64,000 nucleotides of DNA from contig NZ_KB375281.1 of assembly GCF_000336555.1 (NCBI RefSeq), positions 1,344,713 through 1,408,712 of the forward strand, read 5' to 3'. The notes beneath the pieces were generated by a model. The model saw only the letters and a list, made by a program, of their open reading frames with translations, had not been told where the DNA came from and ran no database searches. The DNA comes from Afipia clevelandensis ATCC 49720 (lineage in GTDB: Bacteria; Pseudomonadota; Alphaproteobacteria; Rhizobiales; Xanthobacteraceae). Position 1 is the stretch's first letter. Each line of letters begins with the position of its first letter. Below are positions 1 through 64,000 of this stretch, piece after piece. The position numbers and the translations under genes are program-made.

Positions 1-1380
1 GCCGACCGCGTCGAGTGCGTCGGTGGACTTGCGCACTTCCTTCGGAAGGCCTGCCATTTCGGCAATGCCGCCCGCGTTGTCCGTGACCGGACCGAAGGCG
101 TCGAGCGCGACGATCATGCCGGCAAGAGCGAGCATGGTGGTGGTCGCAATCGCGATGCCGAACAGGCCCGCGAGGCTGTAGGTCACCAGGATGCCCGCGA
201 TGATGACGATGGCGGGAAGCGCCGTCGACTCCATCGAGATCGCAAGACCCTGAATGACGTTGGTGCCGTGACCGGTCACCGACGACTGCGCGATCGACTT
301 CACCGGACGGAAATCGGTTCCGGTGTAGTATTCGGTGATCCAGATGATCAGGCCGGTAACCACAAGACCGACCACGCCGCACTCGAACAGGGCGAGACCG
401 GTATAGTTCACGCCCGCGAGCGGACCGAAGCCGACCAACTGATGGATCACGAACGCGACGCCGAACAGCGACAGAACGCCGGTGGCGATCAGGCCCTTGT
501 AGAGCGCACCCATGATCGACTGGCTGGCGCCGAGCTTCACGAAGAAGGTGCCGATGATCGAGGTGATGATGCAGATACCGCCGATGGCGAGCGGCAGCGT
601 CATCATGTTCACCAGCAGCGGCGACGTGGCGAAGAAGATCGCCGCGAGAACCATGGTCGCAACCGCGGTCACGGCATAGGTCTCGAACAGGTCGGCAGCC
701 ATGCCGGCGCAGTCGCCGACGTTGTCACCGACGTTGTCGGCGATGGTGGCCGGGTTGCGCGGATCGTCTTCCGGAATGCCGGCTTCAACCTTGCCGACGA
801 GATCGCCGCCGACGTCCGCACCCTTGGTGAATATGCCGCCGCCGAGACGGGCGAAGATCGAGATCAGCGATGCGCCGAAGCCAAGCGCCACGAGAGCGTC
901 GACCACGGTGCGGCTGTTGGCCGGGAAGCCCGCGCCCTTGGTGAGATAGATGAAGTACAGCGTCACGCCGAGCAGCGCGAGACCGGCAACCAGCAGGCCC
1001 GTAATCGCGCCCGCCTTGAAGGCGAGTTCGAGACCGCCGGCCAGCGACTTGGTCGCGGCCTGCGCGGTGCGCACGTTGGCGCGAACCGAGACGTTCATGC
1101 CGATGAAGCCCGCGGCGCCCGACAGCACCGCGCCGATCAGGAAGCCGACCGCGACGAGAATGCCGAGGAAGTAGGCGAGCAGCGCGAAGATCACGATGCC
1201 GACCAGACCGATCGTCATGTACTGGCGCTTCAGGTAAGCCTGCGCGCCCTCGCTCACCGCCGCTGCGATTTCCTGCATGCGGGCATTGCCCGCGTCTGCC
1301 CCAAGTACCGACGATGTTGCCCACGCGGCGTAGACGATGGAGAGCACGCCCGCGAGCACAATCAACCATAGTGCTGTCAT
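1..1380 (-). CDS. hppA: Membrane-bound proton-translocating pyrophosphatase (partial, C-terminus outside window)
   Basis: This is an integral inner-membrane pump that hydrolyses pyrophosphate and moves protons across the membrane. About 460 codons are visible. The gene begins with ATG at 1380 and runs off the left edge. The N-terminus is a membrane segment ([18 protein letters not shown]), followed by many hydrophobic helices. The family's PPi/Mg signature is present around residues 200-225 (DLVGKVE, then [20 protein letters not shown]). The visible part stops at DALDAVG, just before the residue that separates K+-dependent from K+-independent enzymes, so the subtype cannot be read here. thiL lies downstream of the hppA start and is read in the same direction. 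Family assignment is very secure. Confidence 0.96.
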
Positions 1381-1577
1381 TGATGTTGCCTCAGATTCCC
1401 TGCTGTTTCCCCAGAAACGCCCCACAGGCCATACAGGGTGGCCGGGCGCGCAAAAAAGAAGGCATGCATCTTCAAAGCCGAAAAGCTGCCTCAATTCGGC
1501 GCGGACAATGCCAAAATCATACCCTTGACGCAACGCCACCGGTGTTGCGGGACCTGCTTTTTGGGTGATTCAACGAA

Positions 1578-1604
1578 CGCTGCACAGGGAGTTTTGGTGC
1601 AGCG
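1578..1604. other. Intergenic hairpin downstream of thiL
   Basis: Perfect 8-bp arms (CGCTGCAC and GTGCAGCG) enclose an 11-base loop, ending 10 bases past the thiL stop on the minus strand. There is no long T-run on the minus strand, so it is at best a weak terminator or an RNA 3' end stabiliser. Confidence 0.4.
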
Positions 1605-1613
1605 CGAAAAACA

Positions 1614-2585
1614 TCAGAAATGGCTGTAGGACAGGCGTTTCAGCGTGACCGGCTGACCTGCGGCGTCGAGGAACCGGGGCGCTGCCGTGCCCGCCTCGAT
1701 CCTGCCGATGGCTGAGACTTGCACGCCAGCCCGCTGCGCCGCTGCGGCGAACGAATCCCACCGATTCTCCGGGACCGCGCACAGCACCTCGTAATCGTCG
1801 CCGCCGGACACGGCAGCCTCGATGCCGGAATGGCCCTTCGCGATGAACGCCTGCGCCGGCGCGGACAACGGAACATCCACAAGGCGGACCACCGCAGATA
1901 CACCGGACGCGCCGCACAACTTGGCGAGGTCACCGGCCAGACCGTCGGACACGTCCATCCCCGCGCTCGCATGGTCGCGGACTGCGACGGCAAGCGCATT
2001 GCGCGGCTGCGGCACGCGGTAGCGCTGGATCAGGAAATCGCGCGCATTCGTATCGAGATCGCCGCCCTGCCCCTTCAGCACATGGAGACCCAATGCAGCA
2101 TCGCCGATGGTGCCCGTGACCGCGATCCGGTCGCCCGGCGTGGCACCGGTGCGGCGAACGATCCTGCCCGGCGGCACGCGGCCGAATGCAGTAATCGAGA
2201 TCATCAAGGGTCCCGGCGTCGAGACCGTGTCCCCGCCGAGCACCGGGCAACCGAACGTCGAGGCATCCTCACCAAGCGCACGGGCGAAGGGCCCAAGCCA
2301 TTGCTCGTTTGCGTCACGCAAGGCCAGCGTCAGCACGAAGCCCGCAGGCACCGCGCCCTTGGCAGCGAGATCAGACAGGTTCACCCGCAGCGCCTTGCGG
2401 GCGATGGTCTCCGGCGGATCATCGGAAAGAAAATGGACGCCTTCAACGATGGCGTCGGTGGTCACGACAAGATCGTCACCCGACGACTTCAAGAACGCGG
2501 CATCATCGACCAGACCGAGCGCGCCGGGATCGGTCGCCAGCGGACGGAAGTAACGTGCGATTAGATCGTCTTCACCGGAAGCCAT
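1614..2585 (-). CDS. thiL: Thiamine-monophosphate kinase
   Basis: ThiL phosphorylates thiamine monophosphate to thiamine diphosphate, the last step of TPP synthesis in the cytoplasm. The 323-residue product has the normal family length. It begins MASGEDDLIARYF and carries the PurM/ThiL-type Asp-rich nucleotide and metal motifs: GLVDDAAFL near residue 25, TTDAIVEGVHF near 42, GGDTVSTPG near 118, and MDVSDGLAGDLAKL near 210. The N-terminal GEDDLI is typical. It lies downstream of nusB and reads the same way, separated by a dispersed palindromic repeat. Co-location with ribH-nusB-thiL is a common arrangement in alphaproteobacteria. Confidence 0.96.
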   Translation of the reverse strand: MASGEDDLIARYFRPLATDPGALGLVDDAAFLKSSGDDLVVTTDAIVEGVHFLSDDPPETIARKALRVNLSDLAAKGAVPAGFVLTLALRDANEQWLGPFARALGEDASTFGCPVLGGDTVSTPGPLMISITAFGRVPPGRIVRRTGATPGDRIAVTGTIGDAALGLHVLKGQGGDLDTNARDFLIQRYRVPQPRNALAVAVRDHASAGMDVSDGLAGDLAKLCGASGVSAVVRLVDVPLSAPAQAFIAKGHSGIEAAVSGGDDYEVLCAVPENRWDSFAAAAQRAGVQVSAIGRIEAGTAAPRFLDAAGQPVTLKRLSYSHF

Positions 2586-2618
2586 TAATCAGCGATCCGC
2601 AACTTCGGAACTATCCTG

Positions 2619-2724
2619 CCGTCACCCTGAGGTACCGTAGCGAAGCGTAGGCCTCGAAGGGCGACGGCGCTTTACAAGCTGTCATCCTTCGAGGCGCGCA
2701 AAAGCGCGCACCTCAGGATGACGA
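2619..2724. repeat. Dispersed intergenic palindromic repeat, family A, copy 1 (double unit)
   Basis: Two head-to-head units form a long imperfect inverted repeat in the thiL-nusB gap. The left unit contains GTCACCCTGAGG and CCTCGAAGGGCGACGG. The right unit contains GTCATCCTTCGAGGC and CACCTCAGGATGACG. Related copies occur at 14660-14709 and 36523-36635, always between genes, which supports a mobile or amplified short repeat like the mosaic elements of rhizobia. Confidence 0.8.
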
Positions 2725-2728
2725 CACC

Positions 2729-3211
2729 CTACCGCGCGAACTCGCCGCTGCGAAACTGCCGCGCGATCTGGTCCAGCACCGCGTTGACCATGCCGGTTTC
2801 GTCCTTGTCCACGAAAGCGTGGGCGACATCGACATATTCCGACACAACCACGCGCGCCGGAATGTCCTTGCGGTGCTCAAGCTCATAGGCCCCGGCCCGC
2901 AATGTCGCGCGCAGGATCGCGTCGATGCGCTTGAGCGGCCAGCCGCTTTCCAGAGCCTTGTCGATCAGCGGATCGAGCCGGGTCTGGTCGCGGACCACGC
3001 CGGACACCACGTCCTTGAAGAACGCCGCCTCGGCCGGAAGATAAGTGTCGCCCTCAACTTCGCTGCCGAGCCAGTGGCTTTCGAATTCGGCGAAAATGTC
3101 GCCGATGCCCGCGCCCGCGATGTCCATCTGATACAGCGCCTGGACGGCGGCAAGACGCGCCGCGCCGCGCCGGTTGGCTTTCTTCTCGATGGTCTTCTTG
3201 GCGTCGCTCAT
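2729..3211 (-). CDS. nusB: Transcription antitermination factor NusB
   Basis: NusB binds boxA RNA with NusE (ribosomal protein S10) and supports antitermination of rRNA operons. The 160-residue all-helical protein shows the family's [17 protein letters not shown] start around residue 14 and the C-terminal region [17 protein letters not shown], then [13 protein letters not shown] and [10 protein letters not shown]. The length fits alphaproteobacterial NusB. Its start codon overlaps the ribH stop by 4 bases, so the two are translationally coupled, as in many bacteria where ribH and nusB share an operon. Confidence 0.97.
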
Positions 3212-3705
3212 AGCGGTTTGGCCAGACGCTTCTTGATCCGCATCATGGTGAGCGCGGCGCGGGCCGCGTCACCGCCCTTGTTGAGCCGGTCGGCGCGGGC
3301 ACGTTCCCACGCCTGCTCGGTGGTGTTCACCGTGATGATGCCGTTACCGAGCGGCAGGCTGCGCGCCACGGCAAGGTCCATCAGCGCGCGCGAGGATTCC
3401 ATCGACACGATCTCGAAATGAATGGTATCGCCGCGCACCACGCAGCCGAGCGCAATCGCGCCATCATACGGCTTCCCGATCTTCTTGGACGCATCCATGG
3501 CAATCGCAATCGCCGCGGGAATTTCCAGCGCGCCGGGAACGCTGATCACGTCGTAACCGACGCCAGCGGCCTCGAGTTCCTTGATCGCACCCTGAAGCAG
3601 GGCTTCCTGAATATCGTCATAGAAGCGTGCCTCGATAATGACGACCTGCGACCCGCTGATATCGGTTTCGTCCTTGAGTTCTGCGCGCCGCGGTTCAGCC
3701 ATCAT
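3208..3705 (-). CDS. ribH: 6,7-dimethyl-8-ribityllumazine synthase
   Basis: This enzyme condenses 5-amino-6-ribitylamino-uracil with dihydroxybutanone phosphate to make lumazine, the penultimate step of riboflavin synthesis. It forms icosahedral or smaller oligomers. The 165-residue protein has the conserved segments [12 protein letters not shown] near residue 21, [12 protein letters not shown] near 57 (substrate loop), [14 protein letters not shown] near 88 (catalytic His), and [19 protein letters not shown] near 118. It is followed by nusB with a 4-base overlap. The other rib genes (ribE, ribD) lie upstream, beyond an acyl-CoA synthetase gene. Confidence 0.97.
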
Positions 3706-3716
3706 TCCATCCAGTC

Positions 3717-3785
3717 AAAAGGGGGTCCGTGCTGGCGCGTTTGTAGTCGCTGGGCGAAGCAAAGCCAAGCAAAACGGACCCCTTT
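3717..3785. other. Long intergenic hairpin upstream of ribH
   Basis: Arms AAAGGGGGTCCG (from about 3718) and CGGACCCCTTT (3775-3785) pair over 11 bases, with one bulged G, across a 45-base interior. The interior holds a smaller imperfect hairpin (GCTGGGC paired with GCCAAGC). It sits just before ribH on the minus strand. It does not match the FMN riboswitch core as I know it, so its role is unknown. Confidence 0.5.
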
Positions 3786-3824
3786 CAAGGCAGGGATGCA
3801 GCGCGGAAGCGCGTTTCAAACGGC

Positions 3825-5678
3825 TCAGGCGACCTTGTAATCGAACAGGTAGCCTTCCAGCGCCTTTTCGACCGCGCCGCGCTGGCCGGACTGCGCCGCA
3901 GCCAGCGTCACCGTGACGTCAATCCCGCGCTTGCCGCCCGCCGCGACGTCGATCTTCGCGCCGGCCGACCCAGCGGCATCCGCCACCACCTGCTCCACCA
4001 GCCGCTGTACGGCATCGGTCCGCAGTTGCGGTTTGAAGATCTTGCCGACGCTGGTCATCGGAATGGCGTCGATCACGATCACCTGCTTCGGCCAGGCCGG
4101 GCGTTCCGCAATCAGCGGTTCGGCGAAGGCTTTCAGTTCATCGGCGCTCGCCTGCGCGCCGGGCTTGAGTGCGACGTAACACACCGGCAATTCACCGGCA
4201 TATTTGTCCGGCTGGCCGACCGCAGCGGCGAGCGCGACGGCAGGATGCGACTGCAGCGCGTCCTCGATCAGCACCGGGTCAATGTTATGGCCGCTGCGAA
4301 TGATGAGATCCTTCGAGCGGCCGGCGATGAACAGGCGCCCGTCTTCGTCGGTATAGGCCAGATCGCCGCTGTCGAGATAACCACGGCGCAGCGCTTCGTC
4401 ATTCTGACTTTGATCCTTGTAGCCCGGCGTGACATTCGGCCCGGATACGGTCATGACACCGACTTCGTGGGCCGCACAGGCCTCGCCCAGCGAACCGTCC
4501 GCCGACAGCCTGCGCACCACGACCTGCGTATAGGGAAGCCGGACGCCGACCGATCCCAGCACCGGCTCCGCAGGCGCCGGATCAATCGAGACAAGCCCGC
4601 CGGTTTCGGTCATCCCGAGAATTTCGTGAATCTTGGTGCCGGTCATCTTCTGATATTGCACGGCTACCGCGCGCGGCAGCAGCGACGCGCCGGAAATGCT
4701 GAAACGCGCAGAGGAGATATCGGCATCGACCGGCACATTAAGCAGCGCGGCCAGCGCGGTCGGCACGCCACCAATCACCGTGGCACGATAGCGCTCGATG
4801 ATCTTCCAGAAGTTCTTGATAATCACCGGATTGCGCATGCCACCGGGCGACAGGACGATCACATTCGCGCCCGCGATGAAGAACGACAGGCCACAGGAAA
4901 TTGTCGCGGCGACATGAAACAGCGGCAGGCCGTTGGTGATCGCATCGGTCTCGCTCAAATCCTGCAGCACCGTGCCGCCGAACCCCGCCGCGATCTGCAT
5001 GCGATGGGTGTGCGTGACGAGCTTGGGCGAGCCGGTGGTGCCGCCGGTGTGGAAATACGCCGCCACGTCATCGCCGCCGCGCGCCTTGCCGAACGTGAGC
5101 GCGCTGCCATCCTGCGTCTTGAGTCCCGGCGCAAAGCCGACAACACCTTCCGGCAATGGCGCGTCGGAGAGCGAAACCTGCACCAGCTTGATGTCCGGCA
5201 GCAGCTTCCTGACCTCGACGGCCTTCTGCCAGATGTCGAGTTGCGGATGCGGGCCGAGCGCGACGAGAATTTTCGCATCGGCCGCGCGAACAAGATCGGC
5301 GATGTTCTGCGCCTGCAGCAGGAAGTTGATCGGCACGGCGTAGCCCTGCGCCTCCGCGCCCCACAGCGTGAAATGGGTCTCGACAAGGCTCGGCAGGATA
5401 TAGGCCACGCCGGCACCCGGCCCGCTCAGGCTGGCAAAGAAGTTTGCAGCACGGGTGATGCCATCCAGCATCTGCTTATAGGTGACAATGCGCGGCGTCT
5501 CATCGTCCGCGCCGGTCATCAGCATGGTCAGCGCGGTGCGATCCGGATGACGCGCGGCACTCTTGGCGAAGATGTCGTAGACGCTGCGCGCGTCGTAGCG
5601 CTGCTCCAGCGTCTTCTCGGTTTCGAATTTGATGACGTCCTTGAGCGTTGCAACTGGATAGTCGCTGAACAACGGCAT
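3825..5678 (-). CDS. AMP-dependent acyl-CoA synthetase
   Basis: This is an ANL-superfamily ligase that adenylates a carboxylic acid and transfers it to CoA. The 617-residue product has the P-loop-like AMP signature YFHTGGTTGSPKLVTHTH near residue 208, the A5 region EILGMTETGG near 353, the hinge GRSKDLIIRSGHNIDP near 453, and the C-terminal catalytic Lys region SVGKIFKPQLR near 548. A good ribosome-binding site (GGGGGG) precedes the ATG at 5678. The substrate cannot be read from the sequence. The C-terminal extension of about 60 residues after the catalytic Lys is longer than in minimal family members. It lies inside the riboflavin gene group with no obvious metabolic link. Confidence 0.9.
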   Translation of the reverse strand: MPLFSDYPVATLKDVIKFETEKTLEQRYDARSVYDIFAKSAARHPDRTALTMLMTGADDETPRIVTYKQMLDGITRAANFFASLSGPGAGVAYILPSLVETHFTLWGAEAQGYAVPINFLLQAQNIADLVRAADAKILVALGPHPQLDIWQKAVEVRKLLPDIKLVQVSLSDAPLPEGVVGFAPGLKTQDGSALTFGKARGGDDVAAYFHTGGTTGSPKLVTHTHRMQIAAGFGGTVLQDLSETDAITNGLPLFHVAATISCGLSFFIAGANVIVLSPGGMRNPVIIKNFWKIIERYRATVIGGVPTALAALLNVPVDADISSARFSISGASLLPRAVAVQYQKMTGTKIHEILGMTETGGLVSIDPAPAEPVLGSVGVRLPYTQVVVRRLSADGSLGEACAAHEVGVMTVSGPNVTPGYKDQSQNDEALRRGYLDSGDLAYTDEDGRLFIAGRSKDLIIRSGHNIDPVLIEDALQSHPAVALAAAVGQPDKYAGELPVCYVALKPGAQASADELKAFAEPLIAERPAWPKQVIVIDAIPMTSVGKIFKPQLRTDAVQRLVEQVVADAAGSAGAKIDVAAGGKRGIDVTVTLAAAQSGQRGAVEKALEGYLFDYKVA

Positions 5679-5745
5679 TGAAATCCCCCCGCTATTTAAT
5701 TGTACGTTCGCGCAGGCCTGTCCGTCCTGAGGCTCAAGGCCGGAC

Positions 5746-6354
5746 CTATTTCATTTCGACCAGGCGCGCAGCATAACGCGCCATCAAATCAACCTCGATA
5801 TTGATCTCGGAGCCCACGCGCCAGTCACTCAGGGTCGTCACCTGCAGCGTATGCGGAATGATCAGCACGGAGAACGTATCGTCAACGGCGGTGTTGACCG
5901 TCAACGACGCGCCGTCGAGCACCACCGATCCCTTGGCCGCGATGAACTTCGCCAGTTCGCGCGGCGCGCGCAATTCAAACCGCGCCATGTCCGGCAGGTC
6001 TTCGCGCGCGATAATGGTGGCGATGCCGTCCACATGCCCCGCGACGATGTGGCCGCCAAGCTCATCGCCGATCTTGAGCGCGCGTTCGAGATTAAGGCGC
6101 GTACCCTTGCCCCAGCTCTTTGCCGTGGTCAGGCGCAGCGTTTCGGCGGCGGCATCGACATCGAACCATGTCTTCCCGCCATCGACACCGGACTGCACCA
6201 CGGTGAGACAGACACCGTTGCACGCGATGGACGCGCCGTCCGCGATGGTGGTCTGATCGTAGCGGCAGGCAATCCGCAGCCGGTGCAACTGCCCCTGCGC
6301 GGTCGGCTGCAAGCTGGTGATTTCGCCAAGGTCGGTGATAATGCCGGTGAACAT
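5746..6354 (-). CDS. ribE: Riboflavin synthase alpha subunit
   Basis: Riboflavin synthase dismutates two lumazines to riboflavin plus the pyrimidine precursor. The 202-residue protein has the expected internal duplication of two lumazine-binding barrels. The N-terminal MFTGIITDLGEI is diagnostic, NGVCLTVV marks repeat 1 near residue 46, and GHIVAGHVDGIATI starts repeat 2 near residue 98, with DGASLTVN near 146. Its ATG follows the ribD stop directly (TAGATG), so the pair is co-translated. Confidence 0.97.
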   Translation of the reverse strand: MFTGIITDLGEITSLQPTAQGQLHRLRIACRYDQTTIADGASIACNGVCLTVVQSGVDGGKTWFDVDAAAETLRLTTAKSWGKGTRLNLERALKIGDELGGHIVAGHVDGIATIIAREDLPDMARFELRAPRELAKFIAAKGSVVLDGASLTVNTAVDDTFSVLIIPHTLQVTTLSDWRVGSEINIEVDLMARYAARLVEMK

Positions 6355-7479
6355 CTAGCTGTGCTCATAGATCGTGAGACTATCTTTATCGAGCATATCG
6401 GTAGCACGCGCACGCCAGCGAGGCGACCGGGTGATGACCGAAAGCGGCTGCGTATCGAGCGCCGGAATACCATCCATGCCGATGGCGTCCGGGCCGCGCA
6501 GCAGCCAGACTTCATCGACAAGACCCGCGCTCAGGAATGACGACGCCACGCGCGCGCCGCCCTCCACCATCAGCCGGGTGATGCCGCGCTCGGCCAGCGT
6601 GTTTAAAACCGATCTTAGGTCGAGACCGGGCGGCGAACCGTCACTCACCGGCGCGCGCATCACCTGCGCACCCGCAGCCCCCAGCTTCATGGCAGCCGGA
6701 GCCTCGGAAATATCGGACGTCATCACCCAGAGCGGCGTCTGCCGCGCCGAGTGAACGAGCTTGCTTGTCCCCGGCAGACGCAGGGCGCGATCCAGCACCA
6801 CGCGCACCGGTGAGCGTGCTTCCAGCCCCGGCAGGCGAACGGTCAGCAGCGGATCGTCCGCAAGGACGGTGCCGATGCCGACAAGGATGGCGTCGCTCTG
6901 CGCGCGCAACAGATGCACCCGGGCCTTCGCGGCCTCACCTGTGATCGCGACAGGCTTGTGACCCGCCGCCGCGATCTTGTCATCGGCCGACACGGCGAGT
7001 TTCAGAATGACAAAGGGGCGCTTTGCGCCGACGCGCAGGAAATGTCCGGCATGATCGCGCGCGGCTTCGTCCTTGCAGAGACCCACATCGACCGCGATCC
7101 CGGCGGCGCGCAGCCGTGCATGGCCCTGTCCGCCGACCTCGGGATTAGGATCCTCGATGGCGGACACCACACGCGCGATGCCCGCGGCGATCACCGCATC
7201 CGCGCAGGGCGGCGATTTGCCGAAATGCGAGCACGGCTCCAGCGTCACATAGAGCGTCGCGCCCCGCGCCGCCTCGCCTGCCCGCCGCAATGCTTCCGGT
7301 TCGGCATGGGGCCGCCCGCCGGGCTGTGTCCAGCCTCGGCCGACGATGACGCCATCCTTGACGATGACCGCGCCAACGGCGGGATTGGGCCATGTGCGGC
7401 CCTGCCCGCGGCGGCCAAGCGCCAGCGCGAGTTGCATGTAGCGGAAATCATCGGTCATTGGATCAGCGGCGTCCGGCAC
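6355..7479 (-). CDS. ribD: Bifunctional diaminohydroxyphosphoribosylaminopyrimidine deaminase / 5-amino-6-(5-phosphoribosylamino)uracil reductase
   Basis: RibD performs the deamination and NADPH-dependent reduction early in riboflavin synthesis. In the N-terminal half, the zinc-deaminase signature is GGRPHAEPEAL near residue 55 and EPCSHFGKSPPC near 81. The C-terminal reductase domain starts near residue 155 (RPFVILKLAVSADDKIA) and includes VEGGARVASSFL near 306. The 374-residue length is normal. The GTG at 7479 is a weak start with no clear ribosome-binding site, and the ATG at 7458 is an equally plausible start. ribE follows without a gap, and nrdR lies 44 bases upstream. Confidence 0.95.
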   Translation of the reverse strand: MPDAADPMTDDFRYMQLALALGRRGQGRTWPNPAVGAVIVKDGVIVGRGWTQPGGRPHAEPEALRRAGEAARGATLYVTLEPCSHFGKSPPCADAVIAAGIARVVSAIEDPNPEVGGQGHARLRAAGIAVDVGLCKDEAARDHAGHFLRVGAKRPFVILKLAVSADDKIAAAGHKPVAITGEAAKARVHLLRAQSDAILVGIGTVLADDPLLTVRLPGLEARSPVRVVLDRALRLPGTSKLVHSARQTPLWVMTSDISEAPAAMKLGAAGAQVMRAPVSDGSPPGLDLRSVLNTLAERGITRLMVEGGARVASSFLSAGLVDEVWLLRGPDAIGMDGIPALDTQPLSVITRSPRWRARATDMLDKDSLTIYEHS

Positions 7480-7523
7480 GGCGTGGAGCGTAGCGGATTA
7501 ACGGACGATGCGCCGGATAAAAA

Positions 7524-8009
7524 TCACTTCCGCAAGACCACCGGGCGCGGCGGCTCGTCCTCGCCGGACAGTTCGCCGAGCACGGCCTCGAAGTCCTTGG
7601 CCTCGCGGAAATTGCGATAGACCGAGGCGAAGCGGACATAAGCCACATCGTCGAGCTGGCGCAGATGCTCCATCACGGTCTCGCCGATCACCTCGGACGA
7701 AATCTCCGCTTCGCCGCCGCTCTCAAGCTCACGAACGATGGCCGAAACCATCTTCTCCACACGCTCGGGATCGACCGGGCGCTTGCGCAGACTGATCTGC
7801 AGCGAGCGCACCAGCTTGTCGCGATCGAACGGAACGCGGCGGCCGTTACGCTTGATGACGGTGAGTTCGCGAAGCTGCACGCGCTCGAATGTCGTGAAAC
7901 GGAAGTTGCACGACATGCACACACGACGGCGGCGGATCACGGCCGAATCTTCCGTCGGCCGGGAATCCTTCACCTGCGTATCGAGACTGTTGCAGCTCGG
8001 GCAGCGCAT
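7524..8009 (-). CDS. nrdR: Transcriptional repressor NrdR
   Basis: NrdR is a nucleotide-sensing repressor of ribonucleotide reductase genes. The 161-residue protein has the N-terminal zinc ribbon (MRCPSCNS, then [18 protein letters not shown], four Cys) and an ATP-cone domain beginning about residue 49 ([20 protein letters not shown]). It sits between glyA and ribD in the same direction, 12 bases from glyA. The glyA-nrdR-ribD-ribE order is conserved in many alphaproteobacteria. Confidence 0.97.
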
Positions 8010-8021
8010 GTCGCCTGCCCC

Positions 8022-9323
8022 TTACTGATAGATCGGGAAGCGGCTGGTGAGTTCCTTCACCTTCTCCTTCACCGCGGCCTCGACCAGCGGCGCGGCGCCA
8101 TCGCCCGACTGCGCGACAGCGTTCAGCACTTCCGAAATCAGCGCGCCAACCTGCTTGAATTCGGCAACGCCGAAACCGCGCGTGGTCGCCGCCGGGGTGC
8201 CGAGACGCAGGCCCGAGGTGACGAACGGCTTTTCGGGGTCGAACGGAATGCCGTTCTTGTTGCAGGTCAGGCCCGCACGGACCAGCGCCTTTTCGGAGAC
8301 GTTGCCCTTGAGGCCCTTCGGCCGCAGGTCCACCAGCATCAGGTGGTTGTCGGTGCCGCCGGAGACGATCTCGAAGCCGTTGGAGCGCAGCGTTTCCGCC
8401 AGAGCCCTGGCATTCTCGACCACGTTCTTCGCGTAAATTTTGAAGTCCGGCTGCAGCGCCTCCTTGAACGCAACCGCCTTGGCCGCGATGACGTGCATCA
8501 GCGGGCCGCCCTGCAGGCCGGGGAAGATCGCCGAGTTCAGCTTCTTTGCGATGACTTCATCGTTGCTGAGGATCAGGCCGCCGCGCGGGCCGCGCAGCGA
8601 CTTGTGTGTCGTCGTGGTGGTGACGTGCGCATACGGCACCGGCGAGGCATGAACGCCGCCCGCGACCAGACCCGCGAAGTGCGCCATGTCCACCAGCAGA
8701 TACGCGCCGACGCTGTCGGCGATCTCGCGGAAACGCTTGAAGTCCCAGGCGCGCGAGTAAGCCGAGCCGCCGGCGATGATCAGCTTCGGCTTGATCTCTT
8801 CGGCCTGCTTAGCCACCGCGTCCATGTCGATGATCTGGTCCTCGCGGCGCACGGTGTAGTGCACCGGCTTGAACCACTTGCCCGACATGTTGACCGGCGC
8901 GCCGTGGGTGAGATGGCCGCCCGCGGCAAGATCGAGGCCCATGAAGGTATCGCCCGGCTGCAAAAGCGCCAGGAACACGGCCTGATTCATCTGGCTGCCG
9001 GAGTTCGGCTGCACATTGGCGAAGTTCGCGCCGAACAGCTTCTTGGCGCGCTCGATGGCGAGATTTTCGGCGACATCGACGAACTCGCAGCCGCCGTAAT
9101 AGCGCGCGCCCGGATAGCCCTCGGCATACTTGTTGGTCATCACCGAGCCCTGCGCTTCAAGCACGGCGCGGCTGACGATGTTCTCCGAAGCAATCAGCTC
9201 GATCTCATGCTGCTGTCGACCGAGTTCACCCTTGATCGCGGCGGCGATCTCGGGATCGGCCTGTGTCAGCGAGGCCGTGAAGAACGAGTCGGGAGCGGAA
9301 GCAGCTTTGGCAGATGAGCTCAT
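8022..9323 (-). CDS. glyA: Serine hydroxymethyltransferase
   Basis: GlyA converts serine and tetrahydrofolate to glycine and 5,10-methylene-THF, the main source of one-carbon units. The 433-residue protein is full length for this PLP fold-type I enzyme. The PLP lysine lies in [17 protein letters not shown] (Lys at about 241). Other conserved stretches are [11 protein letters not shown] near 41, [14 protein letters not shown] near 65, and [13 protein letters not shown] near 211. It is probably the first gene of the glyA-nrdR-ribD-ribE run. Confidence 0.98.
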
Positions 9324-9577
9324 TGCGGAATATCTCCACCGCCGCAGCCTTTTCAGCGGCTACGGGCGGCTATCGAGGGTCTCAAGGGCGGCAGGCGCGA
9401 GATACCATATCTGGCGGGGGCGGCCAAGTTCCGCAAGCAGGTGGGCCAGATTTAGGCGATTCCGCCCACGACACCGCCCGGCCGGACGGTTGGGCAGGTT
9501 TACCCCGAAATGGAGGGCAAATGCCCCCATTCGCCCTCCGGAAGGCCCGCAGCCGCCTCCCGGTCAGGGCCGCCGGG

Positions 9578-9733
9578 TCAGACCCGCGCCGCCGCCTGCA
9601 GACCCTTGAAGGTCAGGCGCTTCGGATCCTTGACCCCGGTCATGTAGAGTTTCTGGATCAGGGCGGTCACCGCCTCCCGGTTCCCGCCGGTCAGGGTGAC
9701 AACCGCGTCGATCGCGATGGTCTGCGCGTCCAT
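9578..9733 (-). CDS. Conserved-looking 51-residue hypothetical protein
   Basis: I do not recognise a function. The start is set by a clear ribosome-binding site (GAGGAAA) just before the ATG at 9733. An upstream in-frame start at 9775 exists but lacks one. The product is MDAQTIAIDAVVTLTGGN and onward, a compact helical peptide ending GLQAAARV, with no signal peptide or membrane helix. Two GANTC sites lie at 9780-9784 and 9788-9792, about 50 bases upstream, where a promoter would be. The codon pattern and ribosome-binding site argue that it is translated. Confidence 0.6.
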   Translation of the reverse strand: MDAQTIAIDAVVTLTGGNREAVTALIQKLYMTGVKDPKRLTFKGLQAAARV

Positions 9734-9935
9734 GGGTTTCCTCGTGTCGATCATTGAGAGCCTTGAGTGGATCATCTGCGACTCTTCGATTCATTGCGGC
9801 GGTACGGCCCACCGATGAACCGGTTTGGCCTGCCCGGGGAATACGTGAATTGACCCATAGGACGCGGGTTCCCGAGGGGTTGAGCCGGTATCAGGCGAGA
9901 ATCAGTGGAGCGGGAATCGATAAGACGCGCAGGCG

Positions 9936-10043
9936 CTAAAGCCGCGCGCAGAGAAACATCAGGTTCAGCGAGCACGCAGCCAGCAGAACGAGCATCAACG
10001 CGACCTGCAGCCGGTCGCCGGCGAATTTGAGAATCGGCCTCAT
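9936..10043 (-). CDS. Possible 35-residue single-pass membrane peptide
   Basis: This short frame (ATG 10043, TAG 9936-9938) encodes a basic N-terminus (MRPILKFAGDRLQ) followed by one strong hydrophobic segment (VALMLVLLAACSLNLMFLC) and ending ARL. It looks like a small inner-membrane protein. The LAAC could be read as a lipobox, but too little follows it for a mature lipoprotein. There is no convincing ribosome-binding site. The upstream 100 bases are packed with GANTC sites. Function unknown; it may be spurious. Confidence 0.35.
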   Translation of the reverse strand: MRPILKFAGDRLQVALMLVLLAACSLNLMFLCARL

Positions 10044-10138
10044 GATGTGAGGATGATGGAAAGACTCCGCGCAAGAGTCTCGAATCATATTTTTGATCTT
10101 GGCGGGCGAGGATTCAGGACTCGTTTACGAGTCGATTC
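10031..10138. promoter_or_regulatory. Dense cluster of GANTC (CcrM methylation-type) sites
   Basis: Eight GANTC sites occur in 108 bases: 10031, 10063, 10075, 10082, 10111, 10118, 10129 and 10134 (first base of each). Four more lie at 9780, 9788, 9899 and 9914. At this base composition roughly one per 250-300 bases is expected by chance. Several are paired as small palindromes, such as GACTCG-TTTA-CGAGTC at 10118-10133. In alphaproteobacteria GANTC is methylated by CcrM and read by GcrA. That function here is inference. Confidence 0.6.
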
Positions 10139-10168
10139 TCGGAAAAACCCCGAACACCAAACGCGAAA

Positions 10169-10188
10169 AGGCGCCCCAACGGGCGCCT
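10169..10188 (-). terminator. Rho-independent terminator downstream of the ldtR-like gene
   Basis: A perfect 8-bp stem (AGGCGCCC and GGGCGCCT, loop CAAC) is followed on the minus strand by TTTTCGCG. It lies about 160 bases past the stop of the MarR-family gene, the only gene that could feed it from that side. Confidence 0.7.
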
Positions 10189-10346
10189 AGTCGCATATCC
10201 CACACCAGGGGAAACTCGTGCGGAATTCTTCCGCGTGCGTCTTGCGCGCACTTCGGTAGCCAGCCGGAGGGCACCGGCCTCAATCATTTGCGAGAGGATC
10301 GAGAAAGGCCGCCGATCTTGCGCCGGCTTGGCCTGCTGTTCGATGC

Positions 10347-10856
10347 TCAGAGGCGATAGAGGATCTGGTCGGTCCAGAAGCGCTCGAGGCGATGCAGCGA
10401 CTTGTTCAGCGTCGCGAACTCGGCGTTCGAGATGCCGCCCACCTGCTCCACCGTCTTGACGTGCTTCTGATACAGCGCGTCGACGATGTGGCGGATTTCC
10501 TGGCCCTGCGCGGTCAGACGGATGCGAACCGAGCGGCGGTCAACCCGCGAGCGCTGATGATCGAGGAAGCCCATCTCGACGAGCTTCTTCAGATTGTACG
10601 ACACGTTCGAGCCGAGATAATAACCGCGCGTGCGCAGTTCGCCGGCGGTCAGTTCCTTGTCGCCAATGTTATAGAGCAACAGAGCCTGCACCGAATTGAT
10701 GTCGTTGCGGCCGCGGCGGTCGAATTCGTCCTTGATGACGTCGAGCAGACGGCGATGCAGGCGTTCAACAAGCGTGAGGGCTTCGAGATAGAGCGGCTGC
10801 ACCGGCGCGGCGTTGTCGCGTGCGGGCTCAATGGCCGTAGCGGCTGACTTGATCAT
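10347..10856 (-). CDS. MarR-family winged-helix regulator, LdtR-like
   Basis: This is a 169-residue winged-helix DNA-binding protein. The wHTH is seen at about residues 50-120: INSVQALLLYNIGDKELTAG, then GYYLGSNVSYNLKKLVEMGF and the wing HQRSRVDRRSVRIRLT. These stretches resemble LdtR of Liberibacter and Sinorhizobium, a MarR-type regulator linked to L,D-transpeptidase and cell-envelope genes. That specific link is inference from remembered family features. The ribosome-binding site AGGGGAAG precedes the ATG at 10856. The upstream 130 bases are AT-rich and probably hold the promoter. Confidence 0.85.
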   Translation of the reverse strand: MIKSAATAIEPARDNAAPVQPLYLEALTLVERLHRRLLDVIKDEFDRRGRNDINSVQALLLYNIGDKELTAGELRTRGYYLGSNVSYNLKKLVEMGFLDHQRSRVDRRSVRIRLTAQGQEIRHIVDALYQKHVKTVEQVGGISNAEFATLNKSLHRLERFWTDQILYRL

Positions 10857-11166
10857 GACACTTCCCCTGTTGTCGTTTTTACGACTTATTCGACGAAACT
10901 TTTGTCTCGCCTGATAGGTGCAAACTTAAGGGAGGCGTTTGAAGATCAGCTTAAATAACAACATAAAGAGATGGTTTATTTAAAACGGTGAATCGTAAGT
11001 TACACCGATAAAATAAGGGCTTTTTGTTAGTTTTGATTCACCCAAAACGCCCCGATGTTCACGCTTCGTCGCAAACCCTGTCACGTTCCGGAACACCCAT
11101 CGTTCAAATTTGAAAGACTTCGTCAAACATCAAGGCGGCGCACCGCAGCAAAGGATAACAGCTTCA
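10857..11166. other. AT-rich promoter region upstream of the ldtR-like gene
   Basis: This stretch has no coding frame I can support. The part nearest the gene (10870-11040) is visibly AT-rich for this genome and includes a small dyad, GTCG-TTTTTA-CGAC, near 10873. It is a probable promoter and autoregulatory region. The rest up to the foldback elements shows nothing recognisable. Confidence 0.45.
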
Positions 11167-11241
11167 CCAGTGTCCTGAATCCGAAGTTCGTTTCATTTTG
11201 GAGCGAGCGCCCCGCGAACTTCGGATTCGAAAGGACACTGG
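11167..11241. repeat. Foldback (MITE-like) element 1
   Basis: Left arm 11167-11190 (starts CCAGTGTCCT, ends GAAGTTCG) pairs with right arm 11215-11241 at 24 of 24 positions. A 3-base insertion in the right arm, next to the outer 10-bp block, forms a bulge. The loop is 24 bases. A sister element of the same design follows 13 bases later. Confidence 0.8.
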
Positions 11242-11253
11242 CAATAATGGATC

Positions 11254-11328
11254 GTAGTGGTCCCTCGGTTCTGACATTCGCAGAGAGCCTGCTAAACCGG
11301 AATGCGAATGTCAGAACCGGACCACTAC
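11254..11328. repeat. Foldback (MITE-like) element 2
   Basis: Left arm 11254-11281 (GTAGTGGTCC onward) pairs with right arm 11304-11328 at 25 of 25 positions, with a 3-base bulge (CTC) in the left arm next to the outer 10-bp block. The loop is 22 bases. It matches the architecture of element 1 but not its inner sequence. Its right end overlaps the stop codon of the DUF6163-like gene (11325-11327). Confidence 0.8.
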
Positions 11329-11822
11329 GGCGGCCGTTCGCGGGCCGAAAACCAGGCCAGAACGAGATAGGCCGCGAGCAAAATCAGCGACACCAGCACC
11401 GCGAACAGGTTGCCACCGTAGATCGCGGGAAACATCAGTTCGATCACCGCGGTTGAAACGATGGTGGTGAGCCACACCACCGCGCCCCATGGCGTTGCGA
11501 GCCACAGCCCGACAGCGGCGACCAGTTCGATCACCGCGAAGTACACGGTGGCGGTTTGCCATTGCGTGGTCTGCGCCTCGAACGCGCCCTCCTCGCCGCC
11601 GATGAAGCCGGTGATCTGCGCCCAGTGATAGAGACCCTTGATCATCGACAGCACCGCCATCACGCGCAGGAACAGCACGAGGCGCGTGGTCCACGTCGTC
11701 TCGCCCGTCTCCGCATCCGGCGTCGTCATCGCCGTGACCAGATTGACCTGCTCGCGCGGCGCATCGTCGTTCGCGCCTTTCGGCATGCGCGCGGGCATGA
11801 TCTGACGGATATTCTTGCTCAT
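11325..11822 (-). CDS. Small membrane protein, DUF6163-like
   Basis: The 165-residue protein has a polar N-terminus of about 45 residues and four hydrophobic segments: TRLVLFLRVMAVLSMIKGLYHW near residue 46, ATVYFAVIELVAAVGLWLA near 90, AVVWLTTIVSTAVIELMF near 113, and LFAVLVSLILLAAYLVLAWF near 138. It resembles the DUF6163 family of Rhizobiales inner-membrane proteins, whose function is unknown. The domain name is from memory and should be checked. Its stop codon lies inside foldback element 2, so the C-terminus (SARERPP) may have been shaped by that insertion. It is divergent from hemB. Confidence 0.7.
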   Translation of the reverse strand: MSKNIRQIMPARMPKGANDDAPREQVNLVTAMTTPDAETGETTWTTRLVLFLRVMAVLSMIKGLYHWAQITGFIGGEEGAFEAQTTQWQTATVYFAVIELVAAVGLWLATPWGAVVWLTTIVSTAVIELMFPAIYGGNLFAVLVSLILLAAYLVLAWFSARERPP

Positions 11823-11900
11823 CCCGCCTGTTTGCCGCCTTACTCACGTAAAATCAATCACCTCGACGCGGTGACGGGCGGGTTCGCAGATGCTAGATAG

Positions 11901-12995
<1,095 letters not shown>

Positions 12996-13020
12996 TCCGG
13001 TTCCGCCCGGATAACTTTTT
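12996..13020 (+). terminator. Weak terminator after hemB
   Basis: A 5-bp stem (TCCGG and CCGGA, 6-base loop) is followed by TAACTTTTT immediately after the hemB stop. It is short, so likely a partial terminator. Confidence 0.4.
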
Positions 13021-13112
13021 CTCCATGTGAGCCTAAGCCATCTTGCGCAAGGAACCCGGCGAGGCCATGTGCCCAGCATGCGGCTGGGCAATGGCCGCTG
13101 AGGAGGGTTTCC

Positions 13113-13688
13113 ATGTCTGACACGAGAAACACTGGCGGCGCGACATCGGGCGCGTCTTCAGGCACGACTTGGCGCAACAATCCGTCCGCCAGCGCGAGTG
13201 CACAGCAGGCTTACGATCCCTGGCTGCAGCCGGAGCTGTTTCGCGGCGTGCTGACCAAGCGTGTGTTCGCGTTCCTGATCGATCTCGTGATCCTGTCGAT
13301 CCCGATCGTTCTTGCGATCCTCTTCATCACGCTGTTCGGCATCGTGACGCTGGGGCTTGGCTGGTTCCTGTTCTGGCTGATCTCGCCGCTCTCGGTGATC
13401 TGGGCGCTGCTCTATTACGGCATGTCGCTGGGCGGCCCGCAGGGCGCCACCGTCGGCATGCGCATGATGGATATCGAGATGCGGACCTGGACCGGCGAAC
13501 GGCCCTACTTCGTGCTCGGCGCGGTGCATGCCGTGCTTTACTGGGTGTCGGTCTCATTCCTGAGCCCGCTGGTCCTGCTGGTCGGCCTGTTCAATGGCCG
13601 CCGCCGGCTGCTGCATGACATCGTGCTCGGCACGGTGTTCATCAACAGCAATGTCCAGCCGTCGATGGTCCAGACCACCCGCGTCTAG
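13113..13688 (+). CDS. RDD family membrane protein
   Basis: The 191-residue protein has an RDD domain. A polar, Ser/Thr-rich N-terminus of about 45 residues is followed by a helix beginning RVFAFLIDLVILSIPIVLAI (the conserved Arg and Asp of RDD), a second and third helix (LGLGWFLFWLISPLSVIWALLYY), and a C-terminal helix near residue 135. GGPQGATVGMRMMDIEM is the family's conserved cytoplasmic loop, usually GxTxGKxxxgi. RDD proteins are poorly characterised; ion transport has been suggested for some. A strong ribosome-binding site (GAGGAGGG) precedes the ATG. Confidence 0.88.
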   Translation: MSDTRNTGGATSGASSGTTWRNNPSASASAQQAYDPWLQPELFRGVLTKRVFAFLIDLVILSIPIVLAILFITLFGIVTLGLGWFLFWLISPLSVIWALLYYGMSLGGPQGATVGMRMMDIEMRTWTGERPYFVLGAVHAVLYWVSVSFLSPLVLLVGLFNGRRRLLHDIVLGTVFINSNVQPSMVQTTRV

Positions 13689-13689
13689 A

Positions 13690-13754
13690 CGGTTTCCGCC
13701 GGGCAGATCACATCCGTGTGGCCTGCCCGGCCCGCTAAAATAAGCCTGAAACCG
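13690..13754. terminator. Nested hairpin after the RDD gene
   Basis: An inner 9-bp perfect stem (GCCGGGCAG at 13698 and CTGCCCGGC at 13723) sits inside outer arms CGGTTTC (13690) and GAAACCG (13748). It lies directly after the RDD stop. It lacks a T-run, so it is a transcript 3' end structure rather than a classical terminator. Confidence 0.45.
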
Positions 13755-13856
13755 CTATCATTCTGGCGCCTGCGGGCTCAAAGCAGTTGACCCCCGCCCC
13801 CTCACGGCGCGATGCTGTAGAGAGAATCGCGCTGACCGGAGACGAAACGGCCACAC

Positions 13857-14633
13857 GTGACGCAACACTCGCGCAATACGCCGCAGTTTTACCTGACGGC
13901 TCCCTCCCCCTGCCCCTATCTGGAGGGCAAGCAGGAGCGCAAGGTGTTCACCCATCTCGTTGGCGACAAGGCCGGCGAGCTGAACGATCTTCTCACCCAT
14001 GGCGGCTTCCGCCGCAGCCAGTCCATCGCCTATCGGCCCGCCTGCGATCAGTGCCGCGCCTGCGTGTCGGTGCGCGTGATTGCCAACGAGTTTCGGCCCT
14101 CGCGCAACTTCCGCAAAGTGCAGGCACGCAACGCCGACATCGTCAGCGAGTTGCGCACAGCAGTGCCGACCTCCGAACAGTACTCCGTGTTCCGGGCCTA
14201 TCTCGACGCGCGCCATCGCGACGGCGGCATGGCGGACATGACCGTGCTCGACTACGCGATGATGGTGGAAGACAGCCATGTCGAAACCCGCATCATCGAA
14301 TATCGCCGCCGCACGCCGGACAGCGGCATCACCGGCAAGGGCGGAGACCTGATCGCGGTGGCGCTTACCGACATTCTCAGCGACGGACTGTCGATGGTCT
14401 ATTCGTTCTTCGAGCCCAGCGAGGAGGACCGCTCGATGGGCACCTTTATGATCCTCGATCACATCGCACGCGCGCGCCGCCTCGGCCTGCCGTACGTCTA
14501 TCTCGGCTACTGGATCGAAGGTTCGCGCAAGATGGACTACAAGGCGCGCTTCCTGCCGCAGCAACGCCTTGCGCCGAGCGGGTGGCTCCGCGTCGAGGCC
14601 ACCGGCTCGATGGCGCCGGAGCCGCAGGATTAA
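13857..14633 (+). CDS. bpt: Arginyl/leucyl-tRNA--protein transferase (N-end rule)
   Basis: This Bpt/Ate family aminoacyl-transferase attaches Leu (Bpt type) or Arg to N-terminal acidic residues of proteins, marking them for ClpS-ClpAP degradation. The 258-residue protein starts with GTG. It contains [21 protein letters not shown] near residue 12, the Cys cluster [14 protein letters not shown] near 61, and the GNAT-like C-terminal half with [12 protein letters not shown] near 177 and [17 protein letters not shown] near 209. It was formerly annotated as arginyltransferase in this group. Which amino acid it transfers cannot be told from sequence alone. Confidence 0.92.
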
Positions 14634-14659
14634 ATTTTTCCAGATCGCAAAGAATGAAC

Positions 14660-14709
14660 GCCGTCATCCTGAGGTGCGAGCTTTTGCGAGCCTCGAAGGA
14701 TGGCGGCGA
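14660..14709. repeat. Dispersed palindromic repeat, family A, copy 2 (single unit)
   Basis: GCCGTCATCCTGAGGTGCGA and CCTCGAAGGATGGCGGC form an imperfect inverted repeat around a GAGCTTTTGCGAG core. It matches the copies at 2619 and 36523. Confidence 0.8.
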
Positions 14710-14737
14710 CATTGTTTACCGTCCGCGGCAGTCGGCC

Positions 14738-15364
14738 TTACGCCGCCCGCTGGTTATTGGTCGCCTTCAACGCGCCCGCCGCAGCCAGCGCACCAGCAAC
14801 CGCCTTCTCGCGCTGCTCGGGGCTGACCTGAATGCCTTCCGCGACGATCACTTCGGGCGTCACGCCGATGAATCCGAATACGCCGCGCAGATACGTCTCG
14901 AGATGCTCGAAACCAGCAGCCGGTGAACCAACGCCATAAAACCCGCCGCGCGATACGGCGACGATCACGCGCTTGCCTGTCACAAGACCCTGCACGCCGG
15001 CTTCTGAATATTTGAAGGTCTTGCCCGCAACGAGGATACGATCAAGCCACGCCTTGAGCTGGCTGGGCACACCAAAGTTGTACATGGGCGCGCCGATCAC
15101 GACGACATCGGCGGCAAGGAATTCGTCGAGCGCGGCAGCACCGGCAGCGAGGTCGTCGCGAACGGTTGCGGACTCGGGCGTAGCGCCGTGGGCAGCCGCC
15201 AGAAGCTCGCCCGAGAGATGGGAAAGCGGTTTCGCCGCGAGGTCGCGGTAGGTCACCGTCACGTCGCTGGAGGCCGTGCGCAGTTGCTGGACCACGGCGG
15301 CGGAGATTTGGCGCGACACGGAATTGCCGCCGAGGACGCTGGAATCGATATGGAGGAGTTTCAT
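14738..15364 (-). CDS. azoR: FMN-dependent NADH-azoreductase
   Basis: AzoR is a flavodoxin-fold quinone/azo reductase that protects against electrophilic quinones. The 208-residue protein starts [18 protein letters not shown], the FMN-phosphate loop. It contains [20 protein letters not shown] near residue 94 and SRGGFYG near 138, all typical. The ATG at 15364 has AAAGGTGAT upstream; a longer upstream frame is not needed. It is divergent from an HxlR-type regulator, with a 15-base perfect palindrome between them. Azoreductase or quinone reductase genes are frequently controlled by such redox-sensing regulators. Confidence 0.95.
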
Positions 15365-15383
15365 AGGATCACCTTTAGCTCTA

Positions 15384-15398
15384 GTATCAGATTGATAC
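15384..15398. promoter_or_regulatory. Palindromic operator candidate between azoR and its HxlR-type regulator
   Basis: GTATCA-GAT-TGATAC is a perfect 6-bp inverted repeat with 3-base spacing, centred in the short divergent gap. Its position suits a single operator controlling both genes, like the YodB/HypR operators. The link to this regulator is inference. Confidence 0.55.
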
Positions 15399-15408
15399 CT
15401 GGACACTA

Positions 15409-15867
15409 TTGGTGACCTTTGATAAACCGCACAAGAAGGCACATTTTTTGAACCCGAGCACACCGATGAAACCCGCGCACACCGATGTAACTGCCTCTCC
15501 CGACCGGCAGCACCTCCCGGGGGACTGCACGGCGGTCGGCTCCATCCTGTCGCGGATCGGCGACAAGTGGAGCGTGCTGGTCATCATGCTGCTGGGGGAC
15601 GGGCCGCGCCGCTTCAACGAAATCAAGCGCATGGTCGGCGGCATCTCGCAACGGATGCTGACGCTGACGCTTAGGGGCCTAGAGCGCGACGGCCTCGTCA
15701 CGCGGACGATCTATCCAACGATCCCGCCGCGCGTGGACTACGAACTCACCGAGCTTGGACACTCACTGAAAGCGCCCGTGCAGCATCTCGGCTCATGGGC
15801 ATTCGAGAATCTGCCGCAGATCCAGACCGCACGCGAACGCTTCGACAAAAATGCGGAAGCGACGTAA
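15409..15867 (+). CDS. HxlR-family transcriptional regulator
   Basis: This is a winged-helix regulator of the HxlR/MarR-like type. The conserved core begins about residue 39 with [24 protein letters not shown]. It continues with [43 protein letters not shown]-type recognition and wing segments near 66-108, and ends in a dimerisation helix. A single Cys precedes the core (GDCTAVG), the place where several redox-sensing HxlR proteins carry their sensing Cys. Residues 1-19 may be untranslated, because the ATG at 15466 (MKPAHTDV) is a good alternative start. It lies divergent from azoR. Confidence 0.9.
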
Positions 15868-15873
15868 CGGCGA

Positions 15874-17244
15874 TCAGCCCGTCACAAAATCAATCAGCAG
15901 CTTGACGTTGAGCGCGACCACCACCGCCGCGATGATCGCCGCGATGACGGACAGCCAGCGCGGCGCGACGAACGTCCCCATCTTCGCCTTGCTCGCGGTG
16001 AACATCACCAGCGGAATGATGGCGAACGGCAGTTGCAGGCTCAACACCACCTGACTGAGAATGAGCAGTTGCGCCGTGCCCTTCTCCCCATACCAGATCG
16101 TTACGATTGCCGCCGGCACAATGGCGATCATGCGCGTAACCAGGCGCCGCAGCCACGGTGCGATCTTGATGTTGATAAACCCTTCCATCACGATCTGGCC
16201 GGACAGCGTCGCCGTCACGGTCGAATTCAATCCGCAACAGAGCAGCGCGATGCCGAAAAGTGTCGGCGCGATCGACGAGCCGAGCATCGGGGACAGCAGC
16301 GTGTGCGCCTGATCGAGTTCGGCGACGTCGGTCTTGCCGGCCTTGTGGAAGGTTGCGGCAGCCAGAATCAGGATCGACGCATTGATCAGCAGCGCGAGGC
16401 ACAACGCGACGGTGGAGTCGATGGTGGCGAGCGTGATCGCTTCCTTCTTTTCCGGAACAGAGTCGCCGTAGCCGCGCGTCTGCACCAGACCGGAATGCAG
16501 ATAAAGATTATGCGGCATCACCGTCGCGCCGAGAATGCCGAGCGCGAGATAGAGCATGTCGCGATTGGCAACGATATCGACCGTCGGCGCGAAGCCGCGG
16601 ATCACCTGGCCCCAGTCAGGATCGGCCATCGCGATCTGCACCGCAAAGCACGCCGCGATCACGCCGAGCAAGGCGACCACGAACGCTTCGATCCAGCGGA
16701 AGCCGATCGCCTGCAATGCCAGAATGAGAAACACGTCGGCCGCCGTGATCAGCACGCCGATTTCGAGCGGAATGCCGAACAGCAGGTTGAGGCCGATGGC
16801 TGTGCCGATGATCTCCGCAAGATCGGTGGCGCTGATGGCGATTTCCGCAAGCAGCCAGAGGGGCCACGACACCCACTTCGGATAGGCATCGCGGCATGCC
16901 TGCGCGAGGTCACGGCCGGAGCCGACCCCGAGCCGCGCGCACAGCGCCTGCAACACGATGGCCATGATGTTGGAGATCAGCGCGACGGCGAGCAGCGCGT
17001 AGCCGAATTTGGAGCCGCCCGCGAGCGAGGTCGCCCAGTTGCCGGGGTCCATATAGCCGACCGCGACGAGGTAACCCGGCCCGAGGAACGCGACCAGCTT
17101 GCGCCAGAACGAGCCGCCCTTGGCCACCCGGACCGAGCCGAACATATCCGCCAGCGAGGGCTCGCCACGGGCCGCACGCCATCCCCCCGGCTCAGGCGGG
17201 GTGGCGGCCTGGTCAGGCGGCATTGACGGAGATCGTGCGTCCAT
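15874..17244 (-). CDS. mntH: Nramp-family Mn2+/Fe2+ transporter
   Basis: MntH is a proton-coupled divalent metal importer in the inner membrane. The protein has about eleven hydrophobic helices and the two Nramp metal-site motifs: [15 protein letters not shown] in helix 1 and [16 protein letters not shown] in helix 6. I choose the ATG at 17244 (MDARSPSM). The frame is open to 17268, but a palindromic operator at 17273-17291 would then touch the start codon. About 50 polar residues precede helix 1. An operator of the Fur/Mur type upstream suggests control by manganese or iron. Confidence 0.94.
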
Positions 17245-17272
17245 ACCGCCAATATGCACACGCGCCACCCTA

Positions 17273-17291
17273 GTTGCAAGTGATTTGCAAC
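17273..17291. promoter_or_regulatory. Fur/Mur-type operator upstream of mntH
   Basis: A 19-base perfect palindrome, GTTGCAA-GTGAT-TTGCAAC, lies 29 bases upstream of the chosen mntH start. TGCAA half-sites of this sort are known from Mur (manganese-responsive Fur homologue) boxes in rhizobia, where mntH or sitABCD is the target. Binding by Mur is inference. Confidence 0.6.
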
Positions 17292-17377
17292 AGCAACCCG
17301 GCCCCGGCGACGAAATGACATCGGGGTATCAATCCTGTCCTGTAAGAAGGTGCTCAAGAAAATGGAGGCAACGACCC

Positions 17378-17779
17378 ATGACAAAACTCGAACAACCGCA
17401 CCCGACAGGACTTTTCCAGAACCCGGCCTACTCTCAGGTCGTCGTGGCGTCAGGAGCACGCACGATCTACATCTCAGGGCAAGTCGCGCTGGACGAGAAG
17501 GGTGCGATTGTCGGCGCCGGCGATCTTTCCGCGCAGACAACGCAGGTGATGAAAAACATCGGCCTGGCCCTCGCCGCGGCCAATGCAACCTTCGCGGACG
17601 TGGCGAAAATCACCACCTATGTGGTCGGGTATCGGCCCGAACACCGCGCAATCATCGCAAAGGCGCGAACGCCGTTTTTCGCAAACATGCCGCCGCCGGC
17701 CAGCACGCTTGTCGGCGTCTCTGCTCTCGCCGCGCCGGAATGGCTGATCGAGATCGAGGCCATCGCCATTACCGGCTAG
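17378..17779 (+). CDS. RidA family (YjgF/UK114) protein
   Basis: RidA-family trimers hydrolyse reactive enamine/imine intermediates released by PLP enzymes. The 133-residue protein starts at 17378 behind a good ribosome-binding site (GGAGG). It has the family core TIYISGQVALDEKG near residue 29, QTTQVMKNIGLALAAANATFADVAKITTYV-type helices near 53-82, and the terminal strand EWLIEIEAIAI. The archetypal catalytic Arg (R105 in RidA, in the motif PxRSxx) appears replaced in PPPASTLVGVSALA, where Ala-Ser stands at the usual Arg-Ser. It may therefore belong to a Rid subfamily without imine deaminase activity. Confidence 0.88.
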   Translation: MTKLEQPHPTGLFQNPAYSQVVVASGARTIYISGQVALDEKGAIVGAGDLSAQTTQVMKNIGLALAAANATFADVAKITTYVVGYRPEHRAIIAKARTPFFANMPPPASTLVGVSALAAPEWLIEIEAIAITG

Positions 17780-17796
17780 GGCTTAGGGTAGCCGGT

Positions 17797-18288
17797 TCAA
17801 CTTTTCTCGAAGTCGCCCGGCTGCGGCGGCGCAATCGGCGTGAACTGGCAGCGATCGGGCTTCAGATCGACGAGCGGCGTGCCGTCGAGACAATCGAGGC
17901 CGCGCACCAGAACCATGTTGCCTTCGATGCCGACGAGTTTGGCAACGGACGTGCCGAGCGGATTGGGGCGTACCGGCGAGCGCAGCGAGAACGTGCCATG
18001 CGTGTTGGTGTCGCTGGCGGGACTTTGCAGGATCAGGTCGCGCCGCGACTGATGCAGCCAGTAGATCACTTCAACTTGCGTGAAGCGGTCGAGACCCTTC
18101 AACGCAGGCACCCACGGCTCGAAAATCTCGATCTTGCACACAGGCCCGTCGTGACGGCCCTGCCGCGGCGTCATCATCCTGTCAGTCCATGGCGTGTGGA
18201 TGCGGCCGATGAATACAAGCCCCGCATCGGTCGGCGGCGGCGGCTCGACGGCGACTTCGCCGTCACGGATTTCGTTGTAGCGGACCAT
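17797..18288 (-). CDS. tsaA: tRNA m6t6A37 methyltransferase TrmO (TsaA/VirR-like)
   Basis: TrmO adds a methyl group to N6-threonylcarbamoyladenosine 37 of tRNA-Thr using SAM. The 163-residue single-domain protein has the UPF0066 signatures: [12 protein letters not shown] near residue 26, [12 protein letters not shown] near 76, [21 protein letters not shown] near 98 (the diagnostic RxPxRPNPxG), and [15 protein letters not shown] near 130. Many family members carry a C-terminal extension, absent here. It is a stand-alone gene, convergent with ridA. Confidence 0.9.
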
Positions 18289-18367
18289 GAAAACATTCTC
18301 TGGATGATAAGCGCGCGTCAGAGAGAATGTACTCCCTCTCCCCGTAAACGGGGAGAGGTGAAGGAAA

Positions 18368-20620
18368 CTACTCGATCACCTTGCCGAACTTGTTCGACTT
18401 CGGGAAACCATTGGCGAGGCGGCCCGCATCGGCGCGGTTGCCGCGCCAGTCGGCAAGGTCCTTCCACGACATGCTCTGCTCCCGGCCGGCGCTGTCCTTC
18501 CATGTCATGCCCTCCTTCGCGGTGAAGGTCATGATGTCGGACAGGCCCTTCTCCTTGTAGCGCTGCAGACGCACGCCCCTGCCACGCGCCATTTCCGGCA
18601 CCTGCTCCAGCGGGAAGATCACCATCTTGTGGTTCTGTCCCATCACCGCAACGGTGTCGCCGGTCACGGTCGCAATCGCGGCGGCGCGGTTCGGCGCCGT
18701 GACGTTGAGCACCTGCTTGCCCTTGCGGGTGTTGGCGACGCAATCGTCTTCGTTGACGACGAAGCCCTGCCCGTCGCTGCTCGCGACCAGGAACTTGCGC
18801 CCACCCTGTTGCACGAACATCGAAACGATGTCGGCATCGCCTTCCATGTCGATGGTCATGCGGATCGGATCGCCATGGCCGCGTCCGCCCGGCAGCTTCT
18901 GCGCATCGAGCGTGTAGAACCGCCCGTTGCTGGCGAACAGCGTCAGCTTGGATGTGCTCTCGGCGTAGAACGAGAAGCCCATGCTGTCGTCGGTCTTGAA
19001 TGCGAGGTTCGACAGGTCCTCGACATGGCCCTTGAGTGTACGAACCCAGCCCTTGTCGGAGACCACGACCGTGATCGGCTCGCGCTCGACAAGCGCTTCC
19101 TCGATGGCGGCAAGATCGTGCTCGGGCGCATCGGCAAACTGGGTGCGGCGCTTGCCGAGCGGCGTCTTCGGTCCGAAGGTGTCGCGCACCTTGCGAACCT
19201 GTTCGCCGACCTTCTTCCACTGCTCTTCCTCGGAGGCGAGAACGGCCTTGATGCCCTTCAGCTCGTTGCGAAGGTCCTTGTCCTCACCGCGGATTTCCAT
19301 TTCCTCAAGCTTGCGCAAGTTTCGCAGACGCATGTTGAGGATGGAGTCGGCCTGAAGATCGGTGAGCTTGAACGTCTTGATCAGGACCGGCTTCGGCTCA
19401 TCCTCGGTGCGGATGATCTTGATGACCTTATCGAGGTTCAGATAGGCAATCAGGTAGCCGCCAAGAACCTCGAGGCGATGCTCGATCTGGTTCTTGCGGA
19501 AGTTGGAGCGCCGGATCAGAACGTCGCGCAGATGGTCCAGCCATTCGCGCAGGCATTCGGCGAGGCCGAGCACCTTCGGAATGCGGCCCTTCACCAGCAC
19601 GTTGAGGTTGAGCGGAATCTTGCTTTCAAGCTCGGTCTGCTTGAACAGCGTTTCCATCAGGACTTCGGGATCGACGTTCTTCGACTTCGGCTCGATGACG
19701 ACGCGCACGTCTTCCGCCGACTCATCGCGGATGTCGCCGACCAGCAGCAGCTTCTTTTCGTTGAGCAGCTCGGCGATCCGCTCGATCAGGCGCGACTTCT
19801 GCACCAGCCACGGAATTTCGGTGACGACGATGTTCCAGGTGCCGCGTGCGCCTTCTTCCTGATGCCACTTGGCACGGACACGGAACGAGCCGCGGCCGGT
19901 CGTATAGGCTTCAGTGATGCTTTCCTTGGAATCGACGACGATGCCGCCGGTCGGAAAATCCGGACCCTTGACGTAGCGCAGCAGACCGCTCGATTTCGTA
20001 TTCGGCTTGTCGATCAGATGCAGCGCGGCGTCGCACAGTTCCGCTGCGTTGTGCGGCGGGATCGAGGTCGCCATGCCGACCGCGATGCCTTGCGCGCCAT
20101 TCGCCAGCAAATTCGGAAACGCACCCGGCAACACGAACGGCTCTTTCGACTGGCCGTCGTAGTTCGGGCGAAACTCAACGGCGTCCTCGTCGATGCCTTC
20201 GAGCAGCAGCCGCGCGACTTCCGTCATGCGTGCTTCGGTGTAGCGATAGGCCGCCGCGTTGTCGCCGTCGATGTTGCCGAAGTTGCCCTGTCCATCCACC
20301 AGCGGATAGCGCGAGGCGAAGTCCTGCGCGAGGCGCACCAGCGCGTCGTAAATCGACTGGTCACCGTGCGGATGGAACGAGCCCATCACGTCGCCGACGA
20401 TCTTGGCCGACTTCTTGAACGGCGTGCCGGGATCGAGCCGCAAGAGGCGCATGCCGTAGAGGATGCGCCGGTGAACCGGCTTCAGGCCGTCGCGCGCATC
20501 CGGCAACGCGCGGTGCATGATGGTGGAGAGCGCATAGGCGAGATAGCGCTCCTCGAGCGCCTCGCGGAGTGCGACCTCCTGAATGTCCATTGGCTCTGGT
20601 GGAATCAGTCTCTTGCCCAT
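18368..20620 (-). CDS. parC: DNA topoisomerase IV subunit A
   Basis: ParC is the DNA-cleaving subunit that decatenates daughter chromosomes, working with ParE. The 750-residue protein shows [20 protein letters not shown] near residue 38, the quinolone-determining helix [15 protein letters not shown] near 81, and the catalytic Tyr in AAYRYTEAR (about Y127). A coiled-coil region follows, then a C-terminal domain with degenerate beta-pinwheel repeats ([15 protein letters not shown] near 510). At the quinolone helix, the position equal to E. coli Ser80 is Gln (about Q88) and Glu84 is Asp (about D92). recO lies upstream. Confidence 0.96.
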
Positions 20621-20700
20621 GGAAAGGGGTTAACTCCTGTCAGACGGATGAACAACATCTGATTCGCCGGTTTTTGAGACGCGGAACGCAGCTTTTCGGT

Positions 20701-21450
20701 CTATTCCGCAGCGGCGCGCGCGCGCGGCCGGATCACCGCTGCAATAAAACCCTCGCGCGCATCCGAATGGCCCTGCCCGCGCGGCTCCAGCACATTGCGC
20801 AGCAGGAATAGTCCAGTCAGGCGGAAGCCGTCCTCGATGTCCTGCCCGGACCAGCCATTGGCGCCGTCCTCGTTCTCGCGCAGGAACGGCGGCAATGGCA
20901 GCAGCCGGTCGCGCCACGGTTCACCGGCCTGACGCGACACCGCGCCGCCCGATTTAGGCGAGACATAAATCAGGTCGTGCATGGTCCCGCTTGCGGCGCA
21001 GGTCGACAGGTCGAGACCGAAGCCAAGTTCAGTCAGCATCGCGAGCTCAAATTTGACCAGTTGCACGCCTGCCAGAGGCGCATCGTCGAAATCGTCGAGA
21101 ATGGCTTCCAGCATCTCGTAGATGTCTTCGTGCGGATCGCGCTCAGGCAGCAGGCGGACCAGCGAGGCCAGATGGGTCACGCCATAGACCGCATGGGGTG
21201 TTCCGAACATTGTCGCCGCCCGCAGCCGCGTGCCTTCGATGGCGTAATAGCCGAGATGCTCATCCAGACGCGCGCGCCACACCGCACTCACCGTGTTCCC
21301 CGGCTGCAGCAGCGGGCGCATCCGCGACCCTGCCCCGCCACGCACCAACCCGAGATGGCGGCCATGGCTGCGCGTCAACAGTTCGACAATGGCGCTGGAT
21401 TCGCCATGCCGCCGCACGCCCAGCACGATGCCCTCGTCGGTCCATTCCAT
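20701..21450 (-). CDS. recO: DNA repair protein RecO
   Basis: RecO loads RecA on SSB-coated single-stranded DNA together with RecR and anneals complementary strands. The 249-residue protein has the N-terminal OB fold: [26 protein letters not shown], with [14 protein letters not shown] near residue 28. This is followed by the helical domain with [19 protein letters not shown] near 101 and [19 protein letters not shown] near 134. Only part of the zinc-finger cysteines found in some RecO proteins is present. It belongs to the lepB-rnc-era-recO-parC run common in Rhizobiales. Confidence 0.95.
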
Positions 21451-21496
21451 CGGGTCAGCTTACAGGATTCTGCTCAAACTCGCAGCCGGATGCGGC

Positions 21497-21895
21497 CTAT
21501 TCCGGTTGCTGGAACCAGCCCTGCGCATCGCCGGTGAATGAACATGACAGGCCGAGAGCCGTCAGCGCCGTCGAAACAATATCCACGAACGTGCTGAATT
21601 GAAGTCCGGTTTCGCCGATGCTCGTGGCGATGGAGGCCACCGACAGCATCATGGCTGCGAGCAGGACCATCCGCGCCCAGTTCTTGCGCCGATGGGCCGC
21701 CAGCCAGATCAACTGCATGAATCCCAGCGTCATCATGACCGCGATGAGATTGACCGCAAGCCGTGTCGACTCGCTGATGTCATCGGAGACCCGATCCATA
21801 AACGCCGCCGACAGCACGTCAATCAGCAGCGACAGATACAGCAGCACCTCAAAATAGAAGATGTTTGTCGGCACCTTGACATCGGGACCGGTCAT
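21497..21895 (-). CDS. Four-helix membrane protein of unknown function
   Basis: I do not recognise this 132-residue protein. It has four predicted membrane helices: NIFYFEVLLYLSLLIDVLSA near residue 11, LAVNLIAVMMTLGFMQLIWL near 46, MVLLAAMMLSVASIATSI near 75, and FVDIVSTALTALGLSCSF near 102. A basic loop (AHRRKNWAR) lies between helices 2 and 3, suggesting cytoplasmic placement. Its start overlaps the era stop by 4 bases, so it is translated as part of the rnc-era operon. No enzymatic motif is visible. It separates era from recO, which are direct neighbours in many relatives. Confidence 0.8.
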   Translation of the reverse strand: MTGPDVKVPTNIFYFEVLLYLSLLIDVLSAAFMDRVSDDISESTRLAVNLIAVMMTLGFMQLIWLAAHRRKNWARMVLLAAMMLSVASIATSIGETGLQFSTFVDIVSTALTALGLSCSFTGDAQGWFQQPE

Positions 21896-22821
21896 TCTTT
21901 CGGAAACTCCAGCCCCATTTCACGATAACGCTCCGGATCGTCGCCCCAGCCGTCACGCACCTTCACAAACAGGAACAGATGCACCGGCTGGCCGACGATC
22001 TCGGCAAGTTCCTTGCGCGAGTCAGCGCCGATTGCCTTGATGGTCGCGCCGGCCTTGCCGAGCACGATCTTGCGCTGGCTGTCCCGCTCCACAAAGATTG
22101 TCTGCTCGATCCGTACCGAGCCGTCCTTGCGCTCCTGCCAGGAATCCGTCTCAACCGTGGACTGATACGGCAATTCCTGATGCAAATGACGATAGATCTT
22201 CTCGCGGGTGATTTCCGCCGCCAGTTGCCGCATCGGGGCGTCCGACATCTGGTCTTCGGGATAGTGGAACGGACCGGGCGGAACATCCTTCGCCAGAGCG
22301 CGGCGCAGATCGTCAACGCCATCGCCGGACAATGCCGACACCATGAAGGTCTGCGTGAACTTCAACCGCTCGTTGGCCTTCTGGGCCAGCGCCAGCAATT
22401 TCTCGCGCGGCACCAGGTCGATCTTGTTCAGCACCAGAATTTTCGGATGATTCACGGCCTCCAGCTTGCGCAGGATCGCGTCCGCCTCCTCATCAATGCC
22501 GGCGCGGGCGTCGATCAGCGCGCAGACGAGATCGGCATCGTGCGCGCCGCTCCATGCGGTCGAGACCATCGCGCGGTCGAGACGGCGCTTCGGCGCGAAG
22601 ATGCCCGGCGTATCGACCAGGATAATCTGCGCATTGTCCTCGATCACGATGCCGCGGATCAGCGCGCGCGTGGTCTGCACCTTCTTGGAGACGATGGTGA
22701 CCTTCGAGCCGACCAGCGCATTGACCAGCGTGGACTTGCCGACATTCGGCGCACCGATCAGCGCGACAAAGCCGCAGCGCGTTTCCTTGGCTGAATTCTC
22801 GTGTTGTTCATCAGGCATCAT
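21892..22821 (-). CDS. era: Ribosome-assembly GTPase Era
   Basis: Era binds the 3' end of 16S rRNA and couples 30S maturation to growth. The 309-residue protein has the GTPase motifs G1 (GAPNVGKSTLVNALVG near residue 22), G2 region (TTRALIRGIV), G3 (VDTPGI near 69), and G4 (NKID near 130). The KH domain contains RKIVLGKAGATIKAIGADSR near 254. The N-terminal 15 residues are a short extension. It overlaps rnc upstream by 11 bases and a small membrane-protein gene downstream by 4 bases, so the group is translationally coupled. Confidence 0.97.
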   Translation of the reverse strand: MMPDEQHENSAKETRCGFVALIGAPNVGKSTLVNALVGSKVTIVSKKVQTTRALIRGIVIEDNAQIILVDTPGIFAPKRRLDRAMVSTAWSGAHDADLVCALIDARAGIDEEADAILRKLEAVNHPKILVLNKIDLVPREKLLALAQKANERLKFTQTFMVSALSGDGVDDLRRALAKDVPPGPFHYPEDQMSDAPMRQLAAEITREKIYRHLHQELPYQSTVETDSWQERKDGSVRIEQTIFVERDSQRKIVLGKAGATIKAIGADSRKELAEIVGQPVHLFLFVKVRDGWGDDPERYREMGLEFPKE

Positions 22822-23617
22822 TGCCGCCTGTTACGCCTTCCTGCTTGAGCAGCGCTGTCGCCGCCAGTTTTTCCGCGGCGCGCTTGCTACCGCCGACACC
22901 TTCGGCCGGGGTCAGCCCCGGCAATTCCACCGCGACCCGAAACTGCGGGTCGTGATGCGGCCCGGTGCGCTCGACCTCGCGATAGACCGGCGTCGGCAAA
23001 CCCTTGCCTTGCGCCCATTCCTGCAAAATCGTCTTCGGATCGCGCAGCGGACGCACCGGCTTGCGCATCCGTTCGGTCCAGTTGCGCTCGACGAATTCCG
23101 CCGCAGCGGCATAGCCGCCGTCGAGAAACACCGCGCCGATCACAGCTTCGCAGATGTCGCCGAGCACCGAGTTGCGCAGCCGCGCACCCGCGCCCGCGCC
23201 GACCGACCCAAGTTTGATGGCTTCATCCAATCCGAGCGACTTCGCGACATCGGCGCAGGCTTCCCGCCGCACCAGATCGGCGAGGCGCTTGGACAGTTCG
23301 CCCTCGTCCGCCTTCGGAAACGCGCGATAGAGCATGTCGGACACGATCAGGCCGAGCACATGGTCGCCGAGAAACTCAAGCCGCTGATAGCTGTCGGTGC
23401 GGCTGCGCGCGGATTTCAATGCCGAGACGTGGGTGAATGCGGTCGCCAGCAGTGAGGAATCGGCAAAGGTGTAGCCAATCCGTTGCTCGATGATCTTGGC
23501 CGCCGCCTTCGCGCTCGGGCGGCGCGGCTTCTTCGCAGGTTTTGTTTCCACGACGCCGGTGTCCGCAGCGCCGTCCGTGACCGGTGGAGTTTTGCCGATT
23601 GCGGGTTCGCCGCTCAT
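22811..23617 (-). CDS. rnc: Ribonuclease III
   Basis: RNase III cleaves double-stranded RNA, including the 30S rRNA precursor and sRNA-mRNA duplexes. The 268-residue protein carries the signature QRLEFLGDHVLGL near residue 76, the second acidic cluster GDICEAVIGAVFLDGG near 146, and a C-terminal dsRBD with PKTILQEWAQGKGLPTPVY near 187 and GSKRAAEKLAA near 242. The first 35 residues are a Lys/Pro/Ala-rich extension absent from E. coli Rnc. It overlaps lepB by 4 bases and era by 11 bases. Confidence 0.97.
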   Translation of the reverse strand: MSGEPAIGKTPPVTDGAADTGVVETKPAKKPRRPSAKAAAKIIEQRIGYTFADSSLLATAFTHVSALKSARSRTDSYQRLEFLGDHVLGLIVSDMLYRAFPKADEGELSKRLADLVRREACADVAKSLGLDEAIKLGSVGAGAGARLRNSVLGDICEAVIGAVFLDGGYAAAAEFVERNWTERMRKPVRPLRDPKTILQEWAQGKGLPTPVYREVERTGPHHDPQFRVAVELPGLTPAEGVGGSKRAAEKLAATALLKQEGVTGGNDA

Positions 23618-24372
23618 CGCACAATGGAGAAGATGCGATTCCAGCGCACCGAGACCGGCCAGCGCCAGAACTGCCAGGCCTGTTCGCCTTCGGCAATGGA
23701 GAAGAAGATCATCTGCGCGCGGCCGATGAGGTTTTCGGACGGCACATAACCCACAGCGGACAGAACGCGGCTGTCGGTGGAGTTGTCGCGGTTGTCGCCC
23801 ATCATGAAGAAATGACCGGGCGGCACCGTGTAGACATTGGTGTTGTCGTAGAACCCGTTATCGACGCAATCGAGCGTCTTGTAGGTCACGCCGTTCGGCA
23901 GCGTTTCCTTCCACTGCTTGACCCGCGCCGTCGCATCGGAGCCGCAAGGATCCTCACCGACGAAATCAGGCAAGCGCTCGCGCTGCACCGGCTTGTCGTT
24001 GATGTAGAGAAGTCCCTCTTTCATCTGCACGCGATCACCCGGCAGCCCGATCACGCGCTTAATGTAATCGGTGGTGTCGTCCTTCGGCAGACGGAACACG
24101 ACGATGTCGCCCCGCTCGGGATCTGAGCCGAAAATTCGTCCGGAGAAAATGCGTGGCGATAGCGGTATCGAATAGTGGCTGTAGCCGTAGGAATATTTCG
24201 AGACGAACAGATAATCGCCGACCAGCAGCGTCGCCTTCATCGACCCCGACGGAATGTTGAAGGGCTGAAACAGGAAGGTTCGGATCACCAGCGCGATAAT
24301 GAGCGCATGAATAACGACGCGGACGGTCTCGCCGACGCCGCCTTCGGATTTGGCCGGGGTTGTCACGCTCAT
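23614..24372 (-). CDS. lepB: Signal peptidase I
   Basis: LepB removes signal peptides from Sec and Tat substrates at the periplasmic face of the inner membrane. The 252-residue protein has one N-terminal membrane helix (VVIHALIIALVIRTFLF near residue 19). The catalytic Ser lies in FNIPSGSMKATLLVGDYL (about S44) and the general-base Lys in TTDYIKRVIGLPGDRV (about K105). The C-terminal box GDNRDNSTDSR is near residue 192. It leads the lepB-rnc-era block. Its upstream gap of about 200 bases to acpS probably contains the promoter. Confidence 0.97.
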   Translation of the reverse strand: MSVTTPAKSEGGVGETVRVVIHALIIALVIRTFLFQPFNIPSGSMKATLLVGDYLFVSKYSYGYSHYSIPLSPRIFSGRIFGSDPERGDIVVFRLPKDDTTDYIKRVIGLPGDRVQMKEGLLYINDKPVQRERLPDFVGEDPCGSDATARVKQWKETLPNGVTYKTLDCVDNGFYDNTNVYTVPPGHFFMMGDNRDNSTDSRVLSAVGYVPSENLIGRAQMIFFSIAEGEQAWQFWRWPVSVRWNRIFSIVR

Positions 24373-24581
24373 CTGCTTTTTCGAATCCTGGTTTTCATGC
24401 CCCGAACCCGGACCTTGGCAGACCCGGAGGGGGCAAAGACGCCGCCCAAATCACCCGCGCGCGTTTTAGACCGTTGCCGCAGGGGGTGCAATCAACGTCC
24501 TCATGAAAACTTACTAATGGTTTGACCGCCCAGTGAATTTTAGATTTTTCGGTGGCTCGGAACCCCGCCATCGGACCTGGC

Positions 24582-25001
24582 TCAGGCTTTCGGGCGCGGG
24601 ACCGCCGAAATGATGACAAACGCCTGGGCCAGCGGCCAGTCATCGGTGATGGTCAGGTCAATCCGGGCCTCATGACCTGGTGGAAGCAGCGATTCCAGCC
24701 GCGCCAGCGCCCCGCCGGTCAGTTTCATGGTCGGGCGCCCCCCCGGCAGGTTGACCACCCCCATGTCCCGCCACCAGACCCCACGCCGGATGCCGGTGCC
24801 GAGCGCCTTCGAGCAGGCCTCCTTGGCGGCGAATCGCTTGGCATAGGTCGCCCATATCAGTTTCGGCATTTTGGACCGGCGTTCGGCCTTGGCCCGCTCC
24901 GCCTCCGTGAAAATGCGGTCGATGAACCGGTCGCCGTGACGGCCGATCACCTTTTCGATCCGGGTGATGTCGATGATGTCCGAGCCGATGCCGATGATCA
25001 T
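24582..25001 (-). CDS. acpS: Holo-[acyl-carrier-protein] synthase
   Basis: AcpS transfers phosphopantetheine from CoA to apo-ACP in fatty-acid synthesis. The 139-residue protein starts with the canonical [19 protein letters not shown] and has the second motif [17 protein letters not shown] near residue 53 (Glu and Lys for Mg and substrate). The length is typical. It overlaps pdxJ by 4 bases. The pdxJ-acpS pair is widely conserved. Confidence 0.97.
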
Positions 25002-25768
25002 AGAGCGTGTGCCCGCAGTGTCTTGCGGCCGCGATCCATCGCTGCGCGCATGTCCCGAACGGTCTGGGACAGGCCGACAAACATCGCCTCGCCCATCATG
25101 AAATGCCCGATATTGAGCTCGACGATTTCCGGCAGCGCCGCGATGGTCTCCGCTGTCACATAATCGAGGCCGTGGCCGGCATGAACCTCAAGTCCGGCCG
25201 ACTTCGCCAATTTCGCTCCGGCAACGATCTTCTGCCATTCGGCCTCGATCTGCGATGTGCGTTTCTCGGTGACGGCGTCGCACCAGGCGCCGGTGTGAAT
25301 CTCAATCACGGGTGACTTCAACTTGGCCGCCATTTCGATCTGCGCCGGATCGGCGGCGATGAACAGCGACACACGAATGCCGGCATCGTTCAGCCGCGCG
25401 ATGAAAGGACCGAGCGCATCGCGCTGGCCCACCACATCCAGCCCGCCTTCGGTGGTCACTTCGGTGCGCCGCTCGGGCACGAGGCACACCGCATGCGGCG
25501 CTGTGCCCAGCGCGATCTGCAGCATTTCGGCGGTGGCGGCCATTTCAAAGTTCAATGGCCTGGATATCTCTGCTTTGAGCCGCTTCATGTCCTCGTCGCG
25601 GATATGGCGGCGATCTTCGCGCAAGTGGGCCGTGATGCCGTCGGCGCCGGATTCGATTGCCAGCAATGCCGCGCGCACCGGGTCCGGCAGGCGACCGCCG
25701 CGCGCGTTGCGAAGGGTTGCAACGTGATCGACATTGACCCCGAGACGAAGCGGCGGAATGACAGACAT
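24998..25768 (-). CDS. pdxJ: Pyridoxine 5'-phosphate synthase
   Basis: PdxJ condenses 1-deoxyxylulose 5-phosphate with 3-amino-1-hydroxyacetone phosphate to give pyridoxine 5'-phosphate, the final step of the DXP-dependent vitamin B6 route. The TIM-barrel protein has the signatures [18 protein letters not shown] near the start, [16 protein letters not shown] near residue 42, [17 protein letters not shown] near 93, and HAGHGLDYV near 200. I prefer the ATG at 25768; a GTG at 25774 would add two residues. It is followed by acpS with a 4-base overlap. Confidence 0.96.
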
Positions 25769-25794
25769 GAACACAACCCGGAAGAACGATATGA

Positions 25795-28074
25795 CTAGCC
25801 GTTGATGCGATCGACGCTGGCGACGACCGACTTGGCGCGAAGTTGAGCGATGATACCGTTCAAATGTTTCAGGTCATAGACCTCAAGATCAATGGTCAGA
25901 TCCGTGAAATCCGGAGAGCGGCGGCTCATGTTGATGTTGTCGATATTGCCGTCATGCTCGGCGATGACCGAGGCCACCTGCGCCAGACTTCCCGGTTCGT
26001 TGACGTTCTGCACATGCAGCCGCGCCGGAAAACGCCGCGGCGCTGTTTCGTCGGTGTCCCAGCGAACATCAAGCCAGCGCTCGGGTTCTTCCTCGAAATC
26101 CTTCAGCGCGGGCGACTGGATCGGATAGATCGTGATCCCCTCGCCCGGCGTAACGATGCCGACAATGCGGTCGCCCGGCACGGCGCCGCCGTTCGGCGCG
26201 AACTTCACCGGCAGATCGCTGTTGATGCCGCGGATCGGAATTGCGCTCGATGTCCTGGCGTCACCTGCCGGTTTCGGACTTGCAGCGCCCATCTTCTTGC
26301 TGCTGAGGCGAGCCTCCTCCTTGTAATCGGGATACATCGCCCGTGCGACGTCGGAGGCCTTCATTTCGCCGCGGCCGACAGCCGCCATCACATCGTCAAT
26401 GGACGCGCGCGCCAGGCGCGGCAGCGCGCCTTTCAGTTTGTCGTCCGCATAAACAATCTTCGCGCGCATGAACAGGCGCTCGACTATGCGCCGGCCAAGT
26501 CCGGCATACTGATCGCGAACCGCCGTGCGAGTTGCGCGCCGGATCGCGGCGCGCGCCTTGCCGGTGACAGCCAGGGATTCCCACGCCGACGGCGGCGCCG
26601 ATTGCGCCTGCGAGGTCAGCACTTCGACCTCATCGCCGTTCTGCAACTCCGACGACAGCGGCGCGAACTTGCCGTTGATCTTGCAGCCGACCGCGCTGTT
26701 GCCGACATCGGTGTGCACGGCATAGGCGAAGTCGATCACATTGGCATGGCGCGGCAGCGCGATCAGCTTGCCCTTCGGCGTGAAGCAGAACACCTGATCG
26801 TGGAACAGCTCCATCTTGGTGTGTTCGAGGAATTCTTCCGGGTTGGCGCTTTCCGACAGCACCTCAACCGTATGGCGCAGCCACGCAAATGCGTTGGATT
26901 CCCTTTCCAGACGCTCGTTCGGCGACCCGACGCCGTCCTTGTAGAAAGCATGCGCGGCGATGCCGTATTCGTTGACACGGTCCATCTCCTCGGTGCGAAT
27001 TTGCAGTTCGACACGCTGCTTCCCCGGGCCGATCACCGTGGTGTGAATCGAGCGATAATCGTTCTGCTTCGGCGTCGAGATGTAGTCCTTGAAGCGTCCG
27101 GGCACCACCGGCCATGTCGTATGCACGATGCCGACGGTGCGGTAGACCTCGGCGATGCTGTTGACGATGATGCGGAAACCGAAGATGTCGGACAATTGCT
27201 CGAAGCCGACGGACTTGCGCTCCATCTTCATCCAGATCGAGAACGGCTGCTTGCGGCGGCCCTTCACATGCGCATTCACGCCATTCTTGGCGAGCTTGGC
27301 CGACAGTTGCGATTCGATTTCGCCGATCAGGTTCTTGTCGCGCGCTTCGAGCGCATCGAGCCGCTGCACAACCACGGCATGCGCATCCGGATCAATGATC
27401 CGGAACGAAAGGTCTTCCAGTTCCTCGCGCATTTCCTGCATACCCATGCGGCCGGCGAGCGGCGCATAGATATCGAGAGTTTCCTCCGCGATCCGGCGGC
27501 GGGACGCCGGCGGCATGAACTCCATCGTCCGCATATTGTGCAGGCGGTCAGCGAGCTTGACCAGCAGCACACGCACATCGTCGGAAATGGCGAGCAGCAG
27601 CTTGCGCAGGTTTTCGGCCTGCTTGGCTTCGCGCGAGACCAGTTCGAGCCGCTTGAGTTTGGTCAGGCCCTCGACAAGCGCACCGATTTCGGGGCCGAAA
27701 ATCTGGTCGATCTCGGCCCGGGTCGACTCGGTATCCTCGATCGTGTCGTGCAGCAGCGCCGCGACAATGGTCGCGTCGTCCAGCTTCAGGTTGGTGAGGA
27801 TCGCCGCCACCTCGAGGGGGTGCGAGAAGTAAGGATCGCCGGACGCGCGCTTCTGCTCGCCATGGGCCATCATGGCGTAGACATAGGCCCGGTTGAGCAA
27901 ATCTTCGTCTGTGTTCGGATTGTAGGCACGGACCCGGTCCACCAGGTCGTACTGGCGCATCATCTTGGTGCGAACGGGCTTCTTGGCGGTCACCTCGGAC
28001 GGCGCAGATGGAACCGCAGCGACCGCCTCGGTCGCCGCCTGCATTTGGGGCTGGTTTCGCCGCCCGGTCGCCAT
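25795..28074 (-). CDS. rel: Bifunctional (p)ppGpp synthetase/hydrolase (RelA/SpoT, Rsh)
   Basis: Rsh makes and degrades the stringent-response alarmone (p)ppGpp and is usually the only long RSH enzyme in alphaproteobacteria. Domain order in the 759 residues is as follows. The HD hydrolase domain has FSHPLEVAA and [11 protein letters not shown] near residue 107. The synthetase domain has the bifunctional-type RFKD motif near 320 and YRSIHTTV. The TGS domain has [22 protein letters not shown] near 435. The C-terminal ACT domain ([22 protein letters not shown]) is near 682. Both catalytic sites look intact. pdxJ starts 26 bases downstream, and rpoZ lies upstream behind a terminator. Confidence 0.96.
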
Positions 28075-28180
28075 TTTGCCTGTCCGCCTCGCCTTCGATC
28101 CCCGAAAAAGGAACCGTCATTCACAATATCGCCGGTTCAACGACTATCGCAAGGAACACCCTAAAAATGTCAATAAATGC

Positions 28181-28209
28181 AAAGGCCCGGACGAATCGTC
28201 CGGGCCTTT
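28181..28209 (-). terminator. Rho-independent terminator after rpoZ
   Basis: AAAGGCCCGGACG-AAT-CGTCCGGGCCTTT is a perfect 13-bp stem between the rpoZ stop (28253) and the rel start (28074). The minus strand continues GCATTTATTGACATTTTT, so a moderate T-rich tail is present. It separates rpoZ from rel. Confidence 0.8.
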
Positions 28210-28252
28210 GAGAAACCCGGCTCCAAAAGCCGGAATCTGGTCCGAAACGGAC

Positions 28253-28645
28253 TTATTCGTCTTCCTCAGGCTGCTCTTCGGGCGGAGCAAGACCTTCCAG
28301 GCCCTTGAGCAGCTCTTCTTCCGTCATGCGCTCGACGGCAACTTCGGTGTCATCGGCATCGACGGAAGCGCCGGCAGAGCCGATCAGCGGCACGGTATCG
28401 GGCTCCGGCTCGTCCACTTCCACGAATTTCTGCAGCGAATGAACCAGTTCCTCGCGCAAATCCTCGGGAGAAATGGTCGTATCCGCGATTTCGCGTAGCG
28501 AAACGACCGGATTCTTGTCATTATCGCGGTCAACGGTCAGCGGCGACCCGGAAGAAATCATCCGCGCACGGTGCGCGGCCAGCAGAACGAGGTCGAACCG
28601 GTTGTCGACCTTATCGATACAATCTTCAACAGTGACGCGCGCCAT
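28253..28645 (-). CDS. rpoZ: DNA-directed RNA polymerase omega subunit
   Basis: Omega helps assemble RNA polymerase by holding beta-prime and takes part in ppGpp binding. The 130-residue protein begins [20 protein letters not shown] and continues with [12 protein letters not shown] near residue 33, which is conserved. The C-terminal half is acidic, with runs of Glu (EEQPEEDE at the end), longer than in E. coli but usual for alphaproteobacteria. rpoZ next to rel is a classical functional pairing through ppGpp. Confidence 0.96.
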
Positions 28646-28997
28646 AGGCAGCCGCTCCGGGTCTGGATCTGAAAAATGTCGCTATGCGCGGTAGGTATAG
28701 CGACCCGGGCCATTCCGCAAGCTCGAATTTTGAAAAGCCGGGTAAAAGGCCGCTTCGGATACCCCTCAAAGGAGCAGGCCAAGACGCGCCAAAGAGCGTA
28801 TTGGACAAGAATTCGCTTCATTGCATTATCAGAAGTGTTCCGCTGCATGGACGCCGGCACGCGCAGCCGATATTTCCGATCCTTTATCTTCTCTAAACCT
28901 TCTGGCGAATAACAACTGCAACTGAACTGACTGGGAATGCGCGGTGATGGATACGCGCCAAGAATACATATGATAACAACGATGCGAGATAAAACTG

Positions 28998-29639
28998 ATG
29001 CCTTCTGCCACGAACAAGATCGCGCTGTTCATTGATGGCGCGAACCTCTACGCAACAGCAAAGACGCTTGGTTTCGACATAGATTATAAACGGCTGCTCC
29101 TTGAGTTTCAGAGCCGTGGCACTCTGGTTCGCGCCTTCTACTACACCGCCATCATCGAGGATCAGGAATACTCCTCGATCCGACCGCTGATCGACTGGCT
29201 CGACTACAATGGCTATACCGTCGTCACCAAGGCGACGAAGGAATTCATTGATGCATCCGGCCGCCGCAAGGTGAAGGGCAACATGGACATCGAGCTTGCC
29301 GTCGATGCCATGGAGCTGGCCGAGCATATCGACCAGATGGTGCTGTTCTCGGGCGACGGCGATTTCCGTTCGCTGGTCGAAGCCGTGCAGCGGCGCGGCG
29401 TTCGCGTGACGGTAATTTCCACCATCGCAAGCCAGCCTCCGATGATCGCCGATGAATTGCGCCGCCAGGCGGATGTCTTTACGGATCTGATCCAGCTACA
29501 GTCCAAACTTGGCCGCGATCCGAGCGAGCGCCCTGCTCCGCGCGAACCGCGTGAACCCCGTCAGCACACGCCGCAATTCCTGCAGCGCGCGACGACCAGC
29601 ACAATGGCGCCAAGAGGCGATGACGAATTCGACGATTGA
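28998..29639 (+). CDS. LabA-like NYN domain protein
   Basis: The 213-residue protein has a PIN-like NYN nuclease domain of the LabA/DUF88 type. The start IALFIDGANLYATAKTLGFDID (residues 8-29) holds the first acidic residue. KGNMDIELAVDAMELA (near 94) supplies the next acidic pair. VLFSGDGDFRSLVEAVQRRG (near 114) supplies the last Asp cluster. These are the metal-binding residues expected for an RNase, though bacterial LabA-like targets are not established. The C-terminal 45 residues are Pro/Arg-rich and disordered. The last 20 bases overlap the next gene. Confidence 0.93.
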   Translation: MPSATNKIALFIDGANLYATAKTLGFDIDYKRLLLEFQSRGTLVRAFYYTAIIEDQEYSSIRPLIDWLDYNGYTVVTKATKEFIDASGRRKVKGNMDIELAVDAMELAEHIDQMVLFSGDGDFRSLVEAVQRRGVRVTVISTIASQPPMIADELRRQADVFTDLIQLQSKLGRDPSERPAPREPREPRQHTPQFLQRATTSTMAPRGDDEFDD

Positions 29640-30348
29640 GCAAAAGACCAAGACGATTGAACAGAAGACCAAAGAGAGCCGGCGCAACAGCGCCGGCCCT
29701 TCCTTTTCTGTTTCAGCACAATCGAACGAACCCGGCCCGGACTGTCCGCTCTGTCCCCGGCTGAAAGATTATCGCGACGCCAATCGCGCGCAGCATCCGC
29801 ACTGGTTCAACGCGCCTGTCCCTTCATTTGGACCTGTCGACGCGCAGCTTCTGATTATCGGCCTTGCCCCCGGCCTTCAGGGCGCCAACCGCACAGGCCG
29901 GCCTTTCACAGGCGATTTCGCCGGCGATCTTCTTTACGGCACATTGATCGAGTTCGGCTTTGCCCGGGGTGTCTTCGAGGCACGGCCCGACGACGGGCTG
30001 ACGCTTGTCGATTGCCGGATCAGCAACGCGGTGCGCTGCGTGCCTCCGCAAAACAAGCCGTTGCCTGCCGAGATCAACACCTGCCGCAGCTTCATGACAG
30101 CAGCAATCGGCGAGATGCCGCGGCTGCGCGCCATCGTCATGCTCGGCCGCGTGGCGCATGACACAACGCTCAAGGGGCTTGGCGTTCGTGCCGCAGCCGC
30201 GCCCTTCGCCCATGGCGCGCAGCATCAGGCCGGAACGATCCGGCTGTTCGACAGCTACCACTGCTCCCGCTACAACACGAATACGCGCGTCCTGACGCCC
30301 GAAATGTTCAGGGCGGTGTTCGCCAGCGTGCGGGAGTATCTGGACTAA
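29620..30348 (+). CDS. Uracil-DNA glycosylase, family 5 (UdgB-like)
   Basis: This enzyme removes uracil (and in some members hypoxanthine) from DNA. The core starts near residue 35 with CPLCPRLKDYRDANR. It has the family motif IIGLAPGLQGANRTGRPFTG near residue 75, NAVRCVPPQNKPLP near 130, and the C-terminal motif YHCSRYNTNTRVLTPEM near 209, which match UDG family 5 rather than family 4. The first 30 residues are unusual: they include a duplicated TIEQKTK heptad and a terminator-like hairpin at 29678-29709. No ATG, GTG or TTG start exists in frame between that hairpin and the conserved core, so this start is the best available. Confidence 0.85.
   Translation: MTNSTIEQKTKTIEQKTKESRRNSAGPSFSVSAQSNEPGPDCPLCPRLKDYRDANRAQHPHWFNAPVPSFGPVDAQLLIIGLAPGLQGANRTGRPFTGDFAGDLLYGTLIEFGFARGVFEARPDDGLTLVDCRISNAVRCVPPQNKPLPAEINTCRSFMTAAIGEMPRLRAIVMLGRVAHDTTLKGLGVRAAAAPFAHGAQHQAGTIRLFDSYHCSRYNTNTRVLTPEMFRAVFASVREYLD
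29632..29673 (+). repeat. 21-bp tandem duplication at the NYN/UDG junction
   Basis: Two adjacent 21-base units (29632-29652 and 29653-29673) match at 18 of 21 positions. The first unit spans the stop codon of the NYN gene. Both are read in the uracil-DNA glycosylase frame as TIEQKTK. Confidence 0.8.
29678..29709 (+). terminator. Terminator-like hairpin after the NYN gene, inside the UDG 5' coding region
   Basis: GCCGGCGC-AACA-GCGCCGGC is a perfect 8-bp stem followed by CCTTCCTTTTCT. It lies 39 bases past the NYN stop. If it terminates, most transcripts would end before the glycosylase core. Confidence 0.6.
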
Positions 30349-30920
30349 CGCGGATTGGCCTGCAGCCAGGCCAGCACATCGCCTGCATTCCGGTCCGGCG
30401 GAAACACCGGATAGAACACCTGGGTGATCATCCCGTCGTCGATGATCAGCGCGAGCCGCTTGATCAGCGTCAGGCCCGCCACATCCATTGATGGCAAGTT
30501 GAGCGCCCGTGTCAGGGCCAGATCGCTGTCAGACAGGACAGGAAACGGCACATGCAACCGATCCACCATTGCGCGCTGATAGGCGTTGTCCTGCGTGGAC
30601 AGTCCGAACACATGCTGCGCGCCCGCGTCCTTCAAATCCTTGAACAGATCGCGGAAGGCGCAGGTCTGCGGGGTGCATCCTCGCGCGCCGGGGATCATGT
30701 CCCAATCGTCAACAAGTCCGATCTTGCCCGGCTCCCCGGTGCGTGGATAAGCAAACAGCACCACCCGGCCCGGCAGCGAGGACAGCGTGATGGATGATCC
30801 ATCCGTCGCCTGCAAGGCAACGGGCGGGAGCTTCATCCCGGTCAGATGTTTCGCTGCCCCGTCATCGGCGGGTGCAGGAATCTTGCTCCAGTCCACATCC
30901 ATCAGGTTCGGCTGGTTCAT
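30345..30920 (-). CDS. Peroxiredoxin, PrxQ/BCP-like
   Basis: This thiol peroxidase reduces hydroperoxides. The 191-residue protein has an AhpC/TSA thioredoxin fold starting near residue 30 (LPPVALQATDGSSITLSSLPG). The peroxidatic Cys (about C82) and a second Cys five residues on (about C87) lie in GARGCTPQTCAFRD, the CxxxxC spacing of PrxQ/BCP enzymes. The usual YP.D/TPGCT is modified here (FAYPRTGEPG near residue 57). It is convergent with the glycosylase gene, and the two stop codons overlap. Confidence 0.88.
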   Translation of the reverse strand: MNQPNLMDVDWSKIPAPADDGAAKHLTGMKLPPVALQATDGSSITLSSLPGRVVLFAYPRTGEPGKIGLVDDWDMIPGARGCTPQTCAFRDLFKDLKDAGAQHVFGLSTQDNAYQRAMVDRLHVPFPVLSDSDLALTRALNLPSMDVAGLTLIKRLALIIDDGMITQVFYPVFPPDRNAGDVLAWLQANPR

Positions 30921-30922
30921 CG

Positions 30923-31396
30923 TTATCCCCGCGCTCTCAGCAAGCGCCCCTTCTCGCGCGCCCAGTCGCGCTTCTTCTCGGTGTCGCGCTTGTCGTGCAG
31001 CTTCTTGCCCTTGGCGAGGGCCAGTTGCAGTTTCACCCGGCCGTGCTCGTTGAAATACATCTTGAGCGGCACCAGCGTCATGCCCTCGCGCTCGATCGCG
31101 CCGATCAGTCTGTTGATCTGCTTCCTGTGCAGCAGCAGTTTCCGGTCCCGCTTCGGCTCATGGTTGAAGCGGTTGGCCTGCAGATATTCCGGGATGTTGG
31201 CGTTCACCAGCCAGATCTCGCCTCCCTTGGAATCGGCGTAGGACTCGGCAATGGTGGTCTTGCCGTTGCGGGTCGACTTGACCTCGGTGCCGGTCAGCAC
31301 GATCCCCGCCTCGACCGTATCCTCGATGGCATAGTTGAACCGCGCCTTGCGGTTTTCGGCGATGACCTTGATCGTGGGTTCTTTCTTTTCGGCCAT
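30923..31396 (-). CDS. smpB: SsrA-binding protein SmpB
   Basis: SmpB binds tmRNA and delivers it to stalled ribosomes in trans-translation. The 157-residue protein begins [19 protein letters not shown] and has [38 protein letters not shown] and the basic C-terminal tail [20 protein letters not shown], all conserved. I chose the ATG at 31396, because the open frame upstream shows no family similarity. tmRNA itself is not in this window. Confidence 0.97.
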
Positions 31397-31519
31397 CGGA
31401 TGCCTCGATACGCACAACACACCAGAACCGCTCGCGTCGCAGCGCGGTTCTTTTCCGGAAGGCTGACGGCGCAAGGACCACCTCACGCCGTCGGACCATC
31501 TGCCAGTCCAGATAGGGAT

Positions 31520-31933
31520 TTATTTCGCCTTCAGAAGATCGCGGATTTCGGTCAGTAATTCCTGATCCTTGGTGGGCTTATCAGGCGCTGGCGCAGCCTC
31601 TTCCTTCGCTTTCAGACGGTTCATGACGCGGATCACCAAGAACAACACGAACGCAATAATCAGGAAGTTCAGTGTCAGCGTGAGGAAGCTGCCATAGGCA
31701 AGCACCGCGCCCTGCTTCTTGGCGTCGGCAAGATTGGTCGCCGTGACGTTCTTGGAGAGCGCGACAAAGTAATTCGAGAAATCGAGGCCGCCGGTAATCG
31801 CGCCGATAATCGGCATGATGATATCGGCAACCATCGAGTTGACGATGGCGCCGAACGCGGCACCGATGATGACGCCGACCGCCAGATCGACCACATTGCC
31901 TTTCAAGGCAAATTTCTTGAACTCCTCAAGCAT
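31520..31933 (-). CDS. mscL: Large-conductance mechanosensitive channel
   Basis: MscL opens under membrane tension to release solutes in hypo-osmotic shock. The 137-residue protein has the N-terminal amphipathic helix [22 protein letters not shown]1 follows ([23 protein letters not shown], with the glycine-rich pore lining), then a periplasmic loop, TM2 ([20 protein letters not shown] near residue 86), and a C-terminal cytoplasmic helix ([12 protein letters not shown]). The length is normal. It lies between dapA and smpB in the same direction. Confidence 0.97.
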
Positions 31934-31957
31934 CGGCGCATTTCCCTTCCAAGGTTG

Positions 31958-32848
<891 letters not shown>

Positions 32849-33068
32849 TGTCATTCTCCGAACGCATCGCAAACACCGCGATTTATGATTGATTGATAAC
32901 GGGTCCCGGATCGCGATGAAAGTCCCGGGACTCCTGTACCGCCGTCTGATCACGGGAAAGACCCCAAGCCAGCCGCGATTTTGCCGCGGTGTTGCGGCAT
33001 TATGGCGGTTCTAACACATTTGATGTTTTGTCCACATATTCAATGCACTACACCTGAGGGCGAAGGTC

Positions 33069-35273
33069 GTGAATGATTCGCCGCAGAGGCCGCCTGTGAT
33101 GCCACTTGCTCCTTCACCTTCGGGATCAGCCGGTCTGGCGCGGCGGAGTGTCGTCATTTTCGCCGCAGGCGTCTTCGCGCTGATATCGTACGAGGCTTCC
33201 GCCGTTCCCCTGCCGAAGCCGCGCCCGGTGCCCCGGCACGTCACACCGCAGACAGCGCTGGCGAAACCCGATCAGCCGCACACCGCCGCCAAGGCAGCGC
33301 CGATTGCGCCTGCCCCGGTGGCCCGATCCCGGAAGCCCTCGGTCGCTCTGGCGCTGGCCGGATCGTCGTCCACGTCAAAGGCCGACCTGGAGACGCTCGA
33401 GCAGATCATCGAACTGGTGCGCAAGCGAAAGCCGGCGGACGCGACGCAGCTTCAGGCCTCCCTTGCCGATCCCGTCGCGCGCAAACTGTCCGAATGGATG
33501 ATCCTGCGCAGCGATGACAACGGCGTGCCCGCCGAGCGCTATCGCGATTTCCTCGCCGAAAACCCGACCTGGCCGAGCCAGATTTATTTGCGCAAGCGCG
33601 GCGAATCCGCGCTGTGGGACGACAAGCGCGACGACGCCACGGTGCTGGCTTTCTTTGCCCGCGAACAGCCGATCTCACCCAAGGGCCGCTTCATGCTTGC
33701 CGGCGCGCTGCTGGCGCGCGGCGACCGGCAGAACGCGGCGCGGCTGGTCCGCGAGGCCTGGCGCAACGACTCGTTTTCCTCCTACACCGAAGACACGGCG
33801 TTCGAGAAGTTCGGCTCGCTCCTGTCGCCGGGCGATTACAAGGTCCGGATGGATCTGTTGCTTTACGGCAATGATCCGGCAGGCGCGCTGCGCTCCGCAA
33901 AGCGCCTCGGCAGCGGCTACATCGCGCTGGCGAAGGCACATGCCGCGCTCGACAAGAAAGCCTCGAACTCAAAGGCCCTGCTCGATGCCGTTCCCGCCGA
34001 TCTGCACGGCGACCCGGTCTACATTTTCAGCAAGGCGCAATGGCTGCGGCGCGAGGACAAGTTCCAGGAAGCCGCACGTGTCATGCAATCCGCGCCCCGC
34101 GACCCGGCGCGGCTGGTCAACCCGGACGAATGGTGGATCGAGCGGCGCCTGCTGGCGCGAAAGCTGCTGGACACGAACGAACCGCGCCTCGCCTACGCTG
34201 TTGCGCGCGATGCGTCGTTGCCGGCGCGCGACATCTATCAGACCGAAAGGGAATTCACCGCGGGCTGGATCGCGCTGCGGTTTCTCAACGATCCGAATCT
34301 GGCGGCCCAGCATTTCGCGCGGATCGGCGTCGGCAGCGTCAATCCGACCGCGCTTGCCCGCGCCGGCTACTGGCAGGGCCGCGCCGCCGAGGCCGCAGGA
34401 CGCGCTCATGAGGCGCGCACGGCCTATGAATCGGCTGCGGCGCAGTCGACCAGCTATTACGGTCAGCTTGCCCGCGCGAAGCTCGGGCTGCCGCAGATCG
34501 CGCTGAACGGCGTGCCAGGCCGCTCCCGTGGCGGCGAAAGGCTGGAGATCGTCCGGGCCGTCGACATCCTCTATGCGCTCGACGAGCGCGACATCGCCGT
34601 TCCGATCCTTGCCGACATGGGCGAACGCGCAGACATGGATGGCCTGCTCGCGCTCTGCGAACTCACCCAGCGGCACAACGATGCCCGCGGCATGCTGCTG
34701 GTCGGCAAGGCCGCGCTGAACCGCGGCATGCCGTTCGATCATTACGCCTATCCGGTCAGCGGCATTCCGCCCTACAAGGATTTCGGACCGGAGGTCGAAA
34801 AGGCGATTGTGTTCGCTATCGCCCGCCAGGAAAGCGCGTTCAATCCGACCATCGTTTCACCGGCCAAGGCCTACGGCCTCATGCAGGTGACGGCGGGTGC
34901 AGGCAAGTATGTCGCGAAGAAATACGGCGCCACGTTCGATCTTGCCCGGCTCAAGAGCGACCCGTCCTATAATGCCGCCTTTGGCGCAGCCGAACTCGGC
35001 GGGCTGATCGAGGATTATCGCGGCTCCTACATCATGACCTTCGCGGGCTATAACGCCGGGCGCGGCAGCGTGCGCAAATGGATCGAACGCTACGGAGACC
35101 CGCGCGATCCCAAAGTTGATGCCGTCGACTGGGTCGAGCAGATTCCGTTCTCCGAGACCCGCAATTACGTCCAGCGCATCATGGAGAACCTGCAGGTCTA
35201 CCGCGCGCGCTTCGGCGGCGGCAGCAAGCTGCTGATCGAGGCCGATCTGCGCCGCGGCGCGGGCGTGGAATGA
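33069..35273 (+). CDS. Soluble lytic murein transglycosylase (Slt-like)
   Basis: This periplasmic enzyme cleaves peptidoglycan glycan strands to anhydro-muropeptides. The 734-residue protein starts with GTG. It has an N-terminal membrane/signal segment (RRSVVIFAAGVFALISYEASA near residue 25), a Pro/Ala-rich linker, a long superhelical alpha region (residues about 100-560) with SLT70-like repeats, and a C-terminal GEWL domain. That domain holds FAIARQESAFNPTIVSPAKA (catalytic Glu about 588), AYGLMQVT, and FAGYNAGRGSVRKWIERYGD near 658. It is slightly longer than E. coli Slt. It lies divergent from dapA, which supplies a peptidoglycan precursor. Confidence 0.94.
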   Translation: MNDSPQRPPVMPLAPSPSGSAGLARRSVVIFAAGVFALISYEASAVPLPKPRPVPRHVTPQTALAKPDQPHTAAKAAPIAPAPVARSRKPSVALALAGSSSTSKADLETLEQIIELVRKRKPADATQLQASLADPVARKLSEWMILRSDDNGVPAERYRDFLAENPTWPSQIYLRKRGESALWDDKRDDATVLAFFAREQPISPKGRFMLAGALLARGDRQNAARLVREAWRNDSFSSYTEDTAFEKFGSLLSPGDYKVRMDLLLYGNDPAGALRSAKRLGSGYIALAKAHAALDKKASNSKALLDAVPADLHGDPVYIFSKAQWLRREDKFQEAARVMQSAPRDPARLVNPDEWWIERRLLARKLLDTNEPRLAYAVARDASLPARDIYQTEREFTAGWIALRFLNDPNLAAQHFARIGVGSVNPTALARAGYWQGRAAEAAGRAHEARTAYESAAAQSTSYYGQLARAKLGLPQIALNGVPGRSRGGERLEIVRAVDILYALDERDIAVPILADMGERADMDGLLALCELTQRHNDARGMLLVGKAALNRGMPFDHYAYPVSGIPPYKDFGPEVEKAIVFAIARQESAFNPTIVSPAKAYGLMQVTAGAGKYVAKKYGATFDLARLKSDPSYNAAFGAAELGGLIEDYRGSYIMTFAGYNAGRGSVRKWIERYGDPRDPKVDAVDWVEQIPFSETRNYVQRIMENLQVYRARFGGGSKLLIEADLRRGAGVE

Positions 35274-35425
35274 TTCAGACGTAACGGCCAGCCGACGTCC
35301 CTGCCCGCCATCGTCGCCCTTGACCCGGTGGTCTATCTCAAGAAAACTTTTGTTCCCCGACGCGCGCGGTCAGCTCGTTCCGTAAGGACGTTCCGTCGGC
35401 GTCACGCCTGCTGCAAGGAAAATTC

Positions 35426-36310
35426 ATGTCCGCACAATTCCGCGATGTTTACTGCCAGTCCGCCGACGGGCTGAAGCTCCATGCCAAGGTGATCGGCCCG
35501 GAGAACAGTTCGCTGCTGCCGGTGCTCTGCCTGCCCGGCCTGACGCGCACCACGGACGATTTCGACGACATCGCCCGCGCGATTGCGACGGACCCCGCTG
35601 CGCCCCGCAAGGTCGTCTCGGTGGATTATCGGGGCCGCGGCCTGTCCGATTACGATCCCGACCCGGCGAAGTACGCCGTGCCGGTGGAGCTTGGCGACGT
35701 TCTGGCCATCGCGGCTTCGCTCGGGATTTCCCGCGCCATTCTGCTCGGCACGTCGCGCGGCGGCCTGATCTCGATGGCGATGGCGGCGGCGAAGCCTGAT
35801 CTGCTGGCCGGGATCATCCTCAACGATATCGGCCCGGCGCTCGAGATGGGCGGCCTGATGAAGATCAAGGGCTACATCGCCGATCCGCCGCCGCGGCAGA
35901 CTTGGGATGATGCCGCGCGCGGCCTGAAAGAGCTGTTCGGCACGGTATTCCCCTCGCTCACGGACGATGAGTGGATGGCATGGGCGCGCCGGGCCTTCCG
36001 GGAGAACGCCGGCGGCGGGCTGGAGCGAACCTATGACCTGGAAATCAGGCACACGCTGGACGGGCTCGATCCGTCAAATCCGCTCCCGCAGGTCTGGGAG
36101 CTGTTCGACGCGATGGCGGGCATTCCCCTGATGCTGATCCACGGCGCACTGTCCGACCTGCTTTCGGTTCAGGGCGTGAAGGATATGGCGGCGCGCCGGC
36201 CGGATATGGACCTCGTCACGGTGGCCGATCAGGGCCACGCGCCGCTTCTGGCGGACAAGCCGACGATAGACCGCATCGTCGCATTCTGTAAGCGGTGTGA
36301 CAGGACGTAA
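35426..36310 (+). CDS. Alpha/beta-fold hydrolase
   Basis: The 294-residue alpha/beta hydrolase has the oxyanion segment LCLPGLTRTTDDFDDIA near residue 34 and the nucleophile elbow LLGTSRGGLISM near 110 (Ser of GTSRGG). A late acid, probably Asp in GALSDLLSV, lies near 242, and the catalytic His is in VADQGHAPLL near 271. YRGRGLSDYDPDP near residue 71 is the usual D-RG-G-S region of the epoxide hydrolase/haloperoxidase type. The substrate cannot be inferred. A ribosome-binding site AAGGAAAA precedes the ATG. Confidence 0.88.
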   Translation: MSAQFRDVYCQSADGLKLHAKVIGPENSSLLPVLCLPGLTRTTDDFDDIARAIATDPAAPRKVVSVDYRGRGLSDYDPDPAKYAVPVELGDVLAIAASLGISRAILLGTSRGGLISMAMAAAKPDLLAGIILNDIGPALEMGGLMKIKGYIADPPPRQTWDDAARGLKELFGTVFPSLTDDEWMAWARRAFRENAGGGLERTYDLEIRHTLDGLDPSNPLPQVWELFDAMAGIPLMLIHGALSDLLSVQGVKDMAARRPDMDLVTVADQGHAPLLADKPTIDRIVAFCKRCDRT

Positions 36311-36354
36311 GGGTTCGGCACCTTAAACACGAGACGTCACGCGCAACCTCTTAG

Positions 36355-36476
36355 GTCGTCCCGGCGAAGGCCGGGACCATCACTCCTGAGCTCTCGCTCA
36401 CGGGACATGCGGAAGCGACCTTCCCGCTGACATCATAAAATTATGGTCATGGGTCCCGGCCTGCGCCGGGACGAAC
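36355..36476. repeat. Dispersed palindromic repeat, family B
   Basis: The ends are inverted: GTCCCGGCGAAGGCCGGGAC and GGTCCCGGCCTGCGCCGGGAC, around a variable centre of about 75 bases. Each end is itself a short hairpin. Repeats of this kind are common between genes in Bradyrhizobium relatives. I see one copy in this window. Confidence 0.7.
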
Positions 36477-36522
36477 GCCGCATGACTGGCAGCGGTGCGA
36501 TGGCATGAACGAGGGGTAGTTA

Positions 36523-36635
36523 GCCGTCATTTTGAGGAGCGAGCTTCTTGCGAGCCTCGAAGGGCGACGGCTTCGGCTTCGCAAACGAGCATCCTTCGAG
36601 GCTCACCGCAAAAGCGGTTCGCACCTCAGGATGAC
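36523..36635. repeat. Dispersed palindromic repeat, family A, copy 3 (double unit)
   Basis: GCCGTCATTTTGAGG and CCTCGAAGGGCGACGG form one unit. CATCCTTCGAGGCTC and CACCTCAGGATGACG form the inverted partner. The head-to-head arrangement equals copy 1 at 2619-2724. Confidence 0.8.
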
Positions 36636-36651
36636 GTTGAACGAAGAAAAA

Positions 36652-36675
36652 CCCCCGGCAGTTTCCTGCCGGGGG
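36652..36675 (-). terminator. Rho-independent terminator of the porin gene
   Basis: CCCCCGGCAG-TTTC-CTGCCGGGGG is a perfect 10-bp stem 41 bases past the porin stop. On the minus strand it is followed by TTTTTCTTCG. A strong terminator fits a very highly expressed gene. Confidence 0.9.
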
Positions 36676-36716
36676 CTCTTTGAGTTCAGGTAACAATCGC
36701 CGTCAGGCGGTTGTTA

Positions 36717-38240
36717 TTACCAGGTGCGGCGAACGCGGAGGTTGCCGGACCAGATGCCCTGATCCTTGAACTCGTAGTTGCCAGCCGGCTTGAACGAGCC
36801 GAGCGTATTGGCTGCAGCAGCAACCGAACCCGTGTTCGACTGGTCGAGGTTGGTGTACATCACCTCACCCGAGAAGGTCAGGTTGCGGACCGGGGTCCAC
36901 GCGGTACGGGTACCGACCTGCCAGATGTTGAAGTCTGGGTTACAAGTCGAACCAGGGTTAACGGCACCACCGGCGACTGCGAGACCCTGCGCATAGCGGG
37001 TGCAGATTCCGAGCGAAGCAGTGTCGTTATAGTCGATGTGCGTGTAGCTGCCGAACACGCTGGATTCCCAGTTCGGGGTCCAGTTGTGGACATAAGCACC
37101 GCGGAAGCCCCAACCGGTGGTCTTCTCGATCTTGCCACCGTTTCCGTAGACGCCATCGAACAGCGACATAACAGCGAAGCTGTTGTAGAAGCCGTTGTTA
37201 CCACCGCTGAAGTGATCGAACTGATTGCCGGTCACGCCGCTGATCAGGTACTTCATAGCACCGTCAGCATAGGTCGCATCCAACGACAGCTTGTCGCCAG
37301 GGCCGGTCGGCAGGTTCTTGATCTGGACGCCGCCCGAAATTGCGAAGCCCCATTCATCGCTCGGATGACCCAAGGTTTCGTTACCCGCACCACCAGCGCC
37401 AGTTGCATAGTAGCCAGCGTGGATGTTGTGCAGGGCACCCGACAACTGAGCGGTGAAGGCCGCCTGGTCGATACGGATGTTGCCGACGAAGTCAGGCGAG
37501 ACGTTTCCGCCGTAGGCGTTCGGGAAAGCACCCTGACCGATAGCAGCCAGAGACGTACCTGTCGGGGGAGCAGTCAACAACAAGCTCGAGTTCAGGAGCT
37601 GAGCACGGTTGATGATACGGTTGTCTTCGATACCGACCTGAGCGGACACGCCGTTGCCGAACTGCCACGTATAGGCGATCTGGTTGATGCCAGTCGCGTT
37701 ATCGTAGCCGCCGAGCAGGAACGAGGTGTTGTTGTTGGCGCCATAAGCACCCCACGGGGTCTGGAAGCCAGAGACTGCCTTACCGATGGTGAAGCCGGCG
37801 AACTGGATGAAGCCGTAGTCCATCGTCAGGTTGCCCGACGACGGGCCAGCACCGGTCGAATGTTCGAAGTTGCTCGACCAGTAGGTACGGACAACGCCGT
37901 ATTCGGTGGCGGTACGGGTGTCGATGTTCAGCTGAACACGGGCGCGGGTGGTGAAGTAATCGCTGTCGCGGCTACCCGTACCGTTGGCCTGAAATCCACC
38001 TTCGTTCCATGCCGGCTTGCCGTAGTTGCCGGCGTTGATGTTCCAGTCAGCCTGGACGTAGCCGCCCAGCTTGATGCAGGTGTCAGTGCCGGGGATGTAG
38101 TAGAAACCGGCGCCGTACAGCGAGCAGATCTTCACGTACTGAACGGCCTTCGCCTTCACCGGAAGATCGGCTGCCTGTGCTCCAGCGGATGCTGCGATAA
38201 CCGCAGCCGATCCGAGGATAAGGCTCTTAATCTTGCTCAT
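36717..38240 (-). CDS. Outer-membrane porin, Porin_2 (alphaproteobacterial) family
   Basis: This is a trimeric beta-barrel general porin of the outer membrane. The 507-residue precursor has a clear signal peptide (MSKIKSLILGSAAVIAASAG, cleaved after AQA). The mature start ADLPVKAKAVQYVKICSLYG, then TCIKLGGYVQADWN, is typical, including two N-terminal Cys residues. Many alternating aromatic/polar strands follow, and the last residue is aromatic (RVRRTW), as needed for barrel assembly. Codon use is visibly less GC-biased than in the neighbours, consistent with a very abundant protein. GGAGG precedes the ATG, and a strong terminator follows. Confidence 0.95.
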   Translation of the reverse strand: MSKIKSLILGSAAVIAASAGAQAADLPVKAKAVQYVKICSLYGAGFYYIPGTDTCIKLGGYVQADWNINAGNYGKPAWNEGGFQANGTGSRDSDYFTTRARVQLNIDTRTATEYGVVRTYWSSNFEHSTGAGPSSGNLTMDYGFIQFAGFTIGKAVSGFQTPWGAYGANNNTSFLLGGYDNATGINQIAYTWQFGNGVSAQVGIEDNRIINRAQLLNSSLLLTAPPTGTSLAAIGQGAFPNAYGGNVSPDFVGNIRIDQAAFTAQLSGALHNIHAGYYATGAGGAGNETLGHPSDEWGFAISGGVQIKNLPTGPGDKLSLDATYADGAMKYLISGVTGNQFDHFSGGNNGFYNSFAVMSLFDGVYGNGGKIEKTTGWGFRGAYVHNWTPNWESSVFGSYTHIDYNDTASLGICTRYAQGLAVAGGAVNPGSTCNPDFNIWQVGTRTAWTPVRNLTFSGEVMYTNLDQSNTGSVAAAANTLGSFKPAGNYEFKDQGIWSGNLRVRRTW

Positions 38241-38889
38241 AAAACCTCCAAAGTTTTGCTCTCTAGGGAAGGTTCCTGGCCGGTGGTGTAAGTCACACCA
38301 CGTGGTTGGTTCCCTTAATCCCCGCTAACCGCCCGGTCGCCTCGCGCTTTCGGACACTCCCGCTGAACGCGAGCGACTTAAGCGAAACTCCCAAACGGGA
38401 CGACCTCGGGATGCCCCCCTCCGTCGCTTCAAGGACCATTGCTCAACAGTCGTGAACACGCAACAAAGGACCGCCTCGAAATGGGGCGGTTCCAGCCGTT
38501 TTCAGGGAGGTGTTGCACAAATGGCACGCAACGCGCTTGCTAAAATGGTCACAAGCGATTGATTTTGCTGCAGTTATAGGAACGATGTAAAATGTTCCCG
38601 AAAAAGGCGAATGTGGCGGCGCACCCGTCATCGCGTGCGCCGCGGGTGTGAATTACACGAATCAAATGTGACGCCGACTCGCGATCCAGCACCCCCGTTT
38701 CAGGGCGCAAATCCCGAGAACCCAGACGTCAAAGACAACGGTTTGAGGCGGGCCAGCGGGGGAAAACATGGTTCAGCCGCACTGACATTATAAAGGCAGA
38801 GCGGCTGCGCGCATCCAGCCGTGGGACAGATACCATAAAAGTCATCAACGGCTTGCGGCGCGTCATCGTGTGAGGCATATCGGGCCTGT
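38241..38889. other. Long intergenic region between porin and tRNA-Ser
   Basis: No supported gene is present. The half nearest the porin must carry its leader and promoter. An AT-rich patch at 38540-38600 is a candidate, but I cannot fix -35/-10 boxes. A hairpin GCGGCGCA/TGCGCCGC lies at about 38614-38642. Confidence 0.45.
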
Positions 38890-38981
38890 GGAGACGTGGC
38901 CGAGCGGCTGAAGGCACTCGTTTGCTAAATGAGCATACCTTGAAAAGGGTATCGAGGGTTCGAATCCCTCCGTCTCCGCCA
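38890..38981 (+). tRNA. tRNA-Ser (anticodon GCU)
   Basis: A 92-base class II tRNA. The acceptor stem GGAGACG/CGTCTCC with discriminator G is followed by an encoded CCA. The D arm is TGGCCGAGCGGCTGAAGGCA. The anticodon loop TTGCTAA (anticodon GCT) sits on the CTCGT/ATGAG stem. A long variable arm (TACCTTGAAAAGGGTA) is typical of tRNA-Ser. The T arm is GAGGGTTCGAATCCCTC. The GCU anticodon reads AGC/AGU. No integrase or att repeat is seen beside it. Confidence 0.97.
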
Positions 38982-39200
38982 TCCTGCTTCGCGCCACGCG
39001 CGATGGCGTTCACCGCCAAGCGGCTTTCCCTGCTATCCAGCGAATCCTTCCGGCAATCACAGCGCTTGTCGCATTGCGCGCCCTGTCCTTGACGAAAGCA
39101 CGAACCGCGCGAGCGGATCAGTTCCGAACGACAACGCTTGCAGGATCATTACAATCCGCAAATGCATGAAACAGGCCGCAACCAGCGTGCTTCATGATGT

Positions 39201-39467
39201 TCAATGCGTTGCGATCCAGGACCGTGCCTCGCGCTGGGCGGCGGCGATTTCCGCGCCGGACATTTGCCCGGCAATCTCCTGACGCAGCGAGATCGCATCG
39301 CCCCTGCCCTTCAGCGCGGCGAGATTGAACCATTTATGGGCCGCGACAAGGTCGATCAGACCCGCTCGCCCGCTTGAATAAAGAACGCCAAGCTCGAACA
39401 GCACGTCGCCGTTCATGGTGGCTTCGATCGCCGTCGCGGCGCTGGTATCGATTGTCCCCTGAAACAT
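39201..39467 (-). CDS. Small Sel1-repeat-like protein
   Basis: The 88-residue protein contains one Sel1-like helical hairpin: DVLFELGVLYSSGRAGLIDL followed by VAAHKWFNLAALKGRGDAI (residues about 21-60). A second helix pair (AEIAAAQREARSWIATH) follows. Such short single-Sel1 proteins occur in Bradyrhizobium relatives; the function is unknown, probably protein binding. A good ribosome-binding site (GGGAGAG) precedes the ATG. There is no signal peptide. Its upstream region holds a cluster of GANTC sites. Confidence 0.8.
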   Translation of the reverse strand: MFQGTIDTSAATAIEATMNGDVLFELGVLYSSGRAGLIDLVAAHKWFNLAALKGRGDAISLRQEIAGQMSGAEIAAAQREARSWIATH

Positions 39468-40033
39468 CTCAACTCTCCCGAATTCCCGCCGCGGCGGGCG
39501 CGGCTCCTGTCATGATCCGATGTGACGCACTGTTGTTTAAGGCGCGTATTCCGCAAAACCGGCTGGTCAATCCTGCGGAATACGCGCTCGCCGTTTGCCG
39601 GCTTGTTGCGATCATATGACCCGTAAAATTTGAATCGCGGTTTAAGCATCGCGATGAATCGAATCTGAACGCGGCTTGCGGGCCGAATCGGAGAAATCGC
39701 AGAAAGCAGCAATTTTCAGCCACTTCTCACCAGGCGAGAGAATCGATTCACCTTCGCATTTGGCGAAGCGATAACCATTGTTCGTTGAAGCCCTACAGAG
39801 AGAGCCCGCGCGCAGGCTTAATCGAAAGCCACGCCTGTTCGATGCCCGGGATCATGAAAGAGCACGGCGAGGCAAAAGCGCTCGATGCGCGCGCCTGGAC
39901 AAGGACTGCGATCTGGAAAATGGGCCGCCGGGATCCGCTCTGAGCGGGATGCGGGCGGACAAAAAAACGAGGGCGTCGGTGAACACGCCAGGACAGAGAT
40001 CCCGCCGGATGGACCTGCCGAAGCAGATGTCCG
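39468..40033. other. Long intergenic region upstream of the Sel1-like gene
   Basis: I see no gene I can support. Open frames here have no ribosome-binding site or family resemblance. The notable content is the GANTC cluster at 39632-39749, followed further right by the hairpin array. Confidence 0.5.
39632..39749. promoter_or_regulatory. Second cluster of GANTC sites
   Basis: Six GANTC sites lie in 118 bases, at 39632, 39656, 39661, 39685, 39740 and 39745. Two pairs are directly abutted (GAATCGAATC and GAATCGATTC). The cluster is 165-280 bases upstream of the Sel1-like gene. CcrM/GcrA control is inference. Confidence 0.5.
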
Positions 40034-40040
40034 GTAGAAC

Positions 40041-40250
40041 TGCGGGGTCATCCCCCGCAACGAACGAAGAGTTCTTGAACTCTTCTGCCCGACCGATTGG
40101 CCGGACCGTCTCGCCTGATGTCTCGCCGACACCCTCTGTTCGTCGACTGGAGCCGCCGGTTCAGACTCGTTCTTGCGAACTGATCAGTCTGGCGGCCCTT
40201 GTGACGATGCCGGCATCATGTGCCGGCAATTCCGTAAGGCGCAGCCTTAC
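40041..40250. ncRNA. Candidate structured RNA or structured 3' UTR (five perfect hairpins)
   Basis: Five perfect stems occur in 210 bases: TGCGGGG/CCCCGCA (40041-40059); GAAGAGTTC/GAACTCTTC with a 2-base loop (40066-40085); a compound stem GCCGC, CAGACT, GTTC with partners (40152-40196); GCCGGCA/TGCCGGC (40209-40227); and GTAAGGC/GCCTTAC (40234-40250). The last one contains the stop codon of the Lys-rich mini gene, so on the minus strand the array would be its 3' UTR. It matches no RNA family I recognise, and neither strand is proven to be transcribed. Confidence 0.4.
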
Positions 40251-40339
40251 TTCTTCTTCTTGGCGACCTTCTTCGTCTTCTTGGCAGTCTTCTTCACTGC
40301 CGACTTCGCCTTCTTCGCCTTCTTCGCTTTCTTGGCCAT
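40247..40339 (-). CDS. 30-residue lysine-rich (histone H1-like) microprotein
   Basis: The product is MAKKAKKAKKAKSAVKKTAK followed by KTKKVAKKKK: 18 of 30 residues are Lys, and the rest are mostly Ala. The start is well supported, because AGGAGGG lies 5 bases before the ATG at 40339. The repeats resemble the KAKKA tails of bacterial histone-like proteins and the C-terminal tail of TopA in this window. It would bind nucleic acid by charge; actual function is unknown. Its stop lies in a perfect hairpin. I have the impression that similar tiny Lys-rich genes occur in related genomes, but cannot check. Confidence 0.7.
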   Translation of the reverse strand: MAKKAKKAKKAKSAVKKTAKKTKKVAKKKK

Positions 40340-40933
40340 GTTGCCCTCCTAAGTTAGTGAGATGGCTTAATCGCTGTGTGCACTCGGGAATCGAAATGCA
40401 CTTCAACTGGATTACACCAACGCATTCAAAAAAACAGCGTCCCGCTTAAGGAAGTGTTTACGCCCAAGGCACGGCGCACATCGCAAACACGAAACGAAAG
40501 CATCGCGACGCATGCGCGTGCACGTTCATCGCACACATCAAACACGAATGACGCGCAACATCGCCAATCAAAGAAAGCCCTGTGCCGCAGGCACTTCTTT
40601 CATCTCGATACAACACGCCTGACAAGCCCTTTAAAACCGCGCAGTTCTGCAATGCCGGTCGGAAATCCGTTTCGCGGACTCTGAGTCGCGTTTTTTGGCA
40701 ACAAAAATATTTTCTGGAAATATTGGTTTTGGAGCGATCAGCGCTCGCGCCGGAGAACTTTTCGCACCTTTTGCGAAACCCGATTCGCAAAACGATTCCA
40801 TGCCGCGAGACGTTTTCACCGGCGCGCGAGGTCGCCGCTCGCGTTCATCGCGACACCGAAAACGGAAAAGCGATGCAGCGGACGGCGCGCGCGGAAGCAT
40901 CCGCGCGCGCAACATCACCCGCATTCACGATGT
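40340..40933. other. Long intergenic region between the Lys-rich microprotein and gatB
   Basis: No supported gene. It is less GC-rich than the surroundings, with an AT-rich core at 40695-40735 (ATATTTTCTGGAAATATT dyad). GANTC sites lie at 40388, 40677, 40683, 40782 and 40794. It should contain the promoter of the microprotein and the 3' end of gatB. Confidence 0.45.
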
Positions 40934-42418
40934 TCAGATGCCGAGCTTGGCCTTCAGCAGGTCGTTCACCGCCTGCGGATTCACCTTGCCGCCGGTCGCC
41001 TTCATCACCTGACCGACGAACCAGCCCATGAGCTGCGGCTTGGCGCGCGCCTGCTCAACCTTGTCCGGATTGGCGGCGATGATGTCGTCGACCGTCTTTT
41101 CGATGGCGCCAAGATCGGTGACCTGCTTCATGCCAAGGCTTTCGACCAGCGCGCGCGGGTCGCCGCCCTTGGTCCAGACGATCTCGAACAGGTCCTTGGC
41201 GATCTTGCCGGAGATGGTTCCCTCTCCGATCAGGCCAACGATCGCAGCCATCTGCTCCGCCGAGACCGGCGAAGCCGAGATGTCCTGCCCTTCCTTGTTC
41301 AGGCGGCCGAACAGTTCATTGATGACCCAGTTGGCGGCGAGCTTGCCGTCGCGGCCCTTGTCGGCGAGCTTGTCCAGCACCGCCTCGAAGAACCCGGCGC
41401 TCTCACGTTCGGCGACCAGCACGCTGGCGTCGTAGGGCGTCAGGCCGAAGTCCGCCATGAAGCGCTCGCGCTTCGCGTCGGGCAGTTCCGGCAGCTTCGC
41501 CTTCAGCTCTTCGACATAAGACGCGGTAAACTCCAGCGGCAGCAGGTCGGGATCCGGGAAATAGCGGTAGTCGTGCGCCTCTTCCTTGGACCGCATCGAG
41601 CGGGTCTCGCCCTTGTTCGGGTCGTAGAGCCGGGTTTCCTGGTCGATAGTGCCGCCGTCTTCCAGAATGCCGATCTGGCGGCGGGCTTCATAGTGGATCG
41701 CCTGCCCGATAAAGCGGATCGAGTTCATGTTCTTGATTTCGCAGCGGGTGCCGAACGGCTCGCCGGGCCGCCGCACAGAGACGTTCACGTCCGCGCGCAG
41801 GTTGCCCTTCTCCATGTCGCCGTCGCAGGTGCCGAGATAGCGCAGGATGGAGCGCAGCTTGGCGACATAGCCCTGCGCCTCTTCCGCCGAGCGGATGTCA
41901 GGCTTGGACACGATCTCCATCAGGGCGACGCCGGAACGGTTGAGATCGACGAAGGACATGGTCGGGTGCTGGTCGTGCAACAACTTGCCGGCGTCCTGCT
42001 CCAGATGCAGGCGCTCGATGCCCACCGTCACGCTCTCGCCGCCGGGAAGATCGACGACCACCGCGCCCTCGCCGACAATCGGCGACTTGAACTGGCTGAT
42101 CTGGTAGCCCTGCGGCAGGTCCGGATAGAAATAGTTCTTCCGGTCGAAGGTCGATTTCAGATTGATCTTCGCTTTCAGGCCGAGGCCGGTGCGGACGGCC
42201 TGCGCCACGCATTCCTCGTTGATCACGGGCAGCATGCCGGGCATGGCCGCGTCCACCAGCGAGACGTGATCGTTCGGCGCACCGCCGAATTCGGTCGAGG
42301 CGCCCGAGAACAGCTTGGAGTTGGAGGTCACCTGGGCATGGACTTCCAGACCGATGACCATTTCCCAGTCACCGGTGGCGCCCTTGATGAGTTTGGAGGG
42401 TTTGACGTTTGGGTTCAT
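40934..42418 (-). CDS. gatB: Aspartyl/glutamyl-tRNA amidotransferase subunit B
   Basis: GatB is the kinase/transamidase-core subunit of GatCAB, which converts Glu-tRNA(Gln) and Asp-tRNA(Asn) to the amidated forms. The 494-residue protein has [25 protein letters not shown] near residue 18 and the PET112-type segments [15 protein letters not shown] near 96 and [20 protein letters not shown] near 157. A C-terminal GatB/YqeY tail ([21 protein letters not shown]) is present. The ATG at 42418 matches the family N-terminus; the open frame further upstream does not. It is separated from gatA by a lipoprotein gene. Confidence 0.97.
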
Positions 42419-42476
42419 GGGGCGGCTTTTACCTTGGCGCGGCGGGGGAGAAAACCCCTCGCCCATGCGGATCGGA

Positions 42477-43862
42477 TTACAATCCGGCCGCAAAGCTGCG
42501 GAAAGCGGGGCTGGCGCGCAGCGCATCGCCGCCCGCCGCGATGACGTTGTCGACCTGATCGGGCGGAAGCTGGAAGCGCGTGGGGATGCGCTCTAGATCG
42601 GCCGCACGGGCCTGATCGAGCTGATCGAAGCCGATCCGGCCGACATAGAACTTCACGTCGCGGCAGTTCCAGCCCGCCGGCGCGCCGTAGCGGGCGCGGT
42701 CGGCAGCCGACAAGCCGCAGCGCCAGCGGACCAAAGCCCCCTGCCAGTCCGTTATCGTGGCGCTGAATGCGGTGAAGCTGCCTGCGACGCTCGCATCAAT
42801 CGCAGTATCCGCCGCAGCCTTGACCAGTTCTGCCCCGCTCGGCCCCTCGACGGTATTGATCCAGTTGCCGGACAGGCCTGTCTTGGCATCGACCACCAGA
42901 ATGAGCGCACGGCGCAGCTTCACCGCCTGTCGCGGCGATAGCGGTCCATACGGCGTATCCGACGACAGCCGGGCGATGGTGAAGCCCGCCAGCCCGTAAT
43001 TGTCGACCAGGCCGCCATCGAGCAGCTTGATGTAGGGCATCGAGCCATCGTGGTAGCGGCTGATCGCCTTGGCGAACGAGTTCAGCATCGGCGGCGCGTT
43101 GGCATTGTCGCGCGCGCGCGTAATCCAGGACGGAAGCCCGCCGTTGCACTTTCCGGGGAATGTCTGAATGACGACCGGCGCAAATGCCACCGGCACCGCC
43201 GCCGAAGCAGCCACGGCGTTGGCCAGCGGATATTCCGACAGGTTCGAGCACATGGCGCCGAATGCCACCGCGCCGAACACGAAAGGTGTCCGGTTGTAGA
43301 TGTCGGAGGCGTTGATCCAGACCTGCGGACGGCTGGTCGCGCCAAGATCGCGGAAGGTCGCGCCCTGGAACAGGTTTGCATCGAGCCAGCGCGGAAATCC
43401 GGTCGAGTCGTTGATGCCCCCGGCAACCGCGCGCGAGAGGGTGGCGAGCGTCAGGTCCGTCTGAAGCCCCTCCTCGGCATTACGCAGCAGAAACCGTTCA
43501 CGAAAGTCAGCAAGCGCGGCCCGCTTGCGCAGTCCGTAATACGCTGCCGTCACCGAACCACCGGACACGCCGGAGACGAATTCGACCCGGTCGATCATCG
43601 GCCCTTGCGCACCGCGCAGCGGAATCCGCTCCAGCTCCTTGAGCACGCCAAAGGAGAACGCCGCAGCGCGTGTCCCGCCACCTGAAAAGGACAGTCCAAT
43701 GATGGTGCCGTCGGAGGCCGCCGTCTCGCCGAAGCCGATATTGCCGTTGTCATTGAGGTTGCCAGACTCCGGCAGATTGACCGGCGCATTCTGAATCGAC
43801 GCACAGCCGAGCAAGACGCCCGACACAAACGCAACACCCACAAGAGGCCGCACCCAACGCAT
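42477..43862 (-). CDS. Patatin-like phospholipase, lipoprotein
   Basis: This is a predicted exported lipid acyl hydrolase. The 461-residue precursor has a lipoprotein signal peptide ending in the lipobox LLGC (Cys about residue 19). The patatin domain has the oxyanion loop [15 protein letters not shown] near residue 59, the nucleophile motif GVSGGS (G-x-S-x-G, Ser about 98), and the dyad Asp in [11 protein letters not shown] near 280. All catalytic elements are intact. It lies between gatA and gatB in the same direction with no obvious link to tRNA amidation. Residues +2/+3 after Cys (AS) suggest outer-membrane sorting by the E. coli rule. Confidence 0.9.
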
Positions 43863-43961
43863 CGCTCACCGGTCCCGTCAGGCGTTATCGCGCCGGGCGG
43901 TTAATGAAAACATACCTTTGCAAGAGACATCGGCGACGGAAGCGGTGAATTCAAGGCGGCC

Positions 43962-45440
43962 TCAGGCCCACCATTTCCGGGCCGTGAAATGTCCCGCCGC
44001 CTGCTCGATCACGTCACCGAGAGAGAACAACGTCTCTTCGTCGAATGGACGGCCGATCAGTTGCAGGCCAAGCGGCAGCCCTTGCTTGTCCGCGCCCGCC
44101 GGTACCGCGATGCCGGGGAGACCGGCCATGTTCACCGTCACCGTGAAGATGTCGTTGAGATACATCTCGATCGGATCGGCCTTGCCCTTCTCGCCGACGC
44201 CGAACGCAGCGGACGGCGTGGCCGGGGTGAGGATGGCGTGAACGCCTTGAGCGAACACGTCCTCGAAATCCTTCTTGATCAGAGTGCGGACTTTCTGCGC
44301 GCGCAGATAGTAGGCGTCATAGTAACCGGCAGACAGGACATAGGTCCCGATCATGATGCGGCGGCGGACTTCTGCGCCAAAGCCTTCGGCGCGGGTGTTC
44401 TCATACATCTCAATGATGTTCTTGCCGCTGACGCGCGCGCCATAGCGCACGCCATCGTACCGCGCGAGATTGGAGGACGCTTCCGCCGGCGCGACGACGT
44501 AATAAGCCGGCAGCGCGTACTTAGTGTGAGGCAGCGAGACTTCGACGAGTTCGGCGCCCGCCGATTTCAGCCAATCGGCGCCCTGCGCCCACAGCCTGTC
44601 AATTTCGCCGGACATGCCGTCGAGACGGTATTCCTTCGGAATGCCGATCTTCATGCCCTTCACCGACTTGCCGATGGCGGCCTCGTAGTCCGGCACGGGA
44701 CGATCCACCGAGGTCGTATCCTTCGGATCGTGACCGGCCATCGAGCGCATCAGGATCGCGGTGTCGCGCACTGTGCGCGCGAACGGTCCGGCCTGATCGA
44801 GCGAAGACGCAAACGCCACGATGCCCCAGCGAGAGCAGCGGCCGTAGGTCGGCTTGATGCCGACAATGCCGGTGAAGGCTGCGGGCTGGCGGATCGAACC
44901 GCCGGTGTCCGTGCCGGTGGCACCGAGGCAGAGATTGGCCGCAACGGCCGACGCCGAGCCGCCCGACGAACCGCCGGGAACGAGATTCGCTACCGAGCCT
45001 TCGCGCCGCCATGGGTTGAGCACCGGACCGAACGCCGACGTCTCGTTGGACGAGCCCATGGCGAACTCGTCGCAGTTGAGCTTGCCCAGCATCACCGCGC
45101 CATCGCGCCAGAGTTGCGAGGTCACTGTGGATTCATACTGCGGGATGAAGTTGCCCAGAATTTTCGAGCACGCCGTGGCGCGGACGCCGGTGGTCGCGAA
45201 CAGGTCTTTCACGCCGAGCGGAATGCCCGCCAGCGGACCCGCCTCGCCCTTCGCAATGGTCGCATCCGCCGCCTTCGCCTGCGCGCGCGCCTGCTCCGGC
45301 GTCTCCAGCACATAGGCATTGAGCACACGCGCCTTTTCCATCGCGGCCAGATGCGCGTCGGTCAATTCAAGCGCCGTGAAGGATTTCTGCGCGAGGCCCT
45401 CGCGGGCATCGGCGAGCGTCAGTGAAGTCAGATCGGTCAT
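43962..45440 (-). CDS. gatA: Aspartyl/glutamyl-tRNA amidotransferase subunit A
   Basis: GatA is the amidase subunit of GatCAB that releases ammonia from glutamine. The 492-residue amidase-signature protein has [20 protein letters not shown] near residue 77 (catalytic Lys). The Ser-rich motif [20 protein letters not shown] near 153 holds the cis-Ser and nucleophile Ser, with [15 protein letters not shown] following. It sits downstream of gatC and a 62-residue gene, with 3 bases between that gene's stop and the gatA start. Confidence 0.97.
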
Positions 45441-45443
45441 TTC

Positions 45444-45632
45444 TTATTCTTCAATCGGATCGCAAATAAAGGGAGACTTGTTCTTCTTGGCCTGCGCAGC
45501 CTCGGCTTCGAGCATGTCGATCACTGCGTCGATAGCCTTGTCGGGATCGACATTCTTTCCCTGCCGCTCCATCTCATCGAGATAGGTCATGTAGGCGGCG
45601 TAAGCCTTCTCGTCGCTGCATAACAGGCACAT
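45444..45632 (-). CDS. Small CxxC protein inside the gat operon
   Basis: I do not recognise this 62-residue acidic protein. It begins MCLLCSDEKAYAAYMTYLDE, so a CxxC pair lies at residues 2-5, and a third Cys sits near the end (PFICDPIEE). Between them are two amphipathic helices (AIDAVIDMLEAEAAQAKKNK). The Cys arrangement suggests a small metal-binding protein, but this is inference. It lies 17 bases after gatC and 3 bases before gatA, so it must be co-transcribed and probably co-translated with them. Confidence 0.8.
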   Translation of the reverse strand: MCLLCSDEKAYAAYMTYLDEMERQGKNVDPDKAIDAVIDMLEAEAAQAKKNKSPFICDPIEE

Positions 45633-45649
45633 GGCATTTCCCTCGCGGG

Positions 45650-45937
45650 TTATTCGACGACTTTGGGCACCAGAAAGAAATGATCCTCGGTCGCGGGCGC
45701 ATTGGCGAGGACCTTGTCCGGAATCTCGCCGTCGGTCACGACGTCGGCACGCTTTTTCATGTCCATCGGCGTGACCGAGGTCATCGGCTCGATGCCCTCG
45801 ATATCGACTTCAGTCAGTTGCTCGACAAAGGCCAGCATCGCGTTCAGTTCGCCCTGCAGATGGGACACTTCCTCATCCTTCACGGCGATCCGCGCGAGAT
45901 GCGCGATCCGGCGGACAGTGGCGGCATCGACTGACAT
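45650..45937 (-). CDS. gatC: Aspartyl/glutamyl-tRNA amidotransferase subunit C
   Basis: GatC is the small subunit that stabilises GatA-GatB. The 95-residue protein starts [19 protein letters not shown] and has [19 protein letters not shown] near residue 30, [10 protein letters not shown] near 51, and [14 protein letters not shown] at the end, which are diagnostic. The ATG at 45937 is chosen because the family N-terminus begins there. It heads the group gatC, small CxxC gene, gatA, patatin, gatB. Confidence 0.96.
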
Positions 45938-46083
45938 ATAACGGGAACTCCGGACGGCTGTATCAGCCGCCCTCATAGAGCATTCGTCCGGAATCGCCAA
46001 CGCCAAATAAGTCGCGGGAACTACTCCGCGACTTAAATTAAATCAGCGATTTCAATTTCTTGGACCAAATATCACGTCTGATC

Positions 46084-47202
46084 TCACCCGGCGAGACGGC
46101 GAAGCATTTCCTGCGCCTCCGCAGCCAGCGTGCGTGTCAGGTCCGCCGCACCAATCTCGCGGCCGAGCGCGACCGATTGACCGGCCCACAGATTGGTAAA
46201 ATCGGTGCGGCCCAGCTTCTCCGCCGCCGTCTTCAACGGCGCGAGCGCCGTGGCGGCATGCGGAAATGGAGGCGCGTCGGCGGAGACAGGTCCGACCTCG
46301 CGCATCAGGCGATTGGCCACGCCGCGCGCGGGACGGCCGGTCATGACATTCGTAATGACCGTGGCATCGTCAGACGCCGCAGCGAGCGCGGCCTTGCCCA
46401 AGGCACTGGCTTTGGATTCAGGCGTGCGCAGGTAAGCCGTGCCGATCTGGACACCCGCCGCGCCCAGCGCGAAGGCGGCGGCGATACCGCGCCCGTCGGC
46501 GATGCCGCCCGCGGCAATCACCGGCACGCGCACTGCGTCCACCACCTGCGGCACCAGCGACATGGTCCCCGGCTGGGCTGCGATGTTCTCGGTCAGGAAC
46601 ATGCCGCGATGACCGCCGGCTTCCGCTCCCTGCGCGATAATAACATCGGCGCCATTCTGCTCGAGCCAGATCGCTTCCTTGACGATGGTCGCAGAACCAA
46701 GAACGACGGCGCCTGCAGCCTTCACGCGCTGAAGCAGCGCCTTTTCAGGCAGGCCGAAATGAAAGCTCACCACCTCGGGCTTCAGTTCCTCGACGAGTTC
46801 GCACATTTGCGCGTCGAAAGGCGCACGGTTGGCGGCGTTCACGCTCATGTTCGGGTCCAGCCCGAGTTCCTCGAAATACGATGTCAGCCGTTTGCGCCAC
46901 CCGGCCTCGCGGGCCGCATCCGGCTCGACCGGCGTATGACAGAAGAAGTTCATGTTGAGCGGCGCGCTGACCCGCTGACGGAAGATCTGAACCTGCTCGC
47001 GCGCCTTCTCCGCCGAGATCATCGCGCAGGGTAGCGATCCCAGCGCCCCGCCTTCCGCCGCGCCGATCATGACATCGACGTCCTGAACGCCGGCCATCGG
47101 CGCCTGAACGATCGGAACGTCAATTTTGAAAAGATCGAGAAGTCTGCGGTCAGGCCACATGGAATTGCTCATTGGTGTTGGGGCGGAAGCTCTTTCGTTC
47201 AT
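46084..47202 (-). CDS. Nitronate monooxygenase (NMO/2-nitropropane dioxygenase family)
   Basis: This FMN-dependent TIM-barrel enzyme oxidises alkyl nitronates such as propionate 3-nitronate. It has PIVQAPMAGVQDVDVMIGAA near residue 30, FHFGLPEKALLQRVKAAGAV near 130, QGAEAGGHRGMF near 176 (catalytic His), and PVIAAGGIADGRGIAAAFALGA near 213, which form the flavin phosphate site. I chose the ATG at 47202 (MNERASAP), with GGATAG upstream; the ATG at 47172 is possible. An MFS exporter gene lies 28 bases upstream in the same direction. Confidence 0.92.
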   Translation of the reverse strand: MNERASAPTPMSNSMWPDRRLLDLFKIDVPIVQAPMAGVQDVDVMIGAAEGGALGSLPCAMISAEKAREQVQIFRQRVSAPLNMNFFCHTPVEPDAAREAGWRKRLTSYFEELGLDPNMSVNAANRAPFDAQMCELVEELKPEVVSFHFGLPEKALLQRVKAAGAVVLGSATIVKEAIWLEQNGADVIIAQGAEAGGHRGMFLTENIAAQPGTMSLVPQVVDAVRVPVIAAGGIADGRGIAAAFALGAAGVQIGTAYLRTPESKASALGKAALAAASDDATVITNVMTGRPARGVANRLMREVGPVSADAPPFPHAATALAPLKTAAEKLGRTDFTNLWAGQSVALGREIGAADLTRTLAAEAQEMLRRLAG

Positions 47203-47230
47203 AACTCTATCCCATCGCGCAACAATCACA

Positions 47231-48409
47231 TCAACCCGTGTCGCCAGCGGCACGAGTGCTCGCGCCAAGCGTGAGGCTGCTCGCCACCAAAACAAGCGCC
47301 GCAATCAGGCTTGGCCAGAGCAAACGGCCGTGGAACAGGTTCACCGTCAGCGGCCCGATGATCTGCCCCAGCGCGAACGCGGCGGTGAAGGCCGCGATCA
47401 GCCGTGGACCTTGCGTTCCGCCGATGTGCCGCGCCTCCTGCACACCGGCCATGGTGATGACCATGAATGTGCCGCCGACGCATAAAGCGGAAAACATCAG
47501 GACGGTGAGATTGACCGCCAGCACGGGCGCGATGACGCCGACCGCAAGCACGGCCTGCCCGTAGATCCAGAGCCGCCTTGGCGAATGTGCCGGGAAAAAA
47601 TGCGCCACCAGCGCCGTCGAGACGGCGGCCGCCGCGCCGAACACCGGCCAGACCCAGCCGAACACCGCGGGATTGGCGATCACTTCTCGCGCCAGCGCCG
47701 GCAGGAACGTCGCGGGAATGATGTAGCCATAGCCGAAAGCGCCGTAGCAAAGCGCAGCGATCCACGCCTGCCGGGACAGCGGCGTATGGGCCGCTCCCGC
47801 AGTGACCGGAGTTTGAACGGCATCGGCCGCGAGCCGGCTCCACAGCGCGAGTGTAAAAACAGTCGCTATCACACCGAGGAAAATCCAGGTCGCCCGAGAT
47901 CCCCACGCCGTCATGCCCGCAATGAGACTGACCAACCCGGCAAAACAAATGCCGACACCGACGCCGGAGAACACCCGGCCCGACCAGATCGCCTTGCCTG
48001 CATGCGCGAGAAGCGGCATTGCCCATGCCGACACGCCGACCAGAACAAACGCGCTCGCTGCGCCCGCCACAAACCGCAGCATAAGCCATGGCCAGAAGTC
48101 ATGCGTGAACGCAATGGCGAGCGTCGATATCGCAATTGACATCAGCCCCCACTGGATCGCACGCACCGGGCGCGGTGGCGCGGACATGCAAATCAACGCG
48201 CCGGCGAGATACCCGACATAGTTCGCGGTCGCGAGCCAGCCGCCCTGCACGAGGGTGAGGCCGGCATCCTGCTGCATCAGCGGCAACAGGGGCGTGAACG
48301 CGAAGCGGCCAATCCCCATCGCGACCGCGAGGCCGATCAATCCGGCCCATACAGCGACAATCGCTGCGCGGGATGTTGGCATGGAAACAGGCGCGGCTGT
48401 TGACGACAT
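47231..48409 (-). CDS. YbfB/YjiJ-family MFS transporter
   Basis: This is a 12-helix major-facilitator protein of the YbfB/YjiJ type. The first helix AAIVAVWAGLIGLAVAMGIG-RFAFTPLLPLM has the family's GxGRFAFTPLLP signature. Other helices include WLATANYVGYLAGALIC and GRVFSGVGVGICFAGLVSLI. I chose the ATG at 48409 (MSSTAAPV). In-frame starts up to 48493 exist, but they would put a Leu/Tyr-rich, unlikely leader on the protein. It shares a promoter region with a divergent LysR-type gene, the usual arrangement for a LysR-controlled exporter. The substrate is unknown. Confidence 0.9.
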   Translation of the reverse strand: MSSTAAPVSMPTSRAAIVAVWAGLIGLAVAMGIGRFAFTPLLPLMQQDAGLTLVQGGWLATANYVGYLAGALICMSAPPRPVRAIQWGLMSIAISTLAIAFTHDFWPWLMLRFVAGAASAFVLVGVSAWAMPLLAHAGKAIWSGRVFSGVGVGICFAGLVSLIAGMTAWGSRATWIFLGVIATVFTLALWSRLAADAVQTPVTAGAAHTPLSRQAWIAALCYGAFGYGYIIPATFLPALAREVIANPAVFGWVWPVFGAAAAVSTALVAHFFPAHSPRRLWIYGQAVLAVGVIAPVLAVNLTVLMFSALCVGGTFMVITMAGVQEARHIGGTQGPRLIAAFTAAFALGQIIGPLTVNLFHGRLLWPSLIAALVLVASSLTLGASTRAAGDTG

Positions 48410-48486
48410 GGCGGCCCTGAAGGCGGTAAGCGGCGGATACTGCAACATGCCGCATCTTGAATTGGATGCCAGGAATAGTACGCTGC

Positions 48487-48539
48487 TTCTCAATTCATGA
48501 ATAATGAATAATCGAGAACAAGATATTCTCGATTGAGAA
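48487..48539. promoter_or_regulatory. LysR-type operator cluster between the MFS and LysR genes
   Basis: Four copies of the half-site TTCTCRATT (or its complement) lie in 53 bases: TTCTCAATT (48487), AATCGAGAA (48510), TTCTCGATT (48526) and ATTGAGAA (48532). The two central copies form a perfect 9-bp inverted repeat with 7-base spacing. This fits recognition and activation sites of the adjacent LysR regulator. Confidence 0.6.
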
Positions 48540-48568
48540 ACATCACAATTCCCTCACGGGAGACCGCA

Positions 48569-49456
48569 ATGAATTTTGCCGATTTGCAGATTTTCAAAAC
48601 CGTCGTGGATGAAGGCGGCATCGTCAAGGCGGCGCGCAAGCTGCATCGCGTGCCATCGAACATCACCACCCGCATCAAGCAGCTTGAAGCCTCGGTCGGC
48701 ATTCCGTTGTTCCACCGCGACCGGCAGCGGCTGCACCTGTCGCCGAGCGGCGAATTGCTGCTGGGCTATGCCGCGCGCCTTATCGACCTGTCAGAAGAGG
48801 CACGTCATGCCGTATCGGGCACCGCGCCGCAGGGCGTGCTCAAGCTCGGCGCGCTGGAAAGCACGACGGCCAGCCGCCTGCCCGGCCTGCTGTCGGAATT
48901 TCACCGGCGTTATCCCGATGTGCGGCTCGAACTCACCACCGGGACCAACGATGCCCTGGTGAAGGCCGTCACCGAACGCCAGATCGACGCTGCCTTTATA
49001 GCGGAACGTCCGTCATCGCGCCTGCTGGCCCACATGCCGGTGTTTCGTGAACGGCTGACGGTCATCTCCAGCCCAGGCGAGGGCCCGATCAAGACCTCAC
49101 GCGATGCCGACGGGCAAAGCCTGATCGCCTTTCCCGACGGCTGCGCCTATCGCCGTTCCCTGCAGCGCTGGCTGAGACGCGACAGCCTGACCACCTCGCG
49201 GGTGCTGGAACTGAGCTCCTATCACGCCATCGTCGCCTGCGTCGCCGCAGGCGCCGGCATCGCCCTGATGCCAGAGGCGGTGCTGGACGCCATGCCGCAC
49301 GCGAATGTGCGGCGTAACCGCATTCCGCGCTCGCAAAGCGACATCGTCACGCCGCTGATCTGGCGCAAGGGCGAGATGTCGCCACCGGTTCTGGCTTTGC
49401 GGACGCTGGTGGCGTCGATGGCAGCCGGCAAAGGCCGGGGAAAGCGGAGTTCTTGA
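48569..49456 (+). CDS. LysR-family transcriptional regulator
   Basis: The 295-residue protein has the LysR N-terminal wHTH: MNFADLQIFKTVVDEGGIVK, then AARKLHRVPSNITTRIKQLE and IPLFHRDRQRLHLSPSGELL. This is followed by a periplasmic-binding-protein-like effector domain from about residue 90 (GVLKLGALESTTASRLPGLL). The ATG at 48569 has a GGGAG ribosome-binding site. It is divergent from the MFS gene, with an operator cluster between them. It resembles PtrR-like regulators in its first helix, but the effector is unknown. Confidence 0.92.
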   Translation: MNFADLQIFKTVVDEGGIVKAARKLHRVPSNITTRIKQLEASVGIPLFHRDRQRLHLSPSGELLLGYAARLIDLSEEARHAVSGTAPQGVLKLGALESTTASRLPGLLSEFHRRYPDVRLELTTGTNDALVKAVTERQIDAAFIAERPSSRLLAHMPVFRERLTVISSPGEGPIKTSRDADGQSLIAFPDGCAYRRSLQRWLRRDSLTTSRVLELSSYHAIVACVAAGAGIALMPEAVLDAMPHANVRRNRIPRSQSDIVTPLIWRKGEMSPPVLALRTLVASMAAGKGRGKRSS

Positions 49457-49525
49457 GGCAGACCCGGCCTGTCCGCCGCCGCCTCCCGCTTTGCAATTTC
49501 AGCGTCGCGCGTGATAAGCGGAGCC

Positions 49526-50017
49526 ATGCCTGCATCCATCCTGCCACTGATCGAAGCCGCCGCGCACTGGCCTGAACGAGGCGCCCTGATCGGGCTGGAC
49601 CTCGGCACCAAGACCATCGGCGTCGCCGTGTCGGATCCCGACCGCAAACTCGCGACGGGCATCGAAACCATCCAGCGCAAGACATTTACCGCCGATGCCG
49701 CCCGGCTGCTGGCCCTGTCCGGCGAGCGTCAGGTGGTCGGCTTCATTCTCGGGCTGCCAATCAACATGGACGGCAGCGAAGGCCCCCGCGCGCAATCGAC
49801 CCGCGCCTTCGCCCGCAACTTCGCGCGGCAAACCGAACTCGCCATCGGGCTGTGGGACGAGCGCCTCTCGACCGTCGCCGTCGAGCGCGAATTGATCGGG
49901 ATGGACATGAGCCGCGCCAAACGCGCCAAGGTGATCGACGAACACGCGGCGATCTTCATTCTGCAGGGCGCGCTGGACCGGCTCGCCACCTTGCGCAAGA
50001 CGTCCGGGGACAATTGA
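49526..50017 (+). CDS. ruvX: RNase H-fold pre-16S rRNA nuclease / Holliday junction resolvase-like YqgF
   Basis: YqgF (RuvX) matures the 5' end of 16S rRNA and was first proposed as an alternative Holliday resolvase. The 163-residue protein has the RNase H-like first strand GALIGLDLGTKTIGVAVSDP (residues about 19-38, with the catalytic Asp). The second motif is VVGFILGLPINMDGSEGPRA, then LWDERLSTVAVERELI near 110, and AKVIDEHAAIFILQGALD near 135. The ATG at 49526 has GGAG upstream; an in-frame GTG at 49511 is weaker. It is followed after 3 bases by the AEC transporter gene. Confidence 0.94.
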   Translation: MPASILPLIEAAAHWPERGALIGLDLGTKTIGVAVSDPDRKLATGIETIQRKTFTADAARLLALSGERQVVGFILGLPINMDGSEGPRAQSTRAFARNFARQTELAIGLWDERLSTVAVERELIGMDMSRAKRAKVIDEHAAIFILQGALDRLATLRKTSGDN

Positions 50018-50020
50018 GCG

Positions 50021-50947
50021 ATGCTGACGATCATTGCGGCCATCGTGCCGATCTTTCTGCTGATCGTGACGGGTTTCGCCCTGCGCCGCAGTCTCCTGAA
50101 AGAAGAGTCACACTGGGTCGGCACCGAGCTGCTGGTTTACTATGTGCTGTTCCCCGCCCTGTTGTTCCGTACTCTCGCCCGCGCCAAACTCTCGGACGTT
50201 CCGCTATTCGGAGTGGGCGGCGCGCTGCTGATCGCCGTTCTGTTGATGGCTGCGCTGTGCCTCGCGCTTCGCCCGCTCCTGATGCAGCGGCTCCATGTCA
50301 GCGGCCCGTCGTTCACCTCGATTTTCCAGTGCTCCTGCCGCTGGCAGACCTACGTCGCGCTCGCGGTGGCGGGAAACCTGTATGGCGACGTCGGATTGAC
50401 CCTCGCTTCGGTCGCGATGGTCGCGATGATCCCCGTCCTGAACATCATGGCGGTCTGGGTGCTGGCGCATTACGCCGCGCCCACCCGCCTGTCATGGGGA
50501 CAAATTCTTCTGACCATCGCGCGAAACCCTTTCATCTGGGCGTGCGGACTGGGGCTCGCGGCCAATCTGATCGGCCTGAAATTTCCAACATGGATTGACG
50601 ATTTCATCGACGCGCTCGGGCGCTCCTCGCTCGCGCTCGGCCTGCTGGTGGTCGGCGCGGGACTTCAGCTCAGGGGCGTTCTGCGGCCCGATCCGCCCGC
50701 GATGCTGTCCTGCTTTCTCAAGCTGATTGTCATGCCGGCGATGGCGATCTCGCTTGGCCTCGCATTCGGATTGTCGGGCACAAATCTGGCGGTCGTTGCC
50801 TGTTGCTCGTCGGTGCCAACTGCCTCGAGCGCCTACGTCCTGGCCCGGCAGATGGGCGGCGACGCGCCCCTCGTTGCGGAAATCCTGACGCTGCAGACCG
50901 CGCTGGCAATCATCACCATGCCGATCGCCATCGCGCTGGTGACCTAG
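50021..50947 (+). CDS. AEC (auxin efflux carrier) family transporter
   Basis: The 308-residue protein has ten hydrophobic helices of the AEC/bile-acid-transporter fold. Examples are MLTIIAAIVPIFLLIVTGFALRR at the start, LLVYYVLFPALLFRTLAR near residue 35, and ALGRSSLALGLLVVGAGLQLRG near 203, the conserved segment near the crossing helices. Substrates of bacterial members include malonate and other dicarboxylates; none can be assigned here. The start is 3 bases after ruvX, so the two are probably co-transcribed. It converges on a CPBP protease gene with a 3-base gap. Confidence 0.9.
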   Translation: MLTIIAAIVPIFLLIVTGFALRRSLLKEESHWVGTELLVYYVLFPALLFRTLARAKLSDVPLFGVGGALLIAVLLMAALCLALRPLLMQRLHVSGPSFTSIFQCSCRWQTYVALAVAGNLYGDVGLTLASVAMVAMIPVLNIMAVWVLAHYAAPTRLSWGQILLTIARNPFIWACGLGLAANLIGLKFPTWIDDFIDALGRSSLALGLLVVGAGLQLRGVLRPDPPAMLSCFLKLIVMPAMAISLGLAFGLSGTNLAVVACCSSVPTASSAYVLARQMGGDAPLVAEILTLQTALAIITMPIAIALVT

Positions 50948-50950
50948 ACT

Positions 50951-51736
50951 TCACGAATTATTCGCCAGCCAGATCGTCTGAACCGTTGCCGCGAGATTGT
51001 TGAGCCCGTGCAGCACCACGGTCAGCCATGTCGAATTGCTGGCATAGCGCAGATAGCCGAACAGCAGTCCGATGGAGAATATCTGGGCCAGGAAGAACCA
51101 GTTGTACTGCAGGTGCATCATGGTCCAAACCGCCGCCGACAGCACGATCGCGCCAGCGGGCCGCAGGAACGATTCCGACCAGCCGCGATAAAGAAACCCG
51201 CGCGCGAAAAATTCCTCGGTGATCGGCGCGATCACGCAGAACGCAATCACCAGAAGCCACAGCGCGCCATCGGCCCGCGCGGTCTTGAGCACCTCCATCA
51301 TGAATCCCGGCGAGGACTCCCGCCCTGCCACGCGGCTGATGACCTCCCACGCCATCATCAGCGCAATCAGAGCGGCAACGCCGATGACCATCATCTTCCA
51401 TGACGGCCAGCGCAGCGCCAGATAGTCCGCAAACGGCGTCCGTGACAGCCGCGTAGCGATCCAGAGCACAATGAGAATGGCCGGAAGTCCCATGATGACG
51501 GATAGCGAGATAATGCGCCCGTTCGACATCAGCGCTACCATTGCACTGCTTCCGAGGGCATCGCCATTCGTGAGCAGGAACCACACCACCACCGTGAGCT
51601 GCCCCACGAACATCGCACCGAACAGAGCGAGGCCCCACAGACTGGTGCCGATGAATTTCCAGACTCGCGGCTCGCGGCTTTTGCCTGGCGGCGACAGGGG
51701 CACAGAGCCGGCGGGGATTTCGTCGGCAGCGGTCAT
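50951..51736 (-). CDS. CPBP-family intramembrane glutamic endopeptidase
   Basis: The 261-residue membrane protein is of the CPBP (CAAX protease/Abi) type. Seven to eight helices include the motif 1 ITEEFFARGFLYRG near residue 177 (paired Glu and Arg), motif 2 VWTMMHLQYNWFF near 206 (His), and motif 3 VLHGLNNLAAT near 243 (His and Asn). These are the catalytic residues of Rce1-like enzymes. Roles in bacteria range from peptide processing to bacteriocin self-immunity; no clue to a substrate exists here. The first 30 residues are cytoplasmic and Pro-rich. Confidence 0.9.
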   Translation of the reverse strand: MTAADEIPAGSVPLSPPGKSREPRVWKFIGTSLWGLALFGAMFVGQLTVVVWFLLTNGDALGSSAMVALMSNGRIISLSVIMGLPAILIVLWIATRLSRTPFADYLALRWPSWKMMVIGVAALIALMMAWEVISRVAGRESSPGFMMEVLKTARADGALWLLVIAFCVIAPITEEFFARGFLYRGWSESFLRPAGAIVLSAAVWTMMHLQYNWFFLAQIFSIGLLFGYLRYASNSTWLTVVLHGLNNLAATVQTIWLANNS

Positions 51737-51836
51737 GAGGTCATCTCCGGTTCATCGTTTGAAGCGGATTCTGGCGATCACTCCTTAACGATCCATTCCG
51801 CGATTGCCTGCGAAACGATGCAAGATTCGGACACGA

Positions 51837-53486
51837 TTATGCCGGCAGCGCGCGGTCCAGCAGGCCGCGAATATCCCGGTCGGCAAGATCGACCGCGCCG
51901 TAGAGATTACCGTGATCCGCGGCAAGCCTTGTCGCGGCGAACAGTTCGGCATGCTTCGGCGAGACCTCATTGAGCGCTGCTGCCGCCGCGACCAGCGCCA
52001 GCTTCTCGACGGCCAGCCGCGCGACACGCTCGGCGTCCGGCTGGCGGAACGATTTTGCGATGAAGCCGACGGCTTCGACCACGCCCGACAGGCCTTTGGT
52101 TTGCTCCACAAGACCGCGCAACACATCCGCCGCCGCATCGGCTTCGCGCGACAGCGCACGCAGCACGTCGAGGCACATCACGTTGCCCGAACCTTCCCAG
52201 ATCGCGTTGACCGGCGACTCGCGGTAATGCCGCGCGAGGATGCCCTCCTCGACGTAACCGTTGCCGCCGAGGCACTCCATCGCCTCATAAAGAAATCCCG
52301 GGGCGCTCTTGCAGGTCCAGTATTTCACCACCGGCGTCAGCAACCGCATGTAAGCGGCTTCCGCCTTGTCGTGCGGCGCGCGGTCGAATGAACGGCACAG
52401 CCGCATCACCAGCGCGGTCGAGACTTCGACATGCAACGCCATGTCGGCCAGCACGCTGCGCATCAGCGGCTGATCCGCCAGATGTTTCTGGAACACGCTG
52501 CGATGGCGTGCGTGATGCAGCGCATGCGCAAGCCCCGAACGCATCAAGCCCGCGGAGGCCAGCGAGCAATCCTGCCTCGTCAGCGACACCATCTGAATAA
52601 TGGTGGGAACACCGCGCCCCTCCTCACCGAGACGCAGCGCATAGGCATTTTCGAACACCACTTCGGACGACGCATTGGAGCGATTGCCGAGCTTGTCCTT
52701 GAGCCGCTGGAAATGAATTCCGTTCACCGATCCGTCCGGCGCGAAGCGCGGCATAAAGAAACAGGTCAGTCCGCCCTCGACCTGCGCAAGAACGAGAAAC
52801 GCATCGCACATCGGCGCCGACATGAACCATTTGTGGCCCGTGATCCTATAGGCATCGCCGTCGCGCGCCGCGCGGGTGATGTTGGCGCGCACATCGGTGC
52901 CGCCCTGCTTCTCGGTCATGCCCATGCCCATGGTCATGCCGCGCTTGGTCCACCATGGCGCGAAAGTTGGATCGTAGCTGCGGCTGCCGAGCACCGGCAT
53001 CACCTTGGCGCGCAGCCCCGGATCGACCGACAGCGCGCCGACCGCGGCGCGGGTCATGGTGATCGGGCACAGATGTCCGGTCTCGACCTGCGACGCGATG
53101 AAGAACTTCGCGCCGCGCACCACTTCGGACGAGCCGCCCGCTGTTTCGCCCTTCTCATTCCAGGTGGAATTGTGAATGCCAGCATGGGCGCTGTGTGCCA
53201 TCAGTTCATGATAGGCCGGATGGAATTCGACCTCGTCACGGCGGAAGCCGCGCGAGTCATATGTGTTCAGCTTCGGCGTATTCTCGTTGGCAAGGCGGCC
53301 GCGCTGCGCCATCGCCGCCGAACCCCAGTGCCTGCCAAAATCGGCAAGCTCCGCGCCGGCTCCCTTGCTTCCGTTGACAGCGACGGCCTCCGCGAGCGCG
53401 CTGTCGAGCGTGAACAGGTCGACATCCTCGAACGGAGGAGACTGGTTGAAAACGTCAGTCGTTGGAGAGAGAGATGATTGCGCCAT
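51837..53486 (-). CDS. AidB-like acyl-CoA dehydrogenase family protein
   Basis: This is an FAD-binding acyl-CoA dehydrogenase-fold protein closest to AidB, an alkylation-response protein. The 549-residue length matches AidB (about 540) rather than the usual 390 of metabolic enzymes. It begins with the AidB-like VFNQSPPFEDVDLFTLD. The flavin region is GMTEKQGGTDVRANIT near residue 187, and the segment ECLGGNGYVEEGILARHYRE near 399 is family-typical. The C-terminal domain of about 100 residues is AidB-specific. It is read alone on the minus strand. Whether it responds to DNA alkylation here is unknown; I see no Ada box upstream. Confidence 0.9.
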   Translation of the reverse strand: MAQSSLSPTTDVFNQSPPFEDVDLFTLDSALAEAVAVNGSKGAGAELADFGRHWGSAAMAQRGRLANENTPKLNTYDSRGFRRDEVEFHPAYHELMAHSAHAGIHNSTWNEKGETAGGSSEVVRGAKFFIASQVETGHLCPITMTRAAVGALSVDPGLRAKVMPVLGSRSYDPTFAPWWTKRGMTMGMGMTEKQGGTDVRANITRAARDGDAYRITGHKWFMSAPMCDAFLVLAQVEGGLTCFFMPRFAPDGSVNGIHFQRLKDKLGNRSNASSEVVFENAYALRLGEEGRGVPTIIQMVSLTRQDCSLASAGLMRSGLAHALHHARHRSVFQKHLADQPLMRSVLADMALHVEVSTALVMRLCRSFDRAPHDKAEAAYMRLLTPVVKYWTCKSAPGFLYEAMECLGGNGYVEEGILARHYRESPVNAIWEGSGNVMCLDVLRALSREADAAADVLRGLVEQTKGLSGVVEAVGFIAKSFRQPDAERVARLAVEKLALVAAAAALNEVSPKHAELFAATRLAADHGNLYGAVDLADRDIRGLLDRALPA

Positions 53487-53551
53487 GAGCCGTTCCCGAA
53501 AATGAGAACGGCAGGCTATACCGGAACGCGATGCGTTTCACGCAACTTCCG

Positions 53552-53818
53552 TCAGGAGATATTGCGCGGCCCTTTCCGCCCCTGGAGGTCCTTGCCCTGC
53601 GGAAGGTCATCGTAGCCGCGGCGGCTGGAGTAGAAAGTCAGCGCCATTAATCCGCAGCCGATGACCAGCGAGAAGAAAATCCCGAGCCCCATGGCGATGT
53701 AGCCATGGACCGACATCTCCACATCCGCATGTGACACCCAGCCCTGCCACGCCCACCATATTGTGGCGGCCAGAATGGCCAGAAGAACTGCCGTAACTGC
53801 GATACCGCCTCTACTCAT
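53552..53818 (-). CDS. Small two-helix membrane protein
   Basis: The 88-residue protein has two membrane helices: GGIAVTAVLLAILAATIWWA (residues 4-23) and GYIAMGLGIFFSLVIGCGLM (about 40-59). Between them is a short loop with an acidic patch, and after them a basic, hydrophilic tail rich in Gly/Arg/Lys. I chose the ATG at 53818, with AAAGG upstream; longer in-frame starts up to 53896 exist. Such double-helix proteins are common in Rhizobiales, and the function is unknown. A VanX-like gene lies upstream on the same strand. Confidence 0.75.
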   Translation of the reverse strand: MSRGGIAVTAVLLAILAATIWWAWQGWVSHADVEMSVHGYIAMGLGIFFSLVIGCGLMALTFYSSRRGYDDLPQGKDLQGRKGPRNIS

Positions 53819-53914
53819 GACGAGGCCTTTCTGCATCGCGCGGCCATGAGCGCGCGCCTGCACGCTGGAAACTATGACCGTGCGGCGGGAATTCAAGACC
53901 GCATCCGCGGGCCA

Positions 53915-54676
53915 CTATCGCGCCGTCACCGGAAAATCGAATGCGGTGTTTCCGGGTGACGGCATCGAGAAGTGCCACCATTCCAGCCGGTAATTGACAA
54001 AGCCCTGTTTCGCCATCGCATTCACGAGGATCTGGCGCCATTTGCGCTGCTGCAGCGTAATCGATTTCGAGTCTGTATGCGCGACGTCGTCGGAACAATC
54101 GTAACCGGTGCCCATGTCTACGCTATTGTCCGGCGCGCGAAGGCGCTGCGGCCCGGTGCAATCGGCATAATCGGCCTTCGGATCGAATGGCGCGGCCTTC
54201 GCGGCAGGCATCTGAACCAGCGTAAGGTCTACCGCCTTGCCGGTGGAATGCCCGGAATGTCTTGCGACATAGCCAAGCCGGAACAGGTCCGCCTTGCGCA
54301 TTTTCGGATTATAGCGCCGCTGCGCCGGTGTCTCCTTGCCATCCTGCGCCCACGCATACATGTCGTCGACCGCGCGCTGCGGGCGATAGCAGTCGTACAT
54401 TTTCAGCGACAGGCCCCGCGGCCTCAGATCATCCTGCACGCGCTTGAGCGCAGCGCCGACGCTGCGCGTGACAATGCACGCTCCAGCTTCGTAACCGTTC
54501 AGCACGCGCCCGACAAAATTGTTCGCCGTGGCATAGCGCATGTCCTGCACGATGGTCGGATCAACATCGCGCAGATGGACGAAATCGGGAGGCAGCGGCT
54601 GGGCTGCCAATCCGGAACCCGCAATCAGACCGAGTAAACCGGTCGCCGCGGAAATCATTGTTCGCATCGCATTCAA
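53915..54676 (-). CDS. D-Ala-D-Ala dipeptidase, M15 family (VanX/DdpX-like)
   Basis: This is an exported zinc dipeptidase that splits D-Ala-D-Ala. The 253-residue precursor has a signal peptide (MISAATGLLGLIAGSGLAAQ). The M15D motifs are all present: YDCYRPQRAVDDM near residue 94 (Arg), SGHSTGKAVDLTL near 140 (zinc His and Asp), and RLEWWHFSM near 231 (catalytic Glu and third zinc His). Proteins like this recycle cell-wall peptides in Gram-negatives. With no VanA/VanH neighbours, glycopeptide resistance is not indicated. Confidence 0.92.
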   Translation of the reverse strand: MNAMRTMISAATGLLGLIAGSGLAAQPLPPDFVHLRDVDPTIVQDMRYATANNFVGRVLNGYEAGACIVTRSVGAALKRVQDDLRPRGLSLKMYDCYRPQRAVDDMYAWAQDGKETPAQRRYNPKMRKADLFRLGYVARHSGHSTGKAVDLTLVQMPAAKAAPFDPKADYADCTGPQRLRAPDNSVDMGTGYDCSDDVAHTDSKSITLQQRKWRQILVNAMAKQGFVNYRLEWWHFSMPSPGNTAFDFPVTAR

Positions 54677-54686
54677 TATCCAGGTT

Positions 54687-54770
54687 CGTCATGGCCGGAC
54701 TTGTTCCGGCGCTCCACGCCTGAGCAACATCGCAGAGGCGTGGATGCGCGGCATAAAGCCGGGCATGACG
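54687..54770. repeat. Dispersed palindromic repeat, family C
   Basis: The arms CGTCATGGCCGGACTTGTTC and AAAGCCGGGCATGACG, with CCACGCC/GGCGTGG inside, form an 84-base imperfect inverted repeat between the VanX-like gene and pyrB. This is a repeat type I associate with Bradyrhizobium relatives. One copy is seen here. Confidence 0.75.
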
Positions 54771-54912
54771 GCGATGGGACCATCGACGCCCCTTCGCCAT
54801 TTTAGCCAAAATCCGACGTATTTACCCTGCCCGGACATCAGCGGGGGAAAACTCCGCGTGGGCCGAATCCGCCTTGCTCCGCCGGGCAAGTCTGCCTATA
54901 GCTCTTGCTTTA

Positions 54913-55866
54913 ATGACAACCGCATCGAAATCGAGTTTCGTCCTCGGACACCGGCATTTGCTGGGCATCGAGGGCCTTTCCGTGGCCGACATCACCGGCC
55001 TTCTGGACCTTTCCGAAGAGTTCGTCGAACTGAACCGGCAGGTGGACAAGAAGCGCACCAACCTGCGCGGCCGGACCCAGGTCAACCTGTTCTTCGAGGC
55101 CTCCACGCGCACCCAGTCCTCGTTCGAAATCGCGGGCAAGCGGCTCGGCGCCGACGTGATGAACATGTCGGTGGCGTCCTCCTCGATCCGCAAGGGCGAG
55201 ACGCTGATGGACACCGCGGTGACCCTCAACGCCATGCATCCGGATATTCTGGTGGTACGCCATCATGCCTCCGGCGCGGTGGAACTGCTGGCGCAGAAGG
55301 TCGACGGCTCGGTCATCAATGCCGGCGACGGCGCGCACGAGCACCCGACGCAGGCCCTGCTGGACGCGCTGACCATCCGCCGCAACAAGGGCCATATCGA
55401 AGGCCTGCTGGTGGCCATCTGCGGCGACGTGCTGCATTCGCGGGTTGCGCGTTCCAACATCATCCTGCTGAACACGATGGGCGCGCGCGTTCGCGTGGTC
55501 GCGCCCTCCACGCTGCTGCCGCCAGGAATCGAACGCATGGGCGTCGAGGTGGCGCGCGACATGCGCGAGGGACTCGATGGCGCGGACATCGTGATGATGC
55601 TGCGCCTGCAGCGCGAGCGCATGAACGGCTCGTTCGTGCCGTCAAGTTCGGAGTATTTCCAGTACTATGGTCTTGACCAGAAGAAACTCGATTATGCCAA
55701 GCCGAGTGCGCTGGTCATGCATCCGGGCCCGATGAACAGAGGCGTCGAGATCGACTCCACCGTGGCGGACGGCGCGCAGTCGCTGATCCGCGAACAGGTC
55801 GAAATGGGTGTGGCGGTTCGCATGGCGGTGCTCGAAGCGCTCGCCCGCAACCTGCCTAACGCGTGA
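54913..55866 (+). CDS. pyrB: Aspartate carbamoyltransferase catalytic subunit
   Basis: PyrB makes carbamoyl-aspartate in de novo pyrimidine synthesis. The 317-residue protein has the carbamoyl-phosphate loop [20 protein letters not shown] (STRTR-like) near residue 59, [18 protein letters not shown] near 92, [14 protein letters not shown] (HPxQ) near 139, and [14 protein letters not shown] near 269. No pyrI follows, so this is the non-regulated or PyrC-associated type. The ATG at 54913 lacks a strong ribosome-binding site. Its stop overlaps the next start (GTGA), tying it to the following dihydroorotase-like gene. Confidence 0.96.
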
Positions 55867-57173
55867 AACACATGCGCACAGATCGCCGCCCCATCCTGCT
55901 CGCCAACGCCCGCCTGATCGACCCGGCCCGGAATATCGACAGTCCCGGCGACGTTCTGATCGCCGACGGCATGATCCGCGATGCCCGCCGCGGCATCGGC
56001 GCCGCCGGCGTGCCCGAGGGCACAGACATTATTAATTGCGCCGGCAAGGTCGTCGCTCCCGGCCTCGTCGATATGCGCGCCTTTGTCGGCGAGCCCGGCG
56101 CAGGCCACCGCGAGACCTTTGCCTCCGCCAGCCTTGCCGCGGCGGCCGGCGGCATCACCACCATTGTCTGCCAGCCAGACACCAAGCCGGTCATCGACAA
56201 CTCGGCGACAGTGGACTTCGTCCTGCGCCGCTCACGCGACACCGCGATCGTCAACATTCAGCCCATGGCCGCGCTGACCAAGGGGATGAACGGCGAGGAG
56301 ATGACCGAAATCGGCCTGCTCAAGGCGGCAGGTGCGGTCGCATTCACCGACGGCGACAAAAGCGTGATGAACGCGCTCGTGATGCGCCGCGCGTTGAGTT
56401 ACGCCCGCGATTTCGATGCGCTGATTGTCCATCACACCGAAGACCCCAACCTCGTCGGTGAAGGCGTGATGAATGAAAGTGAGTTTGCCTCGCGCATCGG
56501 GTTGATGGGTATCCCCAATGCATCGGAAGCCGTGGTGCTGGAGCGTGACATGCGCCTCGTGGCGCTAACCGGCGGCCGCTACCACGCGGCCTCCCTCACC
56601 TGCACCGACTCGCTCGATATCCTCAAGCGCGCCAAGGACTCCGGCCTGAACGTCAGCGCATCGGCCTCGATCAACCATCTGACGTTAAACGAGAACGACA
56701 TCGGTCCCTATCGTACCTTCCTGAAAGTGTCGCCTCCGCTGCGCACCGAAGCCGATCGCGTAGCACTGGTTTCGGCAGTTTCGTCCGGATTGATCGACGT
56801 CATCATGTCCGATCACAATCCGCAGGACGTCGAGGTGAAACGCCTGCCGTTCGCGGAAGCCGCCGCAGGCGCCATCGGCCTTGAAACCATGCTGTCGGCG
56901 GGCCTGCGCCTCGTTCACTCCGGCGAGGTCGATCTCAAGACGCTGATCCGCGCCATGTCGACGCGCCCGGCAGAACTGCTCGGCCTGCCCGGCGGCTCGC
57001 TGCGCCCCGGCTCGCCCGCCGACGTGATCGTGATCGACCTCGATACGCCATGGGTTCTCGATCCGGCGGACCTGAAATCGAAGTGCAAGAATACGCCGTT
57101 CGACGAAGCCCGGTTCAGCGGCCGCGTGGCACGCACCATCGTTGACGGACGCACCGTCTATGAACATGTTTAA
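55863..57173 (+). CDS. pyrX: Dihydroorotase-like protein lacking the zinc HxH motif (PyrC'/PyrX-type)
   Basis: The 436-residue amidohydrolase is clearly a class I dihydroorotase homologue: VVAPGLVDM near residue 63, [14 protein letters not shown] near 100, VHHTEDPNL near 189, and MSDHNPQD near 315. But the first metal motif DxHxH is gone: after LVD the sequence is MRAFVGEPG, with Arg and Phe where the two zinc His belong, and Gly for the substrate Arg. Later ligands (H191, D163, D317) persist. In Pseudomonas such inactive PyrC' subunits act as scaffolds for PyrB. It starts at GTG 55863 (or ATG 55872), overlapping pyrB by 4 bases. True dihydroorotase is presumably encoded elsewhere. Confidence 0.88.
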
Positions 57174-57212
57174 GTGCGACTCGCCGCACTCAACCTGGAC
57201 ATGTGAGAGATC

Positions 57213-57824
57213 ATGAGCGGTTTTCTGACGGCCTTTGCCCTCAGCTTCGTGCTGGCCTTCCTGTTCGGCTATCTCTGCGGCTCGATTCCGTTTGGTCTGA
57301 TCCTGACCAAGCTCGCGGGCACGCAAGACCTCCGCTCGATCGGTTCGGGAAATATCGGCGCGACCAACGTGCTGCGCACCGGCAACAAGGGTCTCGCCGC
57401 AGCGACCTTGCTCGGCGACATGCTCAAGGGAACCATCGCCGTGATCGTCGCCGGGCATTTCGGTGGACCGAATGCCGCGATTGCCGCCGGCATCGGCGCG
57501 TTCGTCGGCCATCTTTTCCCGGTGTGGCTGAAATTCAAGGGCGGCAAAGGTGTCGCGACCTATATCGGCGTGCTGCTCGGCCTGTTCTGGCCCGCCGCGC
57601 TGGCGTTCTGCGCGATCTGGATCGCAGTCGCAGTGATCTTCCGCTATTCGTCGCTGGCAGCCCTGGTCGCAAGCCTGATTGTGCCGGTGATGCTGTTCTG
57701 GTCGCAGCATACGGCGCTCGCCGCTGTTTTCGCGCTCATGACCGCAGCGCTCTGGATCATGCACCGCGCCAATATTCAGCGGCTGATGAGCGGAACCGAG
57801 GGCAAGATCGGGAAGAAGGGGTAA
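57213..57824 (+). CDS. plsY: Acyl-phosphate glycerol-3-phosphate acyltransferase
   Basis: PlsY acylates glycerol-3-phosphate using acyl-phosphate, the first step of phospholipid synthesis, in the inner membrane. The 203-residue protein has about seven helices and the three family motifs: [14 protein letters not shown] with [12 protein letters not shown] (residues about 28-50), [18 protein letters not shown] (near 97), and the later membrane segment with [17 protein letters not shown] precedes the ATG. It follows pyrX by 39 bases and may be co-transcribed. Confidence 0.95.
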
Positions 57825-57939
57825 CTACCTCCTGCCGCGATCATCGCAACCGTCCTCCGCCCGGCGCGGTAAGGTTGAACGGTTAGGTTAAACCCGGGAA
57901 CAGGTTGCTCTCTTGCGCGCACCCGTTCAATGAAGCGGG

Positions 57940-58167
57940 ATGAGCGACGATTACGAAATCGACGGTGACGGTAACCGCGTTCTGGTCGGTCTCTCCGTTG
58001 CCGAGACCCGGGAATTCCTGAAACTGGAAGAAGCGATCCAGGGCCTGCTCGCCCCCGTCTCGTCGAAGGAATGGAAAACGCCCGACGAACTGCGCTGGCT
58101 TGAACTTTACCAGAAGCAGGAGGCGCGAAAGCTGCTGTTTCTCGCAGCCAGAGGAACGGCCCACTGA
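57940..58167 (+). CDS. Small conserved-looking hypothetical protein
   Basis: I do not recognise a family for this 75-residue acidic protein ([20 protein letters not shown]). It has a central helix [20 protein letters not shown] and a C-terminal helix [20 protein letters not shown]. There is no signal peptide and no Cys. The ATG has AAGCGGG upstream. It stands between plsY and dprA on the same strand. It is compact and soluble; the function is unknown. Confidence 0.65.
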
Positions 58168-58223
58168 GCGCAAGCCATTGTCCTCGGCCCGCTCTTGCGC
58201 AACACTCCCGCCATGGGGGCCGC

Positions 58224-59345
58224 GTGGATATCAGGACTTCAGCCACCGCCAGACTGACCGAGGCGCAGCGCATCGACTGGCTGCGCCTGATCCGTTCCGA
58301 CAATGTCGGGCCACGCACCTTCCGCTCGCTCATCAATCATTTCGGCAGCGCACGCGCAGCCCTGGATCGCCTGCCTCATCTGGCGCAACGTGGCGGCGCG
58401 TCAAAAGTTGGCCGCATCTGCACGCAGGCGGACGCCGAGCGCGAGATCGAAACCGGCCGGCGCATGGGCGTCGCCCTGCTGGCGCCAGGCGAATACGGCT
58501 ATCCGCCTCGCCTCGCATTGATCGACGATGCGCCGCCGCTGCTCGGCGTACGCGGTGTTCTCAACGTTCAGACCCAGCCGATGATCGGTATCGTCGGCTC
58601 CCGCAACGCATCCGGCGCGGGGCTGAAATTCGCGCAGACCATCGCACGCGATCTCGGCAATGCCGGCTTCGCCATTGCGTCGGGCCTCGCGCGCGGCATT
58701 GATCAGGCTGCCCATCGCGTCACGCTCGATACCGGCACGGTTGCGGTGCTGGCCGGCGGACATGACAGGATCTATCCGGCGGAGCATGAAGACCTGCTGC
58801 TCGATATCATCGAACGTGGCAGCGGCGCGATTTCCGAAATGCCGCTCGGTCACAGTCCGCGCGCGCGGGACTTTCCCCGGCGCAATCGCCTGATCTCCGG
58901 CGTTGCACTCGGTGTCGTGATCGTTGAGGCGGCGCACCGCTCAGGCTCGCTGATCACTGCGCGCTTTGCCAACGAACAGGGCCGCGAGGTGTTCGCCGTG
59001 CCCGGCTCTCCGCTTGATCCGCGCGCGGCGGGGACCAACGATCTCATCAAGCAAGGCGCGACGCTGGTGACGGAAGTCGCCGATGTCATCAACGCGGTTC
59101 AGCCGATCATGGGGCGTCCGGTCGAACTGCCGATCGAAGAATCCGGCGATCAGCCTCTCGACGACGAGCCACATGCCGACGAGCGCGAGCGCGTCATCGG
59201 CCTGCTGGGCCCCTCGCCGGTCGGCATCGACGATCTGATCCGCATGACGAATGTATCCCCCGCCGTGGTCCGCACCGTCCTGCTGGAACTTGAACTCGCA
59301 GGACGGCTGGAACGCCACGGCGGCGGAATGGTATCGCTTCTATAA
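58224..59345 (+). CDS. dprA: DNA-processing protein DprA (Smf)
   Basis: DprA loads RecA on incoming single-stranded DNA in transformation and is present in most bacteria. The 373-residue protein (GTG start) has an N-terminal SAM-like region ([20 protein letters not shown]). The Rossmann DprA core has [20 protein letters not shown] near residue 122, [12 protein letters not shown] near 158, PRRNRLISG near 219, and [14 protein letters not shown] near 270. A C-terminal winged-helix DprA_WH ([20 protein letters not shown] near 328) completes the usual three-domain form. Confidence 0.95.
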
Positions 59346-60119
59346 TCACCCGCGATAGATCGGCGCGCCGGCAGGCGATGCGGTTGATCCGCCGTCGATG
59401 AAGATTTCCTGTCCCTGAACGTGCGCCGCGTCGTCAGAAGCAAGGAACAGCACGGTCCTGGCGATGTGATCGACCTCGCCCATCCGGCCGAGCGGCGTGC
59501 TGGCGGAAATCCGCTTCTCAAGCATCTTCTCGGCTTCAGGCGTCGCGATGCCCGCGCCCCAGATCGGCGTGCGTGTAGCACCTGGCGAAACCACGTTGAC
59601 GCGGATGCCGCGCGGCGACAGTTCGGAGGCCATCACCCGCGCCATCGCGCGCACGCCAGCCTTGGTCGCCGCATAAGCCGAGTAACCCGGATTGCCGAGC
59701 ACCGAAATGACGGAGCCATTAAGGATGATCGACGCGTTGTCATTGATGTGTGCGACAGCCGCCTGCACCGTGAAAAACACCGCGGTCAAATTGGTCTTGA
59801 TGACGGTCTCGAATGCCGCGAGCGTGGTCCCGCCAACCGGCGTGTTTCCCGCGATACCCGCATTGGCGAACACAATGTCGAGCTTGCCGAACTTCTTTGC
59901 CGCCTGCGCGACCGCGCCTTCGAGCTGCGCCACGTCGGTGGCATCGGCCTTGATGCCGAAACCGTTCGGTCCAAGTTCCTTGACCGCCGCATCCAGCCTG
60001 GCCGGATCCCGGCCGGTGATCGCCACCCGTGCGCCCTCCGCCACAAACAGCTTTGCAGTGGCGAGGCCGATGCCGCTGTTGCCCCCGGTGATGAACGCCG
60101 TCTTGCCCTTAAGTCTCAT
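59346..60119 (-). CDS. Short-chain dehydrogenase/reductase (SDR)
   Basis: This is a classical NAD(P)-dependent SDR of 257 residues. The cofactor loop is TAFITGGNSGIGLATAK near residue 7, followed by NAGIAG near 86 and the catalytic Ser in ILNGSVISVLGNPG near 137. Tyr and Lys lie in YSAYAATKAGVRAM (YxxxK) near 150, and the family's PG motif in VVSPGATRTPIWG near 179. The ATG at 60119 has GGAGCG upstream. Arg after the first beta-alpha-beta (AITGRDPARL) points to NADPH. It is divergent from an HxlR regulator, which probably controls it. The substrate is unknown. Confidence 0.92.
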   Translation of the reverse strand: MRLKGKTAFITGGNSGIGLATAKLFVAEGARVAITGRDPARLDAAVKELGPNGFGIKADATDVAQLEGAVAQAAKKFGKLDIVFANAGIAGNTPVGGTTLAAFETVIKTNLTAVFFTVQAAVAHINDNASIILNGSVISVLGNPGYSAYAATKAGVRAMARVMASELSPRGIRVNVVSPGATRTPIWGAGIATPEAEKMLEKRISASTPLGRMGEVDHIARTVLFLASDDAAHVQGQEIFIDGGSTASPAGAPIYRG

Positions 60120-60231
60120 GGATCGCTCCTGCTGGTTGCCAAGCAATGTGGTTTCATATTGCAACTACACTTGCTAGATAGCCACAAGAGTTCTATGATG
60201 CAACCAGAATTTTCAACGCGGAGGATTGGCC

Positions 60232-60684
60232 GTGAAACGCAAGAGTCTTCAAGGTGATGTCTGCCCCATCGCCCGGACGCTGGACGTGATCGGCGACTGG
60301 TGGTCGCTGCTGATCATCCGGGATGCGCTCATGGGCGCGCGGCGCTTCAGCCAGTTTCAGAAAAATCTCGGCGTGGCTAAGAACATCCTAACCACCCGGC
60401 TGCGGACGCTGGTGACTCAGGGCATTCTGGAGATGAAGCCTGCGTCCGATGGCGGCGCCTATCAGGACTATGTGCCGACGGACAAGGCACGGGCGCTCTT
60501 CCCCGTCCTGGTCGCCTTGCGTCAATGGGGCGAAGAGTATGCCTTTACCCCGGGAGAAAAGTTCAGCGCGCTGGTTGATCGCCAAGACGGACAACCGCTG
60601 GGCAAGCTGCAAATCCGCGCCCATGACGGCCGTATTCTGGAGCAGGCCGAGACCAAGGTCCTGCCGCCCGCTTCCGCCCTTTAA
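60232..60684 (+). CDS. HxlR-family transcriptional regulator
   Basis: The 150-residue HxlR regulator has a core starting near residue 10: CPIARTLDVIGDWWSLLIIR, with FSQFQKNLGVAKNILTTRLR as recognition region and GILEMKPASDGGAYQDYVPT as wing. A Cys at the start of the core (GDVCPIART) could be redox-sensing as in relatives. The start is GTG at 60232, set by GGAGG at 60220-60224 with 7-base spacing. An in-frame TTG at 60226 is too close to that ribosome-binding site. It is divergent from the SDR gene. Confidence 0.9.
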   Translation: MKRKSLQGDVCPIARTLDVIGDWWSLLIIRDALMGARRFSQFQKNLGVAKNILTTRLRTLVTQGILEMKPASDGGAYQDYVPTDKARALFPVLVALRQWGEEYAFTPGEKFSALVDRQDGQPLGKLQIRAHDGRILEQAETKVLPPASAL

Positions 60685-60902
60685 GTCCTGCTGGAATTGC
60701 TCCGCTGGCGCCGGATGAACTCATCCGCTTCCAGCTTCGCCATTTCGAGCAGATGCGCCAGCATGTCGAGCCGATGGCGGTGCGCCAGTTGAGCGAATTC
60801 CACCATAGCCCCGGAGATCAGACTTGCGGCTTCGAGCGGACCTCCGTCTCCAGCTCTATCGTCAGACGGCAACACGTCGCCGCGGTTGTTGCGAACGGCC
60901 AT
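60681..60902 (-). CDS. 73-residue conserved-looking hypothetical protein
   Basis: The product (MAVRNNRGDVLPSDDRAGDG, then helical) has one long amphipathic helix pair, LISGAMVEFAQLAHRHRLDM followed by LAHLLEMAKLEADEFIRRQR. I have the impression that a similar AQLAHRHRLDxLAxLLEMAxLEA segment recurs in small proteins of Bradyrhizobium relatives, but cannot check. The start at 60902 has AGGGGTG upstream. The stop overlaps the end of the HxlR gene (60684) by 4 bases in convergent orientation. Function unknown. Confidence 0.7.
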   Translation of the reverse strand: MAVRNNRGDVLPSDDRAGDGGPLEAASLISGAMVEFAQLAHRHRLDMLAHLLEMAKLEADEFIRRQRSNSSRT

Positions 60903-60953
60903 TCGCACCCCTGTGGAATTCCAGCATGCAAATTTAAGAGCGTTTTTGGATAA

Positions 60954-60970
60954 TACACGTAATACGTGTA
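60954..60970. promoter_or_regulatory. Palindromic operator candidate
   Basis: TACACGT-AAT-ACGTGTA is a perfect 17-base palindrome 52 bases upstream of the 73-residue gene and 174 bases upstream of topA. It is not a match to LexA, Fur, Fnr or NifA boxes that I know. The binder is unknown. Confidence 0.5.
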
Positions 60971-61094
60971 CAACCACAAGTTACATTGCTTGCGATTTTT
61001 GCGGGAAACCAGAGGGTGGAACCGGCGTCCTCACCAGATCCCGATTTGACAGCGGACCCCCTTTTACCCATGTATCGGCCAAGCCAGCCTAGAG

Positions 61095-61141
61095 GAATCT
61101 TGCGATTCCGGCCTGCGTACCCCCGTTAAGTTATTGGAATC
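61095..61141 (+). promoter_or_regulatory. Three GANTC sites in the topA promoter region
   Basis: GANTC sites lie at 61095, 61104 and 61137 within the last 50 bases before topA (start 61144). This is denser than chance, and a possible CcrM/GcrA link to replication-associated expression is inference. Confidence 0.35.
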
Positions 61142-61143
61142 AA

Positions 61144-63927
61144 ATGAATCTCGTCATTGTCGAGTCGCCTGCCAAGGCCAAGACGATCAACAAGTATTTG
61201 GGCTCCTCCTACGAGGTTTTGGCCTCGTACGGCCATGTCCGCGACCTTCCGGCCAAGAATGGATCGGTCGATCCGGACGCCGATTTCCAGATGATCTGGG
61301 AAACCGATCCCAAGGCCGCCGGCCGCCTGAACGATATTGCCAAGGCCCTGAAGGGTGCCGACAAACTGATCCTCGCAACCGACCCTGATCGCGAAGGCGA
61401 GGCGATCTCCTGGCACGTCCTGGAGATCATGAAGCAGAAGCGCGCGCTCAAGGACCAGAAGGTCGAGCGCGTTGTCTTCAACGCCATCACCAAACAGTCC
61501 GTCACCGAGGCGATGCAGCATCCCCGCCAGATCGACGGCGCGCTTGTCGACGCCTATATGGCGCGCCGTGCGCTGGATTATCTGGTCGGCTTCACCCTCT
61601 CCCCTGTTCTCTGGCGCAAGCTGCCCGGCGCCCGCTCCGCCGGACGTGTGCAGTCCGTTGCCCTGCGGCTGGTCTGCGACCGCGAACTCGAAATCGAAAA
61701 ATTCGTCGCGAAGGAATACTGGTCGCTGCTGGCGACATTAATCACCCCGCGCGGCGACAGCTTCGAGGCCCGCCTTGTCGGCGCAGATGGCCGCAAGCTG
61801 CAGCGCCTCGATATCGGCACCGGCGCGGAGGCCGAGGATTTCAGGAAGGCGCTGGAAGCTGCAAACTTCACCGTCACGGCGGTCGAAGCCAAGCCGGCGC
61901 GGCGCAATCCGCAGTCACCGTTCACCACCTCGACCCTGCAGCAGGAAGCCAGCCGCAAGCTCGGCTTTGCGCCCGCGCACACCATGCGCATCGCGCAGCG
62001 TCTTTATGAAGGTATCGACATCGGCGGCGAGACCACCGGTCTCATTACTTATATGCGTACCGACGGCGTCTCGATCGCGCCCGAGGCGGTCACGCAGGTG
62101 CGCAAGGTCATCGGCGAGGACTACGGCAAAAACTACGTTCCGGACTCTCCGCGCCAGTACACTTCCAAGGCCAAGAACGCGCAGGAAGCCCACGAAGCCA
62201 TCCGCCCGACCGATCTGTCGCGCCGCCCGGCCTCGCTGAAGGCCCGGCTCGATAACGACCAGTTCCGTCTTTATGAACTGATCTGGATGCGCACCGTCGC
62301 GAGCCAGATGGAATCGGCGGAACTCGAACGCACCACTGTCGATATCGCCGCCAAGGCGGGCGCGCGCACGCTCGAACTGCGCGCCACCGGCCAGGTGGTG
62401 AAGTTCGACGGTTTCCTTGCGGTCTATCAGGAAGGCCGCGACGACGACCCGGACGACGAAGACTCAAAGCGCCTTCCGGTCATCAACCAGGGTGAGAGCG
62501 TCAAGCGCGAGAAGCTCGATGTCACCCAGCATTTCACCGAGCCGCCGCCGCGCTTCTCGGAAGCCTCGCTGGTCAAGCGCATGGAAGAGCTCGGCATCGG
62601 CCGGCCCTCCACCTATGCGTCGATCATCCAGGTGCTGAAGGATCGCGGCTATGTGAAGCTCGAAAAGAAGCGCCTGCATGGCGAGGACAAGGGCCGCGTC
62701 GTCGTGGCCTTCCTCGAGAATTACTTCGCGCGCTATGTCGAGTTCGACTTCACCGCCGACCTTGAGGAAAAACTCGACAAGATTTCCAACAACGAGATCG
62801 CCTGGAAACAGGTGCTGGCCGATTTTTGGCGCGACTTCATCGGCGCTGTCGACGACATCAAGGATGTCCGTGTCACTGAAGTGCTCGACGTGCTCGATGC
62901 CATGCTCGGCGAACACATTTACGAGCCGCGCGCCGATGGCGGCGATCCGCGCCAGTGCCCGAGCTGCGGCACCGGCAAGCTCAACCTGAAGGCCGGCAAG
63001 TTCGGCGCGTTCGTCGGGTGCTCGAATTATCCCGAATGCCGCTACACCCGCCCCCTCGCCGCCTCCAGCGGGCAGAGCGATCGTCCGCTCGGCAAGGACC
63101 CGGTCTCCGGTCTTGAGGTCGCGGTAAAGGCCGGCAGGTTCGGTCCGTATATCCAGCTCGGCGAGCCGAAGGATTACGGCGAGGACGAGAAGCCGAAGCG
63201 CGCGGGTATTCCGAAGAACATGTCGCCCGCCGATGTCGAACTCGAACTCGCGCTGAAGCTGCTGTCGCTGCCGCGCGACATCGGTCCGCATCCGGAAGAC
63301 GGCGAAGTCATCACCGCCGGCATCGGGCGCTTCGGTCCGTTCGTGCGTCATGGCAAGACCTATGCGAGCCTCGAAGCTGGCGACGATGTTTACAACGTCG
63401 GCCTCAACCGCGCGGTGACGCTGATCGCCGAGAAGGTTGCCAAGGGCCCGAGCCGCCGTTTCGGCGCGGACCCCGGCAAGGAGGTCGGCGACTACCCCGC
63501 GCGCGGCGGCAAGATCATGCTCAAGAAGGGCCGTTACGGCGCTTACGTCACCATTGACGGCATCAACGCGACCATCCCCGACAGCATCGAGCCGGAAAAG
63601 CTGACCATCGCGGAAGCCATCGCCCTGATCGAGGAACGCGCGACCAAGACCGGCGGCAAGCCCAAGCGCGGCGGTACCAAGAAGACCGCAAAGAAGGCTG
63701 CGAAACCTGCCGCTGAAACCAGTGACGACGCCGCATCCGCCAAATCTGCAAAGAAGCCCGCAGCAAAGAAGAAGGCTGCGGCGAAAAAGGCTGCTCCCAA
63801 GAAGGACGCAGCCGAGCCCGTCTCCTTGAAGGAAGCTGCCGCCGCCAAGGCCAAGGCATCGAAGGTTGCCGCGGCCAAGGTCACCAAGGTCGCGGAAAAG
63901 AAGAGCGCCGGTAAAGCACGCGGATAA
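61144..63927 (+). CDS. topA: DNA topoisomerase I
   Basis: TopA relaxes negative supercoils by single-strand cleavage. The 927-residue protein has the Toprim start MNLVIVESPAKAKTINKYLG and LILATDPDREGEAISWHV near residue 75. The catalytic Tyr lies in TGLITYMRTDGV (about Y303), and GIGRPSTYASII is near 482. One zinc-ribbon repeat (CPSCGTGKLNLKAGK with FVGCSNYPECRY) is near residue 603, followed by further degenerate C-terminal repeats. The last 85 residues form a Lys/Ala-rich, histone-H1-like tail (KKPAAKKKAAAKKAAPKKD), as in other high-GC bacteria. rnr starts in the topA stop (TAATG). Confidence 0.97.
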   Translation: MNLVIVESPAKAKTINKYLGSSYEVLASYGHVRDLPAKNGSVDPDADFQMIWETDPKAAGRLNDIAKALKGADKLILATDPDREGEAISWHVLEIMKQKRALKDQKVERVVFNAITKQSVTEAMQHPRQIDGALVDAYMARRALDYLVGFTLSPVLWRKLPGARSAGRVQSVALRLVCDRELEIEKFVAKEYWSLLATLITPRGDSFEARLVGADGRKLQRLDIGTGAEAEDFRKALEAANFTVTAVEAKPARRNPQSPFTTSTLQQEASRKLGFAPAHTMRIAQRLYEGIDIGGETTGLITYMRTDGVSIAPEAVTQVRKVIGEDYGKNYVPDSPRQYTSKAKNAQEAHEAIRPTDLSRRPASLKARLDNDQFRLYELIWMRTVASQMESAELERTTVDIAAKAGARTLELRATGQVVKFDGFLAVYQEGRDDDPDDEDSKRLPVINQGESVKREKLDVTQHFTEPPPRFSEASLVKRMEELGIGRPSTYASIIQVLKDRGYVKLEKKRLHGEDKGRVVVAFLENYFARYVEFDFTADLEEKLDKISNNEIAWKQVLADFWRDFIGAVDDIKDVRVTEVLDVLDAMLGEHIYEPRADGGDPRQCPSCGTGKLNLKAGKFGAFVGCSNYPECRYTRPLAASSGQSDRPLGKDPVSGLEVAVKAGRFGPYIQLGEPKDYGEDEKPKRAGIPKNMSPADVELELALKLLSLPRDIGPHPEDGEVITAGIGRFGPFVRHGKTYASLEAGDDVYNVGLNRAVTLIAEKVAKGPSRRFGADPGKEVGDYPARGGKIMLKKGRYGAYVTIDGINATIPDSIEPEKLTIAEAIALIEERATKTGGKPKRGGTKKTAKKAAKPAAETSDDAASAKSAKKPAAKKKAAAKKAAPKKDAAEPVSLKEAAAAKAKASKVAAAKVTKVAEKKSAGKARG

Positions 63928-64000
63928 TGAAAAAGAAAAGCGACGCGACAACTGCCTTTCCCGACCGAGAGAGCATTGTCGCGTTTGTCAGGGCGCATCC
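63927..64000 (+). CDS. rnr: Ribonuclease R (5' end only)
   Basis: Only about 24 codons are in the window: MKKKSDATTAFPDRESIVAF and VRAHP. The phrase FPDRESIVAFVRAHP resembles the N-terminal helix-turn-helix region of alphaproteobacterial RNase R, which commonly follows topA in this group. The start overlaps the topA stop by one base (TAATG), implying translational coupling. The call rests on a short stretch and on synteny. Confidence 0.75.
   Translation, partial: MKKKSDATTAFPDRESIVAFVRAH

Follow-up and report, generated by a model that had tools for sequence, protein, structure and literature searches.

A conserved GANTC-rich promoter region of a 35-residue hydrophobic peptide in Afipia and related genera, probably under GcrA/CcrM-type control

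By comparative evidence, a cluster of GANTC sites in Afipia clevelandensis is the conserved promoter region of a minus-strand gene for a 35-residue peptide. We consider it rather probable that this is a GcrA/CcrM-type, perhaps CtrA-linked promoter, and that it drives a near-leaderless gene whose product is an inner-membrane peptide; chromosome copying, together with the cell-cycle machinery, would probably time the production of this peptide. Coordinates refer to the window, i.e., the whole 64,000-nt stretch of DNA that was analysed.

Density and background of the GANTC sites

The eight GANTC sites announced in the original prediction were all found by a count of the window letters, at 10031-10138 (108 bp). 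Four more had been placed in the preceding 250 bases; all of them exist, starting at 9780, 9788, 9899, and 9914, the first one base outside that span. The assumed background of one site per 250-300 bases proved too high: the whole window contains 137 GANTC against 331 expected from dinucleotide shuffles, or about one per 467 bp. A sample of 464 kb, about one tenth of the genome and made up of the window and 20 further segments of 20 kb, is depleted in GANTC as well, with 1076 sites observed and 2422 expected under a first-order model. The densest run in this sample is the cluster itself; the runner-up has 5 sites in 108 bp, and the region is without an equal in the sampled tenth. Among 16 palindromic 5-mer types of the form XYNY'X', comparable counts per 108 bp were reached by CGNCG (10) and GCNGC (9) only, both of which are 8-9 times commoner than GANTC in the window.

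Conservation of the block and range of the peptide

Comparisons were made with a genus set of 29 genomes and a family set of 296 genomes from 47 genera, where g1 is Afipia, g26 is Tardiphaga, g25 is probably Bradyrhizobium, and g28 is presumably Rhodopseudomonas. By DNA search, the block 9936-10141 was matched in 23 of the 29 genus genomes, in many of them without its flanks, and in distant members of the genus the match is mainly limited to this block. The block runs from GAATC-GACTC at the upstream end to the stop codon of the minus-strand 35-residue ORF at the downstream end, and the peptide and promoter are kept together in 23/29 genus genomes. Most GANTC sites in the aligned genus block are kept while the intervening bases drift, which is the pattern of conservation in relatives that a regulatory role of the sites had been expected to leave.

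A scan of named genomes with the 17-base box core returned 78 records. In 58 of them, 5 or more GANTC fall within ~120 bp; these belong to Bradyrhizobium, Afipia, Tardiphaga, or relatives whose names are less precise, and 55 have a 35- or 36-residue ORF at the expected place; the remaining 20 come from unrelated organisms, with at most 3 GANTC each. Since the 58 loci were selected by DNA, they were left out of the promoter statistics.

The peptide profile matches 94 of the 296 genomes of this family of soil bacteria, belonging to 11 of the 47 genera; 92 of the 94 have just one matching place. The type-1 peptide is absent at E 0.001 from 6/29 genus genomes, two of which are 99% complete. Among 397 genomes of the order, the peptide profile gave 16 matches and the promoter model 17 (strict filters), all in the own family and none outside it. 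A class search with a widened peptide profile gave 2 weak matches outside the family among 337 genomes. Two g26 genomes, G131 and G215, have two type-1-like copies each (L161 and L181), and the second copies retain a GACTC-N8-GAATC pair.

Promoter anatomy

The features of the region are listed below, from the coding sequence outward.

9936..10043, minus strand: coding sequence of the hydrophobic 35-residue peptide MRPILKFAGDRLQVALMLVLLAACSLNLMFLCARL, which has a single hydrophobic stretch of helix length (translation, hydropathy, pN/pS, family alignments)
10031..10035, unstranded: GANTC inside the peptide coding sequence, at ~+10 from the predicted start (kept in aligned genus copies)
10053..10058, minus strand: predicted -10, CATCAT (NATNNT)
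10063..10067, unstranded: GANTC in the spacer between the predicted -35 and -10, with a free centre
10075..10079, minus strand: GACTC, contained in the predicted -35
10082..10086, unstranded: extra GANTC, present only in some close relatives (alignment)
10088..10094, minus strand: A-tract AAAAATA, UP-element-like (invariant AAAA among 28 promoters)
10113..10127, minus strand: CtrA-like box TAAA-N7-TGAA, containing or overlapping two GANTC here
10129..10138, unstranded: two GANTC side by side where the conserved block ends upstream
10163..10194, minus strand: GC-rich hairpin followed by TTTT (inverted repeat I3; unflagged by a simple terminator scan)

Statistics were collected on 71 unique upstream regions obtained from 96 places found with the peptide profile. 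They have a mean of 4.83 GANTC per 115 nt, compared with 0.42 in shuffled sequences and 1.14 for the next palindromic 5-mer; 4-8 sites are present in 59/71 promoters and 3-8 in 67/71. A pair GACTC-N7/8-GANTC is found in 65 promoters and is absent from 6. Its first site is GACTC in all 65 cases, and the second, in the spacer, is GAATC in 51, GACTC in 8, and GAGTC in 6. Within the genus, the pair is absent at the type-1 locus in 2/23 genomes. Four nt past the second GANTC, NATNNT follows in 62/65, where chance would give ~0.01 per sequence. In 28 promoters hand-picked for diversity (g3, g43, g45, and g8 being left out), the invariant columns include AAAA, GACTC, GA.TC (free centre),.AT..T, and ATG; at the spacer site G, A, T, and C are kept, and the centre and neighbouring bases vary, again as the prediction of conserved sites would have it. 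As the seeds of the peptide profile were loci of g1, g20, g25, and g26 chosen by DNA, the other genera are a cleaner test: in genera that gave no row to the profile, the GANTC pair is present in 15 and GACTC in 18 of 21 promoters. Chance or mutational accumulation of GANTC would have to account for both this density and the positional conservation across genera in promoters collected by their peptide, and we regard it as a negligible explanation.

The distance from the -10 to ATG is 6-10 nt in 59/65 promoters, and a Shine-Dalgarno-like 4-mer is present in only 4/71. Because of this short distance and the scarcity of Shine-Dalgarno sequences, the peptide mRNA is predicted to be leaderless or nearly so. 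In some genera the GANTC corresponding to 10031..10035 lies upstream of ATG, the start codon being further on. A simple sigma70 scan gave no promoter at the cluster, and no near-consensus sigma70 hexamers were found there, which fits a promoter in need of a helper; with such a weak -35 and -10 an activator is probably needed.

Two other placements of the promoter were discarded. In the first (-35 CTGAAT, -10 AAAAAT) the spacing is not conserved; in the second, with TAGAAT over the spacer GANTC as the -10, the key A varies (A 32, G 29, C 3, T 1).

The simplest rival to a GcrA/CcrM-type reading is a conserved peptide promoter used by an ordinary transcription factor, with methylation irrelevant and the GANTC incidental, the -35 and the box reading GACTC and GAGTC by coincidence. 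The main argument for it is that paralogues in the genus often lack the spacer GANTC (see below); moreover, the first site of the pair is always GACTC, which is more than a methylase needs, and 8 of 11 g28 promoters keep the upstream box with no GANTC in it. The main argument against it is the spacer site, which is a GANTC in 65/71 promoters with three different centre bases, the other four being invariant among the 28. In addition, GANTC is depleted in the sampled genome, yet 59/71 promoters have 4-8 sites per 115 nt. On balance we hold the incidental presence of GANTC to be unlikely, if worth serious attention, and prefer methylation-linked control.

The upstream box and the palindrome

A box TWAA-N7-TDAA is present in 66/71 promoters, against 0.3 percent in shuffles; it usually has CGAG inside N7, and its first half is a strict TTAA in just 24/71. 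The distance from the box core to GACTC, measurable in 66/71 promoters and not in the other 5, is 36 nt in 46 promoters (six genera) and 47 nt in 20 (five genera); correspondingly, in the 62 promoters where it was measured, the box end precedes GACTC by 22 nt (44 promoters) or 33 nt (18). The two spacings are 11 bp, or one helical turn, apart and occur in several lineages, a pattern that a protein working from a single face of the helix would leave. In g28, 8/11 promoters have no GANTC in the box, e.g., TTAACGAGTGTTAAATC; thus part of the cluster appears to be a different, CtrA-like box, which contains GANTC in this genus.

In Caulobacter, CtrA-activated promoters mostly carry the CtrA site at the -35, and natural CtrA sites also depart from TTAA-N7-TTAA (both from excerpts of PMC11264516). 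The peptide promoters resemble CtrA-controlled promoters in a box of the TWAA-N7-TDAA type, the fixed helical phase, and deviation from the consensus; however, the CtrA site there mostly overlaps the -35, whereas the box described here, a putative CtrA site, lies upstream of it and usually has CGAG in N7. At the ccrM-like loci of three genus members (L110, L111, and L112), two GANTC stand directly before ATG, with a TTAA-N7-TTTA box upstream.

The cluster contains a 16-bp palindrome, GACTCGTAAACGAGTC, that is exact in 17/23 genus genomes and broken in 6; it is lost in the other genera, where the box core is retained. One could see in this palindrome the basis of a cis element or of a non-coding RNA with structure, in view of its exactness in the 17 genomes and of the lack of any second place in the own genome with fewer than three mismatches to it. 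The breaks in 6/23 genomes and the loss from other genera despite the retained box core speak against such an element, as does the constraint downstream, which follows codons. No Rfam family was found at the gathering score, and the one sub-threshold ribozyme match lies outside the cluster. We consider this explanation very improbable. A small RNA, BjsR1, is described in B. japonicum with relatives in Rhodopseudomonas (excerpts of PMC5082802).

The 35-residue peptide

Family alignments reveal a near-invariant A-C-x-x-N in the peptide. The median pairwise pN/pS is 0.18 over 639 pairs from 90 distinct peptide sequences, a value that leans low because selection required a loose residue motif and two or more upstream GANTC. 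With this coding constraint, the ORF is taken as a real protein. Pfam, NCBIfam, and PHROGs gave only isolated weak single-member matches to it, and it had no match in PADLOC or among solved structures. The best reading, and in our opinion a fairly probable one, is a new family of micro-membrane proteins, whose role may be that of a cell-cycle-timed membrane regulator.

Another candidate is a hydrophobic peptide of phage origin or resembling type I toxins, behind a strong promoter, with the GANTC array tuning the synthesis of a toxic product; this would agree with the small size, the one hydrophobic stretch, and the occurrence of the unit beside different genes. We find it improbable, as no phage or plasmid record matches the window block in blastn, PADLOC gives no match and PHROGs one weak single-member match, and the peptide has one place per genome in 92/94 genomes.

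SidA of Caulobacter is a short bitopic cell-division peptide of ~30-35 residues under the control of a regulator. The size and the one hydrophobic stretch, and presumably the regulator control, are common to both; SidA is named here by this general likeness and not by sequence relation to the 35-residue peptide. Peptides of the SOS-induced SidA/TisB type have a LexA box in the promoter; in contrast, the alphaproteobacterial LexA box GTTC-N7-GTTC (excerpts of PMC7987155) was found on either strand in 0/71 peptide promoters.

Evidence for a probable GcrA/CcrM control

In Caulobacter, replication-fork passage leads to hemimethylation, and CcrM comes as a late pulse. Most of what is known of CcrM methylation as a clock comes from promoters of Caulobacter, where the start site usually has a single GANTC nearby; the targets are rewired from group to group. 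Caulobacter promoters under GcrA/CcrM control include ctrA P1, mipZ, podJ, and ftsN. A GANTC between -35 and -10 has been linked there to promoters switched on 40-60 min into the cycle (excerpts of PMC4287350), GcrA prefers methylated DNA in Caulobacter and other Alphaproteobacteria (excerpts of PMC3667746), and the ftsN promoter falls to 14 percent when its GANTC is changed (excerpts of PMC3885167).

The own genome has both gcrA and a ccrM-like gene, as the regulatory reading had presupposed. GcrA (PF07750) was found in 27/29 genus genomes, the control set being matched in Caulobacter and, oddly, in Sulfolobus; the CcrM-type RAMA domain was also found in 27/29, in 26 of them above the cut-off. 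Genus genomes without a GcrA or RAMA match are 83-84% complete. The extended motif YGAKTCK, again from excerpts of PMC7987155, is met at 36/65 spacer sites.

The peptide promoters have in common with the Caulobacter GcrA/CcrM promoters a GANTC between the (here predicted) -35 and -10 and the presence of gcrA and ccrM-like genes in the genome; ctrA P1 has a CtrA input, perhaps likewise present here. They differ in that GACTC also forms the predicted -35 and that the target is an unnamed 35-residue peptide with a predicted leaderless or near-leaderless mRNA. Moreover, 67/71 promoters have 3-8 GANTC per 115 nt, whereas among Caulobacter cell-cycle start sites with GANTC 11/96 have more than one within 50 bp (excerpts of PMC4287350), the two spans being different. 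The Caulobacter precedents for GcrA and GANTC, as far as these excerpts go, and the apparent need of the promoter for a helper favor GcrA/CcrM control with a CtrA-like second input. The methylation-sensitive switch of the original prediction is partly supported, by density in the sampled tenth of the genome, conservation, and the presence of the genes, but the GANTC in the box is absent in g28, and methylation and binding enter as inferred steps.

As for methylation, the binding of GcrA and CtrA, the start site, timing, and function, we infer the following course of events. RNA polymerase would use a weak -35 (NNGACTC) and -10 (NATNNT), and GcrA, acting with sigma70, would switch the promoter on at the CcrM-methylated spacer GANTC. 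Timing would come from fork passage, with its hemimethylation, and from the late CcrM pulse. The TWAA-N7-TDAA box, on a constant face of the helix, would be bound by CtrA or a similar regulator as a second cell-cycle input. Transcription would start at ATG or a few bases before it, giving a leaderless or near-leaderless mRNA.

The regulatory principle is already known; the peptide family, the multi-GANTC design with a two-phase box, and the leaderless prediction are apparently new, and none of the three was met in the literature searched, part of it in excerpts. Natural variation among many genera reveals the methylation sites, factor box, phasing, and -35/-10 of this promoter, and its gene product is absent, beyond isolated weak matches, from the protein-family libraries searched. 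For Bradyrhizobium and its relatives, the promoter would serve as a ready-made reporter of transcription timed by methylation, and the peptide is a candidate for a role in the cell cycle.

A paralogous second locus

Paralogy was observed with R1, a sequence-only promoter model that takes in the first few codons. Run over the genus, it gave 39 matches besides the main ones, and 12 of these are at or just upstream of, and on the same strand as, one of 31 weak peptide-profile matches, where by a rough estimate ~0.001 would be expected. Relatives have a paralogous locus, and apparently so does the own genome: a probable second locus is found at G000:C1 ~1,583,900 (L254, 1583700-1584230), ~230 kb from the window copy, where a 39-residue peptide ends in NAWCLSAYL. 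This locus has no spacer GANTC but keeps GACTC at the -35 and the early-codon GATTC. It is outside the 12 co-located matches, its R1 score is E 0.05 only, and its E-value in the widened-profile class search holds by construction; it is accepted as a paralogue by its likeness to the sequences of relatives.

In the retrieved regions, 24 paralogues of the genus were selected; in 16 of them GACTC is followed after 16 nt by a TCARAT -10, and in 12 of these the next ATG comes 6-7 nt later. The GACTC-GANTC pair was detected in 9/24 by script and in 2 more by eye (11/24). Genomes G012 and G013 lack type 1, yet have the second locus.

Tentatively, and with less confidence than for the promoter itself, we suggest a family of membrane peptides of 24-40 residues (type 1, type 2 at G000:C1 ~1,583,900, and short forms elsewhere) that would be clocked by replication via a GANTC/CtrA-box promoter and translated from leaderless mRNA. 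If true, this would give the bacterial family a conserved module of cell-cycle output that protein-family libraries lack.

In other genera, the loci L262-L264, L267-L271, and L273 have peptides of ~24-33 residues behind a similar promoter; in several of them the start codon is further downstream and GATTC at ~+10 stays put. The R1 matches L266, L272, and L274-L276 have no clear intact peptide; at L266 and L272, in g20 and g26 genomes, a promoter-like stretch is followed by an apparently decayed peptide frame.

Neighboring genes and other clusters in the window

At Afipia loci, a MarR-type gene (Pfam), which we take to be ldtR-like, lies upstream of the peptide, and glyA-nrdR-ribD lie downstream. 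Neither the MarR-type gene nor glyA was detected in the examined Bradyrhizobium and Tardiphaga loci, up to 8 kb; the promoter-peptide unit stays together beside different neighbor genes, and this co-mobility is a plain observation. A mobile-element origin was set aside, the window copy having no plasmid or phage match in blastn.

The original prediction had set the cluster upstream of the 35-residue membrane peptide and, beyond it, a 51-residue protein. The first part fits, the cluster reading as the promoter of the peptide; the 51-residue ORF falls outside the unit and was dropped as a partner, being present in the loci of just 6 genus genomes. The hairpin at 10163..10194 is the probable end of the MarR-type gene transcript and would separate the peptide promoter from that gene.

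Between the MarR-type and DUF6163 genes, at ~11161-11330, two long inverted repeats lie close together and, judged by eye, resemble an intergenic repeat element. Elsewhere in the window, 6 GANTC in 118 bp occur at 39632-39749, in a stretch with no ORF of at least 100 residues. Finally, 5 GANTC in 72 bp (61095-61166) surround the start of a plus-strand gene at 61144-63927, presumably topA-like by its first residues.
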